Assembly: GCA_020846875.1 (NCBI GenBank)
Contig: JADLDB010000068.1
Coordinates: forward strand, 1 to 60,799
Reading direction: 5' to 3'
DNA from: Myxococcales bacterium
GTDB lineage: Bacteria > Myxococcota > Myxococcia > Myxococcales > Myxococcaceae
DNA: 60,799 bases
Numbering within the stretch: the first letter of the stretch is position 1; every line of letters starts with the position of its first letter. A program made the translations under genes and the position numbers. The notes below the pieces were generated by a model. That model made no database searches. It was not told where the DNA came from and was given only the letters and a program-made list of their open reading frames with translations. This document shows, piece after piece, positions 1-60,799 of the stretch.

Positions 1-72
1 CGAGGCGAAGCTGAGCTGCCACGGTGTGCGGCAGGGCGGCCAGTTGCGCCTCGCCCGGCGCGACGGGCGGCC

Positions 73-97
73 CCCTCACCCCTGGGAGGGGTGAGGG
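73..97. repeat. Perfect 10-bp hairpin
   Basis: The arms CCCTCACCCC (73-82) and GGGGTGAGGG (88-97) are exact reverse complements around a 5-base loop. No T-run follows on either strand, so it is not a standard intrinsic terminator. It lies downstream of the minus-strand TPR gene and could end or stabilise that transcript. C/T-A-rich hairpins of this kind are common between genes in GC-rich genomes. Confidence 0.6.
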
Positions 98-119
98 TGA
101 GGGGTGCGGGGTCGTCGTC

Positions 120-138
120 TTCCGGCCCAGGGCCGGAA
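120..138. repeat. 19-bp palindrome
   Basis: TTCCGGCCC and GGGCCGGAA flank a single central A, giving perfect dyad symmetry. It may be a structural element at the 3' side of the TPR gene. No T-run follows, and no specific function is evident. Confidence 0.5.
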
Positions 139-156
139 CGTCACCAGAGAGCCTCT

Positions 157-200
157 GCGCCGCAGGCGCACGTCACTTCGCCGCGCCGCAGGCGCACGTC
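157..200. repeat. Pair of 18-bp direct repeats
   Basis: The 18-mer GCGCCGCAGGCGCACGTC occurs exactly at 157-174 and 183-200. The second copy ends a few bases before the stop codon of the minus-strand TPR gene. This is probably a local slippage duplication. The rest of bases 1-204 shows no gene I can support. Confidence 0.6.
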
Positions 201-204
201 CCCC

Positions 205-522
205 TCAGAACTCCTCCGCCTCCCGAATCCTCTGCTCCAGGTCCGCCTGCAGGCTCATGTCCTTGCGCCCCAGCGGCGTCTGGAGCGCCCTCTCCCACTG
301 CGCCTTCGCCTGCACCTTGTCCCCCTGGCCCGCCCAGGCATCCCCCAACGCCACCAGCGCCGCCGCATAGGTGCCGTCCAGCCGCACCGCTTCGCCCAGC
401 GCCTTCACCGCCTCCACCCACCGCTTCTCGTCCAGGTACAGCCGCCCCAGCGAGAAGTGCCCCAGCGGCGAGTCGGGGAACTCCCGCACCATCTCGAGGA
501 ACATCGCTTCGCGCTCATTCAT
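205..522 (-). CDS. Small TPR-repeat protein
   Basis: This 105-residue protein is made almost entirely of two tetratricopeptide repeats, roughly residues 18-51 and 52-85, with the usual small/aromatic spacing (LGRLYLDEKRW, ALGDAWAGQGD). There is no signal peptide or membrane segment, so it is probably a cytoplasmic protein-interaction scaffold. An AGAGG sequence sits about 8 bases ahead of the ATG. The gene is divergent from the lipoprotein gene at 587, with a shared 64-bp upstream region. Its partner is unknown. Confidence 0.8.
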   Translation of the reverse strand: MNEREAMFLEMVREFPDSPLGHFSLGRLYLDEKRWVEAVKALGEAVRLDGTYAAALVALGDAWAGQGDKVQAKAQWERALQTPLGRKDMSLQADLEQRIREAEEF

Positions 523-586
523 GCGCCGTGCCTCTTACTCCCTTTGCCCGCTGGCCGCGCCGCCCGCCTCGTGCTGTGAGGGGCCC

Positions 587-1225
587 ATGCTCCGCCGCCT
601 CCTCGCCGTCGCCCTCCTCGCCCTCACCGGCTGCAAGAAGGAACAGCCTGCACCCGCGGCGCCCGCCCTCGCGCCCGCCGAGGTGACCTTGGAAGGCGCC
701 TACCACGCCGTCGCCTGCGGGGCCGTCACCGCCGTCTTCTCCGGCAACGCCGACGCCCTCAAGGACCTCACCCTCGACGGCCTCCCGCCGAAGTCCTTCG
801 GCGTCGAGGCCCTCTCCTTCCGCTTCGCTGACGGCTCCCAGAAGGGCTTCGCCCCAAGCGGCCAGCTCTTCTTCAGTGACTGGCGCTTCGACGTCTTCTC
901 CCCCGACTGCCAGTGGACCGCCCTCCTCGTCGACCACTACGGCCCCTACCACCTGGTGAAGACGGCCGACCTCCAGCGCTACCTCGCGGGCCAGGTGAGG
1001 CCCGTGGTGGTCAACGCCCGGGGCCCCGAGGCCAGCGTTCTCTCCGACGGCGCCTGGCGCCCCGACGGCGCCTTCGAGTTCTTCGCCAGTTGCTGCGGCG
1101 GCGCCCGCGTCCTCAAGGCCACCACCACCGGCGAGGTGTCCACCCTCTTCGAGGCCCCGGACGCACCGCAGGGCCTGCGCCGGGTGCGCGGCGGCTACGA
1201 GGTGGTGAAGCCCGCCGCGCGATGA
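587..1225 (+). CDS. Lipoprotein of unknown function
   Basis: The reading frame is open far upstream, but the ATG at 587 gives a typical lipoprotein signal: MLRRLLAVALLALTGC, with the Cys at residue 16 in a lipobox. The mature part (about 196 residues) starts with an Ala/Pro-rich linker and then a compact domain containing a Cys-Cys pair (ASCCGG) near residue 170. The phrase DWRFDVFSPDCQWTALLVDH suggests a globular, possibly disulphide-linked domain. I do not recognise the family. Likely location is the periplasmic face of a membrane. Confidence 0.75.
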   Translation: MLRRLLAVALLALTGCKKEQPAPAAPALAPAEVTLEGAYHAVACGAVTAVFSGNADALKDLTLDGLPPKSFGVEALSFRFADGSQKGFAPSGQLFFSDWRFDVFSPDCQWTALLVDHYGPYHLVKTADLQRYLAGQVRPVVVNARGPEASVLSDGAWRPDGAFEFFASCCGGARVLKATTTGEVSTLFEAPDAPQGLRRVRGGYEVVKPAAR

Positions 1226-1464
1226 GACGACAAACCAGAGCGCCTCTCTTGGTGCCGGACGGGAAGGCCGAGGACAGCGGCACCGTGGCCGCGTCGTCCA
1301 TGGCCGGCGCCTCCTCCGCGTGGGCCCCTTCCGCCCGGCGACACCGCCAGCGCCACCAGGGCGTCCTCAGGAAGTTGCGCCGTGCACGGCGGGGCACCTC
1401 GTGCTTCACTCGCTGCTCCCTCTCACGCCGTGCCGGCGGCTGTCCGGCCCCAGTCGGCTTCACC

Positions 1465-3495
1465 ATGCCCATGACGAAACTCCTCGGGGTGGCCCTTGCG
1501 GTGGTGTTCCTCTTCGCCGGCTGTGGAACCGACTCGCCCATGGACGGCGGCACCGGAGGTGGCGGTGACGCGGGCCTTGACGCAGGTGCCACCGACGCGG
1601 GAATGGACGCCGGCCCTCCGGACGCCGGCCCTCCGGACGCCGGCCCTCCGGACGCGGGCCTCGACGCGGGCTTCGACGCGGGCCTCGACGCAGGCCTCGA
1701 CGCAGGCTTCGACGCAGGCTTCGACGCAGGCTTTGACGCGGGCCTCGACGCAGGCCTCGACGCAGGCCTCGACGCAGGCCTCGACGCAGGCTTCGACGCA
1801 GGCTTCGACGCGGGTTTCGACGCGGGCTTCGACGCAGGCTTCGACGCGGGTGTGGACGCCGGAGGCTTCAACCCGGGCGTGTGGACCTGGCAGTCGCCAC
1901 TCCCGCAGGGCAACGACTTGTTCGCGGTGTGGGGCAGCAGCGCCAGCGACGTGTGGGTGGCCGGAGCGCTGGGCACCGCCGCACACTGGAACGGCACCGC
2001 CTGGTCGCTCGTCCCCAGCGGGACGTCGGCCTCCCTCAACGCCATCTGGGGCAGCGGGCCGGGCGACGTGTGGATGGGCGGAGACAACGGCACCCTGCTT
2101 CACTGGAACGGCACGGCCTTCAGCTCGGTCCCCAGCGGCACGACGCGGACGCTGCGCGCCCTCTGGGGCAGCGGGGCCAGCGACGTGTGGGCGGTGGGCG
2201 ACCTCGGCGTGCGCCTGCACTGGAACGGCACGGCCTGGAGTGTGGACTCTGCGGGCTCGTCGCCGACGCTCTACGGGCTGTGGGGCAGCTCGAGCAGCGA
2301 CGTGTGGGCGGTGGGCCAGGGCGGCACCATCCTCCACTGGACGGGCGCGGCGTGGAGCCCGGTGACCAGCGGCACCATGGCCATCCTCTTCTCCGTCAGC
2401 GGGTCCGGCCCCAACGACGTGTGGGCGGTGGGCGAGTCGGGCGTCGCCCGCAAATGGGACGGCAGCGCCTGGTCGGCGCAGAGCTCCGGCAGCGGCTTCG
2501 CCCTCAACTGCGTGCGCGCGGTGAGCGCGACGGACGTGTGGGCCGCCGGAGTCCACCTTCGCCGCTACAACGGCGTCACCTGGAGCAGCGTGCCGAACGA
2601 CTCGCAGCAGACGATCAACGGGGCCTGGTCCAGCGGGCCCAACGACGTGTGGCTCGTCGGCGACAACGGCGCCATCCTGCGGTGGAACGGCACGACGGCG
2701 GTGGTCCTCACCAGAATCGGCGGCGCCTACCGGGGGGCGTGGGGCACGGGCCCCAACGAGGCGTGGCTGGTGGGCGACGACGGGGTGCTGCGCTGGAATG
2801 GCACCGCGTGGGTGACGGAGCCCGTCAGCAACTCCAACCCGCTGTACGCCGTGCACGGCACCGGCTCCAGCGACGTGTGGGTGGTCGGCCTGACCGGCAC
2901 GGTGCAGCACTGGGACGGCGTGGACTGGTTGGACAACGCGCCGGCAGGGACGGTGAATTTCCGCGCGGTGTGGGCCAGCGCCGCCGACGACGTGTGGGTG
3001 GCCGGCGACGGCGACTTCGCCCACTGGAATGGCACCACCTGGTCCACCGTCTCGACGGGCTCGCTGGACGGCTTCCGGGGCCTGTGGGGCGCTTCGGCCA
3101 ACGACCTCTGGGCGGTCGGCGACAGCGGAGAAATCCGCCGGTGGGACGGGCTGATGTGGAACGCGGTCCCCAGCGGCACCACCAGCAACCTCTACGCAGC
3201 GTGGGGCAGCGCCGCCAACAACGTGTGGATTGTCGGTGACGGGGTGACGCTGAGATGGAACGGCTCCATGCTGATTTCCTACTCCAACGGCACCTCCCTC
3301 CTCCGCGCAGTCCACGGCCTCTCCGCGAGCAACGTCACCGCCGTGGGCGACACCGGCGTCATCCGCCGGTGGAACGGCCTCAGTTGGGTGGCCGGGACCA
3401 GCCCCAGCAACAACGTCTTCCACACCGTCTGGGGCAGCGGCCCCTCGGACATCCGCATCGGCGGCGAAACCTCCACCATCCTCATCGGGCCGTGA
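1465..3495 (+). CDS. Lipoprotein with DAG-rich linker and beta-propeller-like repeats
   Basis: The ATG at 1465 (alternative ATG at 1471) opens a lipoprotein signal ending in FLFAGCG. After it comes a roughly 100-residue linker of Asp-Ala-Gly and Pro-Asp-Ala-Gly units, then about 13 repeats of around 40 residues. Each repeat has the pattern WGS.ASDVW.VG...G...HWNG..WS.VPSGT, and the last is incomplete. The Trp/Asp periodicity suggests a beta-propeller or solenoid displayed at the cell surface on a flexible stalk. Such proteins are frequent in myxobacteria, usually without known function. The long overlapping minus-strand frames across the linker are shadows. Confidence 0.85.
   Translation: MPMTKLLGVALAVVFLFAGCGTDSPMDGGTGGGGDAGLDAGATDAGMDAGPPDAGPPDAGPPDAGLDAGFDAGLDAGLDAGFDAGFDAGFDAGLDAGLDAGLDAGLDAGFDAGFDAGFDAGFDAGFDAGVDAGGFNPGVWTWQSPLPQGNDLFAVWGSSASDVWVAGALGTAAHWNGTAWSLVPSGTSASLNAIWGSGPGDVWMGGDNGTLLHWNGTAFSSVPSGTTRTLRALWGSGASDVWAVGDLGVRLHWNGTAWSVDSAGSSPTLYGLWGSSSSDVWAVGQGGTILHWTGAAWSPVTSGTMAILFSVSGSGPNDVWAVGESGVARKWDGSAWSAQSSGSGFALNCVRAVSATDVWAAGVHLRRYNGVTWSSVPNDSQQTINGAWSSGPNDVWLVGDNGAILRWNGTTAVVLTRIGGAYRGAWGTGPNEAWLVGDDGVLRWNGTAWVTEPVSNSNPLYAVHGTGSSDVWVVGLTGTVQHWDGVDWLDNAPAGTVNFRAVWASAADDVWVAGDGDFAHWNGTTWSTVSTGSLDGFRGLWGASANDLWAVGDSGEIRRWDGLMWNAVPSGTTSNLYAAWGSAANNVWIVGDGVTLRWNGSMLISYSNGTSLLRAVHGLSASNVTAVGDTGVIRRWNGLSWVAGTSPSNNVFHTVWGSGPSDIRIGGETSTILIGP
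1613..1863 (+). repeat. Tandem 9-12 bp repeats encoding the DAG linker
   Basis: Units such as GACGCAGGCCTC and GACGCAGGCTTC recur head to tail, with a short run of GACGCCGGCCCTCCG units at the start. All keep the coding frame and encode DAGL, DAGF or DAGPP. The repeat is prone to length change by slippage, so the linker length probably varies among relatives. Confidence 0.85.
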
Positions 3496-3549
3496 CGTCC
3501 ACCCGGCAGTAGCAGCCGCGTCCGGGCGGCGGTTAGGGTGCGCCGCACC

Positions 3550-4806
3550 ATGCCGTCGTTGAAGCCCCTGGCCCAGGCCGCCAAACACGCCGCCAGAACC
3601 CTGGCGAACGCCTCCACCGCGCAGAAGGACGACGCCTTGCGCGCGATGGCAAAGGAGCTGCGGGCGGCGAGCGCGGCCATCTGCGAGGCCAACACGGCGG
3701 ACGTGGCGGCGGCGAAGGCCGCGGGGAAGAACGAAGCCTTCCTCGACCGGCTGACGCTGGACGGCCCGCGGGTGGAGGCGATGGCGAAGGCGGTGGAGGC
3801 GGTGTGCGGCCTCGCCGACCCGGTGGGCGAAGTCACCGAGCGCTGGACGCGCCCCAACGGACTCGTGGTGCGGAAGGTGCGGCTGCCCCTGGGCGTGGTG
3901 CTGATGATTTACGAGTCGCGGCCCAACGTGACCTCCGACGCGGCCGCGCTGTGCCTCAAGAGCGGAAACGCGGCCATCCTGCGCGGGGGCAGCGAGTCCT
4001 TCGCCTCCAACCACGCCCTCGCGAAGGCGCTGGCGCGCGGCGTGGAATCCGTCGGCCTGCCGGCAGAGGTGGTGCAGTTGGTGCCGTCCACCGACCGGGC
4101 CTCGCTGCTGGAGCTGCTCACCTTCGAGGGCCTCATCGACCTCTGCATCCCGCGGGGCGGGGAAGGCCTCATCCGCTTCGTGGTGGAGAACGCGCGGGTG
4201 CCGGTGGTGAAGCACTACCAGGGGGTGTGCCACGTGTACGTGCACGCCGCGGCGGACCTGGCGATGGCCGAGCGCCTCATCGTCAACGCCAAGGCGTCGC
4301 GGCCGGGGGTGTGCAACGCGGCGGAGTGCCTGCTGGTGGACCGCGCAGTCGCCTCGAAGTTCCTCCCGGCGGCGGGGCGGGCGCTGGTGGCGAAGAGGGT
4401 CGAGCTGCGCGGCGACGAGGAGACGGTGCGGCTGCTCCAGGCGGCGGACGTACCGGTGAAGGCGGCGCAGCCCGAGGACTGGGGGAAGGAGTTCCTCGAC
4501 CTCATCCTCGCGGTGAAGGTGGTGGAGGGCCTCGACGACGCGCTCGCCCACATCGCGCGCTACGGCAGCGAGCACACCGAGGCCATCGCGACGAAGGACC
4601 CGGCGGCCGCGCAGCGCTTCACCCGGGAGGTGTGCGCCTCGGCGGTGATGGTGAACGCGTCGACGCGCTTCAACGACGGCGGCGAACTGGGCCTGGGCGC
4701 GGAGGTGGGCATCAGCACCAGCCGGCTGCACGCCTTCGGGCCGATGGGGCTGAAGGAGCTAACCTCGCAGAAGTACGTCGTCGAGGGCGACGGCCAGGTG
4801 CGGTGA
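3550..4806 (+). CDS. proA: Glutamate-5-semialdehyde dehydrogenase (gamma-glutamyl phosphate reductase)
   Basis: ProA reduces gamma-glutamyl phosphate to glutamate-5-semialdehyde with NADPH, the second step of proline synthesis, in the cytosol. The 418-residue product matches the usual length of about 417. Family hallmarks include [19 protein letters not shown], the catalytic-cysteine segment [15 protein letters not shown] (Cys at about residue 255) and [20 protein letters not shown] near the end. I chose ATG 3550 over the in-frame GTG at 3538 because the protein then begins like relatives. proB is not nearby, so the two steps are encoded apart. Confidence 0.96.
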
Positions 4807-4884
4807 TGGACTCGCGCCTGGGGTCCTTTGACGCCGACTTCGGGCGCGTGGCGGGGCTTCCGCTGGACTCTGCTGCGCTGACGG

Positions 4885-5622
4885 CTACCGCTTGAGCAGC
4901 CCGTACTTCCCGATGGCGTACAGCGCCCGCACGCCGTCCTTCCAGCCGATCTTCTTCCCCTCCTCGTACGTTCGCCCGAAGTAGCTGATGGGCACCTCGT
5001 ACACGCGCACGTTGGCGCGGCCCACCTTGGCGGTCAGCTCGGGCTCGATGCCGAAGCGGTCCTCCTCCAGGGTGAAGGACGACAGCACCTCGCGGCGGAA
5101 GGCCTTGTAGCAGGTCTCCATGTCGGTGAGGTTCAGCCCGCTGGTCATGTTGGACAGCGTGGTGAGGCCCCAGTTCACCACCGCGTGCCAGTAGTAGAGG
5201 ACGCGGCGCGTCTCGCCGGTGAAGCGGCTGCCGAACACCACGTCGGCGTTGCCCTGCACGATGGGCGCGATGACGCGGGGGATGTCGCGCGGGTCGTACT
5301 CGAGGTCCGCGTCCTGCACGATGACGATGTCCCCCGTCGCCGCCGCGAAGCCGCGCCGCAGCGCCGCGCCCTTGCCCTGGTTCCTCGGCTGCAGCAGCAC
5401 CACGAAGCGATTCTCGTTGGCCGGGCGCGCGCCCTCCAGCGCGGCCAGCCCCTTCGCCTGCACCGCCTCGAGGAACTCCCGGCTGCCGTCGGTGCTGCAG
5501 TCGTCGACCAGCACGACTTCCTTCCGGAAGTCGACGGCCACCACCCGGCGCAGGAGCTCCGCCAGCGTCCTCACTTCGTTGAAGACGGGCACCACCAGCG
5601 ACACCAGCGGCGAGGGGCTCAC
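4885..5622 (-). CDS. Family 2 glycosyltransferase, dolichyl/polyprenyl-phosphate mannosyltransferase type
   Basis: The 245-residue GT-A enzyme opens with the family strand VSLVVPVFNE (residues 7-16), followed by VDDCSTDGS (39-47, nucleotide binding) and VQDADLEYDP (102-111, metal-binding DAD). The tail contains SYFGRTYEEGKKIGWKDG, typical of DPM1/DPMS-like proteins. There is no membrane anchor, so it is probably a soluble or peripheral enzyme moving a sugar from a nucleotide donor to a lipid phosphate. Acceptor and sugar cannot be told from sequence. A diverged copy of its 5' end lies at about 6382-6475. Confidence 0.9.
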   Translation of the reverse strand: MSPSPLVSLVVPVFNEVRTLAELLRRVVAVDFRKEVVLVDDCSTDGSREFLEAVQAKGLAALEGARPANENRFVVLLQPRNQGKGAALRRGFAAATGDIVIVQDADLEYDPRDIPRVIAPIVQGNADVVFGSRFTGETRRVLYYWHAVVNWGLTTLSNMTSGLNLTDMETCYKAFRREVLSSFTLEEDRFGIEPELTAKVGRANVRVYEVPISYFGRTYEEGKKIGWKDGVRALYAIGKYGLLKR

Positions 5623-5690
5623 GGTGAGGTGCCGCCTACCACGCTTCTTCCGTCAGACGCTGCGCTTCTTGTCGCGGGCCCCCGCGCGCT
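5588..5690. repeat. Direct repeat, copy A (5' end of the glycosyltransferase gene)
   Basis: This stretch, covering the first codons and the upstream region of the glycosyltransferase gene, is similar to 6382-6475. The best part is GGCACCACCAGCGACACCAG with one mismatch, continuing through GGCGAGGG. A second matching block is the GCGCTTCTTG.../GCGCTTGTTG... segment at 5662 and 6446. The offset is about 784-794 bases. Confidence 0.6.
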
Positions 5691-5933
5691 CTTGCGACTC
5701 CAGCATGGTGGCCCCGGTGTCGAAGCGCAGGTCTTTGGCAACTGCGCCTCGGTGGGCGGGGAGTGCGCCTTCACCCCCGCGGCCTCAAGCTTCGAGAGGA
5801 AGTCCAGCTGCGCGATGAGCGCCGCGTCTCCGGACATCGCCACCGGCTTGTGCCGGCCCGTCATCTGCTTCGCGGGCTGGAACCCGGAGTCCACCGCGGG
5901 CTGCGGCGAGGAGGCGGGAAGCACCGGGGTCAC
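5653..5933 (-). pseudogene. Frameshifted remnant of an unknown gene
   Basis: The minus strand from a GTG at 5933 reads a plausible protein with SGDAALIAQLDFLSKLEAAG. It then runs into a low-quality tail in the same frame. In the neighbouring frame the sequence continues sensibly as AKDLRFDTGATMLESQERAG and stops at 5653 after ARDKKRSV. A frameshift at about 5735-5750 would join the two parts. The family is not recognised. This is one of several gene remains between the glycosyltransferase and the kinase gene. Confidence 0.45.
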
Positions 5934-5962
5934 CCGCGCGGAACGCCCCTCGGCACTCCTCC

Positions 5963-6092
5963 TTACAGCGACGCGCTGTACTTCTGGTGCATCCAGTCGC
6001 CGGCGATGCGCGCGGTGGGCGGCGGCGCCCTCAAGCCGTCCTGGGCGCGCGAGGAGCCACGCCTCGACAGGCTGGGCAACTGGCGGCGCTGA
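5963..6092 (-). pseudogene. C-terminal gene fragment
   Basis: A minus-strand frame without a convincing start ends in ARIAGDWMHQKYSASL followed by TAA and then GGAGGA. The end looks like a genuine protein terminus with a ribosome-binding-like sequence after it, leading to the remnant that begins at 5933. Upstream the frame turns Arg/Pro-rich, so only the last part appears to be old coding sequence. Function unknown. Confidence 0.35.
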
Positions 6093-6098
6093 AGGACC

Positions 6099-6320
6099 TC
6101 AGGCGGCGGGCGCGCCGTCGGGCTTGAGCGTCAGGTTGCCCGTCTTCGGGTCGAACACCACCGCCCACTTCTTCCCGTCCTCGGCGGTGAAGCGGGCGGT
6201 GAAGTCGGTGTTGCTGCGCGCCTCGCCGATGAGGAACTTCGCGTAGCTCTTGTCCCGGGCGTACAGCGCCTTGAGGGCGGTGATGCCGTCTGGATCCCCG
6301 ACGAAGTCCACGCAGGCCAA
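6099..6320 (-). pseudogene. Fragment of a small unknown protein
   Basis: Seventy-three codons read a credible globular sequence (ALYARDKSYAKFLIGEARSN, then VVFDPKTGNLTLKPDGAPAA to the stop). A TAG in the same frame lies just before the only start, a TTG at 6320. No ribosome-binding site is visible and the sequence ahead is unlike the backbone, so the 5' part of the gene has probably been lost. It could also be a short functional gene with a weak start. Confidence 0.45.
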
Positions 6321-6381
6321 ACGCTACACCAGAATGGGGGCTCACCTGGGTGAGAGTCCCGCACGGTAATCGCCGGAGACC

Positions 6382-6475
6382 GGCACCACCAGCGACCCCA
6401 GCGGCGAGGGACTCGAAGTGCGTGCCGCCCAATCCCTCGGTCGCGGCGCTTGTTGCCGTGGGCGCCCGCGCGCCT
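6382..6475. repeat. Direct repeat, copy B (decayed glycosyltransferase 5' end)
   Basis: Read on the minus strand, this copy encodes SPSPLGSLVVPVSG, nearly identical to the glycosyltransferase start SPSPLVSLVVPVF, before the match ends. It indicates that a second copy of the gene start, or a tandem duplication, once lay here and has been mostly deleted. Confidence 0.6.
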
Positions 6476-6513
6476 GGGGGCTTCGCCCGCACCGACTGCG
6501 AGGTCCCGGCGCG

Positions 6514-8370
6514 TCAGTCACCCCCCTGCCGGGCCGGCGTCACCCGCCGGCGCCGCCACGACCGCAGCCCCACGGCGACCGCCGACACCGCCGTGATGGA
6601 CGTCACGCCGAACAGCGGCTCGGCCGCCGCCGGAAACGCCAGCGCCAGGCCCTGCCCGACGAAGCACACCACCGCACCGGCCACGAAGCTCGAGTGGAAG
6701 ACCGCGGCGCCAATCGACATCGTCAACGCGACGACCGACAGGTCGACCGTCAGCGCCTGCGCGCGCGACCAGCCCATCATCGCGGCCGTCGTGCGCGTGG
6801 AGATCTGCGCCAGCGTCGTCGTCAGCACCAGCGCCGAGAGCTGCCGGTTGAGCGTCGAGCTCCGCAGCAGGGCGCGGTGCGACCAGCTCCACGCCCCGAA
6901 GCCGACGAGGAAGGCGATGGACGACACAGTCAGCGACCACCGGCTCGCGTAGAGAGCCGGCCACACCAGCCGCGCCGAGTTGAACACCACCATCATCACC
7001 ACCACGCCGAGCAGGAACGTCACGCGCTGGCGCTGCCCGATGTCGGGGTCGAGCCCGCGCGCGCGCGCCTGCATCACCGCGGCTTCTTCCACCGCGGCGC
7101 GCACGCGCCCGGCCAGGCCCGCCGGTGGGCCCGGGTGCTCGCGCAACAGCGCCTCGGCGACGTCTGGCTGGCCCTCCTCCAGGGCCCACCCCACGCGGCC
7201 CTCAATCAACACCGTCTCGAAGGCCCGCGCCGCGCCGTTCTCGGGCCACAGCTCGAGGGCGGCGCGAAGCGTGTGCGCGGCCGCGCCCGCCGTCACCCAC
7301 GCGTCGGCCCTCGTGCGCTCGCGCTGCGCGGTGGCGGTGCGCCACAAGGCGCCCGCTCGCCGTACGAGCCGGTCCGAGTCGGTGTGTCGCAGGCACGCCT
7401 CCAACGCCTGCTTCAGCGCCAGCATCGAGCCGAAGCGCGCGGCAGGGTCGACCGCCAACGCGCGCTCGGCCACCGCGACGAGGTCCGCCCGCGGCCCCGG
7501 CGGAAACGAGCACGCGTACAGCCCGCCCACGCGCTCGGCGCGCGAGCGCCCGAGGAAAGGCGCGCGGCCATACAGCACCTCGTACAGGCAGGCGCCCACC
7601 AGCCAGAGGTCCGTCGCCTCCGAGAGCCGCGCCTCCTGCAGTTGCTCGGGCGCCATGTACGCGAGCGTGCCGCCGCCGACGGTGTCGTGCACGCACGGCA
7701 GGCCGCGCTGCGCGTCCGCCCTCAGCAGTCCGCCGAGACCCCAGTCGGTCAGGTACACCTCCCCGAACGAGCCCACCATCACGTTGGCCGGCTTCACGTC
7801 GCGGTGAATGACGCCGCGCGCATGGGCGAAGGCCAGCGCGTCACACACCGTCAGCAACACGCGCAGGTGCCACTCGAGCGCCGGCTGGCCGAAGCGCGCC
7901 TCGACAGCCTCCGGGTGCCTCAGCAGCCCCGACCAGGGCTCGCCCTCGACGCGCTTGAACACCACCATCGGCCGCCCCGCCTCGTCGGTGGCGATGAAGT
8001 GCACGGGCACGATGGCGGGGTGCTCCAACACCCCCTGCAGCCGCGCCTCCTGAATCAGCAGGGCGTCGTCGTGGGCTTCGTCGCGCAGGGCGCGCTTCAC
8101 GGCCACGTCCCGCTCGAGCCCGCCCTGTGTCGCCAGCGTCACCGTCGCCATCCCGCCGCGGCCGAGCTCGCGGCCGAACGTCAGCGCGTTGTCCAGCTCG
8201 ACGCGTCCGACGGGCCCGGCGCTCGCCACCGTCGGCGCGTTGTGCGTCGACAGCAGCTTCGCCAGCGCCGCCCGCAGCCCCTCGTCGGCGTCGAGGCGTC
8301 GCTCGAAGGCCTCGAGCTCTTCGCCGCTGAGCTCGCCCCGCGCGAAGCGCTGCAGTTGCGCGTCACTCAT
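6514..8370 (-). CDS. Membrane-anchored Hanks-type Ser/Thr protein kinase
   Basis: The 618-residue protein has a polar N-terminal helical stretch (residues 1-45). A kinase domain follows (about 62-330): glycine loop GRELGRGGMA, Lys92, HRDVKPAN at 189-196, DWG in place of DFG at 209-211, and AYMAPEQ. A linker leads to a C-terminal half with five or six hydrophobic helices. Catalytic Lys and both Asp residues are present, so it should be active despite DWG. The start overlaps the stop of the sigma-factor gene by 8 bases, so the two are translationally coupled and the kinase probably acts on that sigma factor's pathway. Confidence 0.9.
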   Translation of the reverse strand: MSDAQLQRFARGELSGEELEAFERRLDADEGLRAALAKLLSTHNAPTVASAGPVGRVELDNALTFGRELGRGGMATVTLATQGGLERDVAVKRALRDEAHDDALLIQEARLQGVLEHPAIVPVHFIATDEAGRPMVVFKRVEGEPWSGLLRHPEAVEARFGQPALEWHLRVLLTVCDALAFAHARGVIHRDVKPANVMVGSFGEVYLTDWGLGGLLRADAQRGLPCVHDTVGGGTLAYMAPEQLQEARLSEATDLWLVGACLYEVLYGRAPFLGRSRAERVGGLYACSFPPGPRADLVAVAERALAVDPAARFGSMLALKQALEACLRHTDSDRLVRRAGALWRTATAQRERTRADAWVTAGAAAHTLRAALELWPENGAARAFETVLIEGRVGWALEEGQPDVAEALLREHPGPPAGLAGRVRAAVEEAAVMQARARGLDPDIGQRQRVTFLLGVVVMMVVFNSARLVWPALYASRWSLTVSSIAFLVGFGAWSWSHRALLRSSTLNRQLSALVLTTTLAQISTRTTAAMMGWSRAQALTVDLSVVALTMSIGAAVFHSSFVAGAVVCFVGQGLALAFPAAAEPLFGVTSITAVSAVAVGLRSWRRRRVTPARQGGD

Positions 8371-9214
8371 GCGTCTCGCCAGGCGCCGCCGCCAACAGGC
8401 CCGCCACCGACAGCTCGAAGTCTCCCAGCTCGCGCCGCACGCTGGAGAACGTCTCGGGGCCCAGCACCTCGACCAGCTCGAGCCGGGTCGCCTCCAGCAC
8501 GCGCCGCCGGGCCTCCGTCAGCCAGCGCGTCGTGGTGGCGCGGTGCACGTTGTACATGCGCGCCAGCGCCTCGGCCGAGATGCCCTCGAGGTAGTGCAGC
8601 CGCAGCACCGTACGCAGGCGCACCGGCAGCCCGGTGACGCTCTGCTCGAGGGCCTCACGCAGGTGCGGCCGGAGCTGCGCGGCCTCCGCTGTCGCCTGCG
8701 GGTCGGGCCCCTCGTCGAGCATGGTGTGCGCCAGCTCGAGCGCGCCCAGGTGTTGCGTCGGCGCGCGGCGGCGCAGCGCGTCGGTCAGCGCCCGGAGGGC
8801 AGCGACGACGACGTAGGCCTTCAGCGCGCCGTACCCGCTGTAGCGAGACAGGGCCGGCTCACGGCCCGCGCCGCCCAGCAGCATGCGCTCGCGCAGCACC
8901 GCCTGGACCTCGGGCAGCTCCACGCCGCCCGGGCGCGCTCGCAGCGCCGCCGACGTCCACTCGACCAGCAGCGCATCGAAGGCGCGCAGCGCCGCCGCCT
9001 GGCCGTCGAGCGCCCCCCAGGCGAGGTAGAGGTCTGCCACGTGCAACTGGCGCACGTCGTCACCCGGACGGCACCGCGCCGAGAGAAACGCGCCGAAGGC
9101 CGCCTGCCGCACCGTCACCTGGGGCCAGCGCGCGCAGGCCACCTCCAGCAGGCCCGCCGCGTCGACGCGCGCCAGGCCCGGCAGCTGCGCGACGAAGGTG
9201 GAGACGTCTCTCAT
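8363..9214 (-). CDS. ECF-type RNA polymerase sigma factor
   Basis: The 283-residue protein carries a recognisable region 4 near residues 205-255: LPVRLRTVLRLHYLEGISAE followed by LARMYNVHRATTTRWL, a helix-turn-helix for -35 recognition. Region 2 is much weaker (LSRYSGYGALKAYVVVAALR). Sigma factors of this diverged type are often encoded beside Ser/Thr kinases in myxobacteria, and here the gene overlaps the kinase gene by 8 bases. It probably directs a small regulon once released or modified by the kinase. There is no separate anti-sigma gene. Confidence 0.8.
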   Translation of the reverse strand: MRDVSTFVAQLPGLARVDAAGLLEVACARWPQVTVRQAAFGAFLSARCRPGDDVRQLHVADLYLAWGALDGQAAALRAFDALLVEWTSAALRARPGGVELPEVQAVLRERMLLGGAGREPALSRYSGYGALKAYVVVAALRALTDALRRRAPTQHLGALELAHTMLDEGPDPQATAEAAQLRPHLREALEQSVTGLPVRLRTVLRLHYLEGISAEALARMYNVHRATTTRWLTEARRRVLEATRLELVEVLGPETFSSVRRELGDFELSVAGLLAAAPGETHE

Positions 9215-9266
9215 GGCAGGTCGAGGAGGGGAGGGGTCGGACGGGGCTGGCTTCCGCGGCCAGGCC

Positions 9267-9695
9267 TCAGCGGGTTCCCCTACGAGAGGCGCCAGGCTGC
9301 CCCTTTCGCGAGCTGGTGCGCCGCGCCGGCCGCGCAGCCTGGGCCCGGCTCGCGTGGGCGGTCAGGTAGTCGCGCAGCACGACAGCGCCGTTGTGCGCGG
9401 TATCGTGGGCGCTGTAGAGCAGCGTCACCGTGCCCTTCTGGGCCTCGGCGAGGAGGGGTACCCACGCTGCTGGGTTCGCGTCGAGCTCGGCCTGGTAGCG
9501 CTCACGAAACCCGGGCCAGCGCTCGACCCGGTGGCCGAACCACTTTCGGAGCTCCGTGCTTGGCGCGACGTCCTTCAGCCAGGCGTCCGCGGCGAGCGCC
9601 TCCTTCCTCATGCCGCGCGGCCAGAGGCGCTCGACGAGAATGCGGCGGCCGTCCCCGCGGGCCGGCTGCTCGTAGGCGCGTCTCACCTGAATCAA
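9267..9695 (-). CDS. DUF488 family protein (YeaO-like)
   Basis: Family signatures are [24 protein letters not shown] at the start (shown here as one conserved block), then [19 protein letters not shown] and [18 protein letters not shown]. The core covers about 115 residues and a basic Ser/Arg-rich tail of some 25 residues follows. DUF488 proteins are small soluble proteins of uncertain function. The start codon overlaps the aconitase stop by 4 bases, so it is co-translated with acnA, an unusual neighbour. Confidence 0.88.
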
Positions 9696-12556
9696 GCGGG
9701 AACCTCCATGCTCCTGCGTCCAGCCAGGAGCTGCTCGAGGACATACGGCAAGATACCGCCTGCCGAGACGTAGGCGACCTCAATCGGCGTGTCGAGGCGC
9801 AGCACGAGCGGAACCGAGTCCCTCCGCCCGTCGCGGCGCTCTATCTCGAGCCGAGCCGATTGGCGCGGCGCGAGAGGACCGCCAAGCACGACGTCGAAGC
9901 GCTCGGTGCCGTCGAGCCCGAGGCGCTGGGCGCAGAGCCCGGCCGAAAGCTCGTACGGCAGGACCCCCATGCCCAGGAGGTTCGAGCGGTGGATGCGCTC
10001 GAAGCCGCACGCGATGACGGCGCGCACGCCGAGCAGGCGGGTCCCCTTCGCCGCCCAGTCGCGGGAGCTGCCGGCGCCGTAGTCCTTTCCCGCGATCACG
10101 ACCAGCGGCACGCCCTCGGCGCGGTAACGCTCGGCGGCCTCGTAGATGTCCAGTTGCTCCCCGCTCGGCTGGTGGCGCGTCACGCCCCCCTCCACGCCGG
10201 GGACGACCAGGTTCCGGAGGCGGACGTTGGCGAACGTCCCACGGACCATCACCTCGTGGTTTCCGCGCCGCGCGCCATAGCTGTTGAAGTCCTGCTCACC
10301 CACGCCGTGCTCGCGAAGGTAGCGGCCCGCTGACGACGTCGGTTTGATGGCGCCTGCTGGGCTGATGTGGTCGGTCGTGATCGAGTCACCGAAGAGGGCG
10401 AGGGTGCGCGCGCCGCGGATCTCGAAAGAGGACGGCGGGGCGAGCGATGCGTCGAAGTACGGCGGCTCGCGAAGGTAGCGCGACGCCGGATCCCACTCAT
10501 AGAGGCGCTCGGCCCCCGCGGGGATCTGGTTCCAGAGCGGGTTCTGGGTCGCGAAGTCGGCATAGACGCGTTGATACTCGGCCGGCAGGAAGGCGCTCTC
10601 GAGGAGCGCGCCGACCTCCTCGGTCGAGGGCCATACGTCGCGGAGGTGGACCTCGCGACCCGCGACGACGCCAAGCGCCTCGCGCGTGAGGTCGATGTCC
10701 ACGCGGCCGGCGATCGCGAACGCCACCACCAGGGGCGGGCTCATGAGGAAGTTCGCCTTGACGCTCTGATGAATCCTGGCCTCGAAGTTGCGGTTGCCCG
10801 ACAGGACGCTCGCCGTGATGAGGTCATGCTGTGAAATCGCGTCCTCGAGCCCGCGGTCGAGCGGCCCGGAGTTGCCGATGCACGTCGTGCAGCCGTAGCC
10901 CACCACCTGGAAGCCGAGGCGATCGAGGAACGGCTGGAGCCCCGTCTTCTTCAGGTACTCGCTCACGACGCGGGACCCGGGGGCGAGGGAGGTCTTCACC
11001 CACGGTTTGACGCCGAGCCCGTGCTCCACCGCCCTCTTGGCCAGCAGCCCGGCGGCGAGCATCACGGCCGGATTCGAGGTGTTGGTGCACGAGGTGATCG
11101 CCGCGATGACCACGTCGCCGTGGCTCAGCGTGGCCCTCTCGGGCCGTGCCTCTGGCGAGGCCTTCGTCGCGTCGAGCCGATCCGAGGTCGGCCGATTGTT
11201 CAGCATCTCGGCTTCGGTGAGCGCGCTGGTGTCGAGCGCGCGTCCGTCGGGGAAGGTGTCCTCCGCCTGCTCGCCGCCGCCCGGGAGCGGCGCCCTCCCG
11301 TCGCCGAGGCGTAGACTGACGTTTCGAGCGAGGTCAGGCTCCGACTTGGCGTAGCCGTCTTTCGAGGCGAGCAGGTCACGGAAGCGGCGCCCGAGCTCGC
11401 CGAGCGGGATGCGGTCCTGGGGGCGCCTGGGACCCGCCACGGCCGCGTCGACCTCGGCGAGATCCAGCTCGACCACGGAGGTGTAGTCGCACTGGCCGCG
11501 TCGCGGAATCCCAAACAGCCCCTGCGCCTGGTAGTAGCGCCGGACCGTCTCGACGTGGGCTTCGCTTCGCCCCGTCGCGGGGAGGTAGCGGCAGGTATGC
11601 TCGTCCACCGGGAAGAAGCCGACGGTCGCGCCGTACTCGGGCGCCATATTCCCCAGCGTGGCTCGATCCGGAATCGACAGACTCGCGGCCCCTTCTCCAT
11701 GGAATTCGACGAACTTGCCGACCACCCCGGCTCGTCGCAGCAGCTCGGTGACGCGCAGGACCAGGTCGGTCGCGGTCACGCCCTCGCGCAACCGTCCGTG
11801 GAGGTGCACACCGACGACGTCGGGCACCAGCAGATACACGGGCTGGCCGAGCATCGCGGCCTCGGCCTCGATGCCCCCGACGCCCCAGCCCACCACCCCC
11901 GCGCCGTTGACCATGGGGGTGTGCGAGTCGGTGCCGACGAGCGTGTCAGGGTAGAGGACGCCAGCTCGCTCCAGCACGCCGCGCGCGAGGAACTCGAGGT
12001 TCACCTGATGGCAGATCCCGAAGCCCGGAGGGACGATCCGCAGGCCGTCGAAAGCGCCGGCGCCCCACTTCAGGAACCGATAGCGCTCGGTGTTGCGGCT
12101 GAACTCCCTTTCCATGTTGAGCTTCAGCGCATCGCCGCGAGCGAAGTAATCGACTTGAACCGAGTGGTCGATGACAAGGTCGACCGGGACGTGTGGTTGG
12201 ACGAGGTTGACGTCACGACCACGCCGAGCCACCGCCGATCTCATCGCCGCCAGATCGACCAGGAGCGGGACCCCGGTGAAGTCCTGAAGGAGGACTCGCC
12301 CCACGACGAACGGCACCTCCGCGACGCGCGGGGCCTGTGGTTGCCAGCGAGCCAGCGCGAGGACGTCGTCGTCGCGGACGCGCCGGCCGTCCAGGTGACG
12401 CAGCACCGACTCGAGGAGGACGCGCAGGCTCACCGGGAGGCGTGAGATCGCCCCGACGCCCCTCTCTTCGAGCAAGGGCAAGGACACGTAGCCCCGAGAG
12501 CCACCCGAGGGCAGTTGCAACTGCTGCTTGGCGTCGATCATCCGCGGGTCCCCCAA
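9692..12556 (-). CDS. acnA: Aconitate hydratase A
   Basis: The product converts citrate to isocitrate through cis-aconitate in the TCA and glyoxylate cycles, using a [4Fe-4S] cluster. At 954 residues it is somewhat longer than the usual 890-910. Marks of the AcnA/IRP class are [45 protein letters not shown] (cluster cysteines) and [17 protein letters not shown], with the swivel domain at the C-terminus. The start may be 12556 or the in-frame ATG at 12541. It overlaps the DUF488 gene downstream. Codon choice looks somewhat different from nearby genes, which could reflect transfer. Confidence 0.96.
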
Positions 12557-12685
12557 CGGCCTCCTTGTTGCCCACGGTACTAACGGCGATGGTGACGTAC
12601 CGCGTGCGACAAATGGACGGTCCCTGCGTCTTCACTGCCGAGTCAGCCTGCCCTCCAATCTCTCGTCGTCGTCGATGACCCACCT

Positions 12686-14470
12686 ATGACCACCTCAACC
12701 TCCAGGAGTTCGTCACCCTCTACCGGCGCGGCCGACCTCGCGCGTCGTCAGGCCGAGCAGCGGGCCGAGGCGCGGCGGGCACACCAGGCCGCGGCCCAGC
12801 AGGCGGCGCAGCCCAGGCAGCAGAAGGCCGCTACCATTCCTGACGGCTTCTCGGACAGCAAGGTGGGGACCTCGCTCGAGCTGGACACCGCGGCCGCGCG
12901 GCCGACGAAGCAGGCCGTCTTCACCGACGGCTTCGAGGTGCCTGGCAAGGCGCCGGTCGCGCTGGTGCCGCCGCTGACGCCGACGAAAGTCACCGGCGAG
13001 GCCAGCTTGACCGTCGGCACCGACGGGCAGGTCACCGTCGAAGCGAGCGGTGGCCTGGCGCCTGACAGCGTCACCGGCACCAACGGCAACCTCACCGGCA
13101 AGGTGGCCGCGGGGCCGATGGCCGAGACGAGCGTCTCGCTGAGCTGGAACCCGCTCGAGCAGAACGACGACGGCACCTACGACGTCACGGTGAGCATCGG
13201 TGCGAAGACGGGCAGCGCCGTCTCGGGGGAGCTGCCCGTCGGCGCGCTCGGTGTCGAGGCGGAGGCCAAGAGCGGCTCGACGACCGAGGCGACGTACGAG
13301 GTGAAGCTGACGGCGGCAGAGCTGGCGGGGGTGGCGGCGGGCACGCACCCCCTGCCGACCCTGGCAGACCCGATGAGCCTCGACGAAGGCGAGTCCCTCA
13401 CCATGAGCACCGGCTCGTTCGAGGCCGCGTCGGGGAAGGTCTCGTACGGCCCGCTGTCCATCGGCTCCGAGACCACGTCGAGTGAGGACTACTCGGTGGC
13501 CGTCGAGCGCACCGGCGAGAGCACCGTGCGCGTCACCGTCGGACCGTCGGACACCATCAAGCGGAGCCTCGAGCTGGGCGTCTCCTTCGGTGACGTGGCC
13601 AGCGCGGGCCTGACGGGCAGTACGTCGCTCGAGCACAGCAAGCTGGCGTCGGTGGAGTTCGATCTCGCCACCCCCGAAGGAAAGGCGGCCTACGACGAGT
13701 TCCTCCGCAGCGGCGCGCTGCCGACGGCCGAGGGCCCCGGCATCACCGACTCGTACTCCGAGGAGACGCTCGGCAGCAGCTCCAGCCTCGGCGGCCATGT
13801 GGAGCTGGGTGACGTGCTGAAGGTGGAGCACGAGTTCTGGAAAGAAGGCTTGAGCTACACGCGCCGCGTGGAAGACGGCGTCGCCACCATCACCGCCAAG
13901 GGCGAGACGCGCACCGGCAACGAGTTTACCGTGGCGTATGCCGAGAACCCCGACGGCTCGGCGACGCTCAAGTCGGTGAGCATCGACACCAGCTCCGGCG
14001 TGGCCGGTGACGCGACCATCACCCTGACGGGTGAAGAAGGCGTGCGCTCGCTCCAGGACGTGGCCTTCAAGCAGGCCCAGGGCGCCGTCATCGACGCTGT
14101 GCGCCAGTCGGACTTGGCGACCAGCGGCATGACGGACGCAGAGGTGCGCCAGTACGTCATCGACAACTACCCCGAAGGCGCCCGCGCCCGCGCGCTGCTC
14201 GAGAGCCAGCCGGGCGACGAAGGCTTCACGTACCAGAAGTGGCTCGAGACGTACGACACCTACGATCCATCGAGGGCGTGGCCGGTGCTGCCCAACCTCA
14301 CGCATGAGCTGCTGCGCATGGGCGACCCCGACCTCTCGCTCGCCGCCGACCTCGTCATGGGCCTCGGAGGCCTGTCGCCGCTCAACGACCTCCTCGCGCC
14401 GCAGGGTGTCACGTCGTACGCCGAGCTCGGCGCCGACGCCCTACCGGGCGTCGACATCACCCCGAAGTGA
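12686..14470 (+). CDS. Large protein of unknown function with beta-rich repeats
   Basis: The 594-residue product has no signal peptide and no membrane segment. Residues 1-50 are Ser-rich, then Ala/Gln/Arg-rich and disordered. Residues 80-460 alternate short strands rich in Thr, Ser, Val and Gly (for example VTVSIGAKTGSAVSGELPVG), as in a beta-sandwich or pore-like fold. The last 130 residues are helical, with DAEVRQYVIDNYPEGARAR and NDLLAPQGVTSY. I do not recognise the family. A polar tail plus a beta-rich body would fit a protein exported by a contact-dependent system, but this is inference only. Confidence 0.75.
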   Translation: MTTSTSRSSSPSTGAADLARRQAEQRAEARRAHQAAAQQAAQPRQQKAATIPDGFSDSKVGTSLELDTAAARPTKQAVFTDGFEVPGKAPVALVPPLTPTKVTGEASLTVGTDGQVTVEASGGLAPDSVTGTNGNLTGKVAAGPMAETSVSLSWNPLEQNDDGTYDVTVSIGAKTGSAVSGELPVGALGVEAEAKSGSTTEATYEVKLTAAELAGVAAGTHPLPTLADPMSLDEGESLTMSTGSFEAASGKVSYGPLSIGSETTSSEDYSVAVERTGESTVRVTVGPSDTIKRSLELGVSFGDVASAGLTGSTSLEHSKLASVEFDLATPEGKAAYDEFLRSGALPTAEGPGITDSYSEETLGSSSSLGGHVELGDVLKVEHEFWKEGLSYTRRVEDGVATITAKGETRTGNEFTVAYAENPDGSATLKSVSIDTSSGVAGDATITLTGEEGVRSLQDVAFKQAQGAVIDAVRQSDLATSGMTDAEVRQYVIDNYPEGARARALLESQPGDEGFTYQKWLETYDTYDPSRAWPVLPNLTHELLRMGDPDLSLAADLVMGLGGLSPLNDLLAPQGVTSYAELGADALPGVDITPK

Positions 14471-14622
14471 AGCCACTGACAGGCCGGGAGTCATGGGCTT
14501 CGGGCCGGCTCGCGCCGGGCAAGGCCGAGGCCTGCGTCGGCTCGGGAGGCTGAGGCGAAGGAGCCACCGTCGGTTTCCTGTCGCAAGCACCGGGGCGATC
14601 TACACTCCCTGGCCTCACTCCC

Positions 14623-14639
14623 GGGGGAGGTGCGCCGTG
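14623..14639 (+). promoter_or_regulatory. Ribosome-binding site that fixes a GTG start
   Basis: GGGGGAGG ends 6-7 bases ahead of GTG 14637. This supports that GTG, which directly precedes a lipoprotein signal, rather than the far-upstream start of the open frame. Confidence 0.7.
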
Positions 14640-15476
14640 GTCCGCTCCATTCCATTCGCCGTCGCGCTCGCGTCGCTCTCACTCGCGCTCGGCTGCACCG
14701 ACAAGACCGAGAAGATGAAGGAGCGGCAGAAGCAGCGCGACGAAGAGAAGAAGACCTTCGAGAAGCAGGCGGTGGACGCCCAGAAGGCCGCCGCCCCGAA
14801 GGTGGACGCCGCGAAGCTGGACGCTGCCTGGGACAGCGCCGACTACGTGAAGATCGCCAACGGCAAGAAGTGCCCCGAGGGGCTGTGGGCCCTCTTCCCC
14901 TCCACCCCTGGAGAGGACGCGGAGAAGGCCGGCAACGAGAAGAAGAAGCCCGAGCTGGCCGAGAAGATGAAGAAGGCCACCTACGTGGCGGTGCTGCACC
15001 ACGGCCTCGGCGTCACCCTGGGGAAGTACGACAAGAAGAAGAAGGCCCTCACCGTCACCGTGGAAGGCGTGCTGGCCTGCTTCGACGGGCTGGGGCTGCT
15101 CACCGTGGCCTTCGGAGACGGCGCCAGGCCGAAGCGCCCGCCGAAGTCACAGGGCGGCGACGCCGAGCTGTCGCCCCAGGCGGTGTGGGACGCGAAGGCC
15201 CTCACCTACCAGGTGCCCTTCGAGGACCCGCTGGAGGCCAAGGTCTTCTCCCAGGGCGAGGGCCTGGGCACCGACGCCCGCCTCGTCTTCACCCTGGGCA
15301 AGACGGAGGTGGACGAGAAGCTGCAGAAGGTGCCCCCCAACGAAGAAGCCGGCACCAAGGGCGGCACGGTGGACTGGGGCGCCGGGCGGCTGGTCCACGC
15401 CACGCTGAAGGGCGTGCGCATCGCCAGCGACCACGAGAAGCACCTGCTGGTGGAGTCTCCCGTCAGCAAGGACTGA
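14637..15476 (+). CDS. Lipoprotein, first of two paralogues
   Basis: GTG 14637 opens a signal ending ASLSLALGC with a lipobox cysteine. A Lys/Glu-rich, probably coiled-coil segment follows (residues 20-55), then a globular domain. Shared with the lipoprotein at 46708-47568 are CPEGLWALFP against CPEGFWALFP, and DWGAGRLVHATLKGVRIASD against DWGAGRLLRVELLGVRVATD. Order and spacing are kept along the whole length, so the two are paralogues of one family. Function is unknown; likely location is the periplasmic face of a membrane. Confidence 0.8.
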   Translation: MVRSIPFAVALASLSLALGCTDKTEKMKERQKQRDEEKKTFEKQAVDAQKAAAPKVDAAKLDAAWDSADYVKIANGKKCPEGLWALFPSTPGEDAEKAGNEKKKPELAEKMKKATYVAVLHHGLGVTLGKYDKKKKALTVTVEGVLACFDGLGLLTVAFGDGARPKRPPKSQGGDAELSPQAVWDAKALTYQVPFEDPLEAKVFSQGEGLGTDARLVFTLGKTEVDEKLQKVPPNEEAGTKGGTVDWGAGRLVHATLKGVRIASDHEKHLLVESPVSKD

Positions 15477-15486
15477 CGCGCGCCGC

Positions 15487-16203
15487 ATGGGCACCTTGCG
15501 CACCCAGCGCTTCCCCGACGAATTCGAGGCGCTCCTGTCCGCGCGCGGCCGGCGGGTGCTGCGCGGGAAGGACGACCGGGCAAGAGGCGCGCTCTCCCGC
15601 GGCGCCTTCTTCACCGGAGAAGGCCTCGTCCACTCGCGCTGGGCCCACCACGGCGCGGCGCTTCTGGAGCAGGCCTTCGGCGAGTTGATGACGGAGCTGG
15701 TGCGCGAGCTGCCCAGCCCCTTTGGCAGCGTGGCCTCGGGCATGGAGCTGCTCCCCAAGGTGTGCCGCATGTGGACCTCCCCCACCACCCCCGAGGCCGT
15801 CGCCAGGAGCGAGGAGTGCGGGCTACTCCAGATGCTGCGCTCCGACAGCTACCTGGCCTTCGCCCGCGTGCTGGCCGGCCGCCCCGTGCGCGGGCCGGAG
15901 CACCTCCAGGCGCTCTGCTACCGGAAGGGCGACTACGCCGGGCCGCACACCGACAACCACCCGCACGAGCCGACGGTGCGCCACGGGTACATCGACGTGC
16001 ACCTCACCTTCTGCACCCGCGGCGTGGAGCGGCAGTTGCTCGTCTACCAGCAGGGCGCGCACCTCACCGAGGTGGCCTCCCTGGCCGCGTCCGGGGCCAT
16101 CACCGCCTATCGGCTGCCCTTCTGGCACTACACGACGCCGCTGGAGGTGAAGCACCCGTCGGCCCGCCGCTGGCTGGTGCTGGGCACCTTCCTCGACGCG
16201 TGA
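15487..16203 (+). CDS. 2OG-Fe(II) oxygenase-like protein
   Basis: The 238-residue protein contains YRKGDYAGPHTDNHPHEP near residues 140-157, whose H-x-D resembles the iron ligands of the 2-oxoglutarate oxygenase jelly roll. Downstream, WHYTTPLEV followed by RRWLVLGTF supplies a possible distal His and the Arg that would hold 2-oxoglutarate. Spacing and the ending strand fit the prolyl-hydroxylase-like class. Substrate is unknown. It starts 10 bases after the preceding lipoprotein gene and may be co-transcribed with it. Confidence 0.65.
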   Translation: MGTLRTQRFPDEFEALLSARGRRVLRGKDDRARGALSRGAFFTGEGLVHSRWAHHGAALLEQAFGELMTELVRELPSPFGSVASGMELLPKVCRMWTSPTTPEAVARSEECGLLQMLRSDSYLAFARVLAGRPVRGPEHLQALCYRKGDYAGPHTDNHPHEPTVRHGYIDVHLTFCTRGVERQLLVYQQGAHLTEVASLAASGAITAYRLPFWHYTTPLEVKHPSARRWLVLGTFLDA

Positions 16204-16217
16204 GGCGCGCGCCTCAG

Positions 16218-16742
16218 TCACGGCGGGGCGACGCCGTTCTCCTTCGCCAGCGCCTCCAGCGCCTCGGTGTATGGCTCCGCCCGGCGCTCCACGAAGCCGT
16301 CGAAGACGAAGCCCACCGCCCCCGCCAGCACCAGCGCCGGCCCCAGCCCCTGCGCCCTGTCGGCGTGCACCGCGAAGCGCAAGAGCAGCCCCACCAGCAC
16401 GACGAAGAGGTGGGCGCCCGCGGACACCGGCCAGGTGGCGTTCACCTCCCGCATCCGCGGCAGCTCCTCCTCTACCAGCGCCTTCGGCGACTCTGCGTAC
16501 TTCGCCTCCAGCGCCGCCACCTGCCCCGGGGTGCGCAGCCCCACCACCAACCCCACCCCCAGCAGGAAGGCCCCGAAGACGAACAGCGGCAGCGCCATTC
16601 CCAGCGCGGAGCCGCCCTGCTCCACCCACGCCGCCACCCCAGCCAGGAGGAGGAGCCCCGCCCCCGAGGGGACAAGGAAGTACAGCGCCCCGGCGCGCTC
16701 GCCGCGGAAGTAGTCGTGGAGCTGCTGCAGGAAGGGGGACAT
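16218..16742 (-). CDS. Small integral membrane protein
   Basis: The ATG at 16742 gives 174 residues with about four hydrophobic segments, two before and two after a central soluble loop (EAKYAESPKALVEEELPRMR). The open frame extends further upstream but runs into the divergent regulator gene, so the short form is preferred. No family recognised. It shares a 109-bp upstream region, including the palindromic operator, with the FadR-type regulator and may be controlled by it. Confidence 0.7.
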   Translation of the reverse strand: MSPFLQQLHDYFRGERAGALYFLVPSGAGLLLLAGVAAWVEQGGSALGMALPLFVFGAFLLGVGLVVGLRTPGQVAALEAKYAESPKALVEEELPRMREVNATWPVSAGAHLFVVLVGLLLRFAVHADRAQGLGPALVLAGAVGFVFDGFVERRAEPYTEALEALAKENGVAPP

Positions 16743-16813
16743 TCCGGACTCCGGGCGAGGCGTTTTCAAAACGGTAACCACGCCCTGCGGCGCAGGCTTC
16801 CGGCCCCCGGAGG

Positions 16814-16841
16814 TTGACCGCCGGTTCGGAATTGGTTTAGT
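16814..16841 (+). promoter_or_regulatory. Predicted sigma-70 promoter for the FadR-type regulator
   Basis: TTGACC at 16814-16819 and TTTAGT at 16836-16841 are separated by 16 bases. The implied start of transcription lies almost at ATG 16852, so the mRNA would be leaderless or nearly so. The -10 element lies inside the palindrome, consistent with repression when the regulator binds. Confidence 0.45.
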
Positions 16842-16853
16842 GGTTAAACCAAT
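16831..16853. promoter_or_regulatory. Perfect palindromic operator over the regulator start codon
   Basis: ATTGGTTTA-N5-TAAACCAAT has 9-bp arms without mismatch and is AT-rich in an otherwise very GC-rich region. GntR/FadR-family proteins bind sites of the form TGGT-N-ACCA. The site covers the predicted -10 and the start of the regulator gene, which suggests negative autoregulation and possibly control of the divergent gene. Confidence 0.75.
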
Positions 16854-17634
16854 GAGCCCCGTCGCTCCCCTCGCCCGTGTGGCCCGCCCGGTGGACGCCG
16901 TGGTGGAGCGGCTTCGCCGCGACATCCTCGACGGCAGGTACCCGGAAGGGGGGCACCTCCCTCCGGAGCGGACCCTGGCCCTGGGCCTGGGGGTGAGCCG
17001 CCTCACGCTGCGGGCGGCGCTGGCGCGGCTGGAGGCGGAAGGACTGGTGCGGGCGCGGCAGGGCGACGGGGTGCGGGTGCTGGAGTTGAGCCAGCACGGC
17101 ACGCTGTCGGTGCTGGCCCACCTCGACCTCTCCCGGCGGCCTTTGGTGGTGCGCTCCTTCCTGGAATTGCGGCGGGCGGTGGCGGTGGAGGCGGTGGCGC
17201 TGGCGTGTGAGCGCGCCTCCGACGAGGCCATCGCGCACCTGGAGGCGCTGGCGGAGGCCCAGGCCCGGGAGCCGGACGACGCGGCCTACGCCCGGCGCGA
17301 CGTGGAGTTCGCCCGGCAGGTGCTGAAGGCGTCCGAGTCCTTCGCCACCCTGCTGGTCTTCAACGCGCTGGTGCCGGTGTACGAGGCACACCCCGCCCTG
17401 GCCCGCGCCCTCCTCGCGGACAGGCAGCGCTCTCTGGCCGGCTACGCGGCGACGGTGGCCCTGCTGCGCGCGCGCGACGCACAGAGTGCCCGCGGCCTGG
17501 TGCGCGGGGCCCTGGAGGCCGTGGACGAGGCGGTGCTGGCAGCGCTTTCGCCCGCGTCCGCCCCGGCGCGCGGCGTGAAGGCGAAGCGGCCGAAGCAGCC
17601 GAAGCCCACGAAGAAGAGAGGAGCTGCCCGATGA
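16852..17634 (+). CDS. GntR family regulator, FadR (FCD) type
   Basis: A winged helix at residues 15-75 (RLRRDILDGRYPEGGHLPPE, then LGLGVSRLTLRAALARLEAE and GLVRARQGDGV) is followed by an all-helical FCD-like effector domain (about 90-225). A basic Lys/Pro-rich tail ends the protein. FCD domains usually bind small carboxylic acids or acyl-CoA. ATG 16852 is preferred, although a GTG at 16840 is in frame. The gene overlaps the next by 4 bases and heads a three-gene operon with the GMC oxidoreductase, so it probably regulates alcohol or lipid oxidation. Confidence 0.9.
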   Translation: MSPVAPLARVARPVDAVVERLRRDILDGRYPEGGHLPPERTLALGLGVSRLTLRAALARLEAEGLVRARQGDGVRVLELSQHGTLSVLAHLDLSRRPLVVRSFLELRRAVAVEAVALACERASDEAIAHLEALAEAQAREPDDAAYARRDVEFARQVLKASESFATLLVFNALVPVYEAHPALARALLADRQRSLAGYAATVALLRARDAQSARGLVRGALEAVDEAVLAALSPASAPARGVKAKRPKQPKPTKKRGAAR

Positions 17635-18572
17635 GCCTGGTGGACGACGTGCGCCGTGCCTCCCGCGCGGAGCTGCGGCAGCGGATTCTGTCCGGACATC
17701 CCGTGGACCCCTCCGCCCTCGAGGGCTGGGCCTACCGCGGCACCAGCCTGGGCCTGCCCCGCCTGGTGGAGCGCCTGAGCTGGAAGACCTTCCAGAAGAC
17801 CTTCTTCCGCCAGCCGGGCACCGGGCGCCTGGTGGGGTGGAACGTTCGCCTCGAGCAGGACGGGGTGGACGCGCCCAGCCGGCCAAAGCGGCGCAACGGC
17901 GTGCCGGTGACGACGTGGCACTACGAGGTGGTCTCGCCCGACGGCGTGCCCATGCCGCGCGGCTTCGCGCGGGGCCTCGTCATCGACTACGGCCGCGGAA
18001 GAAACCCGGCGCTGGAGACCATTCGCTTCATGAAGGACCCGCTGGTGGCGCTCGAGCCCGGCAGCGCCGACCTCCTCCTCGGCGTCACCTACGTGGCGCT
18101 GGGCGGCTGGTGCGTGGAGACGCCCACCTACTTCCTCCTCGAGCGGGAGCACCGCCTCGACTTCGTTCCGCCGGAAGCCCTCGCGCCTCCCGAGGAGCGC
18201 GTCAAGCTCCTCTCCTTCGAGCGCCGCTGGGCGGAGCTGCTCTTCGACGCGATTCTCCCCGTCCCGGTGAAGGCGGACCGCACCGCCTTCTGGCGCTCCC
18301 TCTCCAGCGCCACGCCGCCGTACTTCTCCCCGGGCCTGCGGGCGATGGTGCACGCGCTCACCTTCCTCCCGCTGACGCTGGCCGGCTTCCGGCGGCCCTT
18401 CTTCGCCCTCTCAGAGGACGCGCGCCTGGCCTGCATCGAGCGGCTGGGGACCGACTCGCGGCCCGGCGTGCGGCAGCTGGTGGCCACCTTGAAGGTGCTG
18501 GCCTGCTTCGCCGCCTTCGAGGAGCCCGGCCTGCGGAAGCGCCTTTCCGGCGGAAGCGAGGTGCTCCGATGA
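17631..18572 (+). CDS. Unknown protein coupled to the GMC oxidoreductase
   Basis: The 313-residue soluble protein has no signal peptide. Its first half includes TTWHYEVVSPDGVPMPRGFARG and LETIRFMKDPLVALEPGSAD, suggesting a small lipid-binding or beta domain. The last 90 residues (SPGLRAMVHALTFLPLTLAG...ERLGTDSRPGVRQLVATLKV) resemble the short helical segment attached to some long-chain alcohol oxidases. It overlaps both neighbours by 4 bases, so the three are made together. It may be a subunit or activity modulator of the oxidoreductase. The family is not recognised with confidence. Confidence 0.75.
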   Translation: MSLVDDVRRASRAELRQRILSGHPVDPSALEGWAYRGTSLGLPRLVERLSWKTFQKTFFRQPGTGRLVGWNVRLEQDGVDAPSRPKRRNGVPVTTWHYEVVSPDGVPMPRGFARGLVIDYGRGRNPALETIRFMKDPLVALEPGSADLLLGVTYVALGGWCVETPTYFLLEREHRLDFVPPEALAPPEERVKLLSFERRWAELLFDAILPVPVKADRTAFWRSLSSATPPYFSPGLRAMVHALTFLPLTLAGFRRPFFALSEDARLACIERLGTDSRPGVRQLVATLKVLACFAAFEEPGLRKRLSGGSEVLR

Positions 18573-20089
18573 GCGCCCTCATCCACACCGATGGACGGCA
18601 GGTGCGCCAGGCGCTCCACGCGGAGGCGGACGTCGTCATCGTCGGCAGCGGTCCGGCCGGCGCCGCGGTGGCGCGGGAATGCGCCCGCAGCGGGGCCACG
18701 GTGGTGGTGCTGGAGGAGGGCCACGAGGCGCAGCCCAAGGACTTCGTGGAGAGCGGCCTTGCGTCGATGGCGCGGCTGTACCGGGACCTGGGCACCTCGC
18801 TGGCCTTCGGGCCGGCGCCCATTCCGTTTCTCCAGGGCCGGGCGGTGGGCGGCACCTCGGTGGTGAATGGCGCCATCAACTGGCGGCTGCCCAGGGACGT
18901 GTATGACGGCTGGGTGCAGCGCGACGGAGCGCTGGCGGAGGCCCTGCCGTACCAGGCGCTGGCCGCCGCCGAGGAGCTGGTGGAGACGCGGCTGGGCGTG
19001 GCCCCCACCGAGGCCGCCGTGGCGGGCCCGAAGAACCTCCTCTTGGCGAAGGGCGCCGAGGCGCTGGGCCTGGCGCACCGGCCGATTCGCCGCAACGTGC
19101 GCGGGTGCGTGGGCTCGGGGCGCTGCCTGCAGGGGTGTCCTCACGGGGCAAAGCTGTCGGTGGACCGCTCCTTTCTCCTCGACGCGGTGGCGGCGGGGGC
19201 GCGCGTCTTCTCCGGCGTGACGGTGGAGCGCGTGCGGGTGGAAGGGGGCCGCGCCGTGGCGGCGGTGGGCCGCGCGGCGGGCGGGGGCCGGGTGGAGGTG
19301 CGCGCGCGCCGGGCCGTGGTGCTGGCGGCCAGCGCCATTCAGACGCCCATGCTGCTGCGCGCCAGCGGGCTTGGGCGCGGACCGGTGGGCGACGGGTTGA
19401 TGGCGCACCCCGGCGTCTCGGTGACGGGGCGCTTCACGCAGGCGGTGCACAACCACCTCGGCGCCACCCAGGGCCACGAGGTGACCGGCCTGCGCCACGA
19501 AGGCATCAAGGTGGAGGCGCTGGGCTTCGACGTGGCGCTGGTGGCGAGCCGCGTGCCCGGCGTGGGGCGGGACCTCGCGCGGAACGTGGAGCGGCTGTCC
19601 CACTTCGCGGTGTGGGGCGCGGCGCTGAAAGCAGAGGCGCAGGGCCGGGTGCGCGGCGTGGGCGGGCGCGCGTGGGTGCGGTACGCGCTGACGCCTTTGG
19701 ACATGAAGAAGGCGCGGCGCGCGACGCGGGTGTTGGCCGACCTCTTCCTCGCGGCCGGGGCGCTGGAGGTGTACCCGGGGCTGCCCGGCGCGCCCGAGGT
19801 GGTGCGCGACGCGCAGCAGGCGGCGGCCATCGAGGCGGGCGGGCCGCTGGACGCGCGGGCTTACGCGATGTCGATGACGCACCTCTTCGCCACCGCGCGG
19901 ATGGGGAGCGACCCGGCGCGCAGCGTGGTGGGCCTCGACTTCCAGCTCCGCGAGGCGCGCGGCCTCTACCTGGCCGACTCCAGCGTCTTCCCCGCCAACA
20001 CCGGCGTGAATCCCCAGGTGGCCATCATGGCGGTGGCCCACCTGTGCGCGCGCGGGTTGCTGGCCGAGCGGCTGCGCGCCGTCGCGTGA
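18569..20089 (+). CDS. GMC family oxidoreductase, long-chain alcohol oxidase-like
   Basis: The 506-residue flavoenzyme has an FAD-binding GxGxxG (VVIVGSGPAGAAVARECARSG, residues 21-41), the GMC signature PFLQGRAVGGTSVVNGAINW, and a second nucleotide motif, VVLAASAIQTPMLLR. The tail ADSSVFPANTGVNPQVAIMA carries the Asn near the flavin. A cysteine cluster GCVGSGRCLQGCPHGAK at about residues 178-194 is like that of plant and bacterial fatty-alcohol oxidases. No signal peptide is present. It probably oxidises a hydrophobic alcohol to an aldehyde or ketone; the exact substrate cannot be read. Confidence 0.88.
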   Translation: MSALIHTDGRQVRQALHAEADVVIVGSGPAGAAVARECARSGATVVVLEEGHEAQPKDFVESGLASMARLYRDLGTSLAFGPAPIPFLQGRAVGGTSVVNGAINWRLPRDVYDGWVQRDGALAEALPYQALAAAEELVETRLGVAPTEAAVAGPKNLLLAKGAEALGLAHRPIRRNVRGCVGSGRCLQGCPHGAKLSVDRSFLLDAVAAGARVFSGVTVERVRVEGGRAVAAVGRAAGGGRVEVRARRAVVLAASAIQTPMLLRASGLGRGPVGDGLMAHPGVSVTGRFTQAVHNHLGATQGHEVTGLRHEGIKVEALGFDVALVASRVPGVGRDLARNVERLSHFAVWGAALKAEAQGRVRGVGGRAWVRYALTPLDMKKARRATRVLADLFLAAGALEVYPGLPGAPEVVRDAQQAAAIEAGGPLDARAYAMSMTHLFATARMGSDPARSVVGLDFQLREARGLYLADSSVFPANTGVNPQVAIMAVAHLCARGLLAERLRAVA

Positions 20090-20279
20090 GGCAGCTTGGG
20101 CGCGAGGACGCTCGGGAATGTGGCAGCCGAGCGGGCGACGGGTGGCTCCACGGGAAGCTCGGGGTGCCCGAGCTGCGGCTGCAGGCCGGCCGCATCCGCC
20201 TCTTCGTCCTGCGCGACGAGCAGCACGAAGAGGTCGAGCGCTCTCCGGCATCGTCACCGCGCACGCAGCGCCTTCCGGC

Positions 20280-23200
20280 TCACCCTCGTCGCCGCCGGCG
20301 CAGGGCCAGCACCACCGCCCCCAGCAGGGACATCAACTCCCCGCCGCTGCCGCAGCTACAGCCTCCGCCGCCGGAGCCGCCGCCGCTGCCTCCGCCCGTG
20401 CCCGCGTCCACCCCGGAGCCGCCGCCACCGCCGCCGCTGCCACCGCCGCCGCTGCCTCCACCCGTCCCGCGCGGCGCGACGTTGATGGTGAACGTCGCCG
20501 GCGCCGAGTCCAGCGTCCCGTCGTTGGCCACGAAGGTGAACGAGTCAACCCCCGTGTAGCCGGCGGCCGAGGTGTAGGTGAGGTTGGGGGCGGTGCCAGA
20601 GAGGGTGCCCTGCGCCGGCTGCGTGGCGACGGAGAAGCTGAGCGCGTCGCCGTCGATGTCGGTGCCGCGGAGCGTCACCGGAATCGGAATGCCCTCGAAG
20701 GTGGTGACCATGCCCGGCGTGCCCTCGGGCGCGTCATTCACCGGCGCCACCGCCAGCGTCACCGTGGCTGGGGCCGAGTCCAACAGCCCGTCATTCACCC
20801 GAAAGGTGAAGCTGTCATTCCCGTTGAAGTTGGGCGCCGGTGAGAAGGTGGCGTTGGGCAGCGTGCCCGACAGCGTCCCTCGCGAAGGCGCCGTCACCAA
20901 CTCGAAGGTGAGGGGGTCGCCGTCGCCGTCCGTCCCCGCCAGCGTGAAGGCCACGCTCGAGTCCTCATCCACCGTCACCACCTGCGCAGACGCCGTGGGC
21001 GCCACGCCTCCCGTCACCGCCCGGGCGAACAGCCGCTGCGTCTGGACCGCGGGGCGCGCGTCGAAGGCCTGCCACACCGCCAGGCACTGCCTGCTGCCCT
21101 CGCAGGCCACCGCCGGGTGCACGGGCCAGGCGAGGAAGCGGGAGGCCTGCAGCGGCGGCGCGTCCAGCACCACGCCAGCGGGGCTGACGCGCGTGACGAG
21201 GACTCCGCCGTCCATGGTGGCCGCGCCTTCCGTCATCACCACCAGCGCGTTGGTGCCGTCGAAGGCCACGGCCGTCTCGTCGGCCGGCGTGGGGCTCAAC
21301 TGCAGCCCGCCCGGGTCCAGCACGGCGCCGCCGGGGGCGACGCGGGCGGCCCACGCTTCGGCCGGGCCGTTGCGGAAATCCGTCCAGGTCAGCAGCAGGT
21401 CGCTGCTCATCCGGGACAGCGACGGGTTCGCCTGCGCTCCCGAGGCGGCCACCAGCGCCAGGCCCATAGGCTCCAGCACCGCGCCCGCTGGCGTCACCCG
21501 CGCACCGAAGACGTCCGAGTCGCCGCCGCCCCCGCGCCCGTCCGCCCACACCACCAGGCTGTTGGTGCCGTCGAAGGCCACGTCGGGGCTCGCCTGCGGC
21601 CCGGCGGCGGTGGAGACGGCCACGCCCGCCGCGTCCAGCACCACACCGGCGGTGGACACGCGGGCGGCGTACACGTCGGGCCCGGTGCCGGCCGAGCGCC
21701 CGTCGGCCCACACCGCGAGGAACTGAGTGGAGTCGAAAGCCACCGCGGGCGCGGCCTGGGTGCCGGCGGCCTGGGCGACGGCCAGGGGCGTGGCGTCCAG
21801 CACCAGGCCCAGGCGGGAGACACGGGCGCCGCGGATGTCCGCATCGCCCGCGCCGTCCTCCCAGACGACGAAGTAGTTGGTGCCGTCCCAGGCGACGTCG
21901 GGGCGCACCTGCCGGCCGGCCGCCGTCGTCACCGCGAAGCCGGTGGCGTCCAGCACGGCCCCCGTGCGGCTCACCCGCGCGCCGTACACGTCGAAGTCCG
22001 TCCCGCCGCGGAAGTCGGCCCACACCACCAGCGCCTCGGCCTGGCCCCAGGCGATGGCGGGCTCCTGCTGGTGGTTGGCGGCGGTGGACGCGACGACGGG
22101 CGTCGCCTCCAGCGTCATCAGCGAAGGCGTCACCCGCCGCGCCTTCACTCGAGAGCCGGGCCCCGAGTCCTCGTCCCAGGCCAAAAGCCCGTTGGTGGTG
22201 CTGTAGGCCAGCGCCGTGGCTCCTCCCGACGGGGGCGCGGGGGCCAGCACCACCCCCGCCGCGTCCAGCAGAATGCCCTGTGGGGTGAGGCGCGCGCCCT
22301 TGAGCTGGGAGGCTGCTTCGTCGCGCCACGTCACCACCGCGGTGGTGGCGGTCGCCGCGAGGGCCGGGGCGGCCTGAGTCCCCGCCGAGGTGGCCACCGC
22401 GAGGCCGGTGCCGTCCAAGACGCCGCCGGCGGTGGTGACGCGCGCGGCGTAGATGTCGGGGTTGCCATTCTTCTCTTCGCGCCAGGCTACCCAGAAGTGG
22501 CCGCCGGCGAAGGTGGCGGAAGGTTCCGTCTGGGCCCAGACGCCCACCGAGACGTTGATGCCGGTGCCGTCGAGGACGGCGCCCGTCGGGTCGAAGCGCG
22601 CCGCGAAGATGTCCGGGTTGCCGTGGCGGCGGTCGTCCCAGGCGACGAGGGTGTTGGTGCCGTCCCAGGCCACCGCGGGCGTCAGTTGGTCGCCCGCTTC
22701 CCCGCACACCAGGATGCCCGTCGGGTCCCGCACTCCGGCCGAGCCAGTCATCCGGGTGCCGTAGATGTCGGCGGTGCCGGTGCCGCTGCGGGTGTCTTCC
22801 CAGGCGACGAAGGCCCCCACGCCGAGGGTGAAGACGTCAGGCCGGCGCTGGTCTCCCGCCGCGGCGGAGATGGGCACGCCCGCGGGCTCGCGCACCACGC
22901 CATTGGTGGACACGCGCGCCCCGTACACGTCGAGGTCCGCCCCTCGCCCGTCCTGCCACACCACCAGGTAGCTGGCGCCGTCCCACGCCACCTTCGGGTG
23001 CAGCTGCGCGCCGTCGGCGGTGGAGACGGGAATGCCCGCCGCGTCCATCACCACGCCGCCCGCCGTCACCCGCGCCCCGTACACGTCGTCAGAGAGGCCG
23101 GCGCGGTGGTCCGCCCACACCACCAGGAAGTTGGAGCCGTCGCTGGCCACGTCCGGCGGCCCCACCTGGGTGTAGGCCACGCTGGGCACCGGGTCGCCCA

Positions 23201-23888
23201 CTCCAAACTCCGGGCCGATGACGGGGTCCAGCACCGCCGGCCAGGCCGTGGCAGCGAGGACCTCGCCCGGCACCGCGAGGGTGATGGCGCCGTCCTCGAA
23301 GCGCGCGGGCACGGGCGTGCGGCGACCCTGCGCGTCGACCCAGGTGCCGTGGCCGTAGGCGACCGCGAGCGCGCCCGAAGAGAAGTGCAGTCCTCCCGCC
23401 GTCTCGGAGAGGAAGCGGCCCCGCAGCACTGGCACGCGCACGGTGAGGGCGCCTTCGCCCAGGGGCTGGCGCTCGAAGCGCCAGGTCTGCTCGACGCCCG
23501 GCTCGGTGCTGTGCAGGCCTTCCACCACGTCGGGGCGCTCGAGCAGGAGGCCGCCGGTAGGAGCGCCCACCACCCGCGCCTCGCCCACGCCCACCTCGAC
23601 GTCTCCGCGCGACAGCCGGGCCGGGCCGAACTCCACCGCTGCGCCAGCCTCCTGGGCGCGGGGCACGAAGCGCAGCCGGCCCGCCTCGAGGTGGGCGTCG
23701 AAGGTGGCGTGGGACGAGGCCCACCCGTTGCCCGCCGGCCGCCAGGCGAAGTGCACCTGCCGCATCAGCGCGCCGAGGTCGAGGGGCGGAGCCGCAGCCG
23801 CAGGCACGGAAGGAGGCGGGGCGCTGACGGACACTCCCAGCGGGGCGAGGAGGACAGCGCGCAGCAGGGCGAGGCGCAGGGAAGTCAT
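20280..23888 (-). CDS. Large secreted repeat protein with MYXO-CTERM-like tail
   Basis: ATG 23888 (a TTG lies 12 bases upstream) opens a signal peptide. After an N-terminal domain of about 220 residues come about 13 repeats of around 55-60 residues with the pattern AWDGTN.LVVW.D.R...DVYGARV...G.VLD. Two cadherin/Ig-like domains follow (AGTDGDGDPLTFELVT... and RGTDIDGDALSFSVAT...). A Gly/Ser-rich linker then leads to GCSCGSGGELMSLLGAVVLALRRRRRG: a Gly-Cys motif, hydrophobic helix and Arg cluster. That tail is the plan of MYXO-CTERM sorting signals, so the protein is likely processed by a myxosortase and shown on the surface. Confidence 0.85.
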   Translation of the reverse strand: MTSLRLALLRAVLLAPLGVSVSAPPPSVPAAAAPPLDLGALMRQVHFAWRPAGNGWASSHATFDAHLEAGRLRFVPRAQEAGAAVEFGPARLSRGDVEVGVGEARVVGAPTGGLLLERPDVVEGLHSTEPGVEQTWRFERQPLGEGALTVRVPVLRGRFLSETAGGLHFSSGALAVAYGHGTWVDAQGRRTPVPARFEDGAITLAVPGEVLAATAWPAVLDPVIGPEFGVGDPVPSVAYTQVGPPDVASDGSNFLVVWADHRAGLSDDVYGARVTAGGVVMDAAGIPVSTADGAQLHPKVAWDGASYLVVWQDGRGADLDVYGARVSTNGVVREPAGVPISAAAGDQRRPDVFTLGVGAFVAWEDTRSGTGTADIYGTRMTGSAGVRDPTGILVCGEAGDQLTPAVAWDGTNTLVAWDDRRHGNPDIFAARFDPTGAVLDGTGINVSVGVWAQTEPSATFAGGHFWVAWREEKNGNPDIYAARVTTAGGVLDGTGLAVATSAGTQAAPALAATATTAVVTWRDEAASQLKGARLTPQGILLDAAGVVLAPAPPSGGATALAYSTTNGLLAWDEDSGPGSRVKARRVTPSLMTLEATPVVASTAANHQQEPAIAWGQAEALVVWADFRGGTDFDVYGARVSRTGAVLDATGFAVTTAAGRQVRPDVAWDGTNYFVVWEDGAGDADIRGARVSRLGLVLDATPLAVAQAAGTQAAPAVAFDSTQFLAVWADGRSAGTGPDVYAARVSTAGVVLDAAGVAVSTAAGPQASPDVAFDGTNSLVVWADGRGGGGDSDVFGARVTPAGAVLEPMGLALVAASGAQANPSLSRMSSDLLLTWTDFRNGPAEAWAARVAPGGAVLDPGGLQLSPTPADETAVAFDGTNALVVMTEGAATMDGGVLVTRVSPAGVVLDAPPLQASRFLAWPVHPAVACEGSRQCLAVWQAFDARPAVQTQRLFARAVTGGVAPTASAQVVTVDEDSSVAFTLAGTDGDGDPLTFELVTAPSRGTLSGTLPNATFSPAPNFNGNDSFTFRVNDGLLDSAPATVTLAVAPVNDAPEGTPGMVTTFEGIPIPVTLRGTDIDGDALSFSVATQPAQGTLSGTAPNLTYTSAAGYTGVDSFTFVANDGTLDSAPATFTINVAPRGTGGGSGGGGSGGGGGGSGVDAGTGGGSGGGSGGGGCSCGSGGELMSLLGAVVLALRRRRRG

Positions 23889-24047
23889 GCGCGCAAACAA
23901 GCACCAATCGCGCGGACCGTCACGCGGCTCCCGCGGGGCGCGAGCAGCCCACCTCCTTCAGCGCGCCGGCGCCGGAGTCTGGAGGCTCGAGAGAGGGGCT
24001 CTCCCAGAGCGGTGCCTCCCCGGCCCGTTCGCGCTACACCGTCAGCG

Positions 24048-24419
24048 GTGAGCAGCGAGTCCTTCGAGCGCAGCGTGGGGGGCGGGGAGCGGGCCTTGCA
24101 GCGGGCGACCCAGTGGTTTGCCGACCAGGGCTACGAGGTGGCCTCGCGCTCCTCGGCCGAGTCGCACCTGCTGCACCAAGGCCGCCGGGAGCGCTTGGCG
24201 ATTCGGCTGTCGGCGGGGGGCTTGCGCTTCGAATTCTCTGCCCTCGTCCCAGGGGCACCGGTCGCCTCGCGCGCGGACCTGGAGCGGCGCGTCGACGAGG
24301 CCACGCAGGGCGGTGGAGCAGCGTCGGGGAGCGCCGCCCCGCGGCGCTGCACGGTGTGCGCGGCGGTGGCCCCCGAAGGAGCCACCACCTGCCCGGTGTG
24401 CGGTGGTTCGCTGGCCTGA
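24048..24419 (+). CDS. Small protein with C-terminal zinc ribbon
   Basis: GTG 24048 gives 123 residues. Residues 5-85 form an alpha/beta domain (ALQRATQWFADQGYEVASRS, RLAIRLSAGGLRFEFSALVP). The end carries CTVC and CPVC separated by 12 residues, a zinc ribbon. It is predicted cytosolic and of unknown function. It converges on the barrel gene at 24422 with 2 bases between stops. Confidence 0.75.
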   Translation: MSSESFERSVGGGERALQRATQWFADQGYEVASRSSAESHLLHQGRRERLAIRLSAGGLRFEFSALVPGAPVASRADLERRVDEATQGGGAASGSAAPRRCTVCAAVAPEGATTCPVCGGSLA

Positions 24420-24421
24420 AA

Positions 24422-25114
24422 TTACAGCTTGATGGTCACGCCCATCAGCGCGCGGAAGGCGAAGCCTACCCCTCCGCCACCCGTGGCGACGATGCCCGGA
24501 CCGAACGCCATGCGGAAAGTCAGCGCCACGTTGCTGGTGAGCGCGTATTCCACGCCCGGGTTCACGAAGAGCAGGGGCAACCAGAAACCCACGCCGCCAC
24601 CAGCGAAGGAGATGCCGATTATCGGTCGCACCTCGATGCCCATCAAGATGGCCAACGCGGAGATGGGGTGAATACCCATCTGCAGCGCGACCGGCATGTA
24701 GATGCCCATGCCCGCGCCGCCGGTGAAGTAGAAGCCAACGCCGGGCTCGATCTGGAGCGCCATGGTGAACATGCCCCGGTCGAGCAGGCCGAAGCGCATC
24801 AGGAAGTGCAGGTTCATCTCGGGGAGGATGCCGAAACCCACCTCCGTGCCGTAGTTGAAGGTGAAGCGCCCGCCGATATCGAAGCCACCGGCGCCGTGGT
24901 AGAAGCTGGCGTTGAGTCCCGGCCAGCCGACTTCGGCGGCGAAGACGTTCCCGCTGTGCAGGGTCCTCCCGGAATAGACGCTCCAAGCCCCTCCCCCGCC
25001 CCCACCTGAGTCCTCCAGCGGCGGGGGGGGCGGCGGCGCTTCGGCCTGCGCCAGCGCGGTGGACGAAACGAGCAGCAGTGAAGCAGCCAACAGCGACGCG
25101 AGACGACGGTTCAT
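24422..25114 (-). CDS. Outer-membrane beta-barrel protein
   Basis: A clear signal peptide (LASLLAASLLLVSSTALAQA) is followed by a Pro/Gly-rich stretch. About ten alternating amphipathic strands rich in Gly, Phe and Tyr come next, ending in VGFAFRALMGVTIKL, a short barrel-like terminus. The 230-residue length fits an 8-10 strand barrel. No specific family or substrate recognised. The gene lies alone, divergent from the kinase gene at 25348 across a 233-bp region in which I see no clear promoter. Confidence 0.75.
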   Translation of the reverse strand: MNRRLASLLAASLLLVSSTALAQAEAPPPPPPLEDSGGGGGGAWSVYSGRTLHSGNVFAAEVGWPGLNASFYHGAGGFDIGGRFTFNYGTEVGFGILPEMNLHFLMRFGLLDRGMFTMALQIEPGVGFYFTGGAGMGIYMPVALQMGIHPISALAILMGIEVRPIIGISFAGGGVGFWLPLLFVNPGVEYALTSNVALTFRMAFGPGIVATGGGGVGFAFRALMGVTIKL

Positions 25115-25347
25115 GCTCCCCCTCCGGGTAGGACGGCCCCGGGACGATTGCCGATTCGCCCGGAGCCGTCCATTTCATTCCGCGCTCGTTCGTCAGCGTG
25201 GCGACAATCCGCCACAGCAGCCAGACCAACCGGCCCACGGACGCCTCCCCGAATCCGCGCCCACGTGCCGGCGAGGCGCTCCGGTTCCACGCGGCGCCGC
25301 GAAGGTGCTCGCTCTGCGGGGTGTAGGGTAACGTCGTCCCTCGACGC

Positions 25348-27561
<2,214 letters not shown>

Positions 27562-27670
27562 CCCCGGCAGGGACGCGCGCTGACGAGCTGCCGGCGGAAG
27601 TCCAACGAGGCGGGTACAACTCAGGCAACCTCTGAGGGTAAGCTGGCCCTCCGTCCGTGGGGGAGCGCTC

Positions 27671-30106
27671 ATGACTGAGCAGTTGCTGCTCATCGGTGGC
27701 AGTGACGACGACGCTCGCGCTGTGGGCGAGGCGCTTCGCCGCGCGGCCCGCGAGGTGACGGTGCACCGCGGCGCCAGCCTCGAGGAGGCGCGGCGGGCCC
27801 TGCCTGACCTCCCTCCGCTGTGCTGCGTGCTGGTGTCGCTGGGGCCAGCCACGGCGCCGGCCAGCCGCTGGGTGGCGCTGCTGCACGAGCAGGGCCGGGC
27901 GGGCACTCCCTTGCTGGCGCTGGCGGGCCTCGAGCAGGAAGACGGCGTCACCCGCTTCCAGAGGGACGGCGCCGACGACTGGGTGTTCCGCCCGCACCTG
28001 GCGGGGATGGCGGCCGTGTTGCTGCGCCTCGAGCGGGACAAGGCGCACCGGGAAGCGCAGGTCTCGGGCGAGCGCCGCCTGCGCGAGGCCACCGCCGAAT
28101 TGGTGGCGCTGACGCGCAGCCCCCGCTTCCGCGGTGACGAGCTGGAAGAGGCACTGAAGGAAGTCACCGAGGCCGGGGTGCGCGTCCTGGGCCTGGGCCG
28201 GTGCACTGTCTGGCTCTTCGACGACACCCGCTCGTCGCTGGTGATGACGGACGGCTATGACGCGCGCACCGGGCAGCACCAGGCGGGCCCCAGGCTGCCG
28301 GTGGCGGACAACCGCCCGTACCTCGACGCGCTGGCCAGGGAGCGCCTGCTGGCGGTGGAGGACGCCCAGCACGACGAGTCTACGCGGGTGCTGCGCGCCT
28401 CCTACTTCGAGCCCGAAGGCATCACCTCCACCCTGGACGTGGTGGTGCGGCTGCGCGGGGACATGGTGGGCGTCTTGTGCCTGGAGCACCGGGGCCCGCC
28501 GCGCCGCTGGCACGCAGGGGAAGAGGCCTTCGCCGGGGCCCTGGCCGACGTGGTGTCCCTGGCGCTGGAGGCGGCGCAGCGCAGCCGGGTGGAGTCGGCG
28601 CTGTTGCAGTCCGAGCGCCGCTTCCGCGACATCTTCCACTACAGCAGCGACTGCATCGTCCTCTACCGCGTCTCGCTGGACGGCAGCGTCTTCTGTGAGG
28701 ACCTCAACGCCGCCGCCGAGGCCGTCACCGGGCTGCGGCGCGACGCCGTCATCGGGAAGCAGGCGCAGGAGGTGCTGGTGGCGGGCTCGGCGGAGAAGCT
28801 CAAGGAGCGCTACGCCCAGTGCATCCGCGCGCGGGCGCCCGTCATCTACGAGCACAGCCTGGAGCTGCCGGCGGGCCTGCGCTGGTTCAACACCGCCATC
28901 GTCCCCCTGCTGGACGAGCAGGGCCGGGTGCAGCGGCTGGCGGCGGTGGCCCGCGACGTGACGGCCCAGCGGGAAGCGGAGTCCATGCAGCGGCACCTGG
29001 AGAGCCAGGTGGCCGAGGCGCAGAAGAGCGAGGCGCTGGGCCGGGTGGCCTCGCACATCGCGCACGACTTCAACAACCTCCTCACGGTGGTGGCGGCCCA
29101 CGCCCAGCGCCTCACCGAGCTGCCCGGCAGGCCGGCCGAGGTGTCCCAGTCCATCCTCCAGGCCACGGCGCGGGGGCGGGAGCTGGCGCAGCAGTTGCTC
29201 ACCTTCGGCCGCCGCGGGCCGGTGGAGCGCCGCCCGCTGGACGTGACGCCCCTGGTGCGGGAGACGCTCAAGCTGCTCGAGCCCACCGCCCCGCGGGTGA
29301 CGCTGCGCGCGGAGGTGCCGCTGCGCCCGGTGAAGGTGCTGGGCGACACGGGCCAACTGCACCAGGTGCTCACCAACCTGGCCACCAACGCCGTCCACGC
29401 GATGCCCGACGGCGGCACGCTGACGGTGCGCCTCGACGTGGTGGACGTGGACTACGCCTTCGCCTCCGCCCACCCGCCGCTGCAGGCGGGCCGCTGGGTG
29501 CGCCTGTCGGTGGTGGACACGGGCCTGGGCATGGAGGACGCCACGAGGAGGCGCATCTTCGAGCCCTTCTTCTCGCGCCGCGCCGACGGCCTGGGCACCG
29601 GGCTGGGGCTGGCGGTGGTGCAGTCCATCGTCACCGGGCACGACGGCGCGGTGCTGGTGGAGTCCGCCCCGGGGAAGGGCAGCGCCTTCCACGTCTACCT
29701 GCCGCTGCTGGAAGAAGAGGCGGACCGCCCCGGCGCCGGCCAGCACTTGATGCTGGTGGACGACCACCCGGGCATGGCGCGAGTCAGCGCGCGGCTTTTG
29801 GAGACGTTGGGCTACCGCACCAGCGTCTTCGACGACCCGCGCGACGCGCTGGAGGCCTTCAAGGCCGCGCCGGCCGGCTACGACGCGGTGCTGACGGACT
29901 TGTCCATGCCGCAGATGAGCGGCGAGGACTTCACCAAGGCGGTGCGGGCGGTGCGGCCGGCGGTGCCCGTCATCGTGTCCTCCGGGCTGGTGGGCAGCCT
30001 GGAGAGCGAGGAACTCAAGCGCCTGGGCATCAACGCGGTGCTGGTGAAGCCGTGGCGCCTCGAGGAAGCGGTAGCCACCCTGCAGCGCGTGTTGCCCGCG
30101 CCTTGA
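27671..30106 (+). CDS. Hybrid sensor histidine kinase / response regulator
   Basis: The 811-residue cytosolic protein contains, in order, a receiver-like N-terminal domain (1-125), a GAF domain (about 150-300) and a PAS domain (about 310-430). A HisKA domain follows with phospho-acceptor His465 in VASHIAHDFNNLLTVV, then an ATPase domain with NLATNAVHAMPDGG, DTGLGM and GLGTGLGLAVV. It ends in a receiver with Asp743 (AVLTDLSMPQMSGED) and the Lys of VLVKPW. The first receiver lacks the Asp that would be phosphorylated. No partner response regulator gene is adjacent. The stop is 4 bases from that of the convergent barrel gene. Confidence 0.94.
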   Translation: MTEQLLLIGGSDDDARAVGEALRRAAREVTVHRGASLEEARRALPDLPPLCCVLVSLGPATAPASRWVALLHEQGRAGTPLLALAGLEQEDGVTRFQRDGADDWVFRPHLAGMAAVLLRLERDKAHREAQVSGERRLREATAELVALTRSPRFRGDELEEALKEVTEAGVRVLGLGRCTVWLFDDTRSSLVMTDGYDARTGQHQAGPRLPVADNRPYLDALARERLLAVEDAQHDESTRVLRASYFEPEGITSTLDVVVRLRGDMVGVLCLEHRGPPRRWHAGEEAFAGALADVVSLALEAAQRSRVESALLQSERRFRDIFHYSSDCIVLYRVSLDGSVFCEDLNAAAEAVTGLRRDAVIGKQAQEVLVAGSAEKLKERYAQCIRARAPVIYEHSLELPAGLRWFNTAIVPLLDEQGRVQRLAAVARDVTAQREAESMQRHLESQVAEAQKSEALGRVASHIAHDFNNLLTVVAAHAQRLTELPGRPAEVSQSILQATARGRELAQQLLTFGRRGPVERRPLDVTPLVRETLKLLEPTAPRVTLRAEVPLRPVKVLGDTGQLHQVLTNLATNAVHAMPDGGTLTVRLDVVDVDYAFASAHPPLQAGRWVRLSVVDTGLGMEDATRRRIFEPFFSRRADGLGTGLGLAVVQSIVTGHDGAVLVESAPGKGSAFHVYLPLLEEEADRPGAGQHLMLVDDHPGMARVSARLLETLGYRTSVFDDPRDALEAFKAAPAGYDAVLTDLSMPQMSGEDFTKAVRAVRPAVPVIVSSGLVGSLESEELKRLGINAVLVKPWRLEEAVATLQRVLPAP

Positions 30107-30110
30107 CGCC

Positions 30111-30974
30111 TCACGGGTTGGGGGTGGTGCCGCCCATGGGCATCGCTCCGGTGCCCTCGAAGCCCAGGCCCACCCACGCGCAGAAGACTTCGTCGCGCGA
30201 GAGGAAGGCGCCGATGGAGCGCTCCGGCCGGGTGTTGTGCGCGGCGCCGAGGAAGAGGACGAGCGCCACGGTCTGCCGGAAGCGGTACGCCACCTTCAGC
30301 TCTGCGTGCACCACCGCGTCCCCGGTGAAGTCGGTGAAGCTGGGGCGCCAGCGCACGGACAGGAAGGCCTCCCACCTCGTCTGGAGCGACCGGGCGAGGA
30401 CGTCGAGGCCGACGAAGAGGCGGCCCACCACGCCCGAGGCGTAGTCGAGGGACGCGCCCACGCCGGGCGAGACGCGCACCGTCTGGAACCAGGTGCCGAA
30501 GGCGCCGGGCAGCACGGCGCGCGCGTTGGCCTCGAGGAAGCGCACGTTGGTGCCCTTGCCGAAGGCGGTGTCGGTGTGGAGCGCCATGGCGCCGAAGCCC
30601 ACCTGCGCCAACTCGGAGTCGCAGCCGCCGGCCGGCCAGAAGAGGAAGATGGCGGGGGCGCACACCGCGCCCTGCTTCTTGCCGAAGTACACCTGCTGGA
30701 GGTCGAGGAGTTGAAACGCGAAGCGGGGCGCGCGGGCGCCGCCGAGGAAGTCGAAGGTGACGGCGGAGGCCTCCACGCCCATGGCCTGCCGCACCGCCGC
30801 CGAGGCGTGGAACGCCGCCGCGGGCCCGGCGGTGCTGCCGTCCAGCGTGACGGCGACGGCGGGCAGGACGACGCCCAGGCGGGTGGGCGGGACGGACTCG
30901 CGGTCCTCGAAGAGGCCGCGGTCGAAGGGGTCCGGCTGGGCCAGCACCAGCGCTGCGAGGAGTGCAGCCGTCAC
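30111..30974 (-). CDS. Secreted, probably outer-membrane protein
   Basis: GTG 30974 gives a short signal (TAALLAALVLAQ) and about 275 mature residues of alternating strands with periodic Phe and Tyr (AELKVAYRFRQTVALVLFLG). A cysteine pair lies in GAVCAPAIFLFWPAGGCDSE. This fits a small barrel or barrel-associated protein. A longer start at 31019 exists but would lack a signal at the right place. The GTG overlaps the dipeptidase stop by 4 bases, so this is the last gene of the 30.1-33.3 kb operon. Confidence 0.65.
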   Translation of the reverse strand: MTAALLAALVLAQPDPFDRGLFEDRESVPPTRLGVVLPAVAVTLDGSTAGPAAAFHASAAVRQAMGVEASAVTFDFLGGARAPRFAFQLLDLQQVYFGKKQGAVCAPAIFLFWPAGGCDSELAQVGFGAMALHTDTAFGKGTNVRFLEANARAVLPGAFGTWFQTVRVSPGVGASLDYASGVVGRLFVGLDVLARSLQTRWEAFLSVRWRPSFTDFTGDAVVHAELKVAYRFRQTVALVLFLGAAHNTRPERSIGAFLSRDEVFCAWVGLGFEGTGAMPMGGTTPNP

Positions 30975-32635
30975 ACGATGCCCGCCAGCGCCGGCGCCCG
31001 CGCCTCGCAGGCCTTCCACATGGCGCAGAAGGCCTCGGCGGAGCGGAAGAGGGTGGCGGTGGCGTTCTCCCCCGCGGGGCCTTTGGGCATGACGTTGTCC
31101 ACGTCGAGGAGGAAGTCGGGGAGCAGCCCGTAGTGGGCGAGGCCCATTTCGTTGAAGTCGAACTGCTTGTCGCCCAGCTCATACAGCTCGAGCTGTCCGG
31201 CGGGTGAGTAGAGGACGCGCGCGCCGGGGCCGATGACGTTGCCGTCGCGGAAGCGGGGGCCGGGCTGCTTGAGCATGCCGTTGAAGTCGGTGCCCATGGC
31301 CACGCCGCCCTTCCCGGCCATCTTCTCCACCGCGTACGAGTAGCCGTTCATCCACGACAGGGAGGTGTTGCGCACGTCGTGCGGCGGCGTCACTGGAAGG
31401 CCGCCGTGGGACTTCGTGGGGCCCAGGTTGGTGATGGGCGCGATGACGCCGCCCAAGTCTCGCAGCCGCTCGAGCTGCTTCAAGGTGAGCATGCCTTCGT
31501 GGGCGATGCCGGCGAAGGTGGACGGCGAGGCCTCGGCGCGGCTCAAGGCGAGGTCCCGGAGCGCGGTGTGGCTGGAGTACAGCGGGTAGACGTGGTTCTC
31601 GGCGAGGGTGAGGGCGCCGTCGCGGGCCAGCTCGGACATGTGGTCGGTGTCGATGAGCATGCCGCGCTTCATCATCGCCTTGAGGAAGAGGTGGCCCATG
31701 GGCGTCAGGCCTTCGGCGTTGGCGCTGCAGGCGGGATTCTTCGCCGCGTAGTCCGGGTAGTCGAGCTGCACGGTGGCGGGGCGCGGCCGGCTGCGCAGCA
31801 ACTCCAGGTAGGCGTTGACCATCACCCTGGGGCCGGTGGCCTGGCCGAGCAGGTACTCCACGCCCGGCACGGCGCCGGCGCGGACGTCCAGGAAGCGGTG
31901 CTGCAGGTTCTGCCCGAGGAAGTGGTGCAGCAGGTTGAACTGGTCGTCGTAGATGGCGCAGCCGCCGAAGGCGTTGTTGGCGAGGTGGATGGGGGTGATG
32001 GTGCGCACGCCGTCGGCGTAGAGCGAGGAGAGGAGCGCCTCGATGCGGGGCAGCGAGGTGTCGGCGGCGGCGCGCCACTCGCCCAGGGTGTCCACCTCGA
32101 TGCCCAGCACCACGGCCAGCTTCCCGTTGGTGATGGCGGCGCGGGCCTGGTCGGCGGAGCTGACGACCTCCATCCACTTGTGGTGGCGGGACGCGAAGCG
32201 CTTCATCTCTGAAACCTGGGCCTTGATGGCGGCGGTGTCGGAGAGGTCGGTGCCCTGCGGGTAGTCGAACATCGAGGCCAGCAGGCGGTTGTGGACGGCG
32301 AGGGCGCAGATGAGGCGCAGGCCGCCTTCCCAGGCGCGCTTCATCCACTCGAAGTACATCTGCTGGTGCAGCACGGTGTCGTGCGCCGGCCAGTCGAACT
32401 TCGGGAAGCCGTCGCCGTGCTTCGGGTCGACGATGACGGGCAGCAGTTGCCTGAAGAGGTGCGACGGCTGGCAGCAGGGCAGCGAGTAGACCGGGTCCGG
32501 CGTGGCGGAGAGGCCGTTGTCGGGCAGGCCCCAGAAGAGGCGGCGGGTGGTGGCGCTCACCTTGATGGTGGCGCCGCCGAAGCCGAGGTGGGACATCGGG
32601 TGGCAGTGGAGGTCGGCGTACCCGAAGAGGCTCAC
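30971..32635 (-). CDS. Membrane dipeptidase family (M19-like) metallohydrolase
   Basis: The 554-residue protein has metal-ligand motifs of the amidohydrolase superfamily: DLHCHPM near residue 8, VLGIEVDTLGEW for the bridging Glu, and MLIDTDHMS. GVAMGTDFNG supplies the late Asp. Renal-dipeptidase-like enzymes hydrolyse dipeptides, often with D-residues. It is longer than the typical 350-400 residues, through insertions between strands and a C-terminal extension. No signal peptide is seen. It overlaps the genes on both sides by 4 bases. Confidence 0.82.
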   Translation of the reverse strand: MSLFGYADLHCHPMSHLGFGGATIKVSATTRRLFWGLPDNGLSATPDPVYSLPCCQPSHLFRQLLPVIVDPKHGDGFPKFDWPAHDTVLHQQMYFEWMKRAWEGGLRLICALAVHNRLLASMFDYPQGTDLSDTAAIKAQVSEMKRFASRHHKWMEVVSSADQARAAITNGKLAVVLGIEVDTLGEWRAAADTSLPRIEALLSSLYADGVRTITPIHLANNAFGGCAIYDDQFNLLHHFLGQNLQHRFLDVRAGAVPGVEYLLGQATGPRVMVNAYLELLRSRPRPATVQLDYPDYAAKNPACSANAEGLTPMGHLFLKAMMKRGMLIDTDHMSELARDGALTLAENHVYPLYSSHTALRDLALSRAEASPSTFAGIAHEGMLTLKQLERLRDLGGVIAPITNLGPTKSHGGLPVTPPHDVRNTSLSWMNGYSYAVEKMAGKGGVAMGTDFNGMLKQPGPRFRDGNVIGPGARVLYSPAGQLELYELGDKQFDFNEMGLAHYGLLPDFLLDVDNVMPKGPAGENATATLFRSAEAFCAMWKACEARAPALAGIV

Positions 32636-33303
32636 TGCGGGCGGCCCTTCTGCGCGGCGCGCGCTTCGGCGGTGAGGAGGTCGGCGGTGAGCATCAAGGT
32701 GTGGAGGCGGGAGGCCTGGGACTCGTACTCGGCGCGGGCGCGCTCGGCTTCCAGTTGCGCGAGGTCGCGCTCGGCCCTGGCCTTCTCGGCGGCGGCGGTG
32801 GCCTGGGTGGCCTCGGCCGTCTTCAGGTCGGCGTGGGCCTTGGCGACGCGCAGCTGCGCTTCCGTCTCGGCGGCGTCGCGGGCGGCGTCACGGGCCGTCT
32901 TCCCGAAGCCCAAGACGTCCTGGAACAGCTTGATGGCGCCGGCGCTGCCCCCGGCGACGACGAGGGCGGAGCAGAGGTGTTCGAGCCAGGCGGCCATCTC
33001 TTCGGGGAGCTGTCCTGACGCACCGGGCACCAGCAACGCGCGCAACACCCGCAGGTCGACGTAGCGGACCATCAAGTAGGCGACCCCGAGGGTGAAGAGG
33101 GCCTTCCCCCAACTGAGCAGGACTTCGCCCAGCATCTTCCCCTTCGCCGCGGCGCCTTCCTTCGGTGGCTCCTGCCAGTCGGGGCGCTGCTTCGCGATGA
33201 ACAGCGGCAGGCGGACTTCGAAGATGAAGGCCAGCGCGCGCTCCAGCACCAGCGACAGCACTACGAGCCGGAACAGCTCGCGGATGACAGGCACCTGCTC
33301 CAT
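32632..33303 (-). CDS. Membrane protein with C-terminal coiled coil
   Basis: ATG 33303 gives 223 residues. Hydrophobic segments lie near residues 8-30, 65-85 and 108-125, followed by a long Ala/Glu/Arg coiled coil (about 135-210, ARAERDLAQLEAERARAEYE). It is probably an inner-membrane anchor with a cytoplasmic coil. Function unknown. First gene of the operon, overlapping the dipeptidase gene by 4 bases. Confidence 0.7.
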   Translation of the reverse strand: MEQVPVIRELFRLVVLSLVLERALAFIFEVRLPLFIAKQRPDWQEPPKEGAAAKGKMLGEVLLSWGKALFTLGVAYLMVRYVDLRVLRALLVPGASGQLPEEMAAWLEHLCSALVVAGGSAGAIKLFQDVLGFGKTARDAARDAAETEAQLRVAKAHADLKTAEATQATAAAEKARAERDLAQLEAERARAEYESQASRLHTLMLTADLLTAEARAAQKGRPQ

Positions 33304-33386
33304 GCGTCCCCTCCCGGTGAAGGAGGAGGACTCTACCCGCAGCCATCGGGTGCTCCCAAGCCGCCGCCGACACCTGCAGGAGTGGT

Positions 33387-34904
33387 TCAACGCTCGAAGT
33401 CCACGCCCACGCCCGCCGAGGCGGTGACGCCCCGCACCAGCGAGCCGTCGGGCTGCGGGAAGAAGGCCGTCCCTCCGCTGCCCATCAGGTAGAACGACTT
33501 GAAGAGCCGCGCCCGCAGGCCCAGGTTCAGGTGGTACCGGCTCGCCTGCCCCAGCCCGATGGCCGAGAAGCGCGCCTGGCCCACCAGCCACGAGCCCAGC
33601 AGGTTCAGGTTCAACGTCGAGTCGAGGTCCGTCCTGTCGTACAAGAAGTACTCTGCCGCCACCTCGATGGTCGCCGCCGTGCCGACCGCCAGCTTGAACT
33701 CCCCGTAGAAGGAGAAGTTGCCGGGCAACAGCGCGTCCGCCTGCGGCGCCGACGAGAAGCCCACGTCGGAGAAGCGAGACAGCTCGTACGTCGGCCCGAA
33801 GTACCCCTGCCGGAAGCCGCCGCCCTGGCGCCGCGCCTCCACCTTGGCGGAGATGCCGAGCTCCTTCACCGTCGCGTCCACCGCCGCGCCCAACTCGAAG
33901 CCGATGTCCGCCCGCTCGTCCACCCGCGTGCCGAAGCCCGCCACCAGCATCAGCCGCAGGGTGGAGTTGCGCAGCACCACCGCCGAGCCGTCCACCTGCA
34001 GCAGCGTCACCTGCCGCATCGCGATGCGGTCCATGTTTGGATCCGGCCGGTACGGCAGCCCCGCCCGCGCCGCGTCGTGGGCAATCTGGAAGGACACCAG
34101 GTAGCGGTCCTTCACCTCCGGGCTGGACGAGAAGACGCGCCCCAGGTCCAGCGTCACGTCCCCCGCGAAGAGCCGCCCCCCGAGGATGTCGCTGACGAAG
34201 AACTCGCTGCGCACCGGGCCCAGCACCAGCACGACGTTCCCGTACGCCGGGTGGTAGTCCTCGCTGCCCTGGTTGGTGTAGCGGTTGATGAGGTGGCCGT
34301 GCCCCAGCGTCTTCTTCCGCAAGAAGCCGCCGCGCACGTAGAAGGGGCTGGAGTCGGGCGCGATGCGCAAGGACTGGATGAGCTGCCCGAAGTCCGAGCC
34401 CTCGTCCCAGTCCGGCCGGCGCAGCACCCCGCCGAGGTCGTCGTTGTCCGGCCCGGTGTCCACCACCCGCAGCCGGAAGGTGGGGCCCAGCTCCACCGAG
34501 AAGTCCTCGCCCACCGCGAAGCTGCCCACCGGCCGCAGCACCGCGAAGGCGTCCATCCCGTTCGCCCCGTAGCCCGACGGCAGCACCGCCACCTCCGCTT
34601 CCGCCGCGCCGCGAATCTTCACCGGGCTGGGCGGCTCGCCCGCGTCCACCTCCTCGAAGCCCGCGTCCGCGTCGAAGGGAATGGCGTGCGCCCCCAGCGT
34701 CACGCCGCCGTCGGGCAAGGCTTCCGGCGGGTAGTACACCGCGCCCGCGTCCGAGTCCTTCGTGGGGCCCGAGAGGAGTGGATCCTCCACCGCCGCCGCG
34801 CCCGCCGCGCCCGGGTCTGCCAAAGCGCCCGGGGCGAACTCCACGGACAGGCCCACGCCGCCGTCGGACGCCGCCAGGGCAGCGGAGAGGAAGACCGTCA
34901 GCAT
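33387..34904 (-). CDS. Porin-like outer-membrane protein
   Basis: A short signal (LTVFLSAALAAS) is followed by a Ser/Asp/Gly/Pro-rich segment with DAG-type spacing (DSDAGA, DADAGFEEVDAGE). After it come about 400 residues of amphipathic strands ending in TASAGVGVDFER. Strand content and length fit a 16-18 strand barrel, perhaps carrying out uptake or adhesion. No precise family assigned. The Asp-Ala-Gly stretch is like the linkers of other surface proteins here. Confidence 0.7.
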   Translation of the reverse strand: MLTVFLSAALAASDGGVGLSVEFAPGALADPGAAGAAAVEDPLLSGPTKDSDAGAVYYPPEALPDGGVTLGAHAIPFDADAGFEEVDAGEPPSPVKIRGAAEAEVAVLPSGYGANGMDAFAVLRPVGSFAVGEDFSVELGPTFRLRVVDTGPDNDDLGGVLRRPDWDEGSDFGQLIQSLRIAPDSSPFYVRGGFLRKKTLGHGHLINRYTNQGSEDYHPAYGNVVLVLGPVRSEFFVSDILGGRLFAGDVTLDLGRVFSSSPEVKDRYLVSFQIAHDAARAGLPYRPDPNMDRIAMRQVTLLQVDGSAVVLRNSTLRLMLVAGFGTRVDERADIGFELGAAVDATVKELGISAKVEARRQGGGFRQGYFGPTYELSRFSDVGFSSAPQADALLPGNFSFYGEFKLAVGTAATIEVAAEYFLYDRTDLDSTLNLNLLGSWLVGQARFSAIGLGQASRYHLNLGLRARLFKSFYLMGSGGTAFFPQPDGSLVRGVTASAGVGVDFER

Positions 34905-34922
34905 CGGCTGCGCAGCGTAGCG

Positions 34923-35336
34923 CTACTTCGGCATCGCCAACACCAACCACAACTCTCCGGCGTCGTGCGCGCCGCCCTGCACGTACAGCGACTTGCCCCG
35001 GCCCAACTGGTACGTCGTCTCGGTGGGCGGCAGCTTCACCCGCACCGTGGCCACGTCATTCTTCAAGGACTCCAGCACCAATTCGGCCACCTTCTTGTTG
35101 GGCAACTCCACCGAGGCGGGCTTCTTCGACAGCTCCAGCTTCTTCGCGGACAGGAGCTTGAGGGTGCCGTACTTCACCCGCTGGCCCAGCGTGACCTGCA
35201 TGCCTTCCAGGCCCTTGTCCACCGCGCCCGGCGCCGTCGCCGCGTACACCACGTCGGCCTGCACCGGCACCTTCGCGTCCTCGGCCAGAGCGGACAGCGC
35301 GGTCACGGCCAGCGCCACGCACACCAGGCGCATCAC
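34923..35336 (-). CDS. Small secreted protein in the sigma-factor operon
   Basis: A signal peptide (MMRLVCVALAVTALSALAE) precedes a 118-residue domain with repeated Lys/Leu strands (KLLSAKKLELSKKPASVELP) and GKSLYVQGGAHDAGELWLVL at the end. There are no catalytic motifs. It overlaps the anti-sigma-like gene by 4 bases, so it is made together with it. It may sense a periplasmic signal for that regulator; this rests on context only. Confidence 0.7.
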   Translation of the reverse strand: MMRLVCVALAVTALSALAEDAKVPVQADVVYAATAPGAVDKGLEGMQVTLGQRVKYGTLKLLSAKKLELSKKPASVELPNKKVAELVLESLKNDVATVRVKLPPTETTYQLGRGKSLYVQGGAHDAGELWLVLAMPK

Positions 35337-35944
35337 AGGTCTCCCTGGCGCTTCTCGGGCTCCTGGTTGAGCTCCTCTTCGCTGCTCTCGTCGCCCTTCT
35401 TCTTCTTCTTGCCGCCGTCGGGGGACTTGTCCTTGTCGTCCGCCACCACCCAGATGACCGCGTCGCCGTCGTCCGTCTCCATCACCACCGGGCGCACCGG
35501 GGCGTCGGAGTCCACCGCCACCGTCTGCACCTCCACCCGGTCCGCGCCGTAGCCCGCCGGCAGCCCCGCCCCCAGCTTCATCGCCACCGGCACCGCGATG
35601 GCGATGGCCGCCGCCGCCCCCACCATCGCCGCCACCATCGGCCCGCGCTGGTACTGGAACAGCTCCCCCAGGCTGATTCTCAGGCGCGTGAAGAAGGGCA
35701 GCTTCTCGGGGGTGAGCTGGCCCATCACCGCGTCGGTGAAGCCCTTCCAGTCCACGCCGTCGCCCTGCATCTCCAGCGCGTGCCGCATCAGCGCGTCCCC
35801 GGCGCGGAAGTCCGCCACCTGCGCGGCCGACTCCTTGCTGTTGGCCAGGTGCTGCTCGACCTGCTGGCGCTCCTCAGGCGTCAATTCGCCGTCGACGTAG
35901 GGCGACAGCAAGGGGAGGAATCTTTCGCGAGCAGGGTTCTTCAT
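35333..35944 (-). CDS. Putative anti-sigma factor lacking zinc ligands
   Basis: ATG 35944 gives 203 residues. The N-terminal 50 residues follow the anti-sigma zinc-finger layout (SPYVDGELTPEERQQVEQHL), but the usual C-x-x-C after the His is replaced by NSKES, so it cannot bind zinc in the usual way. A membrane helix near residues 105-130 (VAAMVGAAAAIAIAVPVAMK) places the rest outside; the C-terminus is charged and Lys/Glu-rich. It lies 54 bases after the sigma gene and should hold that sigma factor at the membrane. Confidence 0.8.
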   Translation of the reverse strand: MKNPARERFLPLLSPYVDGELTPEERQQVEQHLANSKESAAQVADFRAGDALMRHALEMQGDGVDWKGFTDAVMGQLTPEKLPFFTRLRISLGELFQYQRGPMVAAMVGAAAAIAIAVPVAMKLGAGLPAGYGADRVEVQTVAVDSDAPVRPVVMETDDGDAVIWVVADDKDKSPDGGKKKKKGDESSEEELNQEPEKRQGDL

Positions 35945-35998
35945 GACGTGCCTCACTGGCTGCCGACGCGCGGCCACCGCGCTTATTCGGCAGGGGAA

Positions 35999-36628
35999 TT
36001 ACTCCGAGCCTACCCCCGCCTTGGATTCGTCCAACTCCAGGTATTCACCCAGGATTTTCTGCATCTTGAGCCGGGCGTGGAAGAGCCGGGACATCACCGT
36101 GCCCTTGGGGATGTCCAGGGTGCGGGCCAGGTCCTCGTAGCTCATGCCTTCCACCTCGCGCAGCAGCAGGATTTTCCGGTGCGCCTCGGGGATCTGGTGG
36201 ATGGCGGCGGTGATGCGGTCGGCCAGCTCTTTGCGAAGCGCAGACTTCTGCGGGTTGGTGCCCAGCCGGGTGCCCAGCGCGCCCAGGTTGGCCTCGGAGG
36301 TGTCGTGGGCGATGCCTTCGTCGAACTCCACGTGCTCGTCGCCCTTCGAGCCCTTCTTGCGCAGCACGTCGATGCAGATGTTGACGGTGATGCGGTAGAG
36401 CCACGTGTAGAAGCTGGCGTCGCCCTTGAAATGGTCGAGGTACCTGTAGACCTTGACGAAGGCCTCCTGGGCCACATCGCGCGCCTCTTCGCGGTCCTTC
36501 AGCATGCCGACGGCGACCGCGTACACCTTGCGCTGGTAGCGCTCGACGAGCAGCTTGAACGCGCGCTGGTCTCCGGTGCGGACGCGCTGGACGAGCGTGA
36601 GGTCGTCGGTGGCCAAAGCGCCTGGCAC
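35999..36628 (-). CDS. ECF RNA polymerase sigma factor, RpoE-type
   Basis: Region 2 (about residues 25-95) reads QRKVYAVAVGMLKDREEARD and FYTWLYRITVNICIDVLRKK. Region 4 (about 145-195) reads IPEAHRKILLLREVEGMSYE then LARTLDIPKGTVMSRLFHAR. GTG 36628 is chosen because GGAGAG lies 10 bases ahead; a TTG at 36667 is an alternative. The sequence resembles the myxobacterial RpoE1 protein from memory. The operon order sigma / membrane anti-sigma-like / secreted protein suggests an envelope-stress or behaviour-related signalling unit. Confidence 0.92.
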   Translation of the reverse strand: MPGALATDDLTLVQRVRTGDQRAFKLLVERYQRKVYAVAVGMLKDREEARDVAQEAFVKVYRYLDHFKGDASFYTWLYRITVNICIDVLRKKGSKGDEHVEFDEGIAHDTSEANLGALGTRLGTNPQKSALRKELADRITAAIHQIPEAHRKILLLREVEGMSYEDLARTLDIPKGTVMSRLFHARLKMQKILGEYLELDESKAGVGSE

Positions 36629-36701
36629 CGTACCATGGCTCTCCGAGAGGGCCGCGATTTCGTTCAAGCGCCGCGCCGCAGGCTGAGCCACACTGCGCCG
36701 C

Positions 36702-37184
36702 ATGAGACGCGCGCTCGCCGTGCTGCTGTTGGGTCTGGCCTGCGCCACCACCCCGCCGGTGGACGCGACCGCTGCGGCGCAAGGCGCGGCGGCGGCTTCG
36801 GGCGCGCAGGTGCTGGCCGGGCTGTACCGCGGGCCGTGCCTGGGGCGGTGCCCGGAGTACCAGGTGCTCGTCTTTGGCGACGGCAAGGTGCAGTGGCGCG
36901 GCGAGCGGAACGTGGCGGCGCTGGGCGAGGCCTGGGGGGAGTTGTCGCAGGAACAACTGGCGGCGCTCCAGCAGCTCTTCCTCGAGCACCGCTTCGCGTC
37001 CTTCGCCGCGCGCTACGAGCACCTCGACACCACGGACATGCCGCTGGTCATCTTGAGCTTCGGCAACAAGATGGTGCGGCACGCGCACGGCGACTCAGGC
37101 GCGCCGAAGGAGCTGACCGACCTGGAGGACGCGGTGGACCGCCTGGTGGGCACCGCGCAGTGGGTGAAGGGCCCCGAGCAGTAG
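36702..37184 (+). CDS. Lipoprotein with DUF6438-like domain
   Basis: The signal LAVLLLGLACATT includes a lipobox cysteine. An Ala-rich linker leads to a domain beginning LYRGPCLGRCPEYQVLVFGD and continuing into a strand with GKVQWRGERN, which matches the DUF6438 pattern (C-x-G-x-C-P-x-Y). The rest is helical. Function of the family is unknown. Divergent from the sigma gene across a 73-bp region. Confidence 0.75.
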   Translation: MRRALAVLLLGLACATTPPVDATAAAQGAAAASGAQVLAGLYRGPCLGRCPEYQVLVFGDGKVQWRGERNVAALGEAWGELSQEQLAALQQLFLEHRFASFAARYEHLDTTDMPLVILSFGNKMVRHAHGDSGAPKELTDLEDAVDRLVGTAQWVKGPEQ

Positions 37185-37187
37185 CCG

Positions 37188-37859
37188 CTACTTCTTCTTC
37201 GGCGGCAGCTGCACCTTGTCGGACACGACGAGCTGCACGTCCCACAGGCAGTTGGTGGCGGGCGTCTTCACCACCTCCGGCTCGCCAATCCACGGCAACG
37301 TCCTCTTCACGTCGTCCTGGAGCAGCTCGAGGCCCTTCTTCGCGCGCGCGGCGTCCCGCCCGCACACCTCGATGCGCGTCTTGTCCGACGGCTTCTCGGC
37401 GCGGTGGCCCACCCACACTACCGTGGCGTTGCGCCCCCGGTTCTGGTCGATGAGCGTGTCCTCCACCGCGTTGAGGACTCGCCGCGGCAACTGGCTAGAG
37501 ATGGCGACGCCGATGCGCTGCTCGCACCCGAGGTAGTGGCAGTAGTAGGCGCCCGACTGGAGAAAGGGCGCCGGCGCGGTGGAAAGCAACACCATGGCGC
37601 GCGGAGCCACCACCTCTACCTCGGCGCGGAAGTCCTTCTGCAGCGCCTTGCACTCGGGGCCCTTGCAGCCGGTGGCCTTCACCTCCAGCGCGTCGTCCTT
37701 GATGGCCCAGGTGCCGGTGACCGTCGTCTTCCCGCTGGCGCCCTCGTAGACGCCCTTGCTGCGCAGGGAGATGGACTGGGTGGCGTCGCCGATTTCCGAG
37801 CCTTCGAGGAAGTCGGCGGGCGTGGGCAGCGCGGCGAGGGCCAGCAGGGGGAGGAGCAT
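37188..37859 (-). CDS. Secreted protein of unknown function
   Basis: A short signal (MLLPLLALAALPTPA) is followed by about 205 residues with six cysteines, including TGCKGPECKALQ and YYCHYLGCEQ. The first half is beta-rich (SISLRSKGVYEGASGKTTVT), the second an alpha/beta region with LNAVEDTLIDQNRGRNATVV. It probably has disulphides in the periplasm. Family not recognised. Convergent with the preceding lipoprotein gene, with 3 bases between stops. Confidence 0.65.
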   Translation of the reverse strand: MLLPLLALAALPTPADFLEGSEIGDATQSISLRSKGVYEGASGKTTVTGTWAIKDDALEVKATGCKGPECKALQKDFRAEVEVVAPRAMVLLSTAPAPFLQSGAYYCHYLGCEQRIGVAISSQLPRRVLNAVEDTLIDQNRGRNATVVWVGHRAEKPSDKTRIEVCGRDAARAKKGLELLQDDVKRTLPWIGEPEVVKTPATNCLWDVQLVVSDKVQLPPKKK

Positions 37860-37941
37860 GGGCGCAGGACATAGTGCCGCCGTCCGGGCGCGTCGAGGGA
37901 GACGACGCGCTTGTTGCCACCAGGGATGCGCTGACGGCGGC

Positions 37942-39270
37942 TCACGGCCCCACGCCCGCGTCCGCCCTCCACCCCCGCACCGTCGCCTCGGCCTGCTTCT
38001 TCAGCTTCTCCGGCGTCGCGCCGAGGGTCTCTTCGAGGTCCGCGAGCGCGTCCTTCGCGTCCTCGTCCAGAGGGTCATCCGCCAACGCGAGGAGAAGCTG
38101 GGCGCGGCCTTCCTCCGCGCGGCCGGCGCGCACCAGCGAGACGCCCAGCAGCGTGTGGCCGAAGGGCACCAGCGGCTCTTCCTTCACCGCGCGCTCCAGC
38201 TCCACCACCGCGTCCGCCGGCCGGCCCACCGACGCCAGCCAGTGCCCGAAGCCCGCCCGCGTCCCCGGCTGCCCGTCGGCCTCCACGTACTGCCGGTACA
38301 CCACCAGCGCGTCGTCCACCCGCCCCTGGTTCTCCAGCAACTCCACCAGCGCCGACGCGTTGGCCCTGTCCTTCGTCGCCGCGAAGCGCCCCCGCAGCGA
38401 CGCCTCGCGCTCGCCCTCCTGCTTCCGGCGCGCGGCCAGGTGCGCCTCTTCCACCTTGCGCAGCTCGTCGTCGCGGCCCGCCTGCCACCACGCGCGGGAC
38501 AGCTCGCGCGCCAGCGCTTCGTTGCCCGGGTCCAGGGCGAACTTCTTCTCCAGCGCCTCTCGGGCGATGCGCGCGCCGCGCTCCTTCGCCGTCTCGCCGC
38601 CGCGCGAGGACAGGGCCCACGGAATCGCCACCACCGAGGCCACCAGCAGCACCTCGAACACCACGATGTTCCGCTTCACCCGCGCCCGGTGGGCGTCGTG
38701 CTCGGCGCGCTCCTCCTCGTCCTCGGGCGGCGCGCGGGTGGGCCCCACCGCCACGTAGCTGGAGGCGAACAGGTCCGCCAGGGTGCGCCCGTCCGGCCGG
38801 CCCAGCGCGATGAGGTGCCCGACGAGAGCCATCGCCAGCGCGCCCATGCAGGCCAGCGCCATCAACCCGCCCAGAAGCAGCGGCGTGGCCGTGCCCGCCA
38901 GCCCCAGCGCCGAGGCCACCGCGCCCGCCGTCAGCGTGAAGAGGTACGCCGCGGGGAAGAAGCCGCGGCCGATGAGCTCGCGGAAGAGCAGGTTGGCCAG
39001 GTCGACGTGGTGCCCGTCCTTGCGCACCAACTCCAGGCCGAACAACTGCATCCCCGCCGTCTGCTTGAGGAAGGCCAGCGGCACCACCTGGTAGCCCACC
39101 AGCGCGGCCAGCACGCCCCACATCGGCAGAGCGAAGCCGCGCAGCACCATTGGCACCGCGAAGCAGAGGGTGGACAGGCCGGCCACCGCGCACCCGTCGA
39201 AGATGCCAGCCAGTACGCGGCGCCCCAGCGGCGCAGGCGTCAAGTTGAGTCCGGGCCAGGAGGGCTCCAC
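37942..39270 (-). CDS. RDD-family membrane protein with TPR-like C-terminus
   Basis: GTG 39270 gives 442 residues. The N-terminal 165 residues form an RDD-type membrane domain with four to five helices and the family Arg/Asp features (RRVLAGIFDGCAVAG, KQTAGMQLFGLELVRKDGH, RTLADLFA). A further helix (about 200-220) is followed by about 210 residues of TPR-like helices (AREALEKKFALDPGNEALA, AVVELERAVKEEPLVPFG). No ribosome-binding site is obvious, so the start is uncertain. It may scaffold an envelope complex; substrate unknown. Confidence 0.8.
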   Translation of the reverse strand: MEPSWPGLNLTPAPLGRRVLAGIFDGCAVAGLSTLCFAVPMVLRGFALPMWGVLAALVGYQVVPLAFLKQTAGMQLFGLELVRKDGHHVDLANLLFRELIGRGFFPAAYLFTLTAGAVASALGLAGTATPLLLGGLMALACMGALAMALVGHLIALGRPDGRTLADLFASSYVAVGPTRAPPEDEEERAEHDAHRARVKRNIVVFEVLLVASVVAIPWALSSRGGETAKERGARIAREALEKKFALDPGNEALARELSRAWWQAGRDDELRKVEEAHLAARRKQEGEREASLRGRFAATKDRANASALVELLENQGRVDDALVVYRQYVEADGQPGTRAGFGHWLASVGRPADAVVELERAVKEEPLVPFGHTLLGVSLVRAGRAEEGRAQLLLALADDPLDEDAKDALADLEETLGATPEKLKKQAEATVRGWRADAGVGP

Positions 39271-39380
39271 GCGCCGCCATTCAAGCCCAGCTCGAAGGCG
39301 CTTGCACCGGCGCCCGCGAGCGCCTCGGGCAACGCGCGGCCGCGGAGGCGCTCCTCGAGAAGGACGAGTGACGCGCCGCC

Positions 39381-41141
39381 TCAGTGGGCGCGCTTGCGCT
39401 GCAGCACCGCCGTCGCCTTCTGCACGTCGGTGTACGTCAACTGCCCCTGGGCGCCCTGGCTCAGCTCCGCGGCGTTGCCCTCGTCGGTGTCGAGGTGCAT
39501 CTCCAGCTTGAACTTCGGGCTGACGCGCACCAGCACGTCGCCGAAGACGAGGTCCCTCGGCCCGCCGGAGATGGCCACCTCCACCTCGTCGCCGTCCGCC
39601 ACCCCGTAGCCCTGCGCGTCCTCGGGCGTCATGTGGATGTGGCGCTTGGCGCAGATGAGCCCCTCCTTGAGGTGCAGCGTCCCCGCCGGGCCCTCCAGGG
39701 TGATGGGCGCGCTGCCCTCGGTGTTGCCCGAGTCGCGGATGGGCGCGTCCACCCCGAGGAGGAATTCGTCGGTGCGCGACACCTCCACCTGGCAGGCCTT
39801 GCGCAGCGGGCCCAGCACCCGCACCCCGTCGAGGCGGTTGCGCGGGCCGATGACGTTCACCTTCTGCTCGCTGGCGAACTGCCCCGGCTGGCTGATGTCG
39901 CGCAGCTTCGTCAGCGCGGCGCCCTTGCCGAACAGCACGTCGAGCGCGGGCTGGTCCAGGTGCACGTGCCGCGCGCTGATGGCGATGGGGATGGGGCCGG
40001 GGTTCTTCACCGCGCCGGCCTCGCGCACCACCGCCGCCGCCTGCTGGGCGATGGACAGCTCCTCGTCCGTCTTCACCACCAGCGCCGCCACCCGGGACAC
40101 CTCGGCTGACACGCGCGCCACCGGCGCGTCTGCCGTCACCTTCGCGTCGGCGTTCCGGTCCTCGTCGAACACCAGCCCCAGGAAGTCGAGCCGCTGGAGG
40201 ATGCGCCGCCGCATCGCCCGCGCGTTCTCCCCGATGCCCGCCGTCAGCACCACCGCGTCCAGCCCGCCCATCACCGCCGCGTACGCGCCGACGTACTTGC
40301 GCACCCGGTGGGCGAAGACGGCGATGGCCAGGCGGCAGCGGTCGTCTCCCTCCTCGGCGCGCGCCTCGATGTCCCGCAGGTCGTTCCCCACCCCCGACAG
40401 CCCGGCGAGGCCCGACTGCTTGTTGAGCAACGTGTCCAGCGCGTCGGCGTCGAAGTCCCCGCTGCGCAACAGCGCCAGCAGCACGCCCGCGTCCACGTCG
40501 CCCGCGCGGGTGCCCATCACCAGGCCCTCCAGCGGGGTGAGGCCCATCGACGTCTCCGTGGAGTGCCCGTACTCCACCGCGCAGGCGCTGGCGCCGTTGC
40601 CCAGGTGCAGGGTGACGAGGCGCAGGTGCTCGAGCGGCCGGCCGAGGTGCTTCGCCGCCAGCTCCGCCACGAAGGCGTGCGAGGTGCCATGGAAGCCGTA
40701 GCGCCGCAGCCCGTGCTTCCCGGCCACCTCCGCGTCCAGCGCGTACGTCCTCGCCCGCCGCGGCAGCCGCGCGTGAAAGGCGGTGTCGAAGACGGCCACC
40801 TGGGGGACGGACGGCAGCGCTTTGCGCGCGGCGCGAATGCCGGCGAGGTTGGGCGGGTTGTGCAGCGGGGCCAGGGGCACGCACCGCTCGATGGCCGCCT
40901 CCACCGCGTCGTCGATTCGCACCGCGTCGACGAAGCGCTCCCCGCCGTGCACCACCCGGTGCCCCACCGCGCCCAGGGCAAAGCCCCTGGCCGCCTCCAG
41001 CACCTGCGCGAGGGCCGCCTCGTAGGTGACGCCCTGCCCCACCCGCTCCACCACGCCCTTCACCGGCACCGCGCGCGTGGCGACGTCGATGACCTGGTAC
41101 TTCACGCTGGACGAGCCCGAGTTGAGGACGAGGACGTGCAT
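39381..41141 (-). CDS. Acetate kinase - PduL-type phosphotransacylase fusion
   Basis: Residues 1 to about 370 are a full acetate kinase: LNSGSSSVKYQV, GHRVVHGGERF, FDTAFHARLP, RRYGFHGTSHAFV, GNGAS, GVGNDLRDIEARAEEGDDR and TAGIGENARAMRRRIL. After a short link, residues 385-580 match PduL phosphate acyltransferase, with ISARHVHLDQ (about 391), KRHIHMTPEDAQGYGV (about 499) and LEMHLDTDEGNAAE (about 548). These supply the His residues of its two zinc sites. Together they would convert acetyl-CoA to acetyl phosphate and then acetate plus ATP, or the reverse. Both halves look intact; the fusion is read without any break. Confidence 0.93.
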   Translation of the reverse strand: MHVLVLNSGSSSVKYQVIDVATRAVPVKGVVERVGQGVTYEAALAQVLEAARGFALGAVGHRVVHGGERFVDAVRIDDAVEAAIERCVPLAPLHNPPNLAGIRAARKALPSVPQVAVFDTAFHARLPRRARTYALDAEVAGKHGLRRYGFHGTSHAFVAELAAKHLGRPLEHLRLVTLHLGNGASACAVEYGHSTETSMGLTPLEGLVMGTRAGDVDAGVLLALLRSGDFDADALDTLLNKQSGLAGLSGVGNDLRDIEARAEEGDDRCRLAIAVFAHRVRKYVGAYAAVMGGLDAVVLTAGIGENARAMRRRILQRLDFLGLVFDEDRNADAKVTADAPVARVSAEVSRVAALVVKTDEELSIAQQAAAVVREAGAVKNPGPIPIAISARHVHLDQPALDVLFGKGAALTKLRDISQPGQFASEQKVNVIGPRNRLDGVRVLGPLRKACQVEVSRTDEFLLGVDAPIRDSGNTEGSAPITLEGPAGTLHLKEGLICAKRHIHMTPEDAQGYGVADGDEVEVAISGGPRDLVFGDVLVRVSPKFKLEMHLDTDEGNAAELSQGAQGQLTYTDVQKATAVLQRKRAH

Positions 41142-41192
41142 GGCGCCGGAAGGAATGAGGCCCGCGCCCCCGAAAGTCCACCAAAGAAGGCG

Positions 41193-42593
41193 TCAGCGCG
41201 CGGCGGTGGCCACCGGGGCCGGCAGGTGGAAGTACAGCGGGTCCACCGGCTGCCCGGCGAGCTCCACCTGGTAGTGCACGTGCGGGCCGGTGCTGCGGCC
41301 GGTGTTTCCCGACAAGGCGATGAAGTCCCCGGGCTTCACCAGTTGCCCTTCCTTCACCAGCACGCGGGCGTTGTGCAGGTACGCCGTCGTCACCCCGTGC
41401 CCGTGGTCGACGATGACGAAGCGGCCATTCACCTTCGTCTCGCCCGCGCGCACCACCACGCCCGGGCCGGTGGCCGCCACCAGCGTGCCGATGGGCACCG
41501 GGAGGTCCACGCCGGTGTGCAGTCGCTCCTTCCCGAGGACGGGGTGCACCCGCAGGCCGAAGGGGCTCGTCACCGACGTGGCGTCCGGCACCGGCCAGCC
41601 CAGGGAGAAGGCGGTGGCCAACTGCAGCGCCAGCGCCGCGGGGACGAGGGCCGGCCGCTCCGCCACAGGGAGGTGCCTGGCCAGTGCGCTCAAGGGCGCC
41701 TGCGCCCCGGCCGACACCGCGCCCCGCAGCGCGGCGGACTCTCCGGCGAAGAGCATCAACGCGGCCGCGTCGTCCGTCTCCACCTCACCGCGCACGCGGT
41801 CCACCAGGGCGGCCATCTGCTCCGGGCTGTCCAGCGGGCCCACCTTCCGCACCTCCGCCAGGCCTTCCGCGACGCGGCGGGAGGCGGCCGGCTCCTCGCT
41901 CCACGCCAGCCACACGCCCTTCGCCAGGGGGCTGCCCGCGCGGGGCGCGCTGAAGCGCGAGGCCAGGGGCCAGGGCACCCACTCGCCCGGGTCCCGGTCC
42001 GAGGCCTCGCCGGGCCAGGTGGCCCACTCGGCCGGCAGGGGCTTGCCGCTGTCCGTCCTCACCGCCGGCTGCGCCCCAGCGCTCGCGCCGCCGCCCTTCA
42101 CCGCGTCGGCCGTCACGCCTTCGCGGCGCTCCAGCTCGGCCAGCCACTGCGCCTCCTCCACGTCGGGCGCCACCGCGCCCTGCTCGACGGCGAAGGCCAG
42201 GTGCGCGCAGGTGCCCTCCGCGGGGGTGAGCTGCTCCAGGAATACCTCCAGCGCCGCGCCCTTCGGCAGCGCCGAGATGGCGGACAGCTTCTCGTTGAGC
42301 CACCGCCCCTCGATGACCAGGTCCTTCCCGGACACCACGAAGGGGCGCGCGCGCTCCTCCCGGCCGGCCACCGCCAGCTTCGCCTGGCCGATGAGGGTGG
42401 CGGTGGTGTCCACCCGCACCCGCAGGTACTCGCCCCAGCGCGCGCCGAGGGCCGTGCGGTGGATGCGCACCTTCCCGCAGGCGGGGTCGCCGGCCTGCGT
42501 CGTCGTCACGCCGGGGGAGTTGATGAGCTGCGCGTGGCTGGCGCCGCAGCCGCTGGACACCACGAGAAGCAGGGGGAACCAGGCGCGGCGCAC
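41193..42593 (-). CDS. M23 (LytM) peptidase, lipoprotein
   Basis: GTG 42593 opens a lipoprotein signal (FPLLLVVSSGCG). The mature protein has a roughly 300-residue N-terminal part of unknown fold. It ends with a complete LytM domain: GLRVHPVLGKERLHTGVDL (His and Asp ligands) and GRSTGPHVHYQVE (HxH). It should cut peptidoglycan cross-bridges or act as an amidase activator, outside the cytoplasm. An upstream ATG (42668) would make the signal region far too long. Confidence 0.87.
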   Translation of the reverse strand: MRRAWFPLLLVVSSGCGASHAQLINSPGVTTTQAGDPACGKVRIHRTALGARWGEYLRVRVDTTATLIGQAKLAVAGREERARPFVVSGKDLVIEGRWLNEKLSAISALPKGAALEVFLEQLTPAEGTCAHLAFAVEQGAVAPDVEEAQWLAELERREGVTADAVKGGGASAGAQPAVRTDSGKPLPAEWATWPGEASDRDPGEWVPWPLASRFSAPRAGSPLAKGVWLAWSEEPAASRRVAEGLAEVRKVGPLDSPEQMAALVDRVRGEVETDDAAALMLFAGESAALRGAVSAGAQAPLSALARHLPVAERPALVPAALALQLATAFSLGWPVPDATSVTSPFGLRVHPVLGKERLHTGVDLPVPIGTLVAATGPGVVVRAGETKVNGRFVIVDHGHGVTTAYLHNARVLVKEGQLVKPGDFIALSGNTGRSTGPHVHYQVELAGQPVDPLYFHLPAPVATAAR

Positions 42594-42699
42594 GGCCCTC
42601 GAGACGGGCAGGGCCCTGTCAGATTCACTCGGGCCTCGGAGTACGCCGGCTGATGGACAGCCATGCATTCCCGGCGCCCGCTCACTACACAGCGTGCCC

Positions 42700-43131
42700 A
42701 TGAAGCTCCGAGCCAAAATCGCCCTCGGCCTGGGCGGCCTCTTCGTCGCCCTGCAGGTGGTCCCCGTCGACCGCACCAACCCGCCCGTCACCGGAGAAAT
42801 CCAGGCGCCTGCCGAGGTGAAGGGGGTGCTGAAGCGCGCCTGCTGGGACTGCCACTCCAACGAGACGGTGTGGCCCTGGTACGCGCGGGTGGCGCCGGTG
42901 TCCTTCCTGGTGCGCCACCACGTGAAGGACGGCCGCAGGCACCTCAACTTCTCCGAGTGGGCCGGCTACACGCCCGAGCGCAAGGCGAAGAAGTTCGAGG
43001 AGTGCGGCAAGGAGGTGTCCGAGGGCAAGATGCCGATGACGTCGTACGTCCTCCTGCACCCGGAGGCGCAGTTGACTGACGCGGAGAAGAAGTCCCTCGC
43101 CGCCTGGGCCGGTGGAGCCGTCAACGACTGA
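42700..43131 (+). CDS. Haem-binding (CxxCH) protein
   Basis: The 143-residue product has a hydrophobic N-terminus (KIALGLGGLFVALQVVP) and the single motif CWDCHSNETVWPWYARVAPV, typical of Haem_bd domain proteins. Further conserved parts are HHVKDGRRHLNFSEW and EEVSEG-like KMPMTSYVLLHPEA. It is likely anchored in, or exported across, the inner membrane and binds one c-type haem. Divergent from the M23 peptidase gene. Confidence 0.88.
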   Translation: MKLRAKIALGLGGLFVALQVVPVDRTNPPVTGEIQAPAEVKGVLKRACWDCHSNETVWPWYARVAPVSFLVRHHVKDGRRHLNFSEWAGYTPERKAKKFEECGKEVSEGKMPMTSYVLLHPEAQLTDAEKKSLAAWAGGAVND

Positions 43132-43143
43132 CGGCAGCGCGCG

Positions 43144-44265
43144 TCAAGTCGTCACCGCCGGCGACACCGGCTTTACGCCCAACCACGGCCCCAGCGCGCT
43201 GCGGTACACCACCACCCGGAAGCTGACGAGGGCCAGCGCGAAGGTGGCGCTCACCACCAGCGCGTACTTGGCGCCCGCCGGCCAGCCCCACCGCGCCACC
43301 CACACCTGCAGCGCCAGCACCACCGGGTAGTGCACCAGGTACACCCAGTAGGACGACTCCACCAGGAACCGCAGCCAGGGCCTCGTCGCCGCCGGCACGC
43401 GGAAGGCCAGCCCCAGGCAGCCCACCGTCACCAGCACCGGCACCATGCCCGCGAGGAAGTGCCCCGGCGGCTGCCACTGCAGCGGCCGGCTGAAGACGTA
43501 CAGCGCCACCGCCAGCCCCGCCACCGCCATCCACCAACTGCGCCGCACCAGCACCTCCACCGCGTCGCGCGTCAGCCACAGCACCCAGCCCAGCGCGAAG
43601 AAGACGCCGTAGTGGAAGACGGCGTGCACCTGGGGGACGAAGGACAGCGCGGGCTTCACCTCGCCCCAGCGCATCAGCGCCAGGCCCAGCGGCACGCCCA
43701 TCACCAGCGGCACGCCCATCACCAGCAGCGCCTCCGGCACCCGCAGCAGCGCGCCCAGCCACCTCGCCGCGCGCCGCCCTTCCCACCCCGCCCGGGCCAG
43801 CCCCCAGGCCAGCAGGCAGAAGAGGAAGAGGTACTCGAGAAACCACAGGTGCGAGGGCACCCACTGCACGGCGGCCTGCGGCGCGAAGTCCGGAGGCATC
43901 ACCCCCGCGGAGAGGCTCCAGCGCCGCACCTGCACGTCGGCCGTCAGCACCAGCGGCAGGGCGAAGGCGAAGGGCAGCACCAGCCGGCGCGAGCGGTCGA
44001 CGAGGAAGCCCTCGAGGCCCCGCCGCTCCAGCACCAGGTGCGCGAAGAAGCCGGCCAGGGCGAAGAAGAGCTGCATGCGGAAGCTGTGCAGCACGCCCAC
44101 CAGGGTGAGGAAGACGGGCGAGGAGGCCGAGTCCGCCACGAAGTACCAGCGGCCGAGGTCCGGCACGTAGGGGTAGGCCGCGTGGTAGCAGACGCCCAGC
44201 AGCATCGCCCCCGCGCGCACCACGTCGAGGCCGTCGTAGCGGCGCACCGTGCCCTCTTTCATCAT
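43144..44265 (-). CDS. Acyltransferase family 3 membrane protein
   Basis: The 373-residue protein has about ten membrane segments and begins RRYDGLDVVRAGAMLLGVCYHAAY, the family start with the conserved His. Later come FALAGFFAHLVLERRG, HLWFLEYLFLFCLLA and a final helix with SYWVYLVHYPVVL. Such enzymes transfer acyl groups to sugars or other envelope molecules (OafA/OpgC-like). ATG 44265 is chosen over the longer frame. It converges on the haem-binding gene. Confidence 0.85.
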   Translation of the reverse strand: MMKEGTVRRYDGLDVVRAGAMLLGVCYHAAYPYVPDLGRWYFVADSASSPVFLTLVGVLHSFRMQLFFALAGFFAHLVLERRGLEGFLVDRSRRLVLPFAFALPLVLTADVQVRRWSLSAGVMPPDFAPQAAVQWVPSHLWFLEYLFLFCLLAWGLARAGWEGRRAARWLGALLRVPEALLVMGVPLVMGVPLGLALMRWGEVKPALSFVPQVHAVFHYGVFFALGWVLWLTRDAVEVLVRRSWWMAVAGLAVALYVFSRPLQWQPPGHFLAGMVPVLVTVGCLGLAFRVPAATRPWLRFLVESSYWVYLVHYPVVLALQVWVARWGWPAGAKYALVVSATFALALVSFRVVVYRSALGPWLGVKPVSPAVTT

Positions 44266-44312
44266 GAACGCGCCGGAGAAGAGTCTCCCCGCGCGGCTCA
44301 AGTCAACGGGCC

Positions 44313-46001
44313 GTGTCCGATGTGCTCAACTTCCGCCCCGTGACGAGGCCGTCCATCGACAAGCTGCTGGCGAGAGGGGCGAAGGCCTTCACCGCTGCCC
44401 GCGCCGCCGGACACCTGCCCGTCGACCACACCGGGGCCACCTTCACCCGCCTCTTCTTCGCCGGCGCGGACCTCTCCCGACTGGGGCTGGTGGGCAGCGA
44501 GTGGGAGGACTGCCACCTGGGCGCGGTGGACTTCACCGGCGCGGACCTGTCCAACGCCTACGTGCACGGCGGGCGCTTCGAGCGCTGCGTCTTCCGCGGC
44601 GCCCTGTTGGCCGGGGCCACCTTCGAGGACGTGGACCTGGTGGACTGCGACTTCACCGGCGCGCAGGGGCTGGACACGCTGGAGCACCACGCGGCGCGGC
44701 TGCACGACGTGAAGGGCCTCTCGGGCGGCACCACCTCCCCCGCGCCCGGCGGCGAAGCCGAAGCGCACTTCACGCCCGGCTTCGTGGCCACCCACGCGGA
44801 GCTGGAAGCAGCGCTGGACGAGAGCCCCGACGACGAGGGCCGCTGGCAGGTGTACGGCGACTGGCTGCAGACGCAGGGCGACCTCCGCGGCGAGCTGGTG
44901 GTGCGCCACGGCAAGCCCGGCTTCGAGGACTTCGTGCAGAGCCACCTGGAGGACGTCTTCGGCGACTGCGCCGACGAGGTGCGCGGCGGTGGGCAGATGC
45001 CGGAGCTCTGCGTCGAGTGGCGCCACGGCTTCGTGCACACCGCCACCCTGCGGGCGGACAACCCGGAGCGGCCGGTGGACCTGGGCGCGCTGACGCGGAG
45101 GGTGCTGGCGCTGCCCTGCTGCCGCTTCCTCACCGGCCTGCGCTTCGGGGTGAAGCACGGGGCCGTCACCTCCGGGGGCGCGGAGAACGAGTACTCCGCG
45201 GTCATCGCGGCGCTCGGGGCCCACCCGCGCACCCGGGCGCTTACGCACCTCGCCTTCGGGCTGCAGCGCGTGTGGCGCGACGACTACGAGACCTCTCCTC
45301 TGCACCGCTGGGGCGACTTGTCGGCGCTGTGGCCGCTGGTGCCCGGGCTGAAGTCCCTCTTCCTCAAGGGCAGCGGCGGGGTGCTGGGCGAGCTGGTGCT
45401 GCCCGAGCTGCAGCGCTTCACCCTGGAGGCGGACTACCTGGGGGACGAGGCCGGCGCGGTGCTGGACGCCCTGCGCGCGGCGCGGTGGCCGAAGCTGAGG
45501 CACTTCGAGATGACGGACGTGGGCGGGGAGCTGGACGTCGCCGCGCTGTTGAGCGCGCTGGAGCCGCTGCCCCTGGTGCACTTCGGCCTGGAGGAGGGCG
45601 GCGCGCTGTCCGCCGTCCTCTCCGCGCTGCTGGACTCGAAGCTGCTGCCGCGCCTCGAGGTGCTGGACCTGCGGGAGTGCGTCCTCGACGGCCGCGGCCT
45701 CGAGCTGCTGGAGGCCCGCCTGGCCGCCTTCCGCCACTTACGGGAGCTGGACCTCTCCGGGGCCATGAGCGAGCAGACCGCCGACCGCCTCGCCTCCCTG
45801 GGCGCCTTCCTCCGCCTGGACCATCCGCTGGAGCGCGAGGTGGAGGAGGACGAAGACGGCGAGCCCCACCCGGACGACTCGGGCGAATACGAGATGTGGG
45901 CCGACGACGCCGGCGCCGACGAGGAGGACGCGGTGAAGGAGGAGCCGCTCCTCCCGGTGGACGCGGAGCTGGACATTCCCGACGAGCACGGGGACGAGTG
46001 A
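44313..46001 (+). CDS. Pentapeptide / repeat-companion / leucine-rich repeat protein
   Basis: Residues 40-115 are pentapeptide repeats (GADLSRLGL, GADLSNAYV, GALLAGATF). Residues 155-190 (LEAALDESPDDEGRWQVYGD then WLQTQGDLRGELV) match the TIGR02996 repeat-companion domain found mainly in myxobacteria and planctomycetes. Residues 220-520 are leucine-rich repeats (LRHFEMTDVGG, LPRLEVLDLRECVLDG, LRELDLSG). An acidic tail of about 55 residues ends the protein. It starts at GTG 44313, has no signal peptide, and is probably a cytoplasmic interaction protein. Confidence 0.85.
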   Translation: MSDVLNFRPVTRPSIDKLLARGAKAFTAARAAGHLPVDHTGATFTRLFFAGADLSRLGLVGSEWEDCHLGAVDFTGADLSNAYVHGGRFERCVFRGALLAGATFEDVDLVDCDFTGAQGLDTLEHHAARLHDVKGLSGGTTSPAPGGEAEAHFTPGFVATHAELEAALDESPDDEGRWQVYGDWLQTQGDLRGELVVRHGKPGFEDFVQSHLEDVFGDCADEVRGGGQMPELCVEWRHGFVHTATLRADNPERPVDLGALTRRVLALPCCRFLTGLRFGVKHGAVTSGGAENEYSAVIAALGAHPRTRALTHLAFGLQRVWRDDYETSPLHRWGDLSALWPLVPGLKSLFLKGSGGVLGELVLPELQRFTLEADYLGDEAGAVLDALRAARWPKLRHFEMTDVGGELDVAALLSALEPLPLVHFGLEEGGALSAVLSALLDSKLLPRLEVLDLRECVLDGRGLELLEARLAAFRHLRELDLSGAMSEQTADRLASLGAFLRLDHPLEREVEEDEDGEPHPDDSGEYEMWADDAGADEEDAVKEEPLLPVDAELDIPDEHGDE

Positions 46002-46033
46002 GTGCCGGAGGACGGGCGTGGTACTCTCGAGGT

Positions 46034-46666
46034 GTGCCCGCGACGTTGAGCCCCGAACGAGAGCAGCGCTTCTGGGAAGGCGTCGAGCGCGCCGGGAGGT
46101 TCTTCATGGGTGACTCACCGGTGCAGCGCGCAATGCTGGACATCTCAAAGGCGCTCAAGGACGCCGGCATCCCCCACGCCATCCTCGGCGCGATGGCGCT
46201 GAACGAGTACGGCTACCTCCGCATGACGACGGACGTGGACATCCTCCTCAGCGCGGAGGGACTGCGCCGCTTCAAGGAGCTGCACCTGGGGCGCGGCTAC
46301 GTGGAGAAGTTCCCGGGAAGCAAGGGCGTGCGCGACTCGCGCAACGGGGTGAGCATCGACATCTTGCTGGCCGGTGAGTTTCCCGGTGACGGCAAGCCCA
46401 AGCCGGTGCGCTTTCCTGACCCAGCCCTCGCGGCCGTCGCCGGCGAGCGCGTCTGCCTGCTGCCACTGGAGAAGCTGCTCGAGCTCAAGCTGGCCTCGGG
46501 ATTGAGCGCGCCGCACCGGCTGAAGGACCTCGCCGACGTGCTCGAGGTCATCAAGGCGCTGGCGCTGCCGGAGGACGTGGCTTCGCGCCTCGACCCCTCC
46601 GTCCGCGCGAAGTACCTCGAGCTGTGGGCGGCGGCGCAGGTGAAGGACCCGTACTCCGACGGTTGA
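46034..46666 (+). CDS. Nucleotidyltransferase-like protein
   Basis: The 210-residue product shows GAMALNEYGYLRMTTDVDIL, where the D-x-D belongs to the polymerase beta-type nucleotidyltransferase fold, and SIDILLAGEFPGDGKPK. The helical C-terminus (KLLELKLASGLSAPHRLKDL) is like AbiEii/MNT family proteins, which can modify tRNA or proteins. GTG 46034 is the likely start (GAGG just ahead). It sits 32 bases after the LRR gene in the same direction. No HEPN or antitoxin gene is adjacent, so a toxin role is uncertain. Confidence 0.75.
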   Translation: MPATLSPEREQRFWEGVERAGRFFMGDSPVQRAMLDISKALKDAGIPHAILGAMALNEYGYLRMTTDVDILLSAEGLRRFKELHLGRGYVEKFPGSKGVRDSRNGVSIDILLAGEFPGDGKPKPVRFPDPALAAVAGERVCLLPLEKLLELKLASGLSAPHRLKDLADVLEVIKALALPEDVASRLDPSVRAKYLELWAAAQVKDPYSDG

Positions 46667-46707
46667 GTCCTTCCGCCGGGCGACGCTGGGCTACAGTCCG
46701 CGGCCTC

Positions 46708-47568
46708 ATGACTCCTTTCTCCTCGCGGCTTTTGGCCGGCGCGCTCCTGTCCTTCTTCCTCGCCGCCTGCCCCGACCCGGCCAGCAAGCGCACCGCGGAC
46801 CAGTTGGCCGCGCTGGAGAAGAAGAAGAGCGACGCGGCAAAGGCGGCCAAAGAGGACAAGCCCGCCCCCCTGCCCACCGAGGTCCTCCGCCTCGAGCCGC
46901 CCTACGACGACACCCAGGCCGTCCTCCTCGCCCCCGACGGCCCCTGCCCGGAGGGCTTCTGGGCGCTCTTCCCCGGCGACGCGCCCGGCGCCACCCCCGA
47001 GGAGAAGAAGGCCAACGCCGCCCGCCGGAAGGCGGTGGCCGAGGAGGTGCGCGGCAAGAAGTACCTCCTCAAGCTGAAGGGGGCCGGCTTCGTCACCTTG
47101 AGCCCCTACGACGCGCCGAAGGGCCGCTTCACCATCGACGTGAAGGGCACCATCGACTGCACGGACTCCATAGGCCACGTGGCCATCGCCTGGACGGACG
47201 CGAAGGCTCTAGACCCGGGCGCCTCGGCCGCCAAGGAAGGCGCGGAGGTGACGCAGAACGTGTGGACGGCGCCGCCCGTCACCTTCGAGCTGCCCATCAC
47301 CTCCCTCACCGAGGCCAAGGCCTTCAACGACCAGAACCGCTTCGGCCTCTCCGCGCGCGTGGCCTTCACGCCGGGCAAGGGGGAGGTGGACAAGAAGCTG
47401 AAGAAGCTGGGCAGGGTGACGGAGAAGGCCGCGGGGGAGACGCTCACCATCGGCGGCGGCACCGAGGACTGGGGCGCCGGGCGGCTGCTGCGGGTGGAGT
47501 TGTTGGGCGTGCGCGTCGCGACGGACCGGGAGAAGAAGCAGTTGTTCGACCAGCGGCCCTCGAAATAG
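46708..47568 (+). CDS. Lipoprotein, second of two paralogues
   Basis: ATG 46708 gives a signal with lipobox (LLSFFLAACPDP) and a Lys/Ala coiled segment. The domain is shared with the lipoprotein at 14637-15476 (CPEGFWALFPG at about residue 80; DWGAGRLLRVELLGVRVATD at about 258). At 286 residues it is 7 longer than its paralogue. Function unknown. A strong GGAGGT lies just after the stop. Confidence 0.8.
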   Translation: MTPFSSRLLAGALLSFFLAACPDPASKRTADQLAALEKKKSDAAKAAKEDKPAPLPTEVLRLEPPYDDTQAVLLAPDGPCPEGFWALFPGDAPGATPEEKKANAARRKAVAEEVRGKKYLLKLKGAGFVTLSPYDAPKGRFTIDVKGTIDCTDSIGHVAIAWTDAKALDPGASAAKEGAEVTQNVWTAPPVTFELPITSLTEAKAFNDQNRFGLSARVAFTPGKGEVDKKLKKLGRVTEKAAGETLTIGGGTEDWGAGRLLRVELLGVRVATDREKKQLFDQRPSK

Positions 47569-47625
47569 GAGGTAACCGGCCATGCTGCGCGACGCGCACC
47601 CCCGCGAAGAAGGCGAAGGAGCCGG

Positions 47626-48090
47626 TCAACTGAAGGCCGACTTCACCTCGGGCTTGAAGAGGACCACCAGCGCGTAGATGCCCACCGGAATGCCGATGCA
47701 GCAGGCGCACTGGCAGGGCAGCATGGCCGCGAAGGACGCGGCGATGGCCAGCGGGTACATCTTCAGGTTGCGGGCCTGAACGCCGCCGAAGAGGACGAGG
47801 CCGTAGACGAGCATGCTGATGATGCTGCCGACCCGTCCGATGGAGGACATGTTCTGCACCAGGCCCTTGAGCGCCGGCGGAAAGTTGGGGTCGCTCATCG
47901 CCTGGTTGAGCTGCGCCAGTTGCTCGGCGTTGACGCCGCCGCTCACCAGGCCCCACAAGGCGAACATCAGGCCCAGGGCGCCGGTAACGATGAGGAGGAT
48001 GCCGGGGACGTTGACGGCTCCGAGCGCGTCAGGGCCTGCGGGGGGCGCGCCGGGGGGAGGGGCTCCAAAGGGCTGTCCAGTGGGATTCAC
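47626..48090 (-). CDS. Small membrane protein
   Basis: GTG 48090 gives 154 residues. A Pro/Gly-rich cytoplasmic start (NPTGQPFGAPPPGAPPAGPD) is followed by four hydrophobic segments; the second pair contains CQCACCIG. Proteins of this build are common in myxobacteria without known role. A longer frame to 48159 lacks a plausible start. Confidence 0.65.
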   Translation of the reverse strand: MNPTGQPFGAPPPGAPPAGPDALGAVNVPGILLIVTGALGLMFALWGLVSGGVNAEQLAQLNQAMSDPNFPPALKGLVQNMSSIGRVGSIISMLVYGLVLFGGVQARNLKMYPLAIAASFAAMLPCQCACCIGIPVGIYALVVLFKPEVKSAFS

Positions 48091-48173
48091 GTGGGCTCTC
48101 GCGTGGGTGCGGCGGGTGGAAGGCGCACCAGTCCACCCTTGCTCCGGCACGCGCGCCACGAAAAAAGGACGCC

Positions 48174-49360
48174 GTGGAGCCTCGCCGCCCCCGCCTGCCC
48201 CTCACCGTCCTCGCGCTGGGCGCCACCAGCTTCTTCAACGACGTAGCCAGCGAGATGGTGTTTCCCCTCTTGCCCGGCTTCCTCGCGCTGCTGGGGGCCG
48301 GGCCCACCTTCCTCGGGCTTTTGGAGGGCGTGGCCGACGCCGTGTCCGCGCTCCTCAAGTACCTCGCCGGCAAGCGCGCGGACAAGGGCGGCCAGAAGGG
48401 GCTGGTGCTGCTGGGCTACGGCTTCACCACCTTCGTGCGGCCGCTGCTGGCGGTGGTGGCGGCGCCCTGGCAGGTGCTGGCGATTCGCGCCGCCGACCGG
48501 ATGGGCAAGGGCGTGCGCAGCGCTCCCCGCGACGCGCTGCTGGCCGGCGCGGTGCCCGCCTTCGAGACGGGCCGGGCCTTCGGCTTCCACCGGGCGATGG
48601 ACCACACCGGCGCGGTGGTGGGCCGCTTGTGGCCACCGCGCTGCTCTTCTTCGGCGTCTCGGTGCGCACCGTCTTCGCCCTCACCCTCATCCCCGGGCTG
48701 TTGGTGGTGGCCTCCCTCTTTCTGGTGAAGGAGCCGCCCTTGGCTCCTCCCAAGGCGACGGACGGGGCGGGCCTGCGGGCGCCCATGCCGGCGAGGCTGC
48801 GGCAGTTGCTGGGGCTCTTCTTCTTCTTCGCCCTGGCCAACTCCTCCGACGCCTTCCTCCTCCTGCGCGCGCGCGAGGTGGGCACGAAGGAGACGTGGCT
48901 GCCGGTGCTGTGGCTGGCGCTGCACCTGTCCAAGGTGTGGTGGACGACGAAGGCCGGCGCGTGGAGCGACCGCATGCCGCGCCACCGGCTGGTGCTGGGA
49001 GGGTGGGCCGTGTACGCCGGCTGCTACGCACTCCTGGGGGTGGCCTCGCAGGCCTGGCAGGTGTGGGCGGTGGTGGCGGCCTACGGGGCCTTCGCGGGCC
49101 TCACCGAGCCGGTGGAGAAGGCGATGGTGAAGGACCTGGCGCCGCCGGAGGCGCGGGGGCGGGCCTTCGGGCTGTACCACGGGCTGCTGGGCGCGGCGGC
49201 CATTCCCGCGGGGCTCCTCACCGGCGCGCTGTGGCAGGCCTTCGGGGCGGCTGCGGCGCTCTTCACCGGTGCGGCCGTCGCGGCGCTGGCGTCGGCCGGC
49301 CTCTTCCTCTGGGCGCGCGCCGCTCCACCCGCCCGCCCCGGGCAGACGAGCCTCACCTGA
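48174..49360 (+). pseudogene. MFS transporter gene with frameshift
   Basis: GTG 48174 begins a major facilitator protein (SFFNDVASEMVFPLLPGFLA, RAADRMGKGVRSAPRDALLA, HRAMDHTGAVVG) which breaks at about 48621-48626. The sequence goes on without loss in the next frame as VATALLFFGVSVRTVFALTL and runs to 49360 (AFGLYHGLLGAAAIPAGLLT). GGCCGCTT stands where GGCCCGCTT would restore GPLVATALL, so a single C seems missing. Without it the product would be about 395 residues with 12 helices. Either a real inactivating mutation or an assembly error in a GC run. Confidence 0.8.
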
Positions 49361-49368
49361 AGCCTCAC

Positions 49369-49455
49369 CAGCGAAGCTGCCTCACGCAGGCCAGCACCTC
49401 GCTGTCGTAGTACCGGGACTGGTCGCAGAAGCGGATGACCTGGCAACCGCCACGT
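49369..49455 (-). pseudogene. C-terminal fragment of a small secreted protein (left half of split gene)
   Basis: A minus-strand frame reads CQVIRFCDQSRYYDSEVLAC then VRQLRW and a stop at 49369, with no start codon. The Cys spacing and length look like the end of a Cys-repeat secreted protein. It directly abuts the DUF4276 gene of the island. The fragment at 53938-54091, same strand, contains a similar unit (LALHRACQSAFRG) with signal peptide. The two are probably parts of one gene split by the island. Confidence 0.5.
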
Positions 49456-49478
49456 CTTCGCCTACTAGCACCGCGCGT

Positions 49479-50108
49479 TCACGCGTCTGGGTTGACGCGA
49501 AACTCCCGCAGCGCCCGAAGGCAGCGGTCGAGGCTCTCGCTGCGCTTGCGAGCGGCTGCGACGGTCCAAGGGCCAGCCGCAAACTGAATGATGGCGGACT
49601 CATAGCCGGGACCGAACTTCGCGGTGTGCCCCGGCCGCGGGACCAGCAGCGTGCGCAGGTGCCGATTCGCCCGTCGGTGCGAGGCCAGTTCGACGATGGT
49701 GTGCGAGGGCTTGAGCAGCGCGTCAGGTTCCGTCGGGACCGTGTCCTTCGGGCACCCCAGCCACCTCGAGAAGGCGCCGACATCAGCCAAGAGCCACGCT
49801 TCGATTTCATGCCGCGCAAGCCGAAAGCGGAACCGTGGGCCCCGATTGGGCAGCCCGAGCTTCTCGAGGACGCCGGCTCCGCATTGCTGAAATCGCGCCC
49901 CCTTCCGGTTGGGCGGCGTCGGGTCAACGTCTCGGAGCAACAGCGGCGCCTTCGTCGGCGGACTGGCCACGAGGCGCGCTGCGAAGCGGTCGACGGGGTC
50001 GTAGCCGCCGAGCGAGAACAGACCCGCCACGTGGAAACCGCACGCCTCCGCGACCTTTTTGGCGACCGGCTTGTCGGTGTCCCCTTCGCAGTAGACGTCG
50101 AGGTTCAT
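49479..50108 (-). CDS. DUF4276 family (TOPRIM-like) protein
   Basis: The 209-residue product starts with a strand and EGDTD (residues 9-13) and has LLLRDVDPTPP (about 57-67). HEIEAWLLADVGAFSRWLG (about 99-117) follows. That set of acidic motifs and the EAWLLAD phrase match DUF4276, a TOPRIM-type family. TOPRIM proteins cut nucleic acid. Its start overlaps the AAA ATPase stop by 4 bases, an arrangement like the ATPase/TOPRIM pairs of the PARIS and AbiL defence systems, though I cannot equate it to either. The gene itself looks complete. Confidence 0.8.
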   Translation of the reverse strand: MNLDVYCEGDTDKPVAKKVAEACGFHVAGLFSLGGYDPVDRFAARLVASPPTKAPLLLRDVDPTPPNRKGARFQQCGAGVLEKLGLPNRGPRFRFRLARHEIEAWLLADVGAFSRWLGCPKDTVPTEPDALLKPSHTIVELASHRRANRHLRTLLVPRPGHTAKFGPGYESAIIQFAAGPWTVAAARKRSESLDRCLRALREFRVNPDA

Positions 50109-51193
50109 CCACCCACTCCGGTCGCGAGCCCGTCGATGCCCTCCACGGCGGTGAGCTGCTCGAGCTGTCGGCCCAGTTCGAGCTCGTGCTCGACCGCGGC
50201 GACGATGGTCTCGTTGTCAGCGCCGTTCTCGACGACTGACGCCTCCGCCTTCTTTCCGTGTCCGGGCCGAACGAGGACGATCTCGCTGGGGTCGATGCCA
50301 CGCCCGTTGAACATCGCGAAGGCGTGACTGGTCACGATGACCTGCCGTGTCGCCGCGACCGTCGAGATCAACGCGGGCAACTGCCTGACCGCGCTGCCGT
50401 GCAATGACAGCTCTGGCTCCTCGAGCAACAGCGGCCCGTCGCCGTCGGCGATCTCCCACAACAGCCCTATCAACCGGAGTGTGCCGTCTGAGAGCAACCC
50501 CTCGTCCTGATACGCGTCCTCCGTGCGCCAGTGCTTCAGCCGCAACTGCAAGTGGGGGTGACCCAGCTCGTCTTTCTCGAGCGCGAGCTTCCGGAAGAAG
50601 GGCAGCACGTTCCTCAGCGCCTTGTTGATGCGCGTGAGGCGCTTATTTCGCGCTGCCTGCGGAGTCCTCGCGACGCGCTCAAGGAACCGAGGCCCATAGT
50701 CCTCAAGCTCCCGGTCGCCGTGCAATTTCGTCGTCCGGAGCAACTGCGGCACCAGGTGCGCGTAGCGGATGGTGCGGAGCGCACGCACCAACGCCTCGAA
50801 GTCCGCGTTGTGCGCCGATTGCTCGAGGTGGGTCTGGCGCCGCTCTTCGCCGCGCTCGTGCTTCGCGTCGCGCTCAAGCAAGACCTCGCCGTCCCGGCTG
50901 ACGCGCTCCTTGAGCACGACGGCTCGGTCACCGGGCCGCTCGCGCTCCAGCCACAGCACGTACGTCCACAACTGCGCCTCGAGCTGCACGTCGAGCTCGA
51001 GCTCGATGTGACTCCGTGGGCCGTGCTGGAAGAGAGTGCGGATCACGCTGAAGCCGGGGCGGCGACTCGACGCCGCAGACTGGAGCCCCCCCGCCTCGAC
51101 AGCGAGGTCGCGCACAAAGCGTAGCGCGTCGAGGAGGTTCGACTTTCCCGAGGCGTTCGGCCCGACGATGAAGGACCGCTGTTGGAGGCGCAC
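50105..51193 (-). CDS. AAA ATPase (OLD/SMC-like), 5'-truncated
   Basis: The open frame begins at a GTG (51193) only eight codons before Walker A (IVGPNASGKSNLLDALRFV). It continues with a helical insert, an ABC-type signature (LLSDGTLRLIGLLWEIADGD), Walker B (PLLLEEPELSLH) and the His switch (QVIVTSHAFAMF). Relatives have about 20 more residues forming the first strands. The missing part is replaced by an IS21 transposase remnant at about 51196. It may still be expressed, but its nucleotide domain is probably damaged. Coupled to the DUF4276 gene. Confidence 0.85.
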   Translation of the reverse strand: MRLQQRSFIVGPNASGKSNLLDALRFVRDLAVEAGGLQSAASSRRPGFSVIRTLFQHGPRSHIELELDVQLEAQLWTYVLWLERERPGDRAVVLKERVSRDGEVLLERDAKHERGEERRQTHLEQSAHNADFEALVRALRTIRYAHLVPQLLRTTKLHGDRELEDYGPRFLERVARTPQAARNKRLTRINKALRNVLPFFRKLALEKDELGHPHLQLRLKHWRTEDAYQDEGLLSDGTLRLIGLLWEIADGDGPLLLEEPELSLHGSAVRQLPALISTVAATRQVIVTSHAFAMFNGRGIDPSEIVLVRPGHGKKAEASVVENGADNETIVAAVEHELELGRQLEQLTAVEGIDGLATGVGG

Positions 51194-51195
51194 CT

Positions 51196-51509
51196 CCGAA
51201 CTGCTGGTAGATGGCCACCGCGTTCCGGCGTCGGCTCAGCGCCTCGGTGATCAGCTCGTGAAACGGGCTGCAGTGACTCTTCACCGGCGGCTCGTCGGGC
51301 AGCTCGGGGTCGGTGGTCACTTCGTTGGCCGGTTTTGCCGGGCGCCCCCACCTCCCGGGCTGGCGCACGTCGACCCCCGCCTCCTTCAGGTACGCGCTCG
51401 CCGTCTCGCGGCGCCCGCCTGTCTCGAATTGGATGCGCCGCAGCGACCAGCCGAGCCGGCCGAGGGCAGTGACCTGCTGTCGTTTCTCTTCGCTCAAGAC
51501 GTTCGCCAT
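51196..51509 (-). pseudogene. IS21-type transposase (istA) 5' fragment
   Basis: Translation from ATG 51509 gives MANVLSEEKRQQVTALGRLG, WSLRRIQFETGGRRETASAY and GRWGRPAKPANEVTTDPELP, the standard N-terminus of an IstA transposase. It runs to AIYQQF. At about 51196-51203 homology stops and the frame enters the AAA gene. Catalytic DDE domain and istB are absent, so this is a dead remnant. Confidence 0.85.
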
Positions 51510-51590
51510 GCCCTTGACGACTACGCGTCGCGGTCGGGCGTCAACGCCTCGGGCCTCAGCTCATTGGCCGATTTTGAAGTGACCACCTGC
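51196..51590. mobile_element. One-ended IS21-family remnant
   Basis: It joins the istA fragment to a probable outer end at about 51560-51590. There GGCCGATTTTGAAGTGACC resembles the repeated terminal motif of IS21-like elements (CACTTCAAAATCGGCC on the other strand). The rest of the element and the first codons of the AAA gene are missing, so a deletion has removed them together. The precise terminus cannot be set from one end. Confidence 0.65.
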
Positions 51591-51619
51591 TTGCGATCCT
51601 CCGATACTGCGCGCATAAT
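51591..51619 (+). promoter_or_regulatory. Predicted sigma-70 promoter of the abiE operon
   Basis: TTGCGA at 51591-51596 and CATAAT at 51614-51619 are spaced by 17 bases, close to consensus. Transcription would begin at about 51626, giving a leaderless or nearly leaderless mRNA starting at TTG 51625 or GTG 51631. The -35 borders the IS21 end, so the insertion may have shaped this promoter. Confidence 0.55.
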
Positions 51620-51624
51620 GCCCT

Positions 51625-52473
51625 TTGAACGTGGGCACTCCGCACGTAGACCGTGAGCCGACCAAGACCCTCGGCCCTCAAGCCGCTCGGCTCGTCGCAA
51701 TCCTGCACGAGCGGGGCCGGACGTTGTTCACCCACGCAGACGTCAAGAAGATCGCGGGCCTGTCCGCGAAGTCCGCGCGCAACCTCGTCGCCGGTCTCGT
51801 GAACCGCGGCCTCGCCACCCGTCTCAAGCCAGGCCTGTTCATCCTCGTGCCCTTTGAGCTCGGGCGCGAGCGCGAGTACCTCGGCAATCCCTACGTGGTC
51901 GCGCGCGAGCTCGCCGACACGCCCGAGTACTACGTGTCGCACGCCTCCGCGATGGACCTGCACCAGATGGTCACGCAGCCGCAACTCGCGGTCTTCGTGA
52001 TGTCGCCGAAGGCAATCAGGCCGCGCATGGTGCTCGGCACGGAGTTCCGGTTCGTGCGCTGCAAGCGGGAGAACCTGTTTGGCATCGTCGAAGTGTGGGC
52101 GACGAAGACCGAGCGCGTTCACGTCAGCGACCTCGAGCGCACCGTCATCGACGGCCTCAAGCAGCCGGAGCACTGCGGCGGCCTGACCGAGGTCGCGAAG
52201 GGGTTCTGGATGCGCCGGGATGCGATCGCCGTGCCGAAGCTCGTCGACTACGCCCTGCGACTCGGCGTCGGTGCGGTCGTACGCCGGCTCGGCTTCTTGC
52301 TGGAGACGTTCGAGATCGACGCACCCGCCGAGATCGAGCGGCTGCGCGCAGCGCTGACTGCCACGTACGCGCCCCTCGATCCGCTCATGCCCGCGGAGGG
52401 GCCGTGGCACGCGCGGTGGCGGGTTCGCGTCAACGTCGAGCCCGACGAGCTGCGAGCGCTCGTGAGGACCTGA
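51625..52473 (+). CDS. AbiEi family antitoxin
   Basis: The 282-residue protein has an N-terminal winged helix (ERGRTLFTHADVKKIAGLSA, RNLVAGLVNRGLATRLKPGL, FILVPFE) and a larger C-terminal domain with PEYYVSHASAMDLHQMVTQP and VSDLERTVIDGLKQPEHCGG. This is the plan of AbiEi, the antitoxin of type IV systems, which also represses its own promoter. No ribosome-binding site is present; TTG 51625 or GTG 51631 would start it. The stop is 3 bases from the toxin start. Confidence 0.9.
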   Translation: MNVGTPHVDREPTKTLGPQAARLVAILHERGRTLFTHADVKKIAGLSAKSARNLVAGLVNRGLATRLKPGLFILVPFELGREREYLGNPYVVARELADTPEYYVSHASAMDLHQMVTQPQLAVFVMSPKAIRPRMVLGTEFRFVRCKRENLFGIVEVWATKTERVHVSDLERTVIDGLKQPEHCGGLTEVAKGFWMRRDAIAVPKLVDYALRLGVGAVVRRLGFLLETFEIDAPAEIERLRAALTATYAPLDPLMPAEGPWHARWRVRVNVEPDELRALVRT

Positions 52474-52476
52474 CCG

Positions 52477-53319
52477 ATGATTCCGCAACGAAACCTGTCC
52501 CTGCTCTCGAACCGCCTTGCCCGCGCTGGTGGCCGCCGCGTGGTCGAGGCGGTCCTCGAGCGCGACTACTGCCTCGCCTGGTTCCTCGTGGGCCTGTCGC
52601 GCTCGCCTCTTCGCGAGGCGCTCGTGTTCAAGGGCGGCACGGCGCTCAAGCGCTGCTACTTCGGCGACTACCGCTTCTCGGAGGACCTCGACTTCACGCT
52701 CGCCGAGCCCCGCGAGCTCGCTGCGATCCTTGCTGGGCTCGAGGAGGTGTACGCGGAGGTCCAGCGGGCGTCGGGCATCGTGGTGCGCTTCGCCCGCGCC
52801 GATCGCAAGAGCCACCAGAACAGCCACACCTTCTACCTCTCCTACGAGGGGCCGCTCCCGGCGGCGTCGCCGAAGGAGGTCAAGGTCGACATCACGATCC
52901 GCGAGCAGCTCGTGCGCCCCGTCGAAGAGCGGCCGGTGTTGCGCGGGTACGAGGAATACGCGGACCTGCCCGAGGACGCGCCGGTGCGCGTGTACGCGCT
53001 CGACGAGATCGCGATCGAGAAGCTCGTCGCCCTGACCGACAAGGCCCGCAACGAACCTCGCGACCTGTACGACCTGTGGCACCTCACGAGCGCGGGGCTC
53101 ATCGACTTCTCGACGCTGATCCCCGAGGTCGAGGCGAAGCTCGCCTTCCGCGGTCGCACGCGCGACGCGATGACCGCCGAACTCGCGACGAAGGAGGCGC
53201 GCTACAAGAAGCTCTGGGCGGTCCGCCTCGGGCAGCAGATGGCGACGCTTCCGCCGTTCGACGATGTCTTCCGAGCGGTGCGACGAAGCCTGCGCGACGC
53301 CGGGCTTGTGGAGCGGTGA
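52477..53319 (+). CDS. AbiEii family nucleotidyltransferase toxin
   Basis: The 280-residue enzyme contains VFKGGTALKRCYFGDYRFSE (residues 50-69) followed by DLDF at 70-73, which holds the metal-binding acids, then KVDITIREQLV. A late helical part follows with ALDEIAIEKLVALTDKARNE and PRDLYDLWHL. AbiEii toxins transfer nucleotides to tRNA and halt translation. All catalytic motifs are intact and the gene follows abiEi by 3 bases. Abortive-infection action against phage is the expected role. Confidence 0.92.
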   Translation: MIPQRNLSLLSNRLARAGGRRVVEAVLERDYCLAWFLVGLSRSPLREALVFKGGTALKRCYFGDYRFSEDLDFTLAEPRELAAILAGLEEVYAEVQRASGIVVRFARADRKSHQNSHTFYLSYEGPLPAASPKEVKVDITIREQLVRPVEERPVLRGYEEYADLPEDAPVRVYALDEIAIEKLVALTDKARNEPRDLYDLWHLTSAGLIDFSTLIPEVEAKLAFRGRTRDAMTAELATKEARYKKLWAVRLGQQMATLPPFDDVFRAVRRSLRDAGLVER

Positions 53320-53337
53320 GGCGCGAGCGGGAGGCGG

Positions 53338-53772
53338 TCAGGGCCGAAGGAAGCGGTTCGCGTCGGACGTTGCGCGGGTGCGCACTCGAGCGACGGCGGT
53401 CGGCACGGGCTCCGATGCGTGCATCTTCAAGTCCTGGATGTCGCTCAGTTGCCGGGCGAGCTCGGCCTGCACGAGCGGATGAGCGAGGACTCGGAGCTCG
53501 GCCCCGCGCACGTTCCTGTCGATGTCCTCGCTATTGATCACGAAGTTGTCCAAGGCCTCATAGGCAACGCGGGCCGCCCATGCTGCTTCCTGAGGGTCCC
53601 CAAGAAGCTTCGTGCGCAGGGCGTAGATCGCCGCCATGCCGGCATTCTGCGCGTTGGTGGCGTCCTGAGTCCAAGGGCCGTTGATGCTGTCCTCTTGCGG
53701 TACCAGGCTCATCAGAGTCTCGATCTGCTCCTCCTTCGCGCGCAGCCCATCACGCCTCGGCTCGGCCTTCAT
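53338..53772 (-). CDS. DUF416-like protein, N-terminally short
   Basis: Residues 15-95 match the C-terminal half of DUF416 proteins: IETLMSLVPQEDSINGPWTQ, DATNAQNAGMAAIYALRTKL and AARVAYEALDNFVI. The family is usually about 190 residues, so the first 60-80 are missing; here the frame begins shortly after the ileS fragment. A basic tail follows. It may be a surviving domain or a pseudogene. Function of DUF416 is unknown. Confidence 0.55.
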   Translation of the reverse strand: MKAEPRRDGLRAKEEQIETLMSLVPQEDSINGPWTQDATNAQNAGMAAIYALRTKLLGDPQEAAWAARVAYEALDNFVINSEDIDRNVRGAELRVLAHPLVQAELARQLSDIQDLKMHASEPVPTAVARVRTRATSDANRFLRP

Positions 53773-53817
53773 CCCGCCATCGCTGATCGGTCACTTCGTG
53801 CGCGCAGCGCCAGAGGC

Positions 53818-53940
53818 TCAGCTGACCGCCTCAGTGCAGCGGTGGCAGAGCTCCTGGCCGCCCACCTCGGGCCGGTTCAACGAGCAGCGCGGGCACTTCG
53901 TGCCGGAGGCCTGCTCGACCAGCACCTTCACCTCGGAACG
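53818..53940 (-). pseudogene. Orphan 3' tail of isoleucyl-tRNA synthetase
   Basis: The minus-strand frame SEVKVLVEQASGTKCPRC...GGQELCHRCTEAVS has the C-terminal zinc finger of IleS (two CxxC pairs), then TGA at 53818. No other part of ileS is present and the usual Trp after the first pair is Ser. The fragment ends abruptly inside a small secreted-protein gene, at about 53938. Confidence 0.75.
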
Positions 53941-54091
53941 CGCTCTGGCAGGCGCGGTGGAGCGCGAGGAAGTCCGGCCTCACGCGCTGCGGCTCGCCCC
54001 AGCGTTCCTCGAGGCGGCCCCGGCCGTGGCGGTGCTGGGCGAAGGCGAGGGAAGAGGAGAGCAACAGGGCGACGACGAGGAGGTGGCGCAT
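53831..54091 (-). pseudogene. Small secreted protein, N-terminal half of split gene
   Basis: ATG 54091 gives a good signal peptide (MRHLLVVALLLSSSLAFAQ), then HRHGRGRLEERWGEPQRVRP and a Cys unit LALHRACQSAFRG. Beyond about 53938 the frame reads the ileS tail out of phase until a stop at 53831. The proper continuation may be the fragment at 49369-49455. No clear ribosome-binding site is visible. Confidence 0.6.
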
Positions 54092-54155
54092 GCAAGCCCG
54101 ACGGGCGCTGCGCCGCGCCGATTCAGGCGTACACTTCTTTCTCCGCCCGTCCGTT

Positions 54156-54485
54156 CTACTTGCAGGAGTTGGCGCAGGAGGCCGGCTCGCCCATGACGGC
54201 CTGCTCGCAGGTCTGCGCCTTGCGGTCGGTGATGCAGGAGGAGGCCGCGGCGGCGTCGAACGTCTTCCCGTCGGCGCAGCCGCTGACCAGCGCGCACAGG
54301 GACTTGTACTGCGACTTGCAGGAGCCGAGGTCGCTGCCAATCTTGAGGCCCGAGGCCCCGGGGCAGTTCCACATCTTCTCGCACTCGCCGTCGACGCGCT
54401 GCTCGCAGAAGCCCTGCGGGGAGAGGCCACAGCCGGCGAGGGCGAGGAGGGCGACGGACAGCGCTGCGAGGACGAGCTTCTTCAT
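54156..54485 (-). CDS. Cysteine-rich lipoprotein
   Basis: ATG 54485 (GGAG about 10 bases ahead) opens a signal with lipobox (LSVALLALAGCGLS). The 109-residue product has ten cysteines, in pairs such as CEQRVDGECEKMWNC and LCALVSGC, ending CANSCK. It is likely a disulphide-knotted domain at the cell surface. Similar small Cys-rich lipoproteins are common in myxobacteria; function unknown. Confidence 0.8.
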   Translation of the reverse strand: MKKLVLAALSVALLALAGCGLSPQGFCEQRVDGECEKMWNCPGASGLKIGSDLGSCKSQYKSLCALVSGCADGKTFDAAAASSCITDRKAQTCEQAVMGEPASCANSCK

Positions 54486-54596
54486 GGGCTTCGACTCCGG
54501 AGGGGTGGGACGGCGACTGCGGCGGCGGTGGACGGGAATCCTCGTCGCGAATTCAGAGGCGGGCGAAGGAGCCTTCACGGACGGTCTGGTTGCTCG

Positions 54597-55721
54597 TCAG
54601 TCGCCGCCGCAGCGGGACGCGCCCGCCCCGAGGATGCGCACGCCCGGGGCCGCCGTCAGCCAGGTGCTGTCCGTGTCCGTCCCGGTGAGGTACTGCGTCA
54701 CCGTGGTGGGGGCGCCGTCGGACGAGGTGTACAGGTAGAAGTCCGGCCCCCACGAAGAGAAGGCGTAGGCGTAGGCCTGGCCGAGGGTGAGGGACGGAAA
54801 CACCCGCAGCCCGGAGGTCACCGCGGTGGCCTTCGACACCTCGGCCAGGCTCATCACGCCGCCCGCAGTCGAGGGCGGGAAGAAGCCGAACAGCTTCCCT
54901 TCGGGCGTCCCGGTGAGTTCCGCCGTGCCCGTCGCTGCGCCGCCGAAGCTGCCCACCACCGAGGCCCTCATCGCCCCCAGGTCGACTCGGGCCAGGGCGC
55001 CGTTGGCCGCGATGAAGAGCGTCTCGTCGGGCGAGTCGGCCGAGTCGGGGGAGAAGCCCATGCCGAAGCGCGTCCAGCCGGCGGGCGGCACGAAGCTGGT
55101 GGCCGCGCAGTTGACGGTGCGGACGTTGATGCGGAAGAGCGAGCCGTCGCCGTAGTTGACCCACCCCGAGCCGTCCTGGCTCACGGCCATCGAGTTGGGC
55201 GTGGCGCCGCCGGCGGCCGGGCAGGCCAGCTTGCCGATGCGCCGCAGGTCCTTCGTCGGCGGGTAGAAGCTGTAGAGGTCGGCGGTGTCGGTGAAGAGGT
55301 AGATGAGCTTGGCCTCCTCCGGGCAGCTGGCGCGCGTCCACACCCGGGGCGGGCTCTCGATGCGCAAAGAGCGCGTGGCGACCGCGACGCGCTGGCCTTC
55401 CTTCATCCACCGGGCCTCCACGTCCAGCGGCGCGCCCGGGGTGCAGCCCGTGGTGGTGGAGGTGCAGGTGAAGCGGGTCCGCACCGTGCCGAAGGCGTCC
55501 AGCTCGATGGTCGTCTCGTCCAGCTCCCCGACGAAGGCCTGCAGGACGATGGTGCCGGTGCCGATGGTGCCGTCCGCCTCGGTGGCCACCACGCGCAGGT
55601 AGGACGTGCGCCCCAGGCCGTCGAGGGTGGGCGGCGCGGCCGTCAGCGTCAGCGTGGGCTGGGCCGCGGGCGCACACGCGAGGAGCCCCACCGCCAGGTA
55701 CAGCGCCAGCACGCTTCTCAC
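54597..55721 (-). CDS. Lipoprotein of unknown function
   Basis: GTG 55721 is favoured: AAGGAG lies 7 bases ahead and the protein then starts with a lipoprotein signal (VLALYLAVGLLACAP). An Ig-like domain (about 20-130) is followed by a propeller-like region of about 240 residues with blades such as LIYLFTDTADLYSFYPPTKD and SWGPDFYLYTSSDGAPTTVT. There is no enzyme motif. Probably displayed on the outer membrane. Confidence 0.75.
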   Translation of the reverse strand: MRSVLALYLAVGLLACAPAAQPTLTLTAAPPTLDGLGRTSYLRVVATEADGTIGTGTIVLQAFVGELDETTIELDAFGTVRTRFTCTSTTTGCTPGAPLDVEARWMKEGQRVAVATRSLRIESPPRVWTRASCPEEAKLIYLFTDTADLYSFYPPTKDLRRIGKLACPAAGGATPNSMAVSQDGSGWVNYGDGSLFRINVRTVNCAATSFVPPAGWTRFGMGFSPDSADSPDETLFIAANGALARVDLGAMRASVVGSFGGAATGTAELTGTPEGKLFGFFPPSTAGGVMSLAEVSKATAVTSGLRVFPSLTLGQAYAYAFSSWGPDFYLYTSSDGAPTTVTQYLTGTDTDSTWLTAAPGVRILGAGASRCGGD

Positions 55722-55784
55722 GTCACCACTCCTTCTCCGGGAGGCCATCCCACGGGGTGCACCACTCTAACAAGGGCTTCGCGG

Positions 55785-55913
55785 TCACCGAGCCGTGCCG
55801 TAGAAGCCGCCCGCCCCGCTCAGGTTGTAGCCGTGGACGCCGGCGCTGGCCATGGCGGAAGTCTGCGAGGCCGGGCGGCAGACGCAGTCGAGCAAGGGCG
55901 TCGCTTTGGGTGG
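55785..55913 (-). other. Possible gene fragment or very small ORF
   Basis: Between two stops the minus strand reads about 42 codons, ending DCVCRPASQTSAMASAGVHG then YNLSGAGGFYGTAR. The Gly-rich end with a CVC motif looks more protein-like than other frames, but there is no good start (a TTG only) and no ribosome-binding site. The rest of 55722-55975 shows no gene. Confidence 0.2.
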
Positions 55914-55975
55914 CGGTCAGCCGCCGGCGAGGTCACTCCTTTACCTGGAGCAGTCGTCATCCCGGGGGGTGGACC

Positions 55976-56338
55976 ATGACTCGAATGACCTGGCTCAGCC
56001 TGGCCGCGCTGCTGTCCGCGTGCGCCGTACAGTGCGGCCCGGAGCCCACGGAGTACCTGCCACCGTCCTGCACCAGCGACGGCACCAACCAGACGCTCAC
56101 CTTGAACATCACCCAGGGCGAGGGCGCCGTCACCGTCTCCCCGACGGGGACGGCGTGCACCACCTTCGGCGGACAATGCACCTGGCAGTTCCCCCGCTGC
56201 ACCCCGGTGCGCCTCACCGCCACGCCCTACTCCGGGTACACGAAGGCGGAGTGGACGGGCTGCGACAGCGCGCAGGGGCTGGCGTGCGACCTCGAATTGC
56301 GGGCCGCGCGCAGCGTGTCCCTGGCGCTCAAGGAGTGA
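55976..56338 (+). CDS. Small lipoprotein
   Basis: ATG 55976, preceded by a G-rich sequence (GGGGGGTGG), gives 120 residues with a lipobox signal (WLSLAALLSACAVQCG). The domain contains LTLNITQGEGAVTVSPTGTA and a later VRLTATPYSGYTKAEWTGCD, the pattern of a single bacterial-repeat (beta) domain with three disulphides. Function unknown. Confidence 0.8.
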   Translation: MTRMTWLSLAALLSACAVQCGPEPTEYLPPSCTSDGTNQTLTLNITQGEGAVTVSPTGTACTTFGGQCTWQFPRCTPVRLTATPYSGYTKAEWTGCDSAQGLACDLELRAARSVSLALKE

Positions 56339-56404
56339 CGTCCACCAAAGGCCGGTGCGGGGGCGCTGGCGCACAGCGCGGAAAGCCGCGAAGGTGCGCG
56401 GACC

Positions 56405-57445
56405 ATGAATGACGACGTCGTCCTCCTCTTCGGAGGCAATTCGTCCGAGCGGCGGGTGTCGGTGGCCTCGGCGCAGAACGTGAGCCGGCTCTTGTCTTCT
56501 GCCGCGCTGTGGTTCTGGTCCCCCTCGGGCGCGGTGCACCGGGCGGCGGCGGAGGAGCTTCTGGCCCACGGCGACACCTTCACCCGCGACTTCGCGCCCA
56601 AGGCCGGCGCGGCCTTCCCCACCCTGGCCGACGCGCTGGAGTCCGCCGACGCGCGCGGGCGGGCCTTCCTCCTCGCGCTCCACGGCGGCGACGGGGAGAA
56701 CGGCACCGTGCAGCGCGCGCTGGAGGCCCGCCACCTGGCCTTCACCGGCAGCGGCAGCGCGGCCAGCGCCCGGGCCTTCGACAAGGCGCAGACCAAGGCG
56801 CTGGCGGCGGCGAAGGGCGTGGCGGTGGCCGACGCGCGGGTGCTGACGCCAAAGGACGCGAAGGCCACCGCGGCGGCGCTGGACGAGCTGCTGGCCAGCC
56901 ATCCCCGCTGGGTGCTCAAGCCGCTGGCGGACGGCTCCAGCCACGGGCTGGTGCACCTCAAGGCGCAGGCGCAGGTGCCGGAGGCCGCGCAGGTGCTGGC
57001 CGGGCTGGGCCTCACCTACCTGGCGGAGGTCTTCATCGAGGGTCGCGAGCTGACGGTGGGCGTCGTCGACGAAGGCAGCGGGCCCTTGGCGCTCCCGGTG
57101 TCCGAGGTGCGCTTCGCGCCCGACGCGGCCTTCGACTACGCCGGCAAGTACCTGGGCCGGGGCACCGAGGAGATTACCCCCGCGCAGCTGTCCGACGCCG
57201 AGCGCGAGGCGGCGCAGCGCCTGGCGGTGGCGACGCACCAGGCGGTGGGCTGCGAAGGCTACTCGCGCACGGACATGATTCTCACCGCGCAGGGGCCGGT
57301 GCTGCTGGAAATCAACACCCTGCCCGGGCTGACGAAGGCGTCCTTCATCCCGCAGCAACTGGCGGCGGCGGGGAAGGACTTGAAGGCCTTCCTCGAGGCG
57401 CAGCTGGAGCTGGGGCGGAAGCGAGCCGCGCGCGGCCCCCGATGA
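56405..57445 (+). CDS. D-alanine--D-alanine ligase family protein
   Basis: The 346-residue ATP-grasp enzyme has LLFGGNSSERRVSVASAQNV (start), LALHGGDGENGTVQRALEAR, FTGSGSAASARAFDKAQTKA, and GCEGYSRTDMILT. LLEINTLPGLTKASFIPQQL supplies the metal and second-substrate site. It should join two D-Ala for peptidoglycan. It differs in part from typical Ddl in the central segment (VLKPLADGSSHGLVHLK for the usual VVKP...GSS.GV), so another D-amino acid substrate is possible. It overlaps the next gene by 4 bases. Confidence 0.88.
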   Translation: MNDDVVLLFGGNSSERRVSVASAQNVSRLLSSAALWFWSPSGAVHRAAAEELLAHGDTFTRDFAPKAGAAFPTLADALESADARGRAFLLALHGGDGENGTVQRALEARHLAFTGSGSAASARAFDKAQTKALAAAKGVAVADARVLTPKDAKATAAALDELLASHPRWVLKPLADGSSHGLVHLKAQAQVPEAAQVLAGLGLTYLAEVFIEGRELTVGVVDEGSGPLALPVSEVRFAPDAAFDYAGKYLGRGTEEITPAQLSDAEREAAQRLAVATHQAVGCEGYSRTDMILTAQGPVLLEINTLPGLTKASFIPQQLAAAGKDLKAFLEAQLELGRKRAARGPR

Positions 57446-57654
57446 GCGGCTGGGTGGAGGACGCGCGGCTGGCGACAGTCGAGCACGAGTGCCCGGAGTG
57501 TGGCCGCATGGCCCGGGGAACGGGGCGGATGCGCTGCGACGCCCTCACCCGCCGGTGGCTGGTGGAGTACCGCTGCGTCGACGCCGGCTTCCTCGCCTGG
57601 AGTGAGAAGGTGGAGGACCTCACCCGGGCCGTCGCCGCGGACCACGGGCGCTGA
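57442..57654 (+). CDS. Small protein with Cys motif
   Basis: The 70-residue protein has HECPECGRMARGTGRMRCDA and a later YRCVDAGF, so up to four cysteines that could hold one zinc. No signal peptide. It overlaps the ligase gene by 4 bases (ATGA) and so is co-translated with it. Function unknown. Confidence 0.7.
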   Translation: MSGWVEDARLATVEHECPECGRMARGTGRMRCDALTRRWLVEYRCVDAGFLAWSEKVEDLTRAVAADHGR

Positions 57655-57706
57655 AGGCCCGAGGAGGCGCTGGCTGCGCCTATACTGTGGGCCGAGCCGT
57701 CCAGAC

Positions 57707-59998
57707 ATGGTCCCCCTCCTCCTCGCGCTGCTCGCCCAGACTCCCGTCGATCTGCCAGCGGCCAGCCGGGAGCCCCTCACCGGCACGCAGCCGGCGGTCG
57801 CATACGTGGGCCTTCAGCAGTACGCCGTCACCTGGGTGGATGACCGCTTCGACTTCCTGCACCGGAGGCGGCCCACCCCCAGCGGGGCCACCGACCTCTG
57901 GTACAGCCGCCTCTCCACGGACGGGGGTGTCCGCGTCCCTCAGCGCCTCTGCCCGGCGGCGCCGCTGGGCCGGCCGGCGTTGCTGGCGGCCGCCGGCGCC
58001 CTCACTGCCTTCTGGCATGAGGAAGTCAGCCCGGGCCAGGTGGGCGTCCGGCGCGCGAGGGTGAATCCTGACGGCGGGGTGGACTGTCCTCCTCCCCTCT
58101 TTGTGTCATCCGACGCGGCGAATGAGCTCACCGTGGCCTGGTCCGGCACGCGCGCCTTCCTGGCGTGGACGACCAACGACTCCAACTCCCGGCTGTGTGG
58201 CGCGTGGCTGGACGGCGCCGGCACCGTCACGTCCGGACCCAACGAGTACCTCTCCGGCCTCGCGGCGTACGCTTCGTTGAGCACCGGCGCCACCACCGGC
58301 ACCGTCCGCATGAGCTACCTGGACAGCGCCAGCGCGGCGCACAGGACACAAGTCGTGGAGAGCGACACCGGCGTCATGAACTTCGAGACACTGAAGTCGG
58401 GCGCCACCCAGACGGCGATGGACCCGGCAGCCGGCGGCTTCACCGTGGTGCAGTCCTCCGGCGGGACGGAGGCCCACTTCGTCGGTGGACCGGTGGTCAA
58501 CTTGCTCTCGACCGGGACCGGTCAACTCCGGGTGGTGACCGCCGCGGCCACGGGGCGCTCCCTTGCCATGGATGAAGGACCGTCCGGCCTCTCCATCGTG
58601 GGCTTCTCAGCTGGCGGCAGGACCCAGAACGTGGTCCTCAACAATGAGATGGAGGCGGCGGCGGCCAGCGACGGGACCGGCGTGCTGCTGGTGTCCAACG
58701 ACGCCCGCCAGGAGTTGCACTCGGCGCGCCTCTCGCTCGGTCCAACCACCCTCACCGTCTCTTCCCTCCCTGGGTCCTTCTTCTCGTCTGACGCGCCGCA
58801 GCGCCGCCCCTCGGCGGCCTTCTTCATGGACCGCTTCGTCATCGCCTACGAAGAGCGGACCGACGCGGGCTTCGTGACGCGGCTGGTGGGACTGCAGAAG
58901 GACAACGGCCTCACGACGTCCGTCCCGGCGCCCACCCTCCGCGACGCCTCCCTCTTCAACCGCCCCGACGGGACGGCGCTGGTGCGGCACGACGTGGGGC
59001 TCACCACCCAGACGGCCGTCGCCGTGTTTGACCTGGCGACGAACGTGCCTTCGCCGGGACCTCCGCTGCTCTCCTCCGCTCCCGCGGGTGCCGGCGCGGC
59101 GACCGACCGGCGGGCGGTGCACTGGTCCGACACCACCCTCTTTGTAGAGGGCGCCAGCGCCCGGCCTTTCGCCAACATGGTGCCCTCCCGGACGGGGGCG
59201 ACGACGGCCTCCGACTTGTGGTTGCCGGTCCTCTCCGCCGGCAAGTTGATGACGCTGTACCTCACCGAGGCGGAGCTGGCCTCCTCGAGCTCCCTGCCTC
59301 AGCCCCGGGTGCAGCACGCCTCGTCCTTCGACCGCGACGTGTCGCCCGGCATCGCCGTGCTGTCCACGCCGATGGGCCCGCGCGCCCTCATCGCCTGGGC
59401 GGACGCGAACCAGGACAGGGTCCACTGGGAGGTCTTCGACTCCAACGGGACGTACGAGCAGGGCGCGGAAGACGCCCTGCCGCCGGTGCGGGGCATCGCG
59501 GTGGCGGCGTCGACGGGCGGGTGGGTGATGACCTTCTCGGACGCGCGAGGCCTCAACACCCGGGCCTACTCCCTGGATGGCTCCCTCGGCTTCGGCACGG
59601 TGTTCGGCACGCCGCCCGAGGTGGCCGGCGAGCCGGTGATGGCGGCGGCTCCGGACGGGACCGTGGTGTCGGTGTGGCCCGTCTTCTCCCCTTCCCGGGC
59701 CACGGTGGGCCTGCGGGCGGTGGTGCTGGACCCCTTCCCCGGCACCACCGACGGCGGCGTGGGGGTGGACGGTGGCCTGGACGCGGGCGCACCCACGGAT
59801 GGGGGCGTGCGGCCGGACGCGGGCGCGAGGACGGACGGAGGTGTCGCACCAGACGGCGGCGACACCCCGGACGGGGGACTCGGGCCCGCCGTCTTCGAGA
59901 CCTCCGGCTGCGGCTGCACGTCCGCCGCCGACGCGTCCGCGTGGCTGCTCGCCGGGCTGGCGCTCTGCGCGTGCTGGGCCCGTCACCGGCGGCGATGA
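57707..59998 (+). CDS. Secreted repeat protein with MYXO-CTERM-like tail
   Basis: The 763-residue product starts with a short signal (VPLLLALLAQTPVD). The body has beta-propeller-like repeats (RLSTDGGVRVPQRL, TVAWSGTRAFLAWTTNDSNS, VLLVSNDARQELHSARLSLG). A linker of DGG and DAG units (about 680-735) leads to SGCGCTSAADASAWLLAGLA then LCACWARHRRR. Gly-Cys, hydrophobic helix and Arg cluster match a MYXO-CTERM sorting signal. It is likely cleaved and tethered at the surface. It overlaps the next gene by 4 bases. Confidence 0.85.
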   Translation: MVPLLLALLAQTPVDLPAASREPLTGTQPAVAYVGLQQYAVTWVDDRFDFLHRRRPTPSGATDLWYSRLSTDGGVRVPQRLCPAAPLGRPALLAAAGALTAFWHEEVSPGQVGVRRARVNPDGGVDCPPPLFVSSDAANELTVAWSGTRAFLAWTTNDSNSRLCGAWLDGAGTVTSGPNEYLSGLAAYASLSTGATTGTVRMSYLDSASAAHRTQVVESDTGVMNFETLKSGATQTAMDPAAGGFTVVQSSGGTEAHFVGGPVVNLLSTGTGQLRVVTAAATGRSLAMDEGPSGLSIVGFSAGGRTQNVVLNNEMEAAAASDGTGVLLVSNDARQELHSARLSLGPTTLTVSSLPGSFFSSDAPQRRPSAAFFMDRFVIAYEERTDAGFVTRLVGLQKDNGLTTSVPAPTLRDASLFNRPDGTALVRHDVGLTTQTAVAVFDLATNVPSPGPPLLSSAPAGAGAATDRRAVHWSDTTLFVEGASARPFANMVPSRTGATTASDLWLPVLSAGKLMTLYLTEAELASSSSLPQPRVQHASSFDRDVSPGIAVLSTPMGPRALIAWADANQDRVHWEVFDSNGTYEQGAEDALPPVRGIAVAASTGGWVMTFSDARGLNTRAYSLDGSLGFGTVFGTPPEVAGEPVMAAAPDGTVVSVWPVFSPSRATVGLRAVVLDPFPGTTDGGVGVDGGLDAGAPTDGGVRPDAGARTDGGVAPDGGDTPDGGLGPAVFETSGCGCTSAADASAWLLAGLALCACWARHRRR

Positions 59999-60708
59999 GC
60001 GACAAACCTCACACCACGCTGCGGCTGTGGCTCCACGCGCTGAAGCGGGCAGGCACCGCCGCGCCGGACGGCCCGGTGCCGGACTTCCCGCGCCTCAAGA
60101 TGCGGGAGCTGGCCTTCGCTCTGCTGCACTTCTCCGAGCTGCTGGAAGGCCAGGTGCCGGCGGCGGAGCGCGGGGCGTGGGCGCAGGAGCTCGAAGGCTC
60201 CCGCTGGGTGCTGACGACGCCGGCGGAAGAGCAACCGCCCGCGCACGCCACCCTGGGCCGGGTGGAGACGGCGCCCAGTTGGAGTCACCTCGCCCGCGCC
60301 TTCCACCAGGCCGCGCACCGGGCGGTGTGGGCTCCGGGCCTGTGCGGCCCAGCGCAGCGCGCCGCGGTGGGCATGGCCTTCACCCTCTTTCGCAGCTCAG
60401 CGCCTTCGCGCGCCGAGGCGAACCAGGCCATCCGCCGCGGGCTGGAGCGGCTGGAGGCGGGTCTCTGGCTGTCGGCAGCCCGCGCCCGCGTGGGAGACAA
60501 GGAGCCGGCGCTGGCCACGGCCCGCGGGTGGTGGGGCGGCGCGGCCCTGGCCCTCTTCGAGGACGCGCAGGGGGGATGGTGGTTGGTGCGGCTCACCCCC
60601 GGGCGCCCGGTGAGTGTGGAGCGCGGCGCGCGGGATGACCTGCTGGCCTGCGTGCCGGACGCGCACTTCGCCAGCGCGGTGCGCACGGTGTGGAGCGAGC
60701 AGCGCTAG
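59995..60708 (+). CDS. Unknown soluble protein coupled to the surface protein
   Basis: The 237-residue protein has no signal or membrane segment. It is mostly helical (LKMRELAFALLHFSELLEGQ, AEANQAIRRGLERLEAGLWL) with a late beta stretch (GGWWLVRLTPGRPVSVERGA). Its start overlaps the previous stop by 4 bases, so it is translated with the sorted protein. Family not recognised. Confidence 0.75.
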   Translation: MSDKPHTTLRLWLHALKRAGTAAPDGPVPDFPRLKMRELAFALLHFSELLEGQVPAAERGAWAQELEGSRWVLTTPAEEQPPAHATLGRVETAPSWSHLARAFHQAAHRAVWAPGLCGPAQRAAVGMAFTLFRSSAPSRAEANQAIRRGLERLEAGLWLSAARARVGDKEPALATARGWWGGAALALFEDAQGGWWLVRLTPGRPVSVERGARDDLLACVPDAHFASAVRTVWSEQR

Positions 60709-60799
60709 AGCGCCGATCAGGTTGGCGGACCGAGTGACGTCGGTGAGTTGCGAGCAGACCAAGGCGCGACGAGGGAAGCTGCTGGTGGGCAGTTGACCG
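60709..60799. other. Window edge
   Basis: The final 91 bases follow the last stop codon. No frame on either strand shows a start, ribosome-binding site or protein-like run that I can support. Confidence 0.5.

Follow-up and report, generated by a model that had tools for sequence, protein, structure and literature searches.

A probable patchwork of accessory DNA between the two ends of a secreted Cys-repeat protein gene in a myxobacterial draft genome

How do defence-type genes come to lie between what look like the two ends of a small secreted-protein gene, and did one element enter that gene or was the DNA brought together from several sources? The question is raised by contig JADLDB010000068.1 of Myxococcales bacterium (family Myxococcaceae, assembly GCA_020846875.1), whose 60,799 nucleotides are the window analysed here. 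A first-pass annotation had proposed that about 4.5 kb of accessory DNA entered one gene and had joined the two halves by strand, order and similar Cys units. The features on which the present analysis draws are collected in Table 1.

Table 1. Positions of the insert, its flanks and loci of the secreted Cys-repeat family
Feature	Position	Strand	Support
MFS transporter gene, left flank, converging on the secreted-protein gene	48174-49360	+	homologues in G016 and G013
Secreted Cys-repeat protein gene, 3' part: terminal repeat CQVIRFCDQSRYYDSEVLACVRQLRW and stop	49365-49448	-	last repeat of three intact homologues
DUF4276 gene, HEC-01B type, full length by profile	49479-50108	-	PADLOC HEC-01B, E 1e-35
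AAA ATPase gene, HEC-01A type	50105-51193	-	PADLOC HEC-01A, E 4e-101
IS21 istA remnant and upstream end of the element	51205-51584	-	ORF start 51509
Promoter-like site TTGCGA-17-CATAAT	51591-51619	+	consensus match only
abiEi, antitoxin/regulator, full length	51631-52473	+	PADLOC AbiEi, E 5e-79
abiEii, nucleotidyltransferase toxin, full length	52477-53319	+	Pfam AbiEii, E 1.2e-40; PADLOC, E 2e-78
DUF416-like gene, N-terminally truncated	53338-53733	-	Pfam DUF416, E 0.015
IS66-type element end, 62-63 bp	53733-53795	-	copies in own genome
ileS 3' tail, zinc-ribbon end, stop 53820-53818	53815-53937	-	84% DNA identity to own ileS
Secreted Cys-repeat protein gene, 5' part	53936-54091	-	residues 3-56 of G089 homologue
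Cys-rich lipoprotein gene, right flank	54156-54485	-	lipobox LALAGC; weak homologues in the family
Secreted Cys-repeat family locus L095	6001-6687
Secreted Cys-repeat family locus L096	5899-6471
Secreted Cys-repeat family locus L097	5833-6624

Two ends of a secreted Cys-repeat protein gene

The 5' fragment starts at 54091 on the minus strand and encodes 52 aa, from a signal peptide to ...LHRACQSAF; the loss of sense that had been placed near 53938 is borne out by the homology of the fragment, which ends at about 53937, where the ileS-like sequence begins. The orphan end on the left is likewise present on the minus strand and reads CQVIRFCDQSRYYDSEVLACVRQLRW, but its stop codon occupies 49367-49365, a few bases to the left of the 49369 first assigned. 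At the corresponding place in relatives neither fragment has a clear homologue. Intact homologues were reached through a chain in which the 3' fragment led to a gene in G005, itself a MAG, and this gene to one in an Archangium MAG (G089); they measure 191 aa in G005, 229 aa in G089 and 264 aa in a public MAG (L097), and the G005 and G089 proteins consist of a signal peptide followed by 4-6 repeats of the type CDxAMYYDSDxxxC. In local alignments (BLOSUM62) with the G089 protein, the 5' fragment matched residues 3-56 with a score of 66 and the 3' fragment residues 204-224 with a score of 72, and neither score was reached in any of 1000 shuffles. Without its signal peptide the 5' fragment retained the match to G089 (0 of 1000 shuffles as good) and had a weak similarity to G005 (128 of 1000 shuffles as good); the case for its membership in the family rests on the sequence of G089. 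The 3' fragment aligned with the last repeat of all three intact homologues and ended within two residues of their ends.

The 5' fragment therefore fits the N-terminus of the family and the 3' fragment its C-terminal repeat, CD(Q/G)xRxYDS, while the internal repeats are absent and the gene is interrupted. Sequence comparison assigns the fragments to opposite ends of a single gene family, in correct order and strand, and the earlier view that the halves belong together is strengthened, as both match one intact protein, at its N-terminus and its last repeat, and not different families. Judged against its homologues, the gene has lost about 110-150 aa or more of its middle (some 120-150 aa relative to G089 and G005, and more relative to L097), and the event was thus a replacement and not a clean insertion. 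The broken gene yields no more than a truncated protein of 86 residues. Alternatively, the fragments might be what is left of two paralogues of this family, in tandem or apart in the genome, that were each truncated independently on either side of the insert, which would equally have removed the middle, and the internal repeats of the family do resemble one another. We regard this as unlikely: no further family member turned up in a paralogue search of the genome itself, the intact loci read from relatives each hold a single gene, and the 3' half shows the hallmarks of the last repeat while the 5' half has the N-terminus.

A profile built from two sequences found family members in 5 of 147 genomes from this class, and the family had no match in Pfam at its cut-off. 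Longer relatives with repeats of the type CExAMEGDxxELEC occur in three genomes (G021, G115 and G128). The model predicted for the G089 protein is a row of helical hairpins (mean pLDDT 88, pTM 0.77), and a solenoid of helical-hairpin repeats is thus the predicted fold of the family. A sequence search of the PDB with the family found nothing, and Foldseek against the PDB gave no match at E 0.001; a fold relationship was considered as well, but the candidates, with Z values of at most 9.3, were mostly designed helical repeat proteins, which in the case of repeats is no evidence of relationship. The repeats may be disulphide-linked and the protein periplasmic or extracellular.

Flanks and pieces of the insert

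For the original, empty state of the locus we searched relatives with both flanks, and among 40-60 of them no uninterrupted secreted-protein gene was found at the syntenic locus between the MFS transporter and lipoprotein genes, the place at which the first-pass annotation had proposed to look for one. G016 retains the left flank (lipoprotein, DUF and MFS genes), which is not followed there by a secreted-protein gene, nor was one seen beside the MFS gene in the regions read from the nearest relatives that possess it, and the relatives searched included no second genome of the genus. As none of the relatives searched has the gene uninterrupted at this locus, we infer the empty site. The MFS gene of the window has a frameshift near 48624 that its homologues in G016 and G013, each open in a single frame, do not share; it is either an error of the draft sequence or a sign that another gene next to the insert is broken too.

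The insert spans 4.48 kb between the two fragments and consists, from right to left, of the ileS tail, the IS66 end, the DUF416-like gene, the abiEii/abiEi pair, the IS21 istA remnant, the AAA gene and the DUF4276 gene. All parts named at first reading were recovered, DUF4276, AAA, AbiEi, AbiEii and, weakly, DUF416 by Pfam and/or PADLOC matches, and the IS21 remnant through the istA genes of relatives. The GC content of the insert is 0.678, compared with a mean of 0.721 (sd 0.015) in 237 windows of the same size outside it, none of which was as low, and GC3 is 0.81-0.91, compared with 0.95-0.97 in four flank genes. Since both values are lower than in the flanks, the insert is, judged by its composition, foreign or at least different DNA. 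None of 145 genomes of the order carries it as one unit, and in a plasmid search with the island DNA the matches were limited to AbiE on sphingomonad plasmids (65-66% identity) and tiny ones in Rhizobium.

The ileS tail directly abuts the last codon of the 5' part of the secreted-protein gene. Over 122 bp it shares 84% identity with the ileS gene of the same genome (on contig C107), compared with 75-79% for ileS of other genera, and it differs from the own gene at 4, 6 and 10 first, second and third codon positions, respectively, with loss of the conserved tryptophan of CPRCW. The own ileS is intact and has no insert directly downstream. Copies of the IS66 end occur in the same genome beside IS66 transposase coding sequence, 97-98% identical on contigs C76, C45 and C200 and 90% identical on C67; on C200 the copy is fused to a truncated IS66 transposase. 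The weak Pfam match of the DUF416-like gene begins at profile position 66, and homologues in G102 and G069 have about 70 additional N-terminal residues. The IS21 remnant comprises the first 101 aa of istA and is 57-61% identical to the istA of relatives at the protein level and 72-78% at the DNA level.

The two defence-type gene pairs

HEC-01 is defined by an AAA ATPase and a DUF4276 protein, both of full length, and the ATPase encoded here lacks the N-terminal strand. Its match to the PADLOC HEC-01A profile begins at position 20, leaving about 19 N-terminal residues missing, and six AAA homologues start with MRITRLRLENWRNF... ahead of the shared sequence. The DUF4276 protein covers positions 6-198 of the 204 of the HEC-01B profile and stays under the cut-off of Pfam DUF4276. 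A contig search with this protein found no relative, and among the papers searched none mentioned DUF4276, nor HEC-01 together with PADLOC. As the ATPase has lost its first strand, the pair is probably impaired.

In studied AbiE systems, AbiEi acts both as repressor of the operon and as antitoxin to AbiEii, a nucleotidyltransferase with a bacteriostatic effect and the motif hG[G/S]x15DhD (PMC3985639). The two genes in the insert are adjacent on one strand with 3 nt between them, as in an operon, and the start codon of abiEi, a GTG, was set by comparison with G073. AbiEi matches its PADLOC profile over the full length and shows Pfam AbiEi_4 followed by AbiEi_1, in the correct order and slightly under the cut-offs, that is, a winged-helix N-terminus and a C-terminal antitoxin domain. 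The translation of AbiEii reads KGG-TALKRCYFGDYRFSE-DLD, or GG-x15-DLD. The promoter-like site lies 12 bp upstream of the GTG and is the sole such site in 2 kb (mean in shuffles, 0.0). A block from 51631 to 53335, from the start codon of abiEi to 16 bp past abiEii, is 88% identical over 1705 bp to contig C108 of G073, which belongs to a different family; its identity to G083 is 72%. In G073 (L098, 3327-8000) the donor-like AbiE pair has, within a few hundred bases, a very large ORF of the SNF2-type helicase kind on the opposite strand.

From its sequence, this is the only pair of the insert that looks complete and has a promoter-like site of its own; with these properties and the GG-x15-DLD motif, as found in studied AbiEii, it is likely to be the working part of the insert. 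By analogy, abiEi and abiEii most likely act as a type IV toxin-antitoxin system in abortive phage defence, in which AbiEi would repress its own operon and neutralise AbiEii, while unchecked AbiEii, as a nucleotidyltransferase, would stop growth.

Origin of the insert and comparison with known systems

It is very probable that the secreted-protein gene lost its middle and that the place was taken by a patchwork of about 4.48 kb from several sources, not by one self-moving element. This reading brings together what the locus displays: the halves of one family, the missing middle, the truncated pieces, the lower GC content and an AbiE block in common with another family. The proposal of 4.5 kb entering one gene thus holds in so far as the GC content differs and a part is common with another family, but not as a simple entry, since the middle was lost and the truncated pieces have several sources. 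In this account the gene, which codes for a secreted, Cys-rich protein of predicted helical repeats, lost its middle, and the foreign and second-hand DNA now found there would have been built up as transposons inserted, stretches were deleted and ends were joined without homology. The borders of the insert showed no terminal repeat beyond chance and no target duplication; two 8-mers in inverted orientation were seen, not placed at the borders as a duplication. Since neither terminal repeats nor a target duplication was seen, we infer that the joining occurred by illegitimate recombination, and the order of events is proposed in the same way.

An assembly artefact, in which contigs of other organisms were joined in the draft, appears highly unlikely. 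The genome is a draft of 200 contigs, its nearest named relatives are MAGs, and an assembler could be misled by repeats such as the ileS tail and the IS66 end, but several independent false joins within 4.5 kb would be required, each internal junction lies inside a gene, as in biological truncation, the estimated contamination of the genome is 0.55%, and the repeats of 62 and 122 bp are short and have diverged from their copies. Integrative elements that target the 3' ends of genes carry such gene tails, and the ileS tail, a gene 3' end exactly at one border, might be the trace of an attachment site of an element with its own recombinase whose ends have decayed. This is most improbable, however, as the ORFs of the region include no integrase or recombinase gene, the other border has no matching repeat, the own ileS is undisturbed, and order and strand are unlike the layout of a tail next to an integrase; the recombinase and the terminal repeats or target duplication of an integrative mobile element or genomic island with defined ends were thus not found. 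That defence-gene DNA enters genes of the Cys-repeat family by preference, with internal DNA repeats aiding the deletion of the middle and the capture of fragments, is hardly credible.

Replacement of the middle by a patchwork is an ordinary process of genome decay and gene uptake, clearly displayed here, and leaves the general understanding unchanged. The locus provides a base-level record of a defence pair held by untidy joins, outside any integrase island and at the cost of a secreted-protein gene, and it points to a family of secreted Cys-rich helical-repeat proteins in myxobacteria that has no Pfam match at its cut-off.

Like accessory-gene and defence islands with IS remnants, the insert combines lower GC content, defence genes, broken transposons and a patchy distribution; unlike these, it lies inside one broken gene, is very small and has no tRNA or integrase. 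Both fragments belong to the secreted Cys-repeat proteins of myxobacteria with the consensus CDxAMYYDSDxxxC, from which this copy differs in the loss of its middle repeats and the interruption of the gene. The AAA-DUF4276 pair agrees with HEC-01 of PADLOC-DB, itself a candidate system, in gene order and in both profile matches, but about 19 N-terminal residues of the ATPase are replaced by IS21 sequence. The AbiE pair resembles the studied type IV toxin-antitoxin systems (PMC3985639) in its adjacent genes on the same strand, the promoter-like site directly upstream and the GG-x15-DhD motif of AbiEii, whereas this pair, known from sequence, sits in a truncated patchwork between IS remnants.
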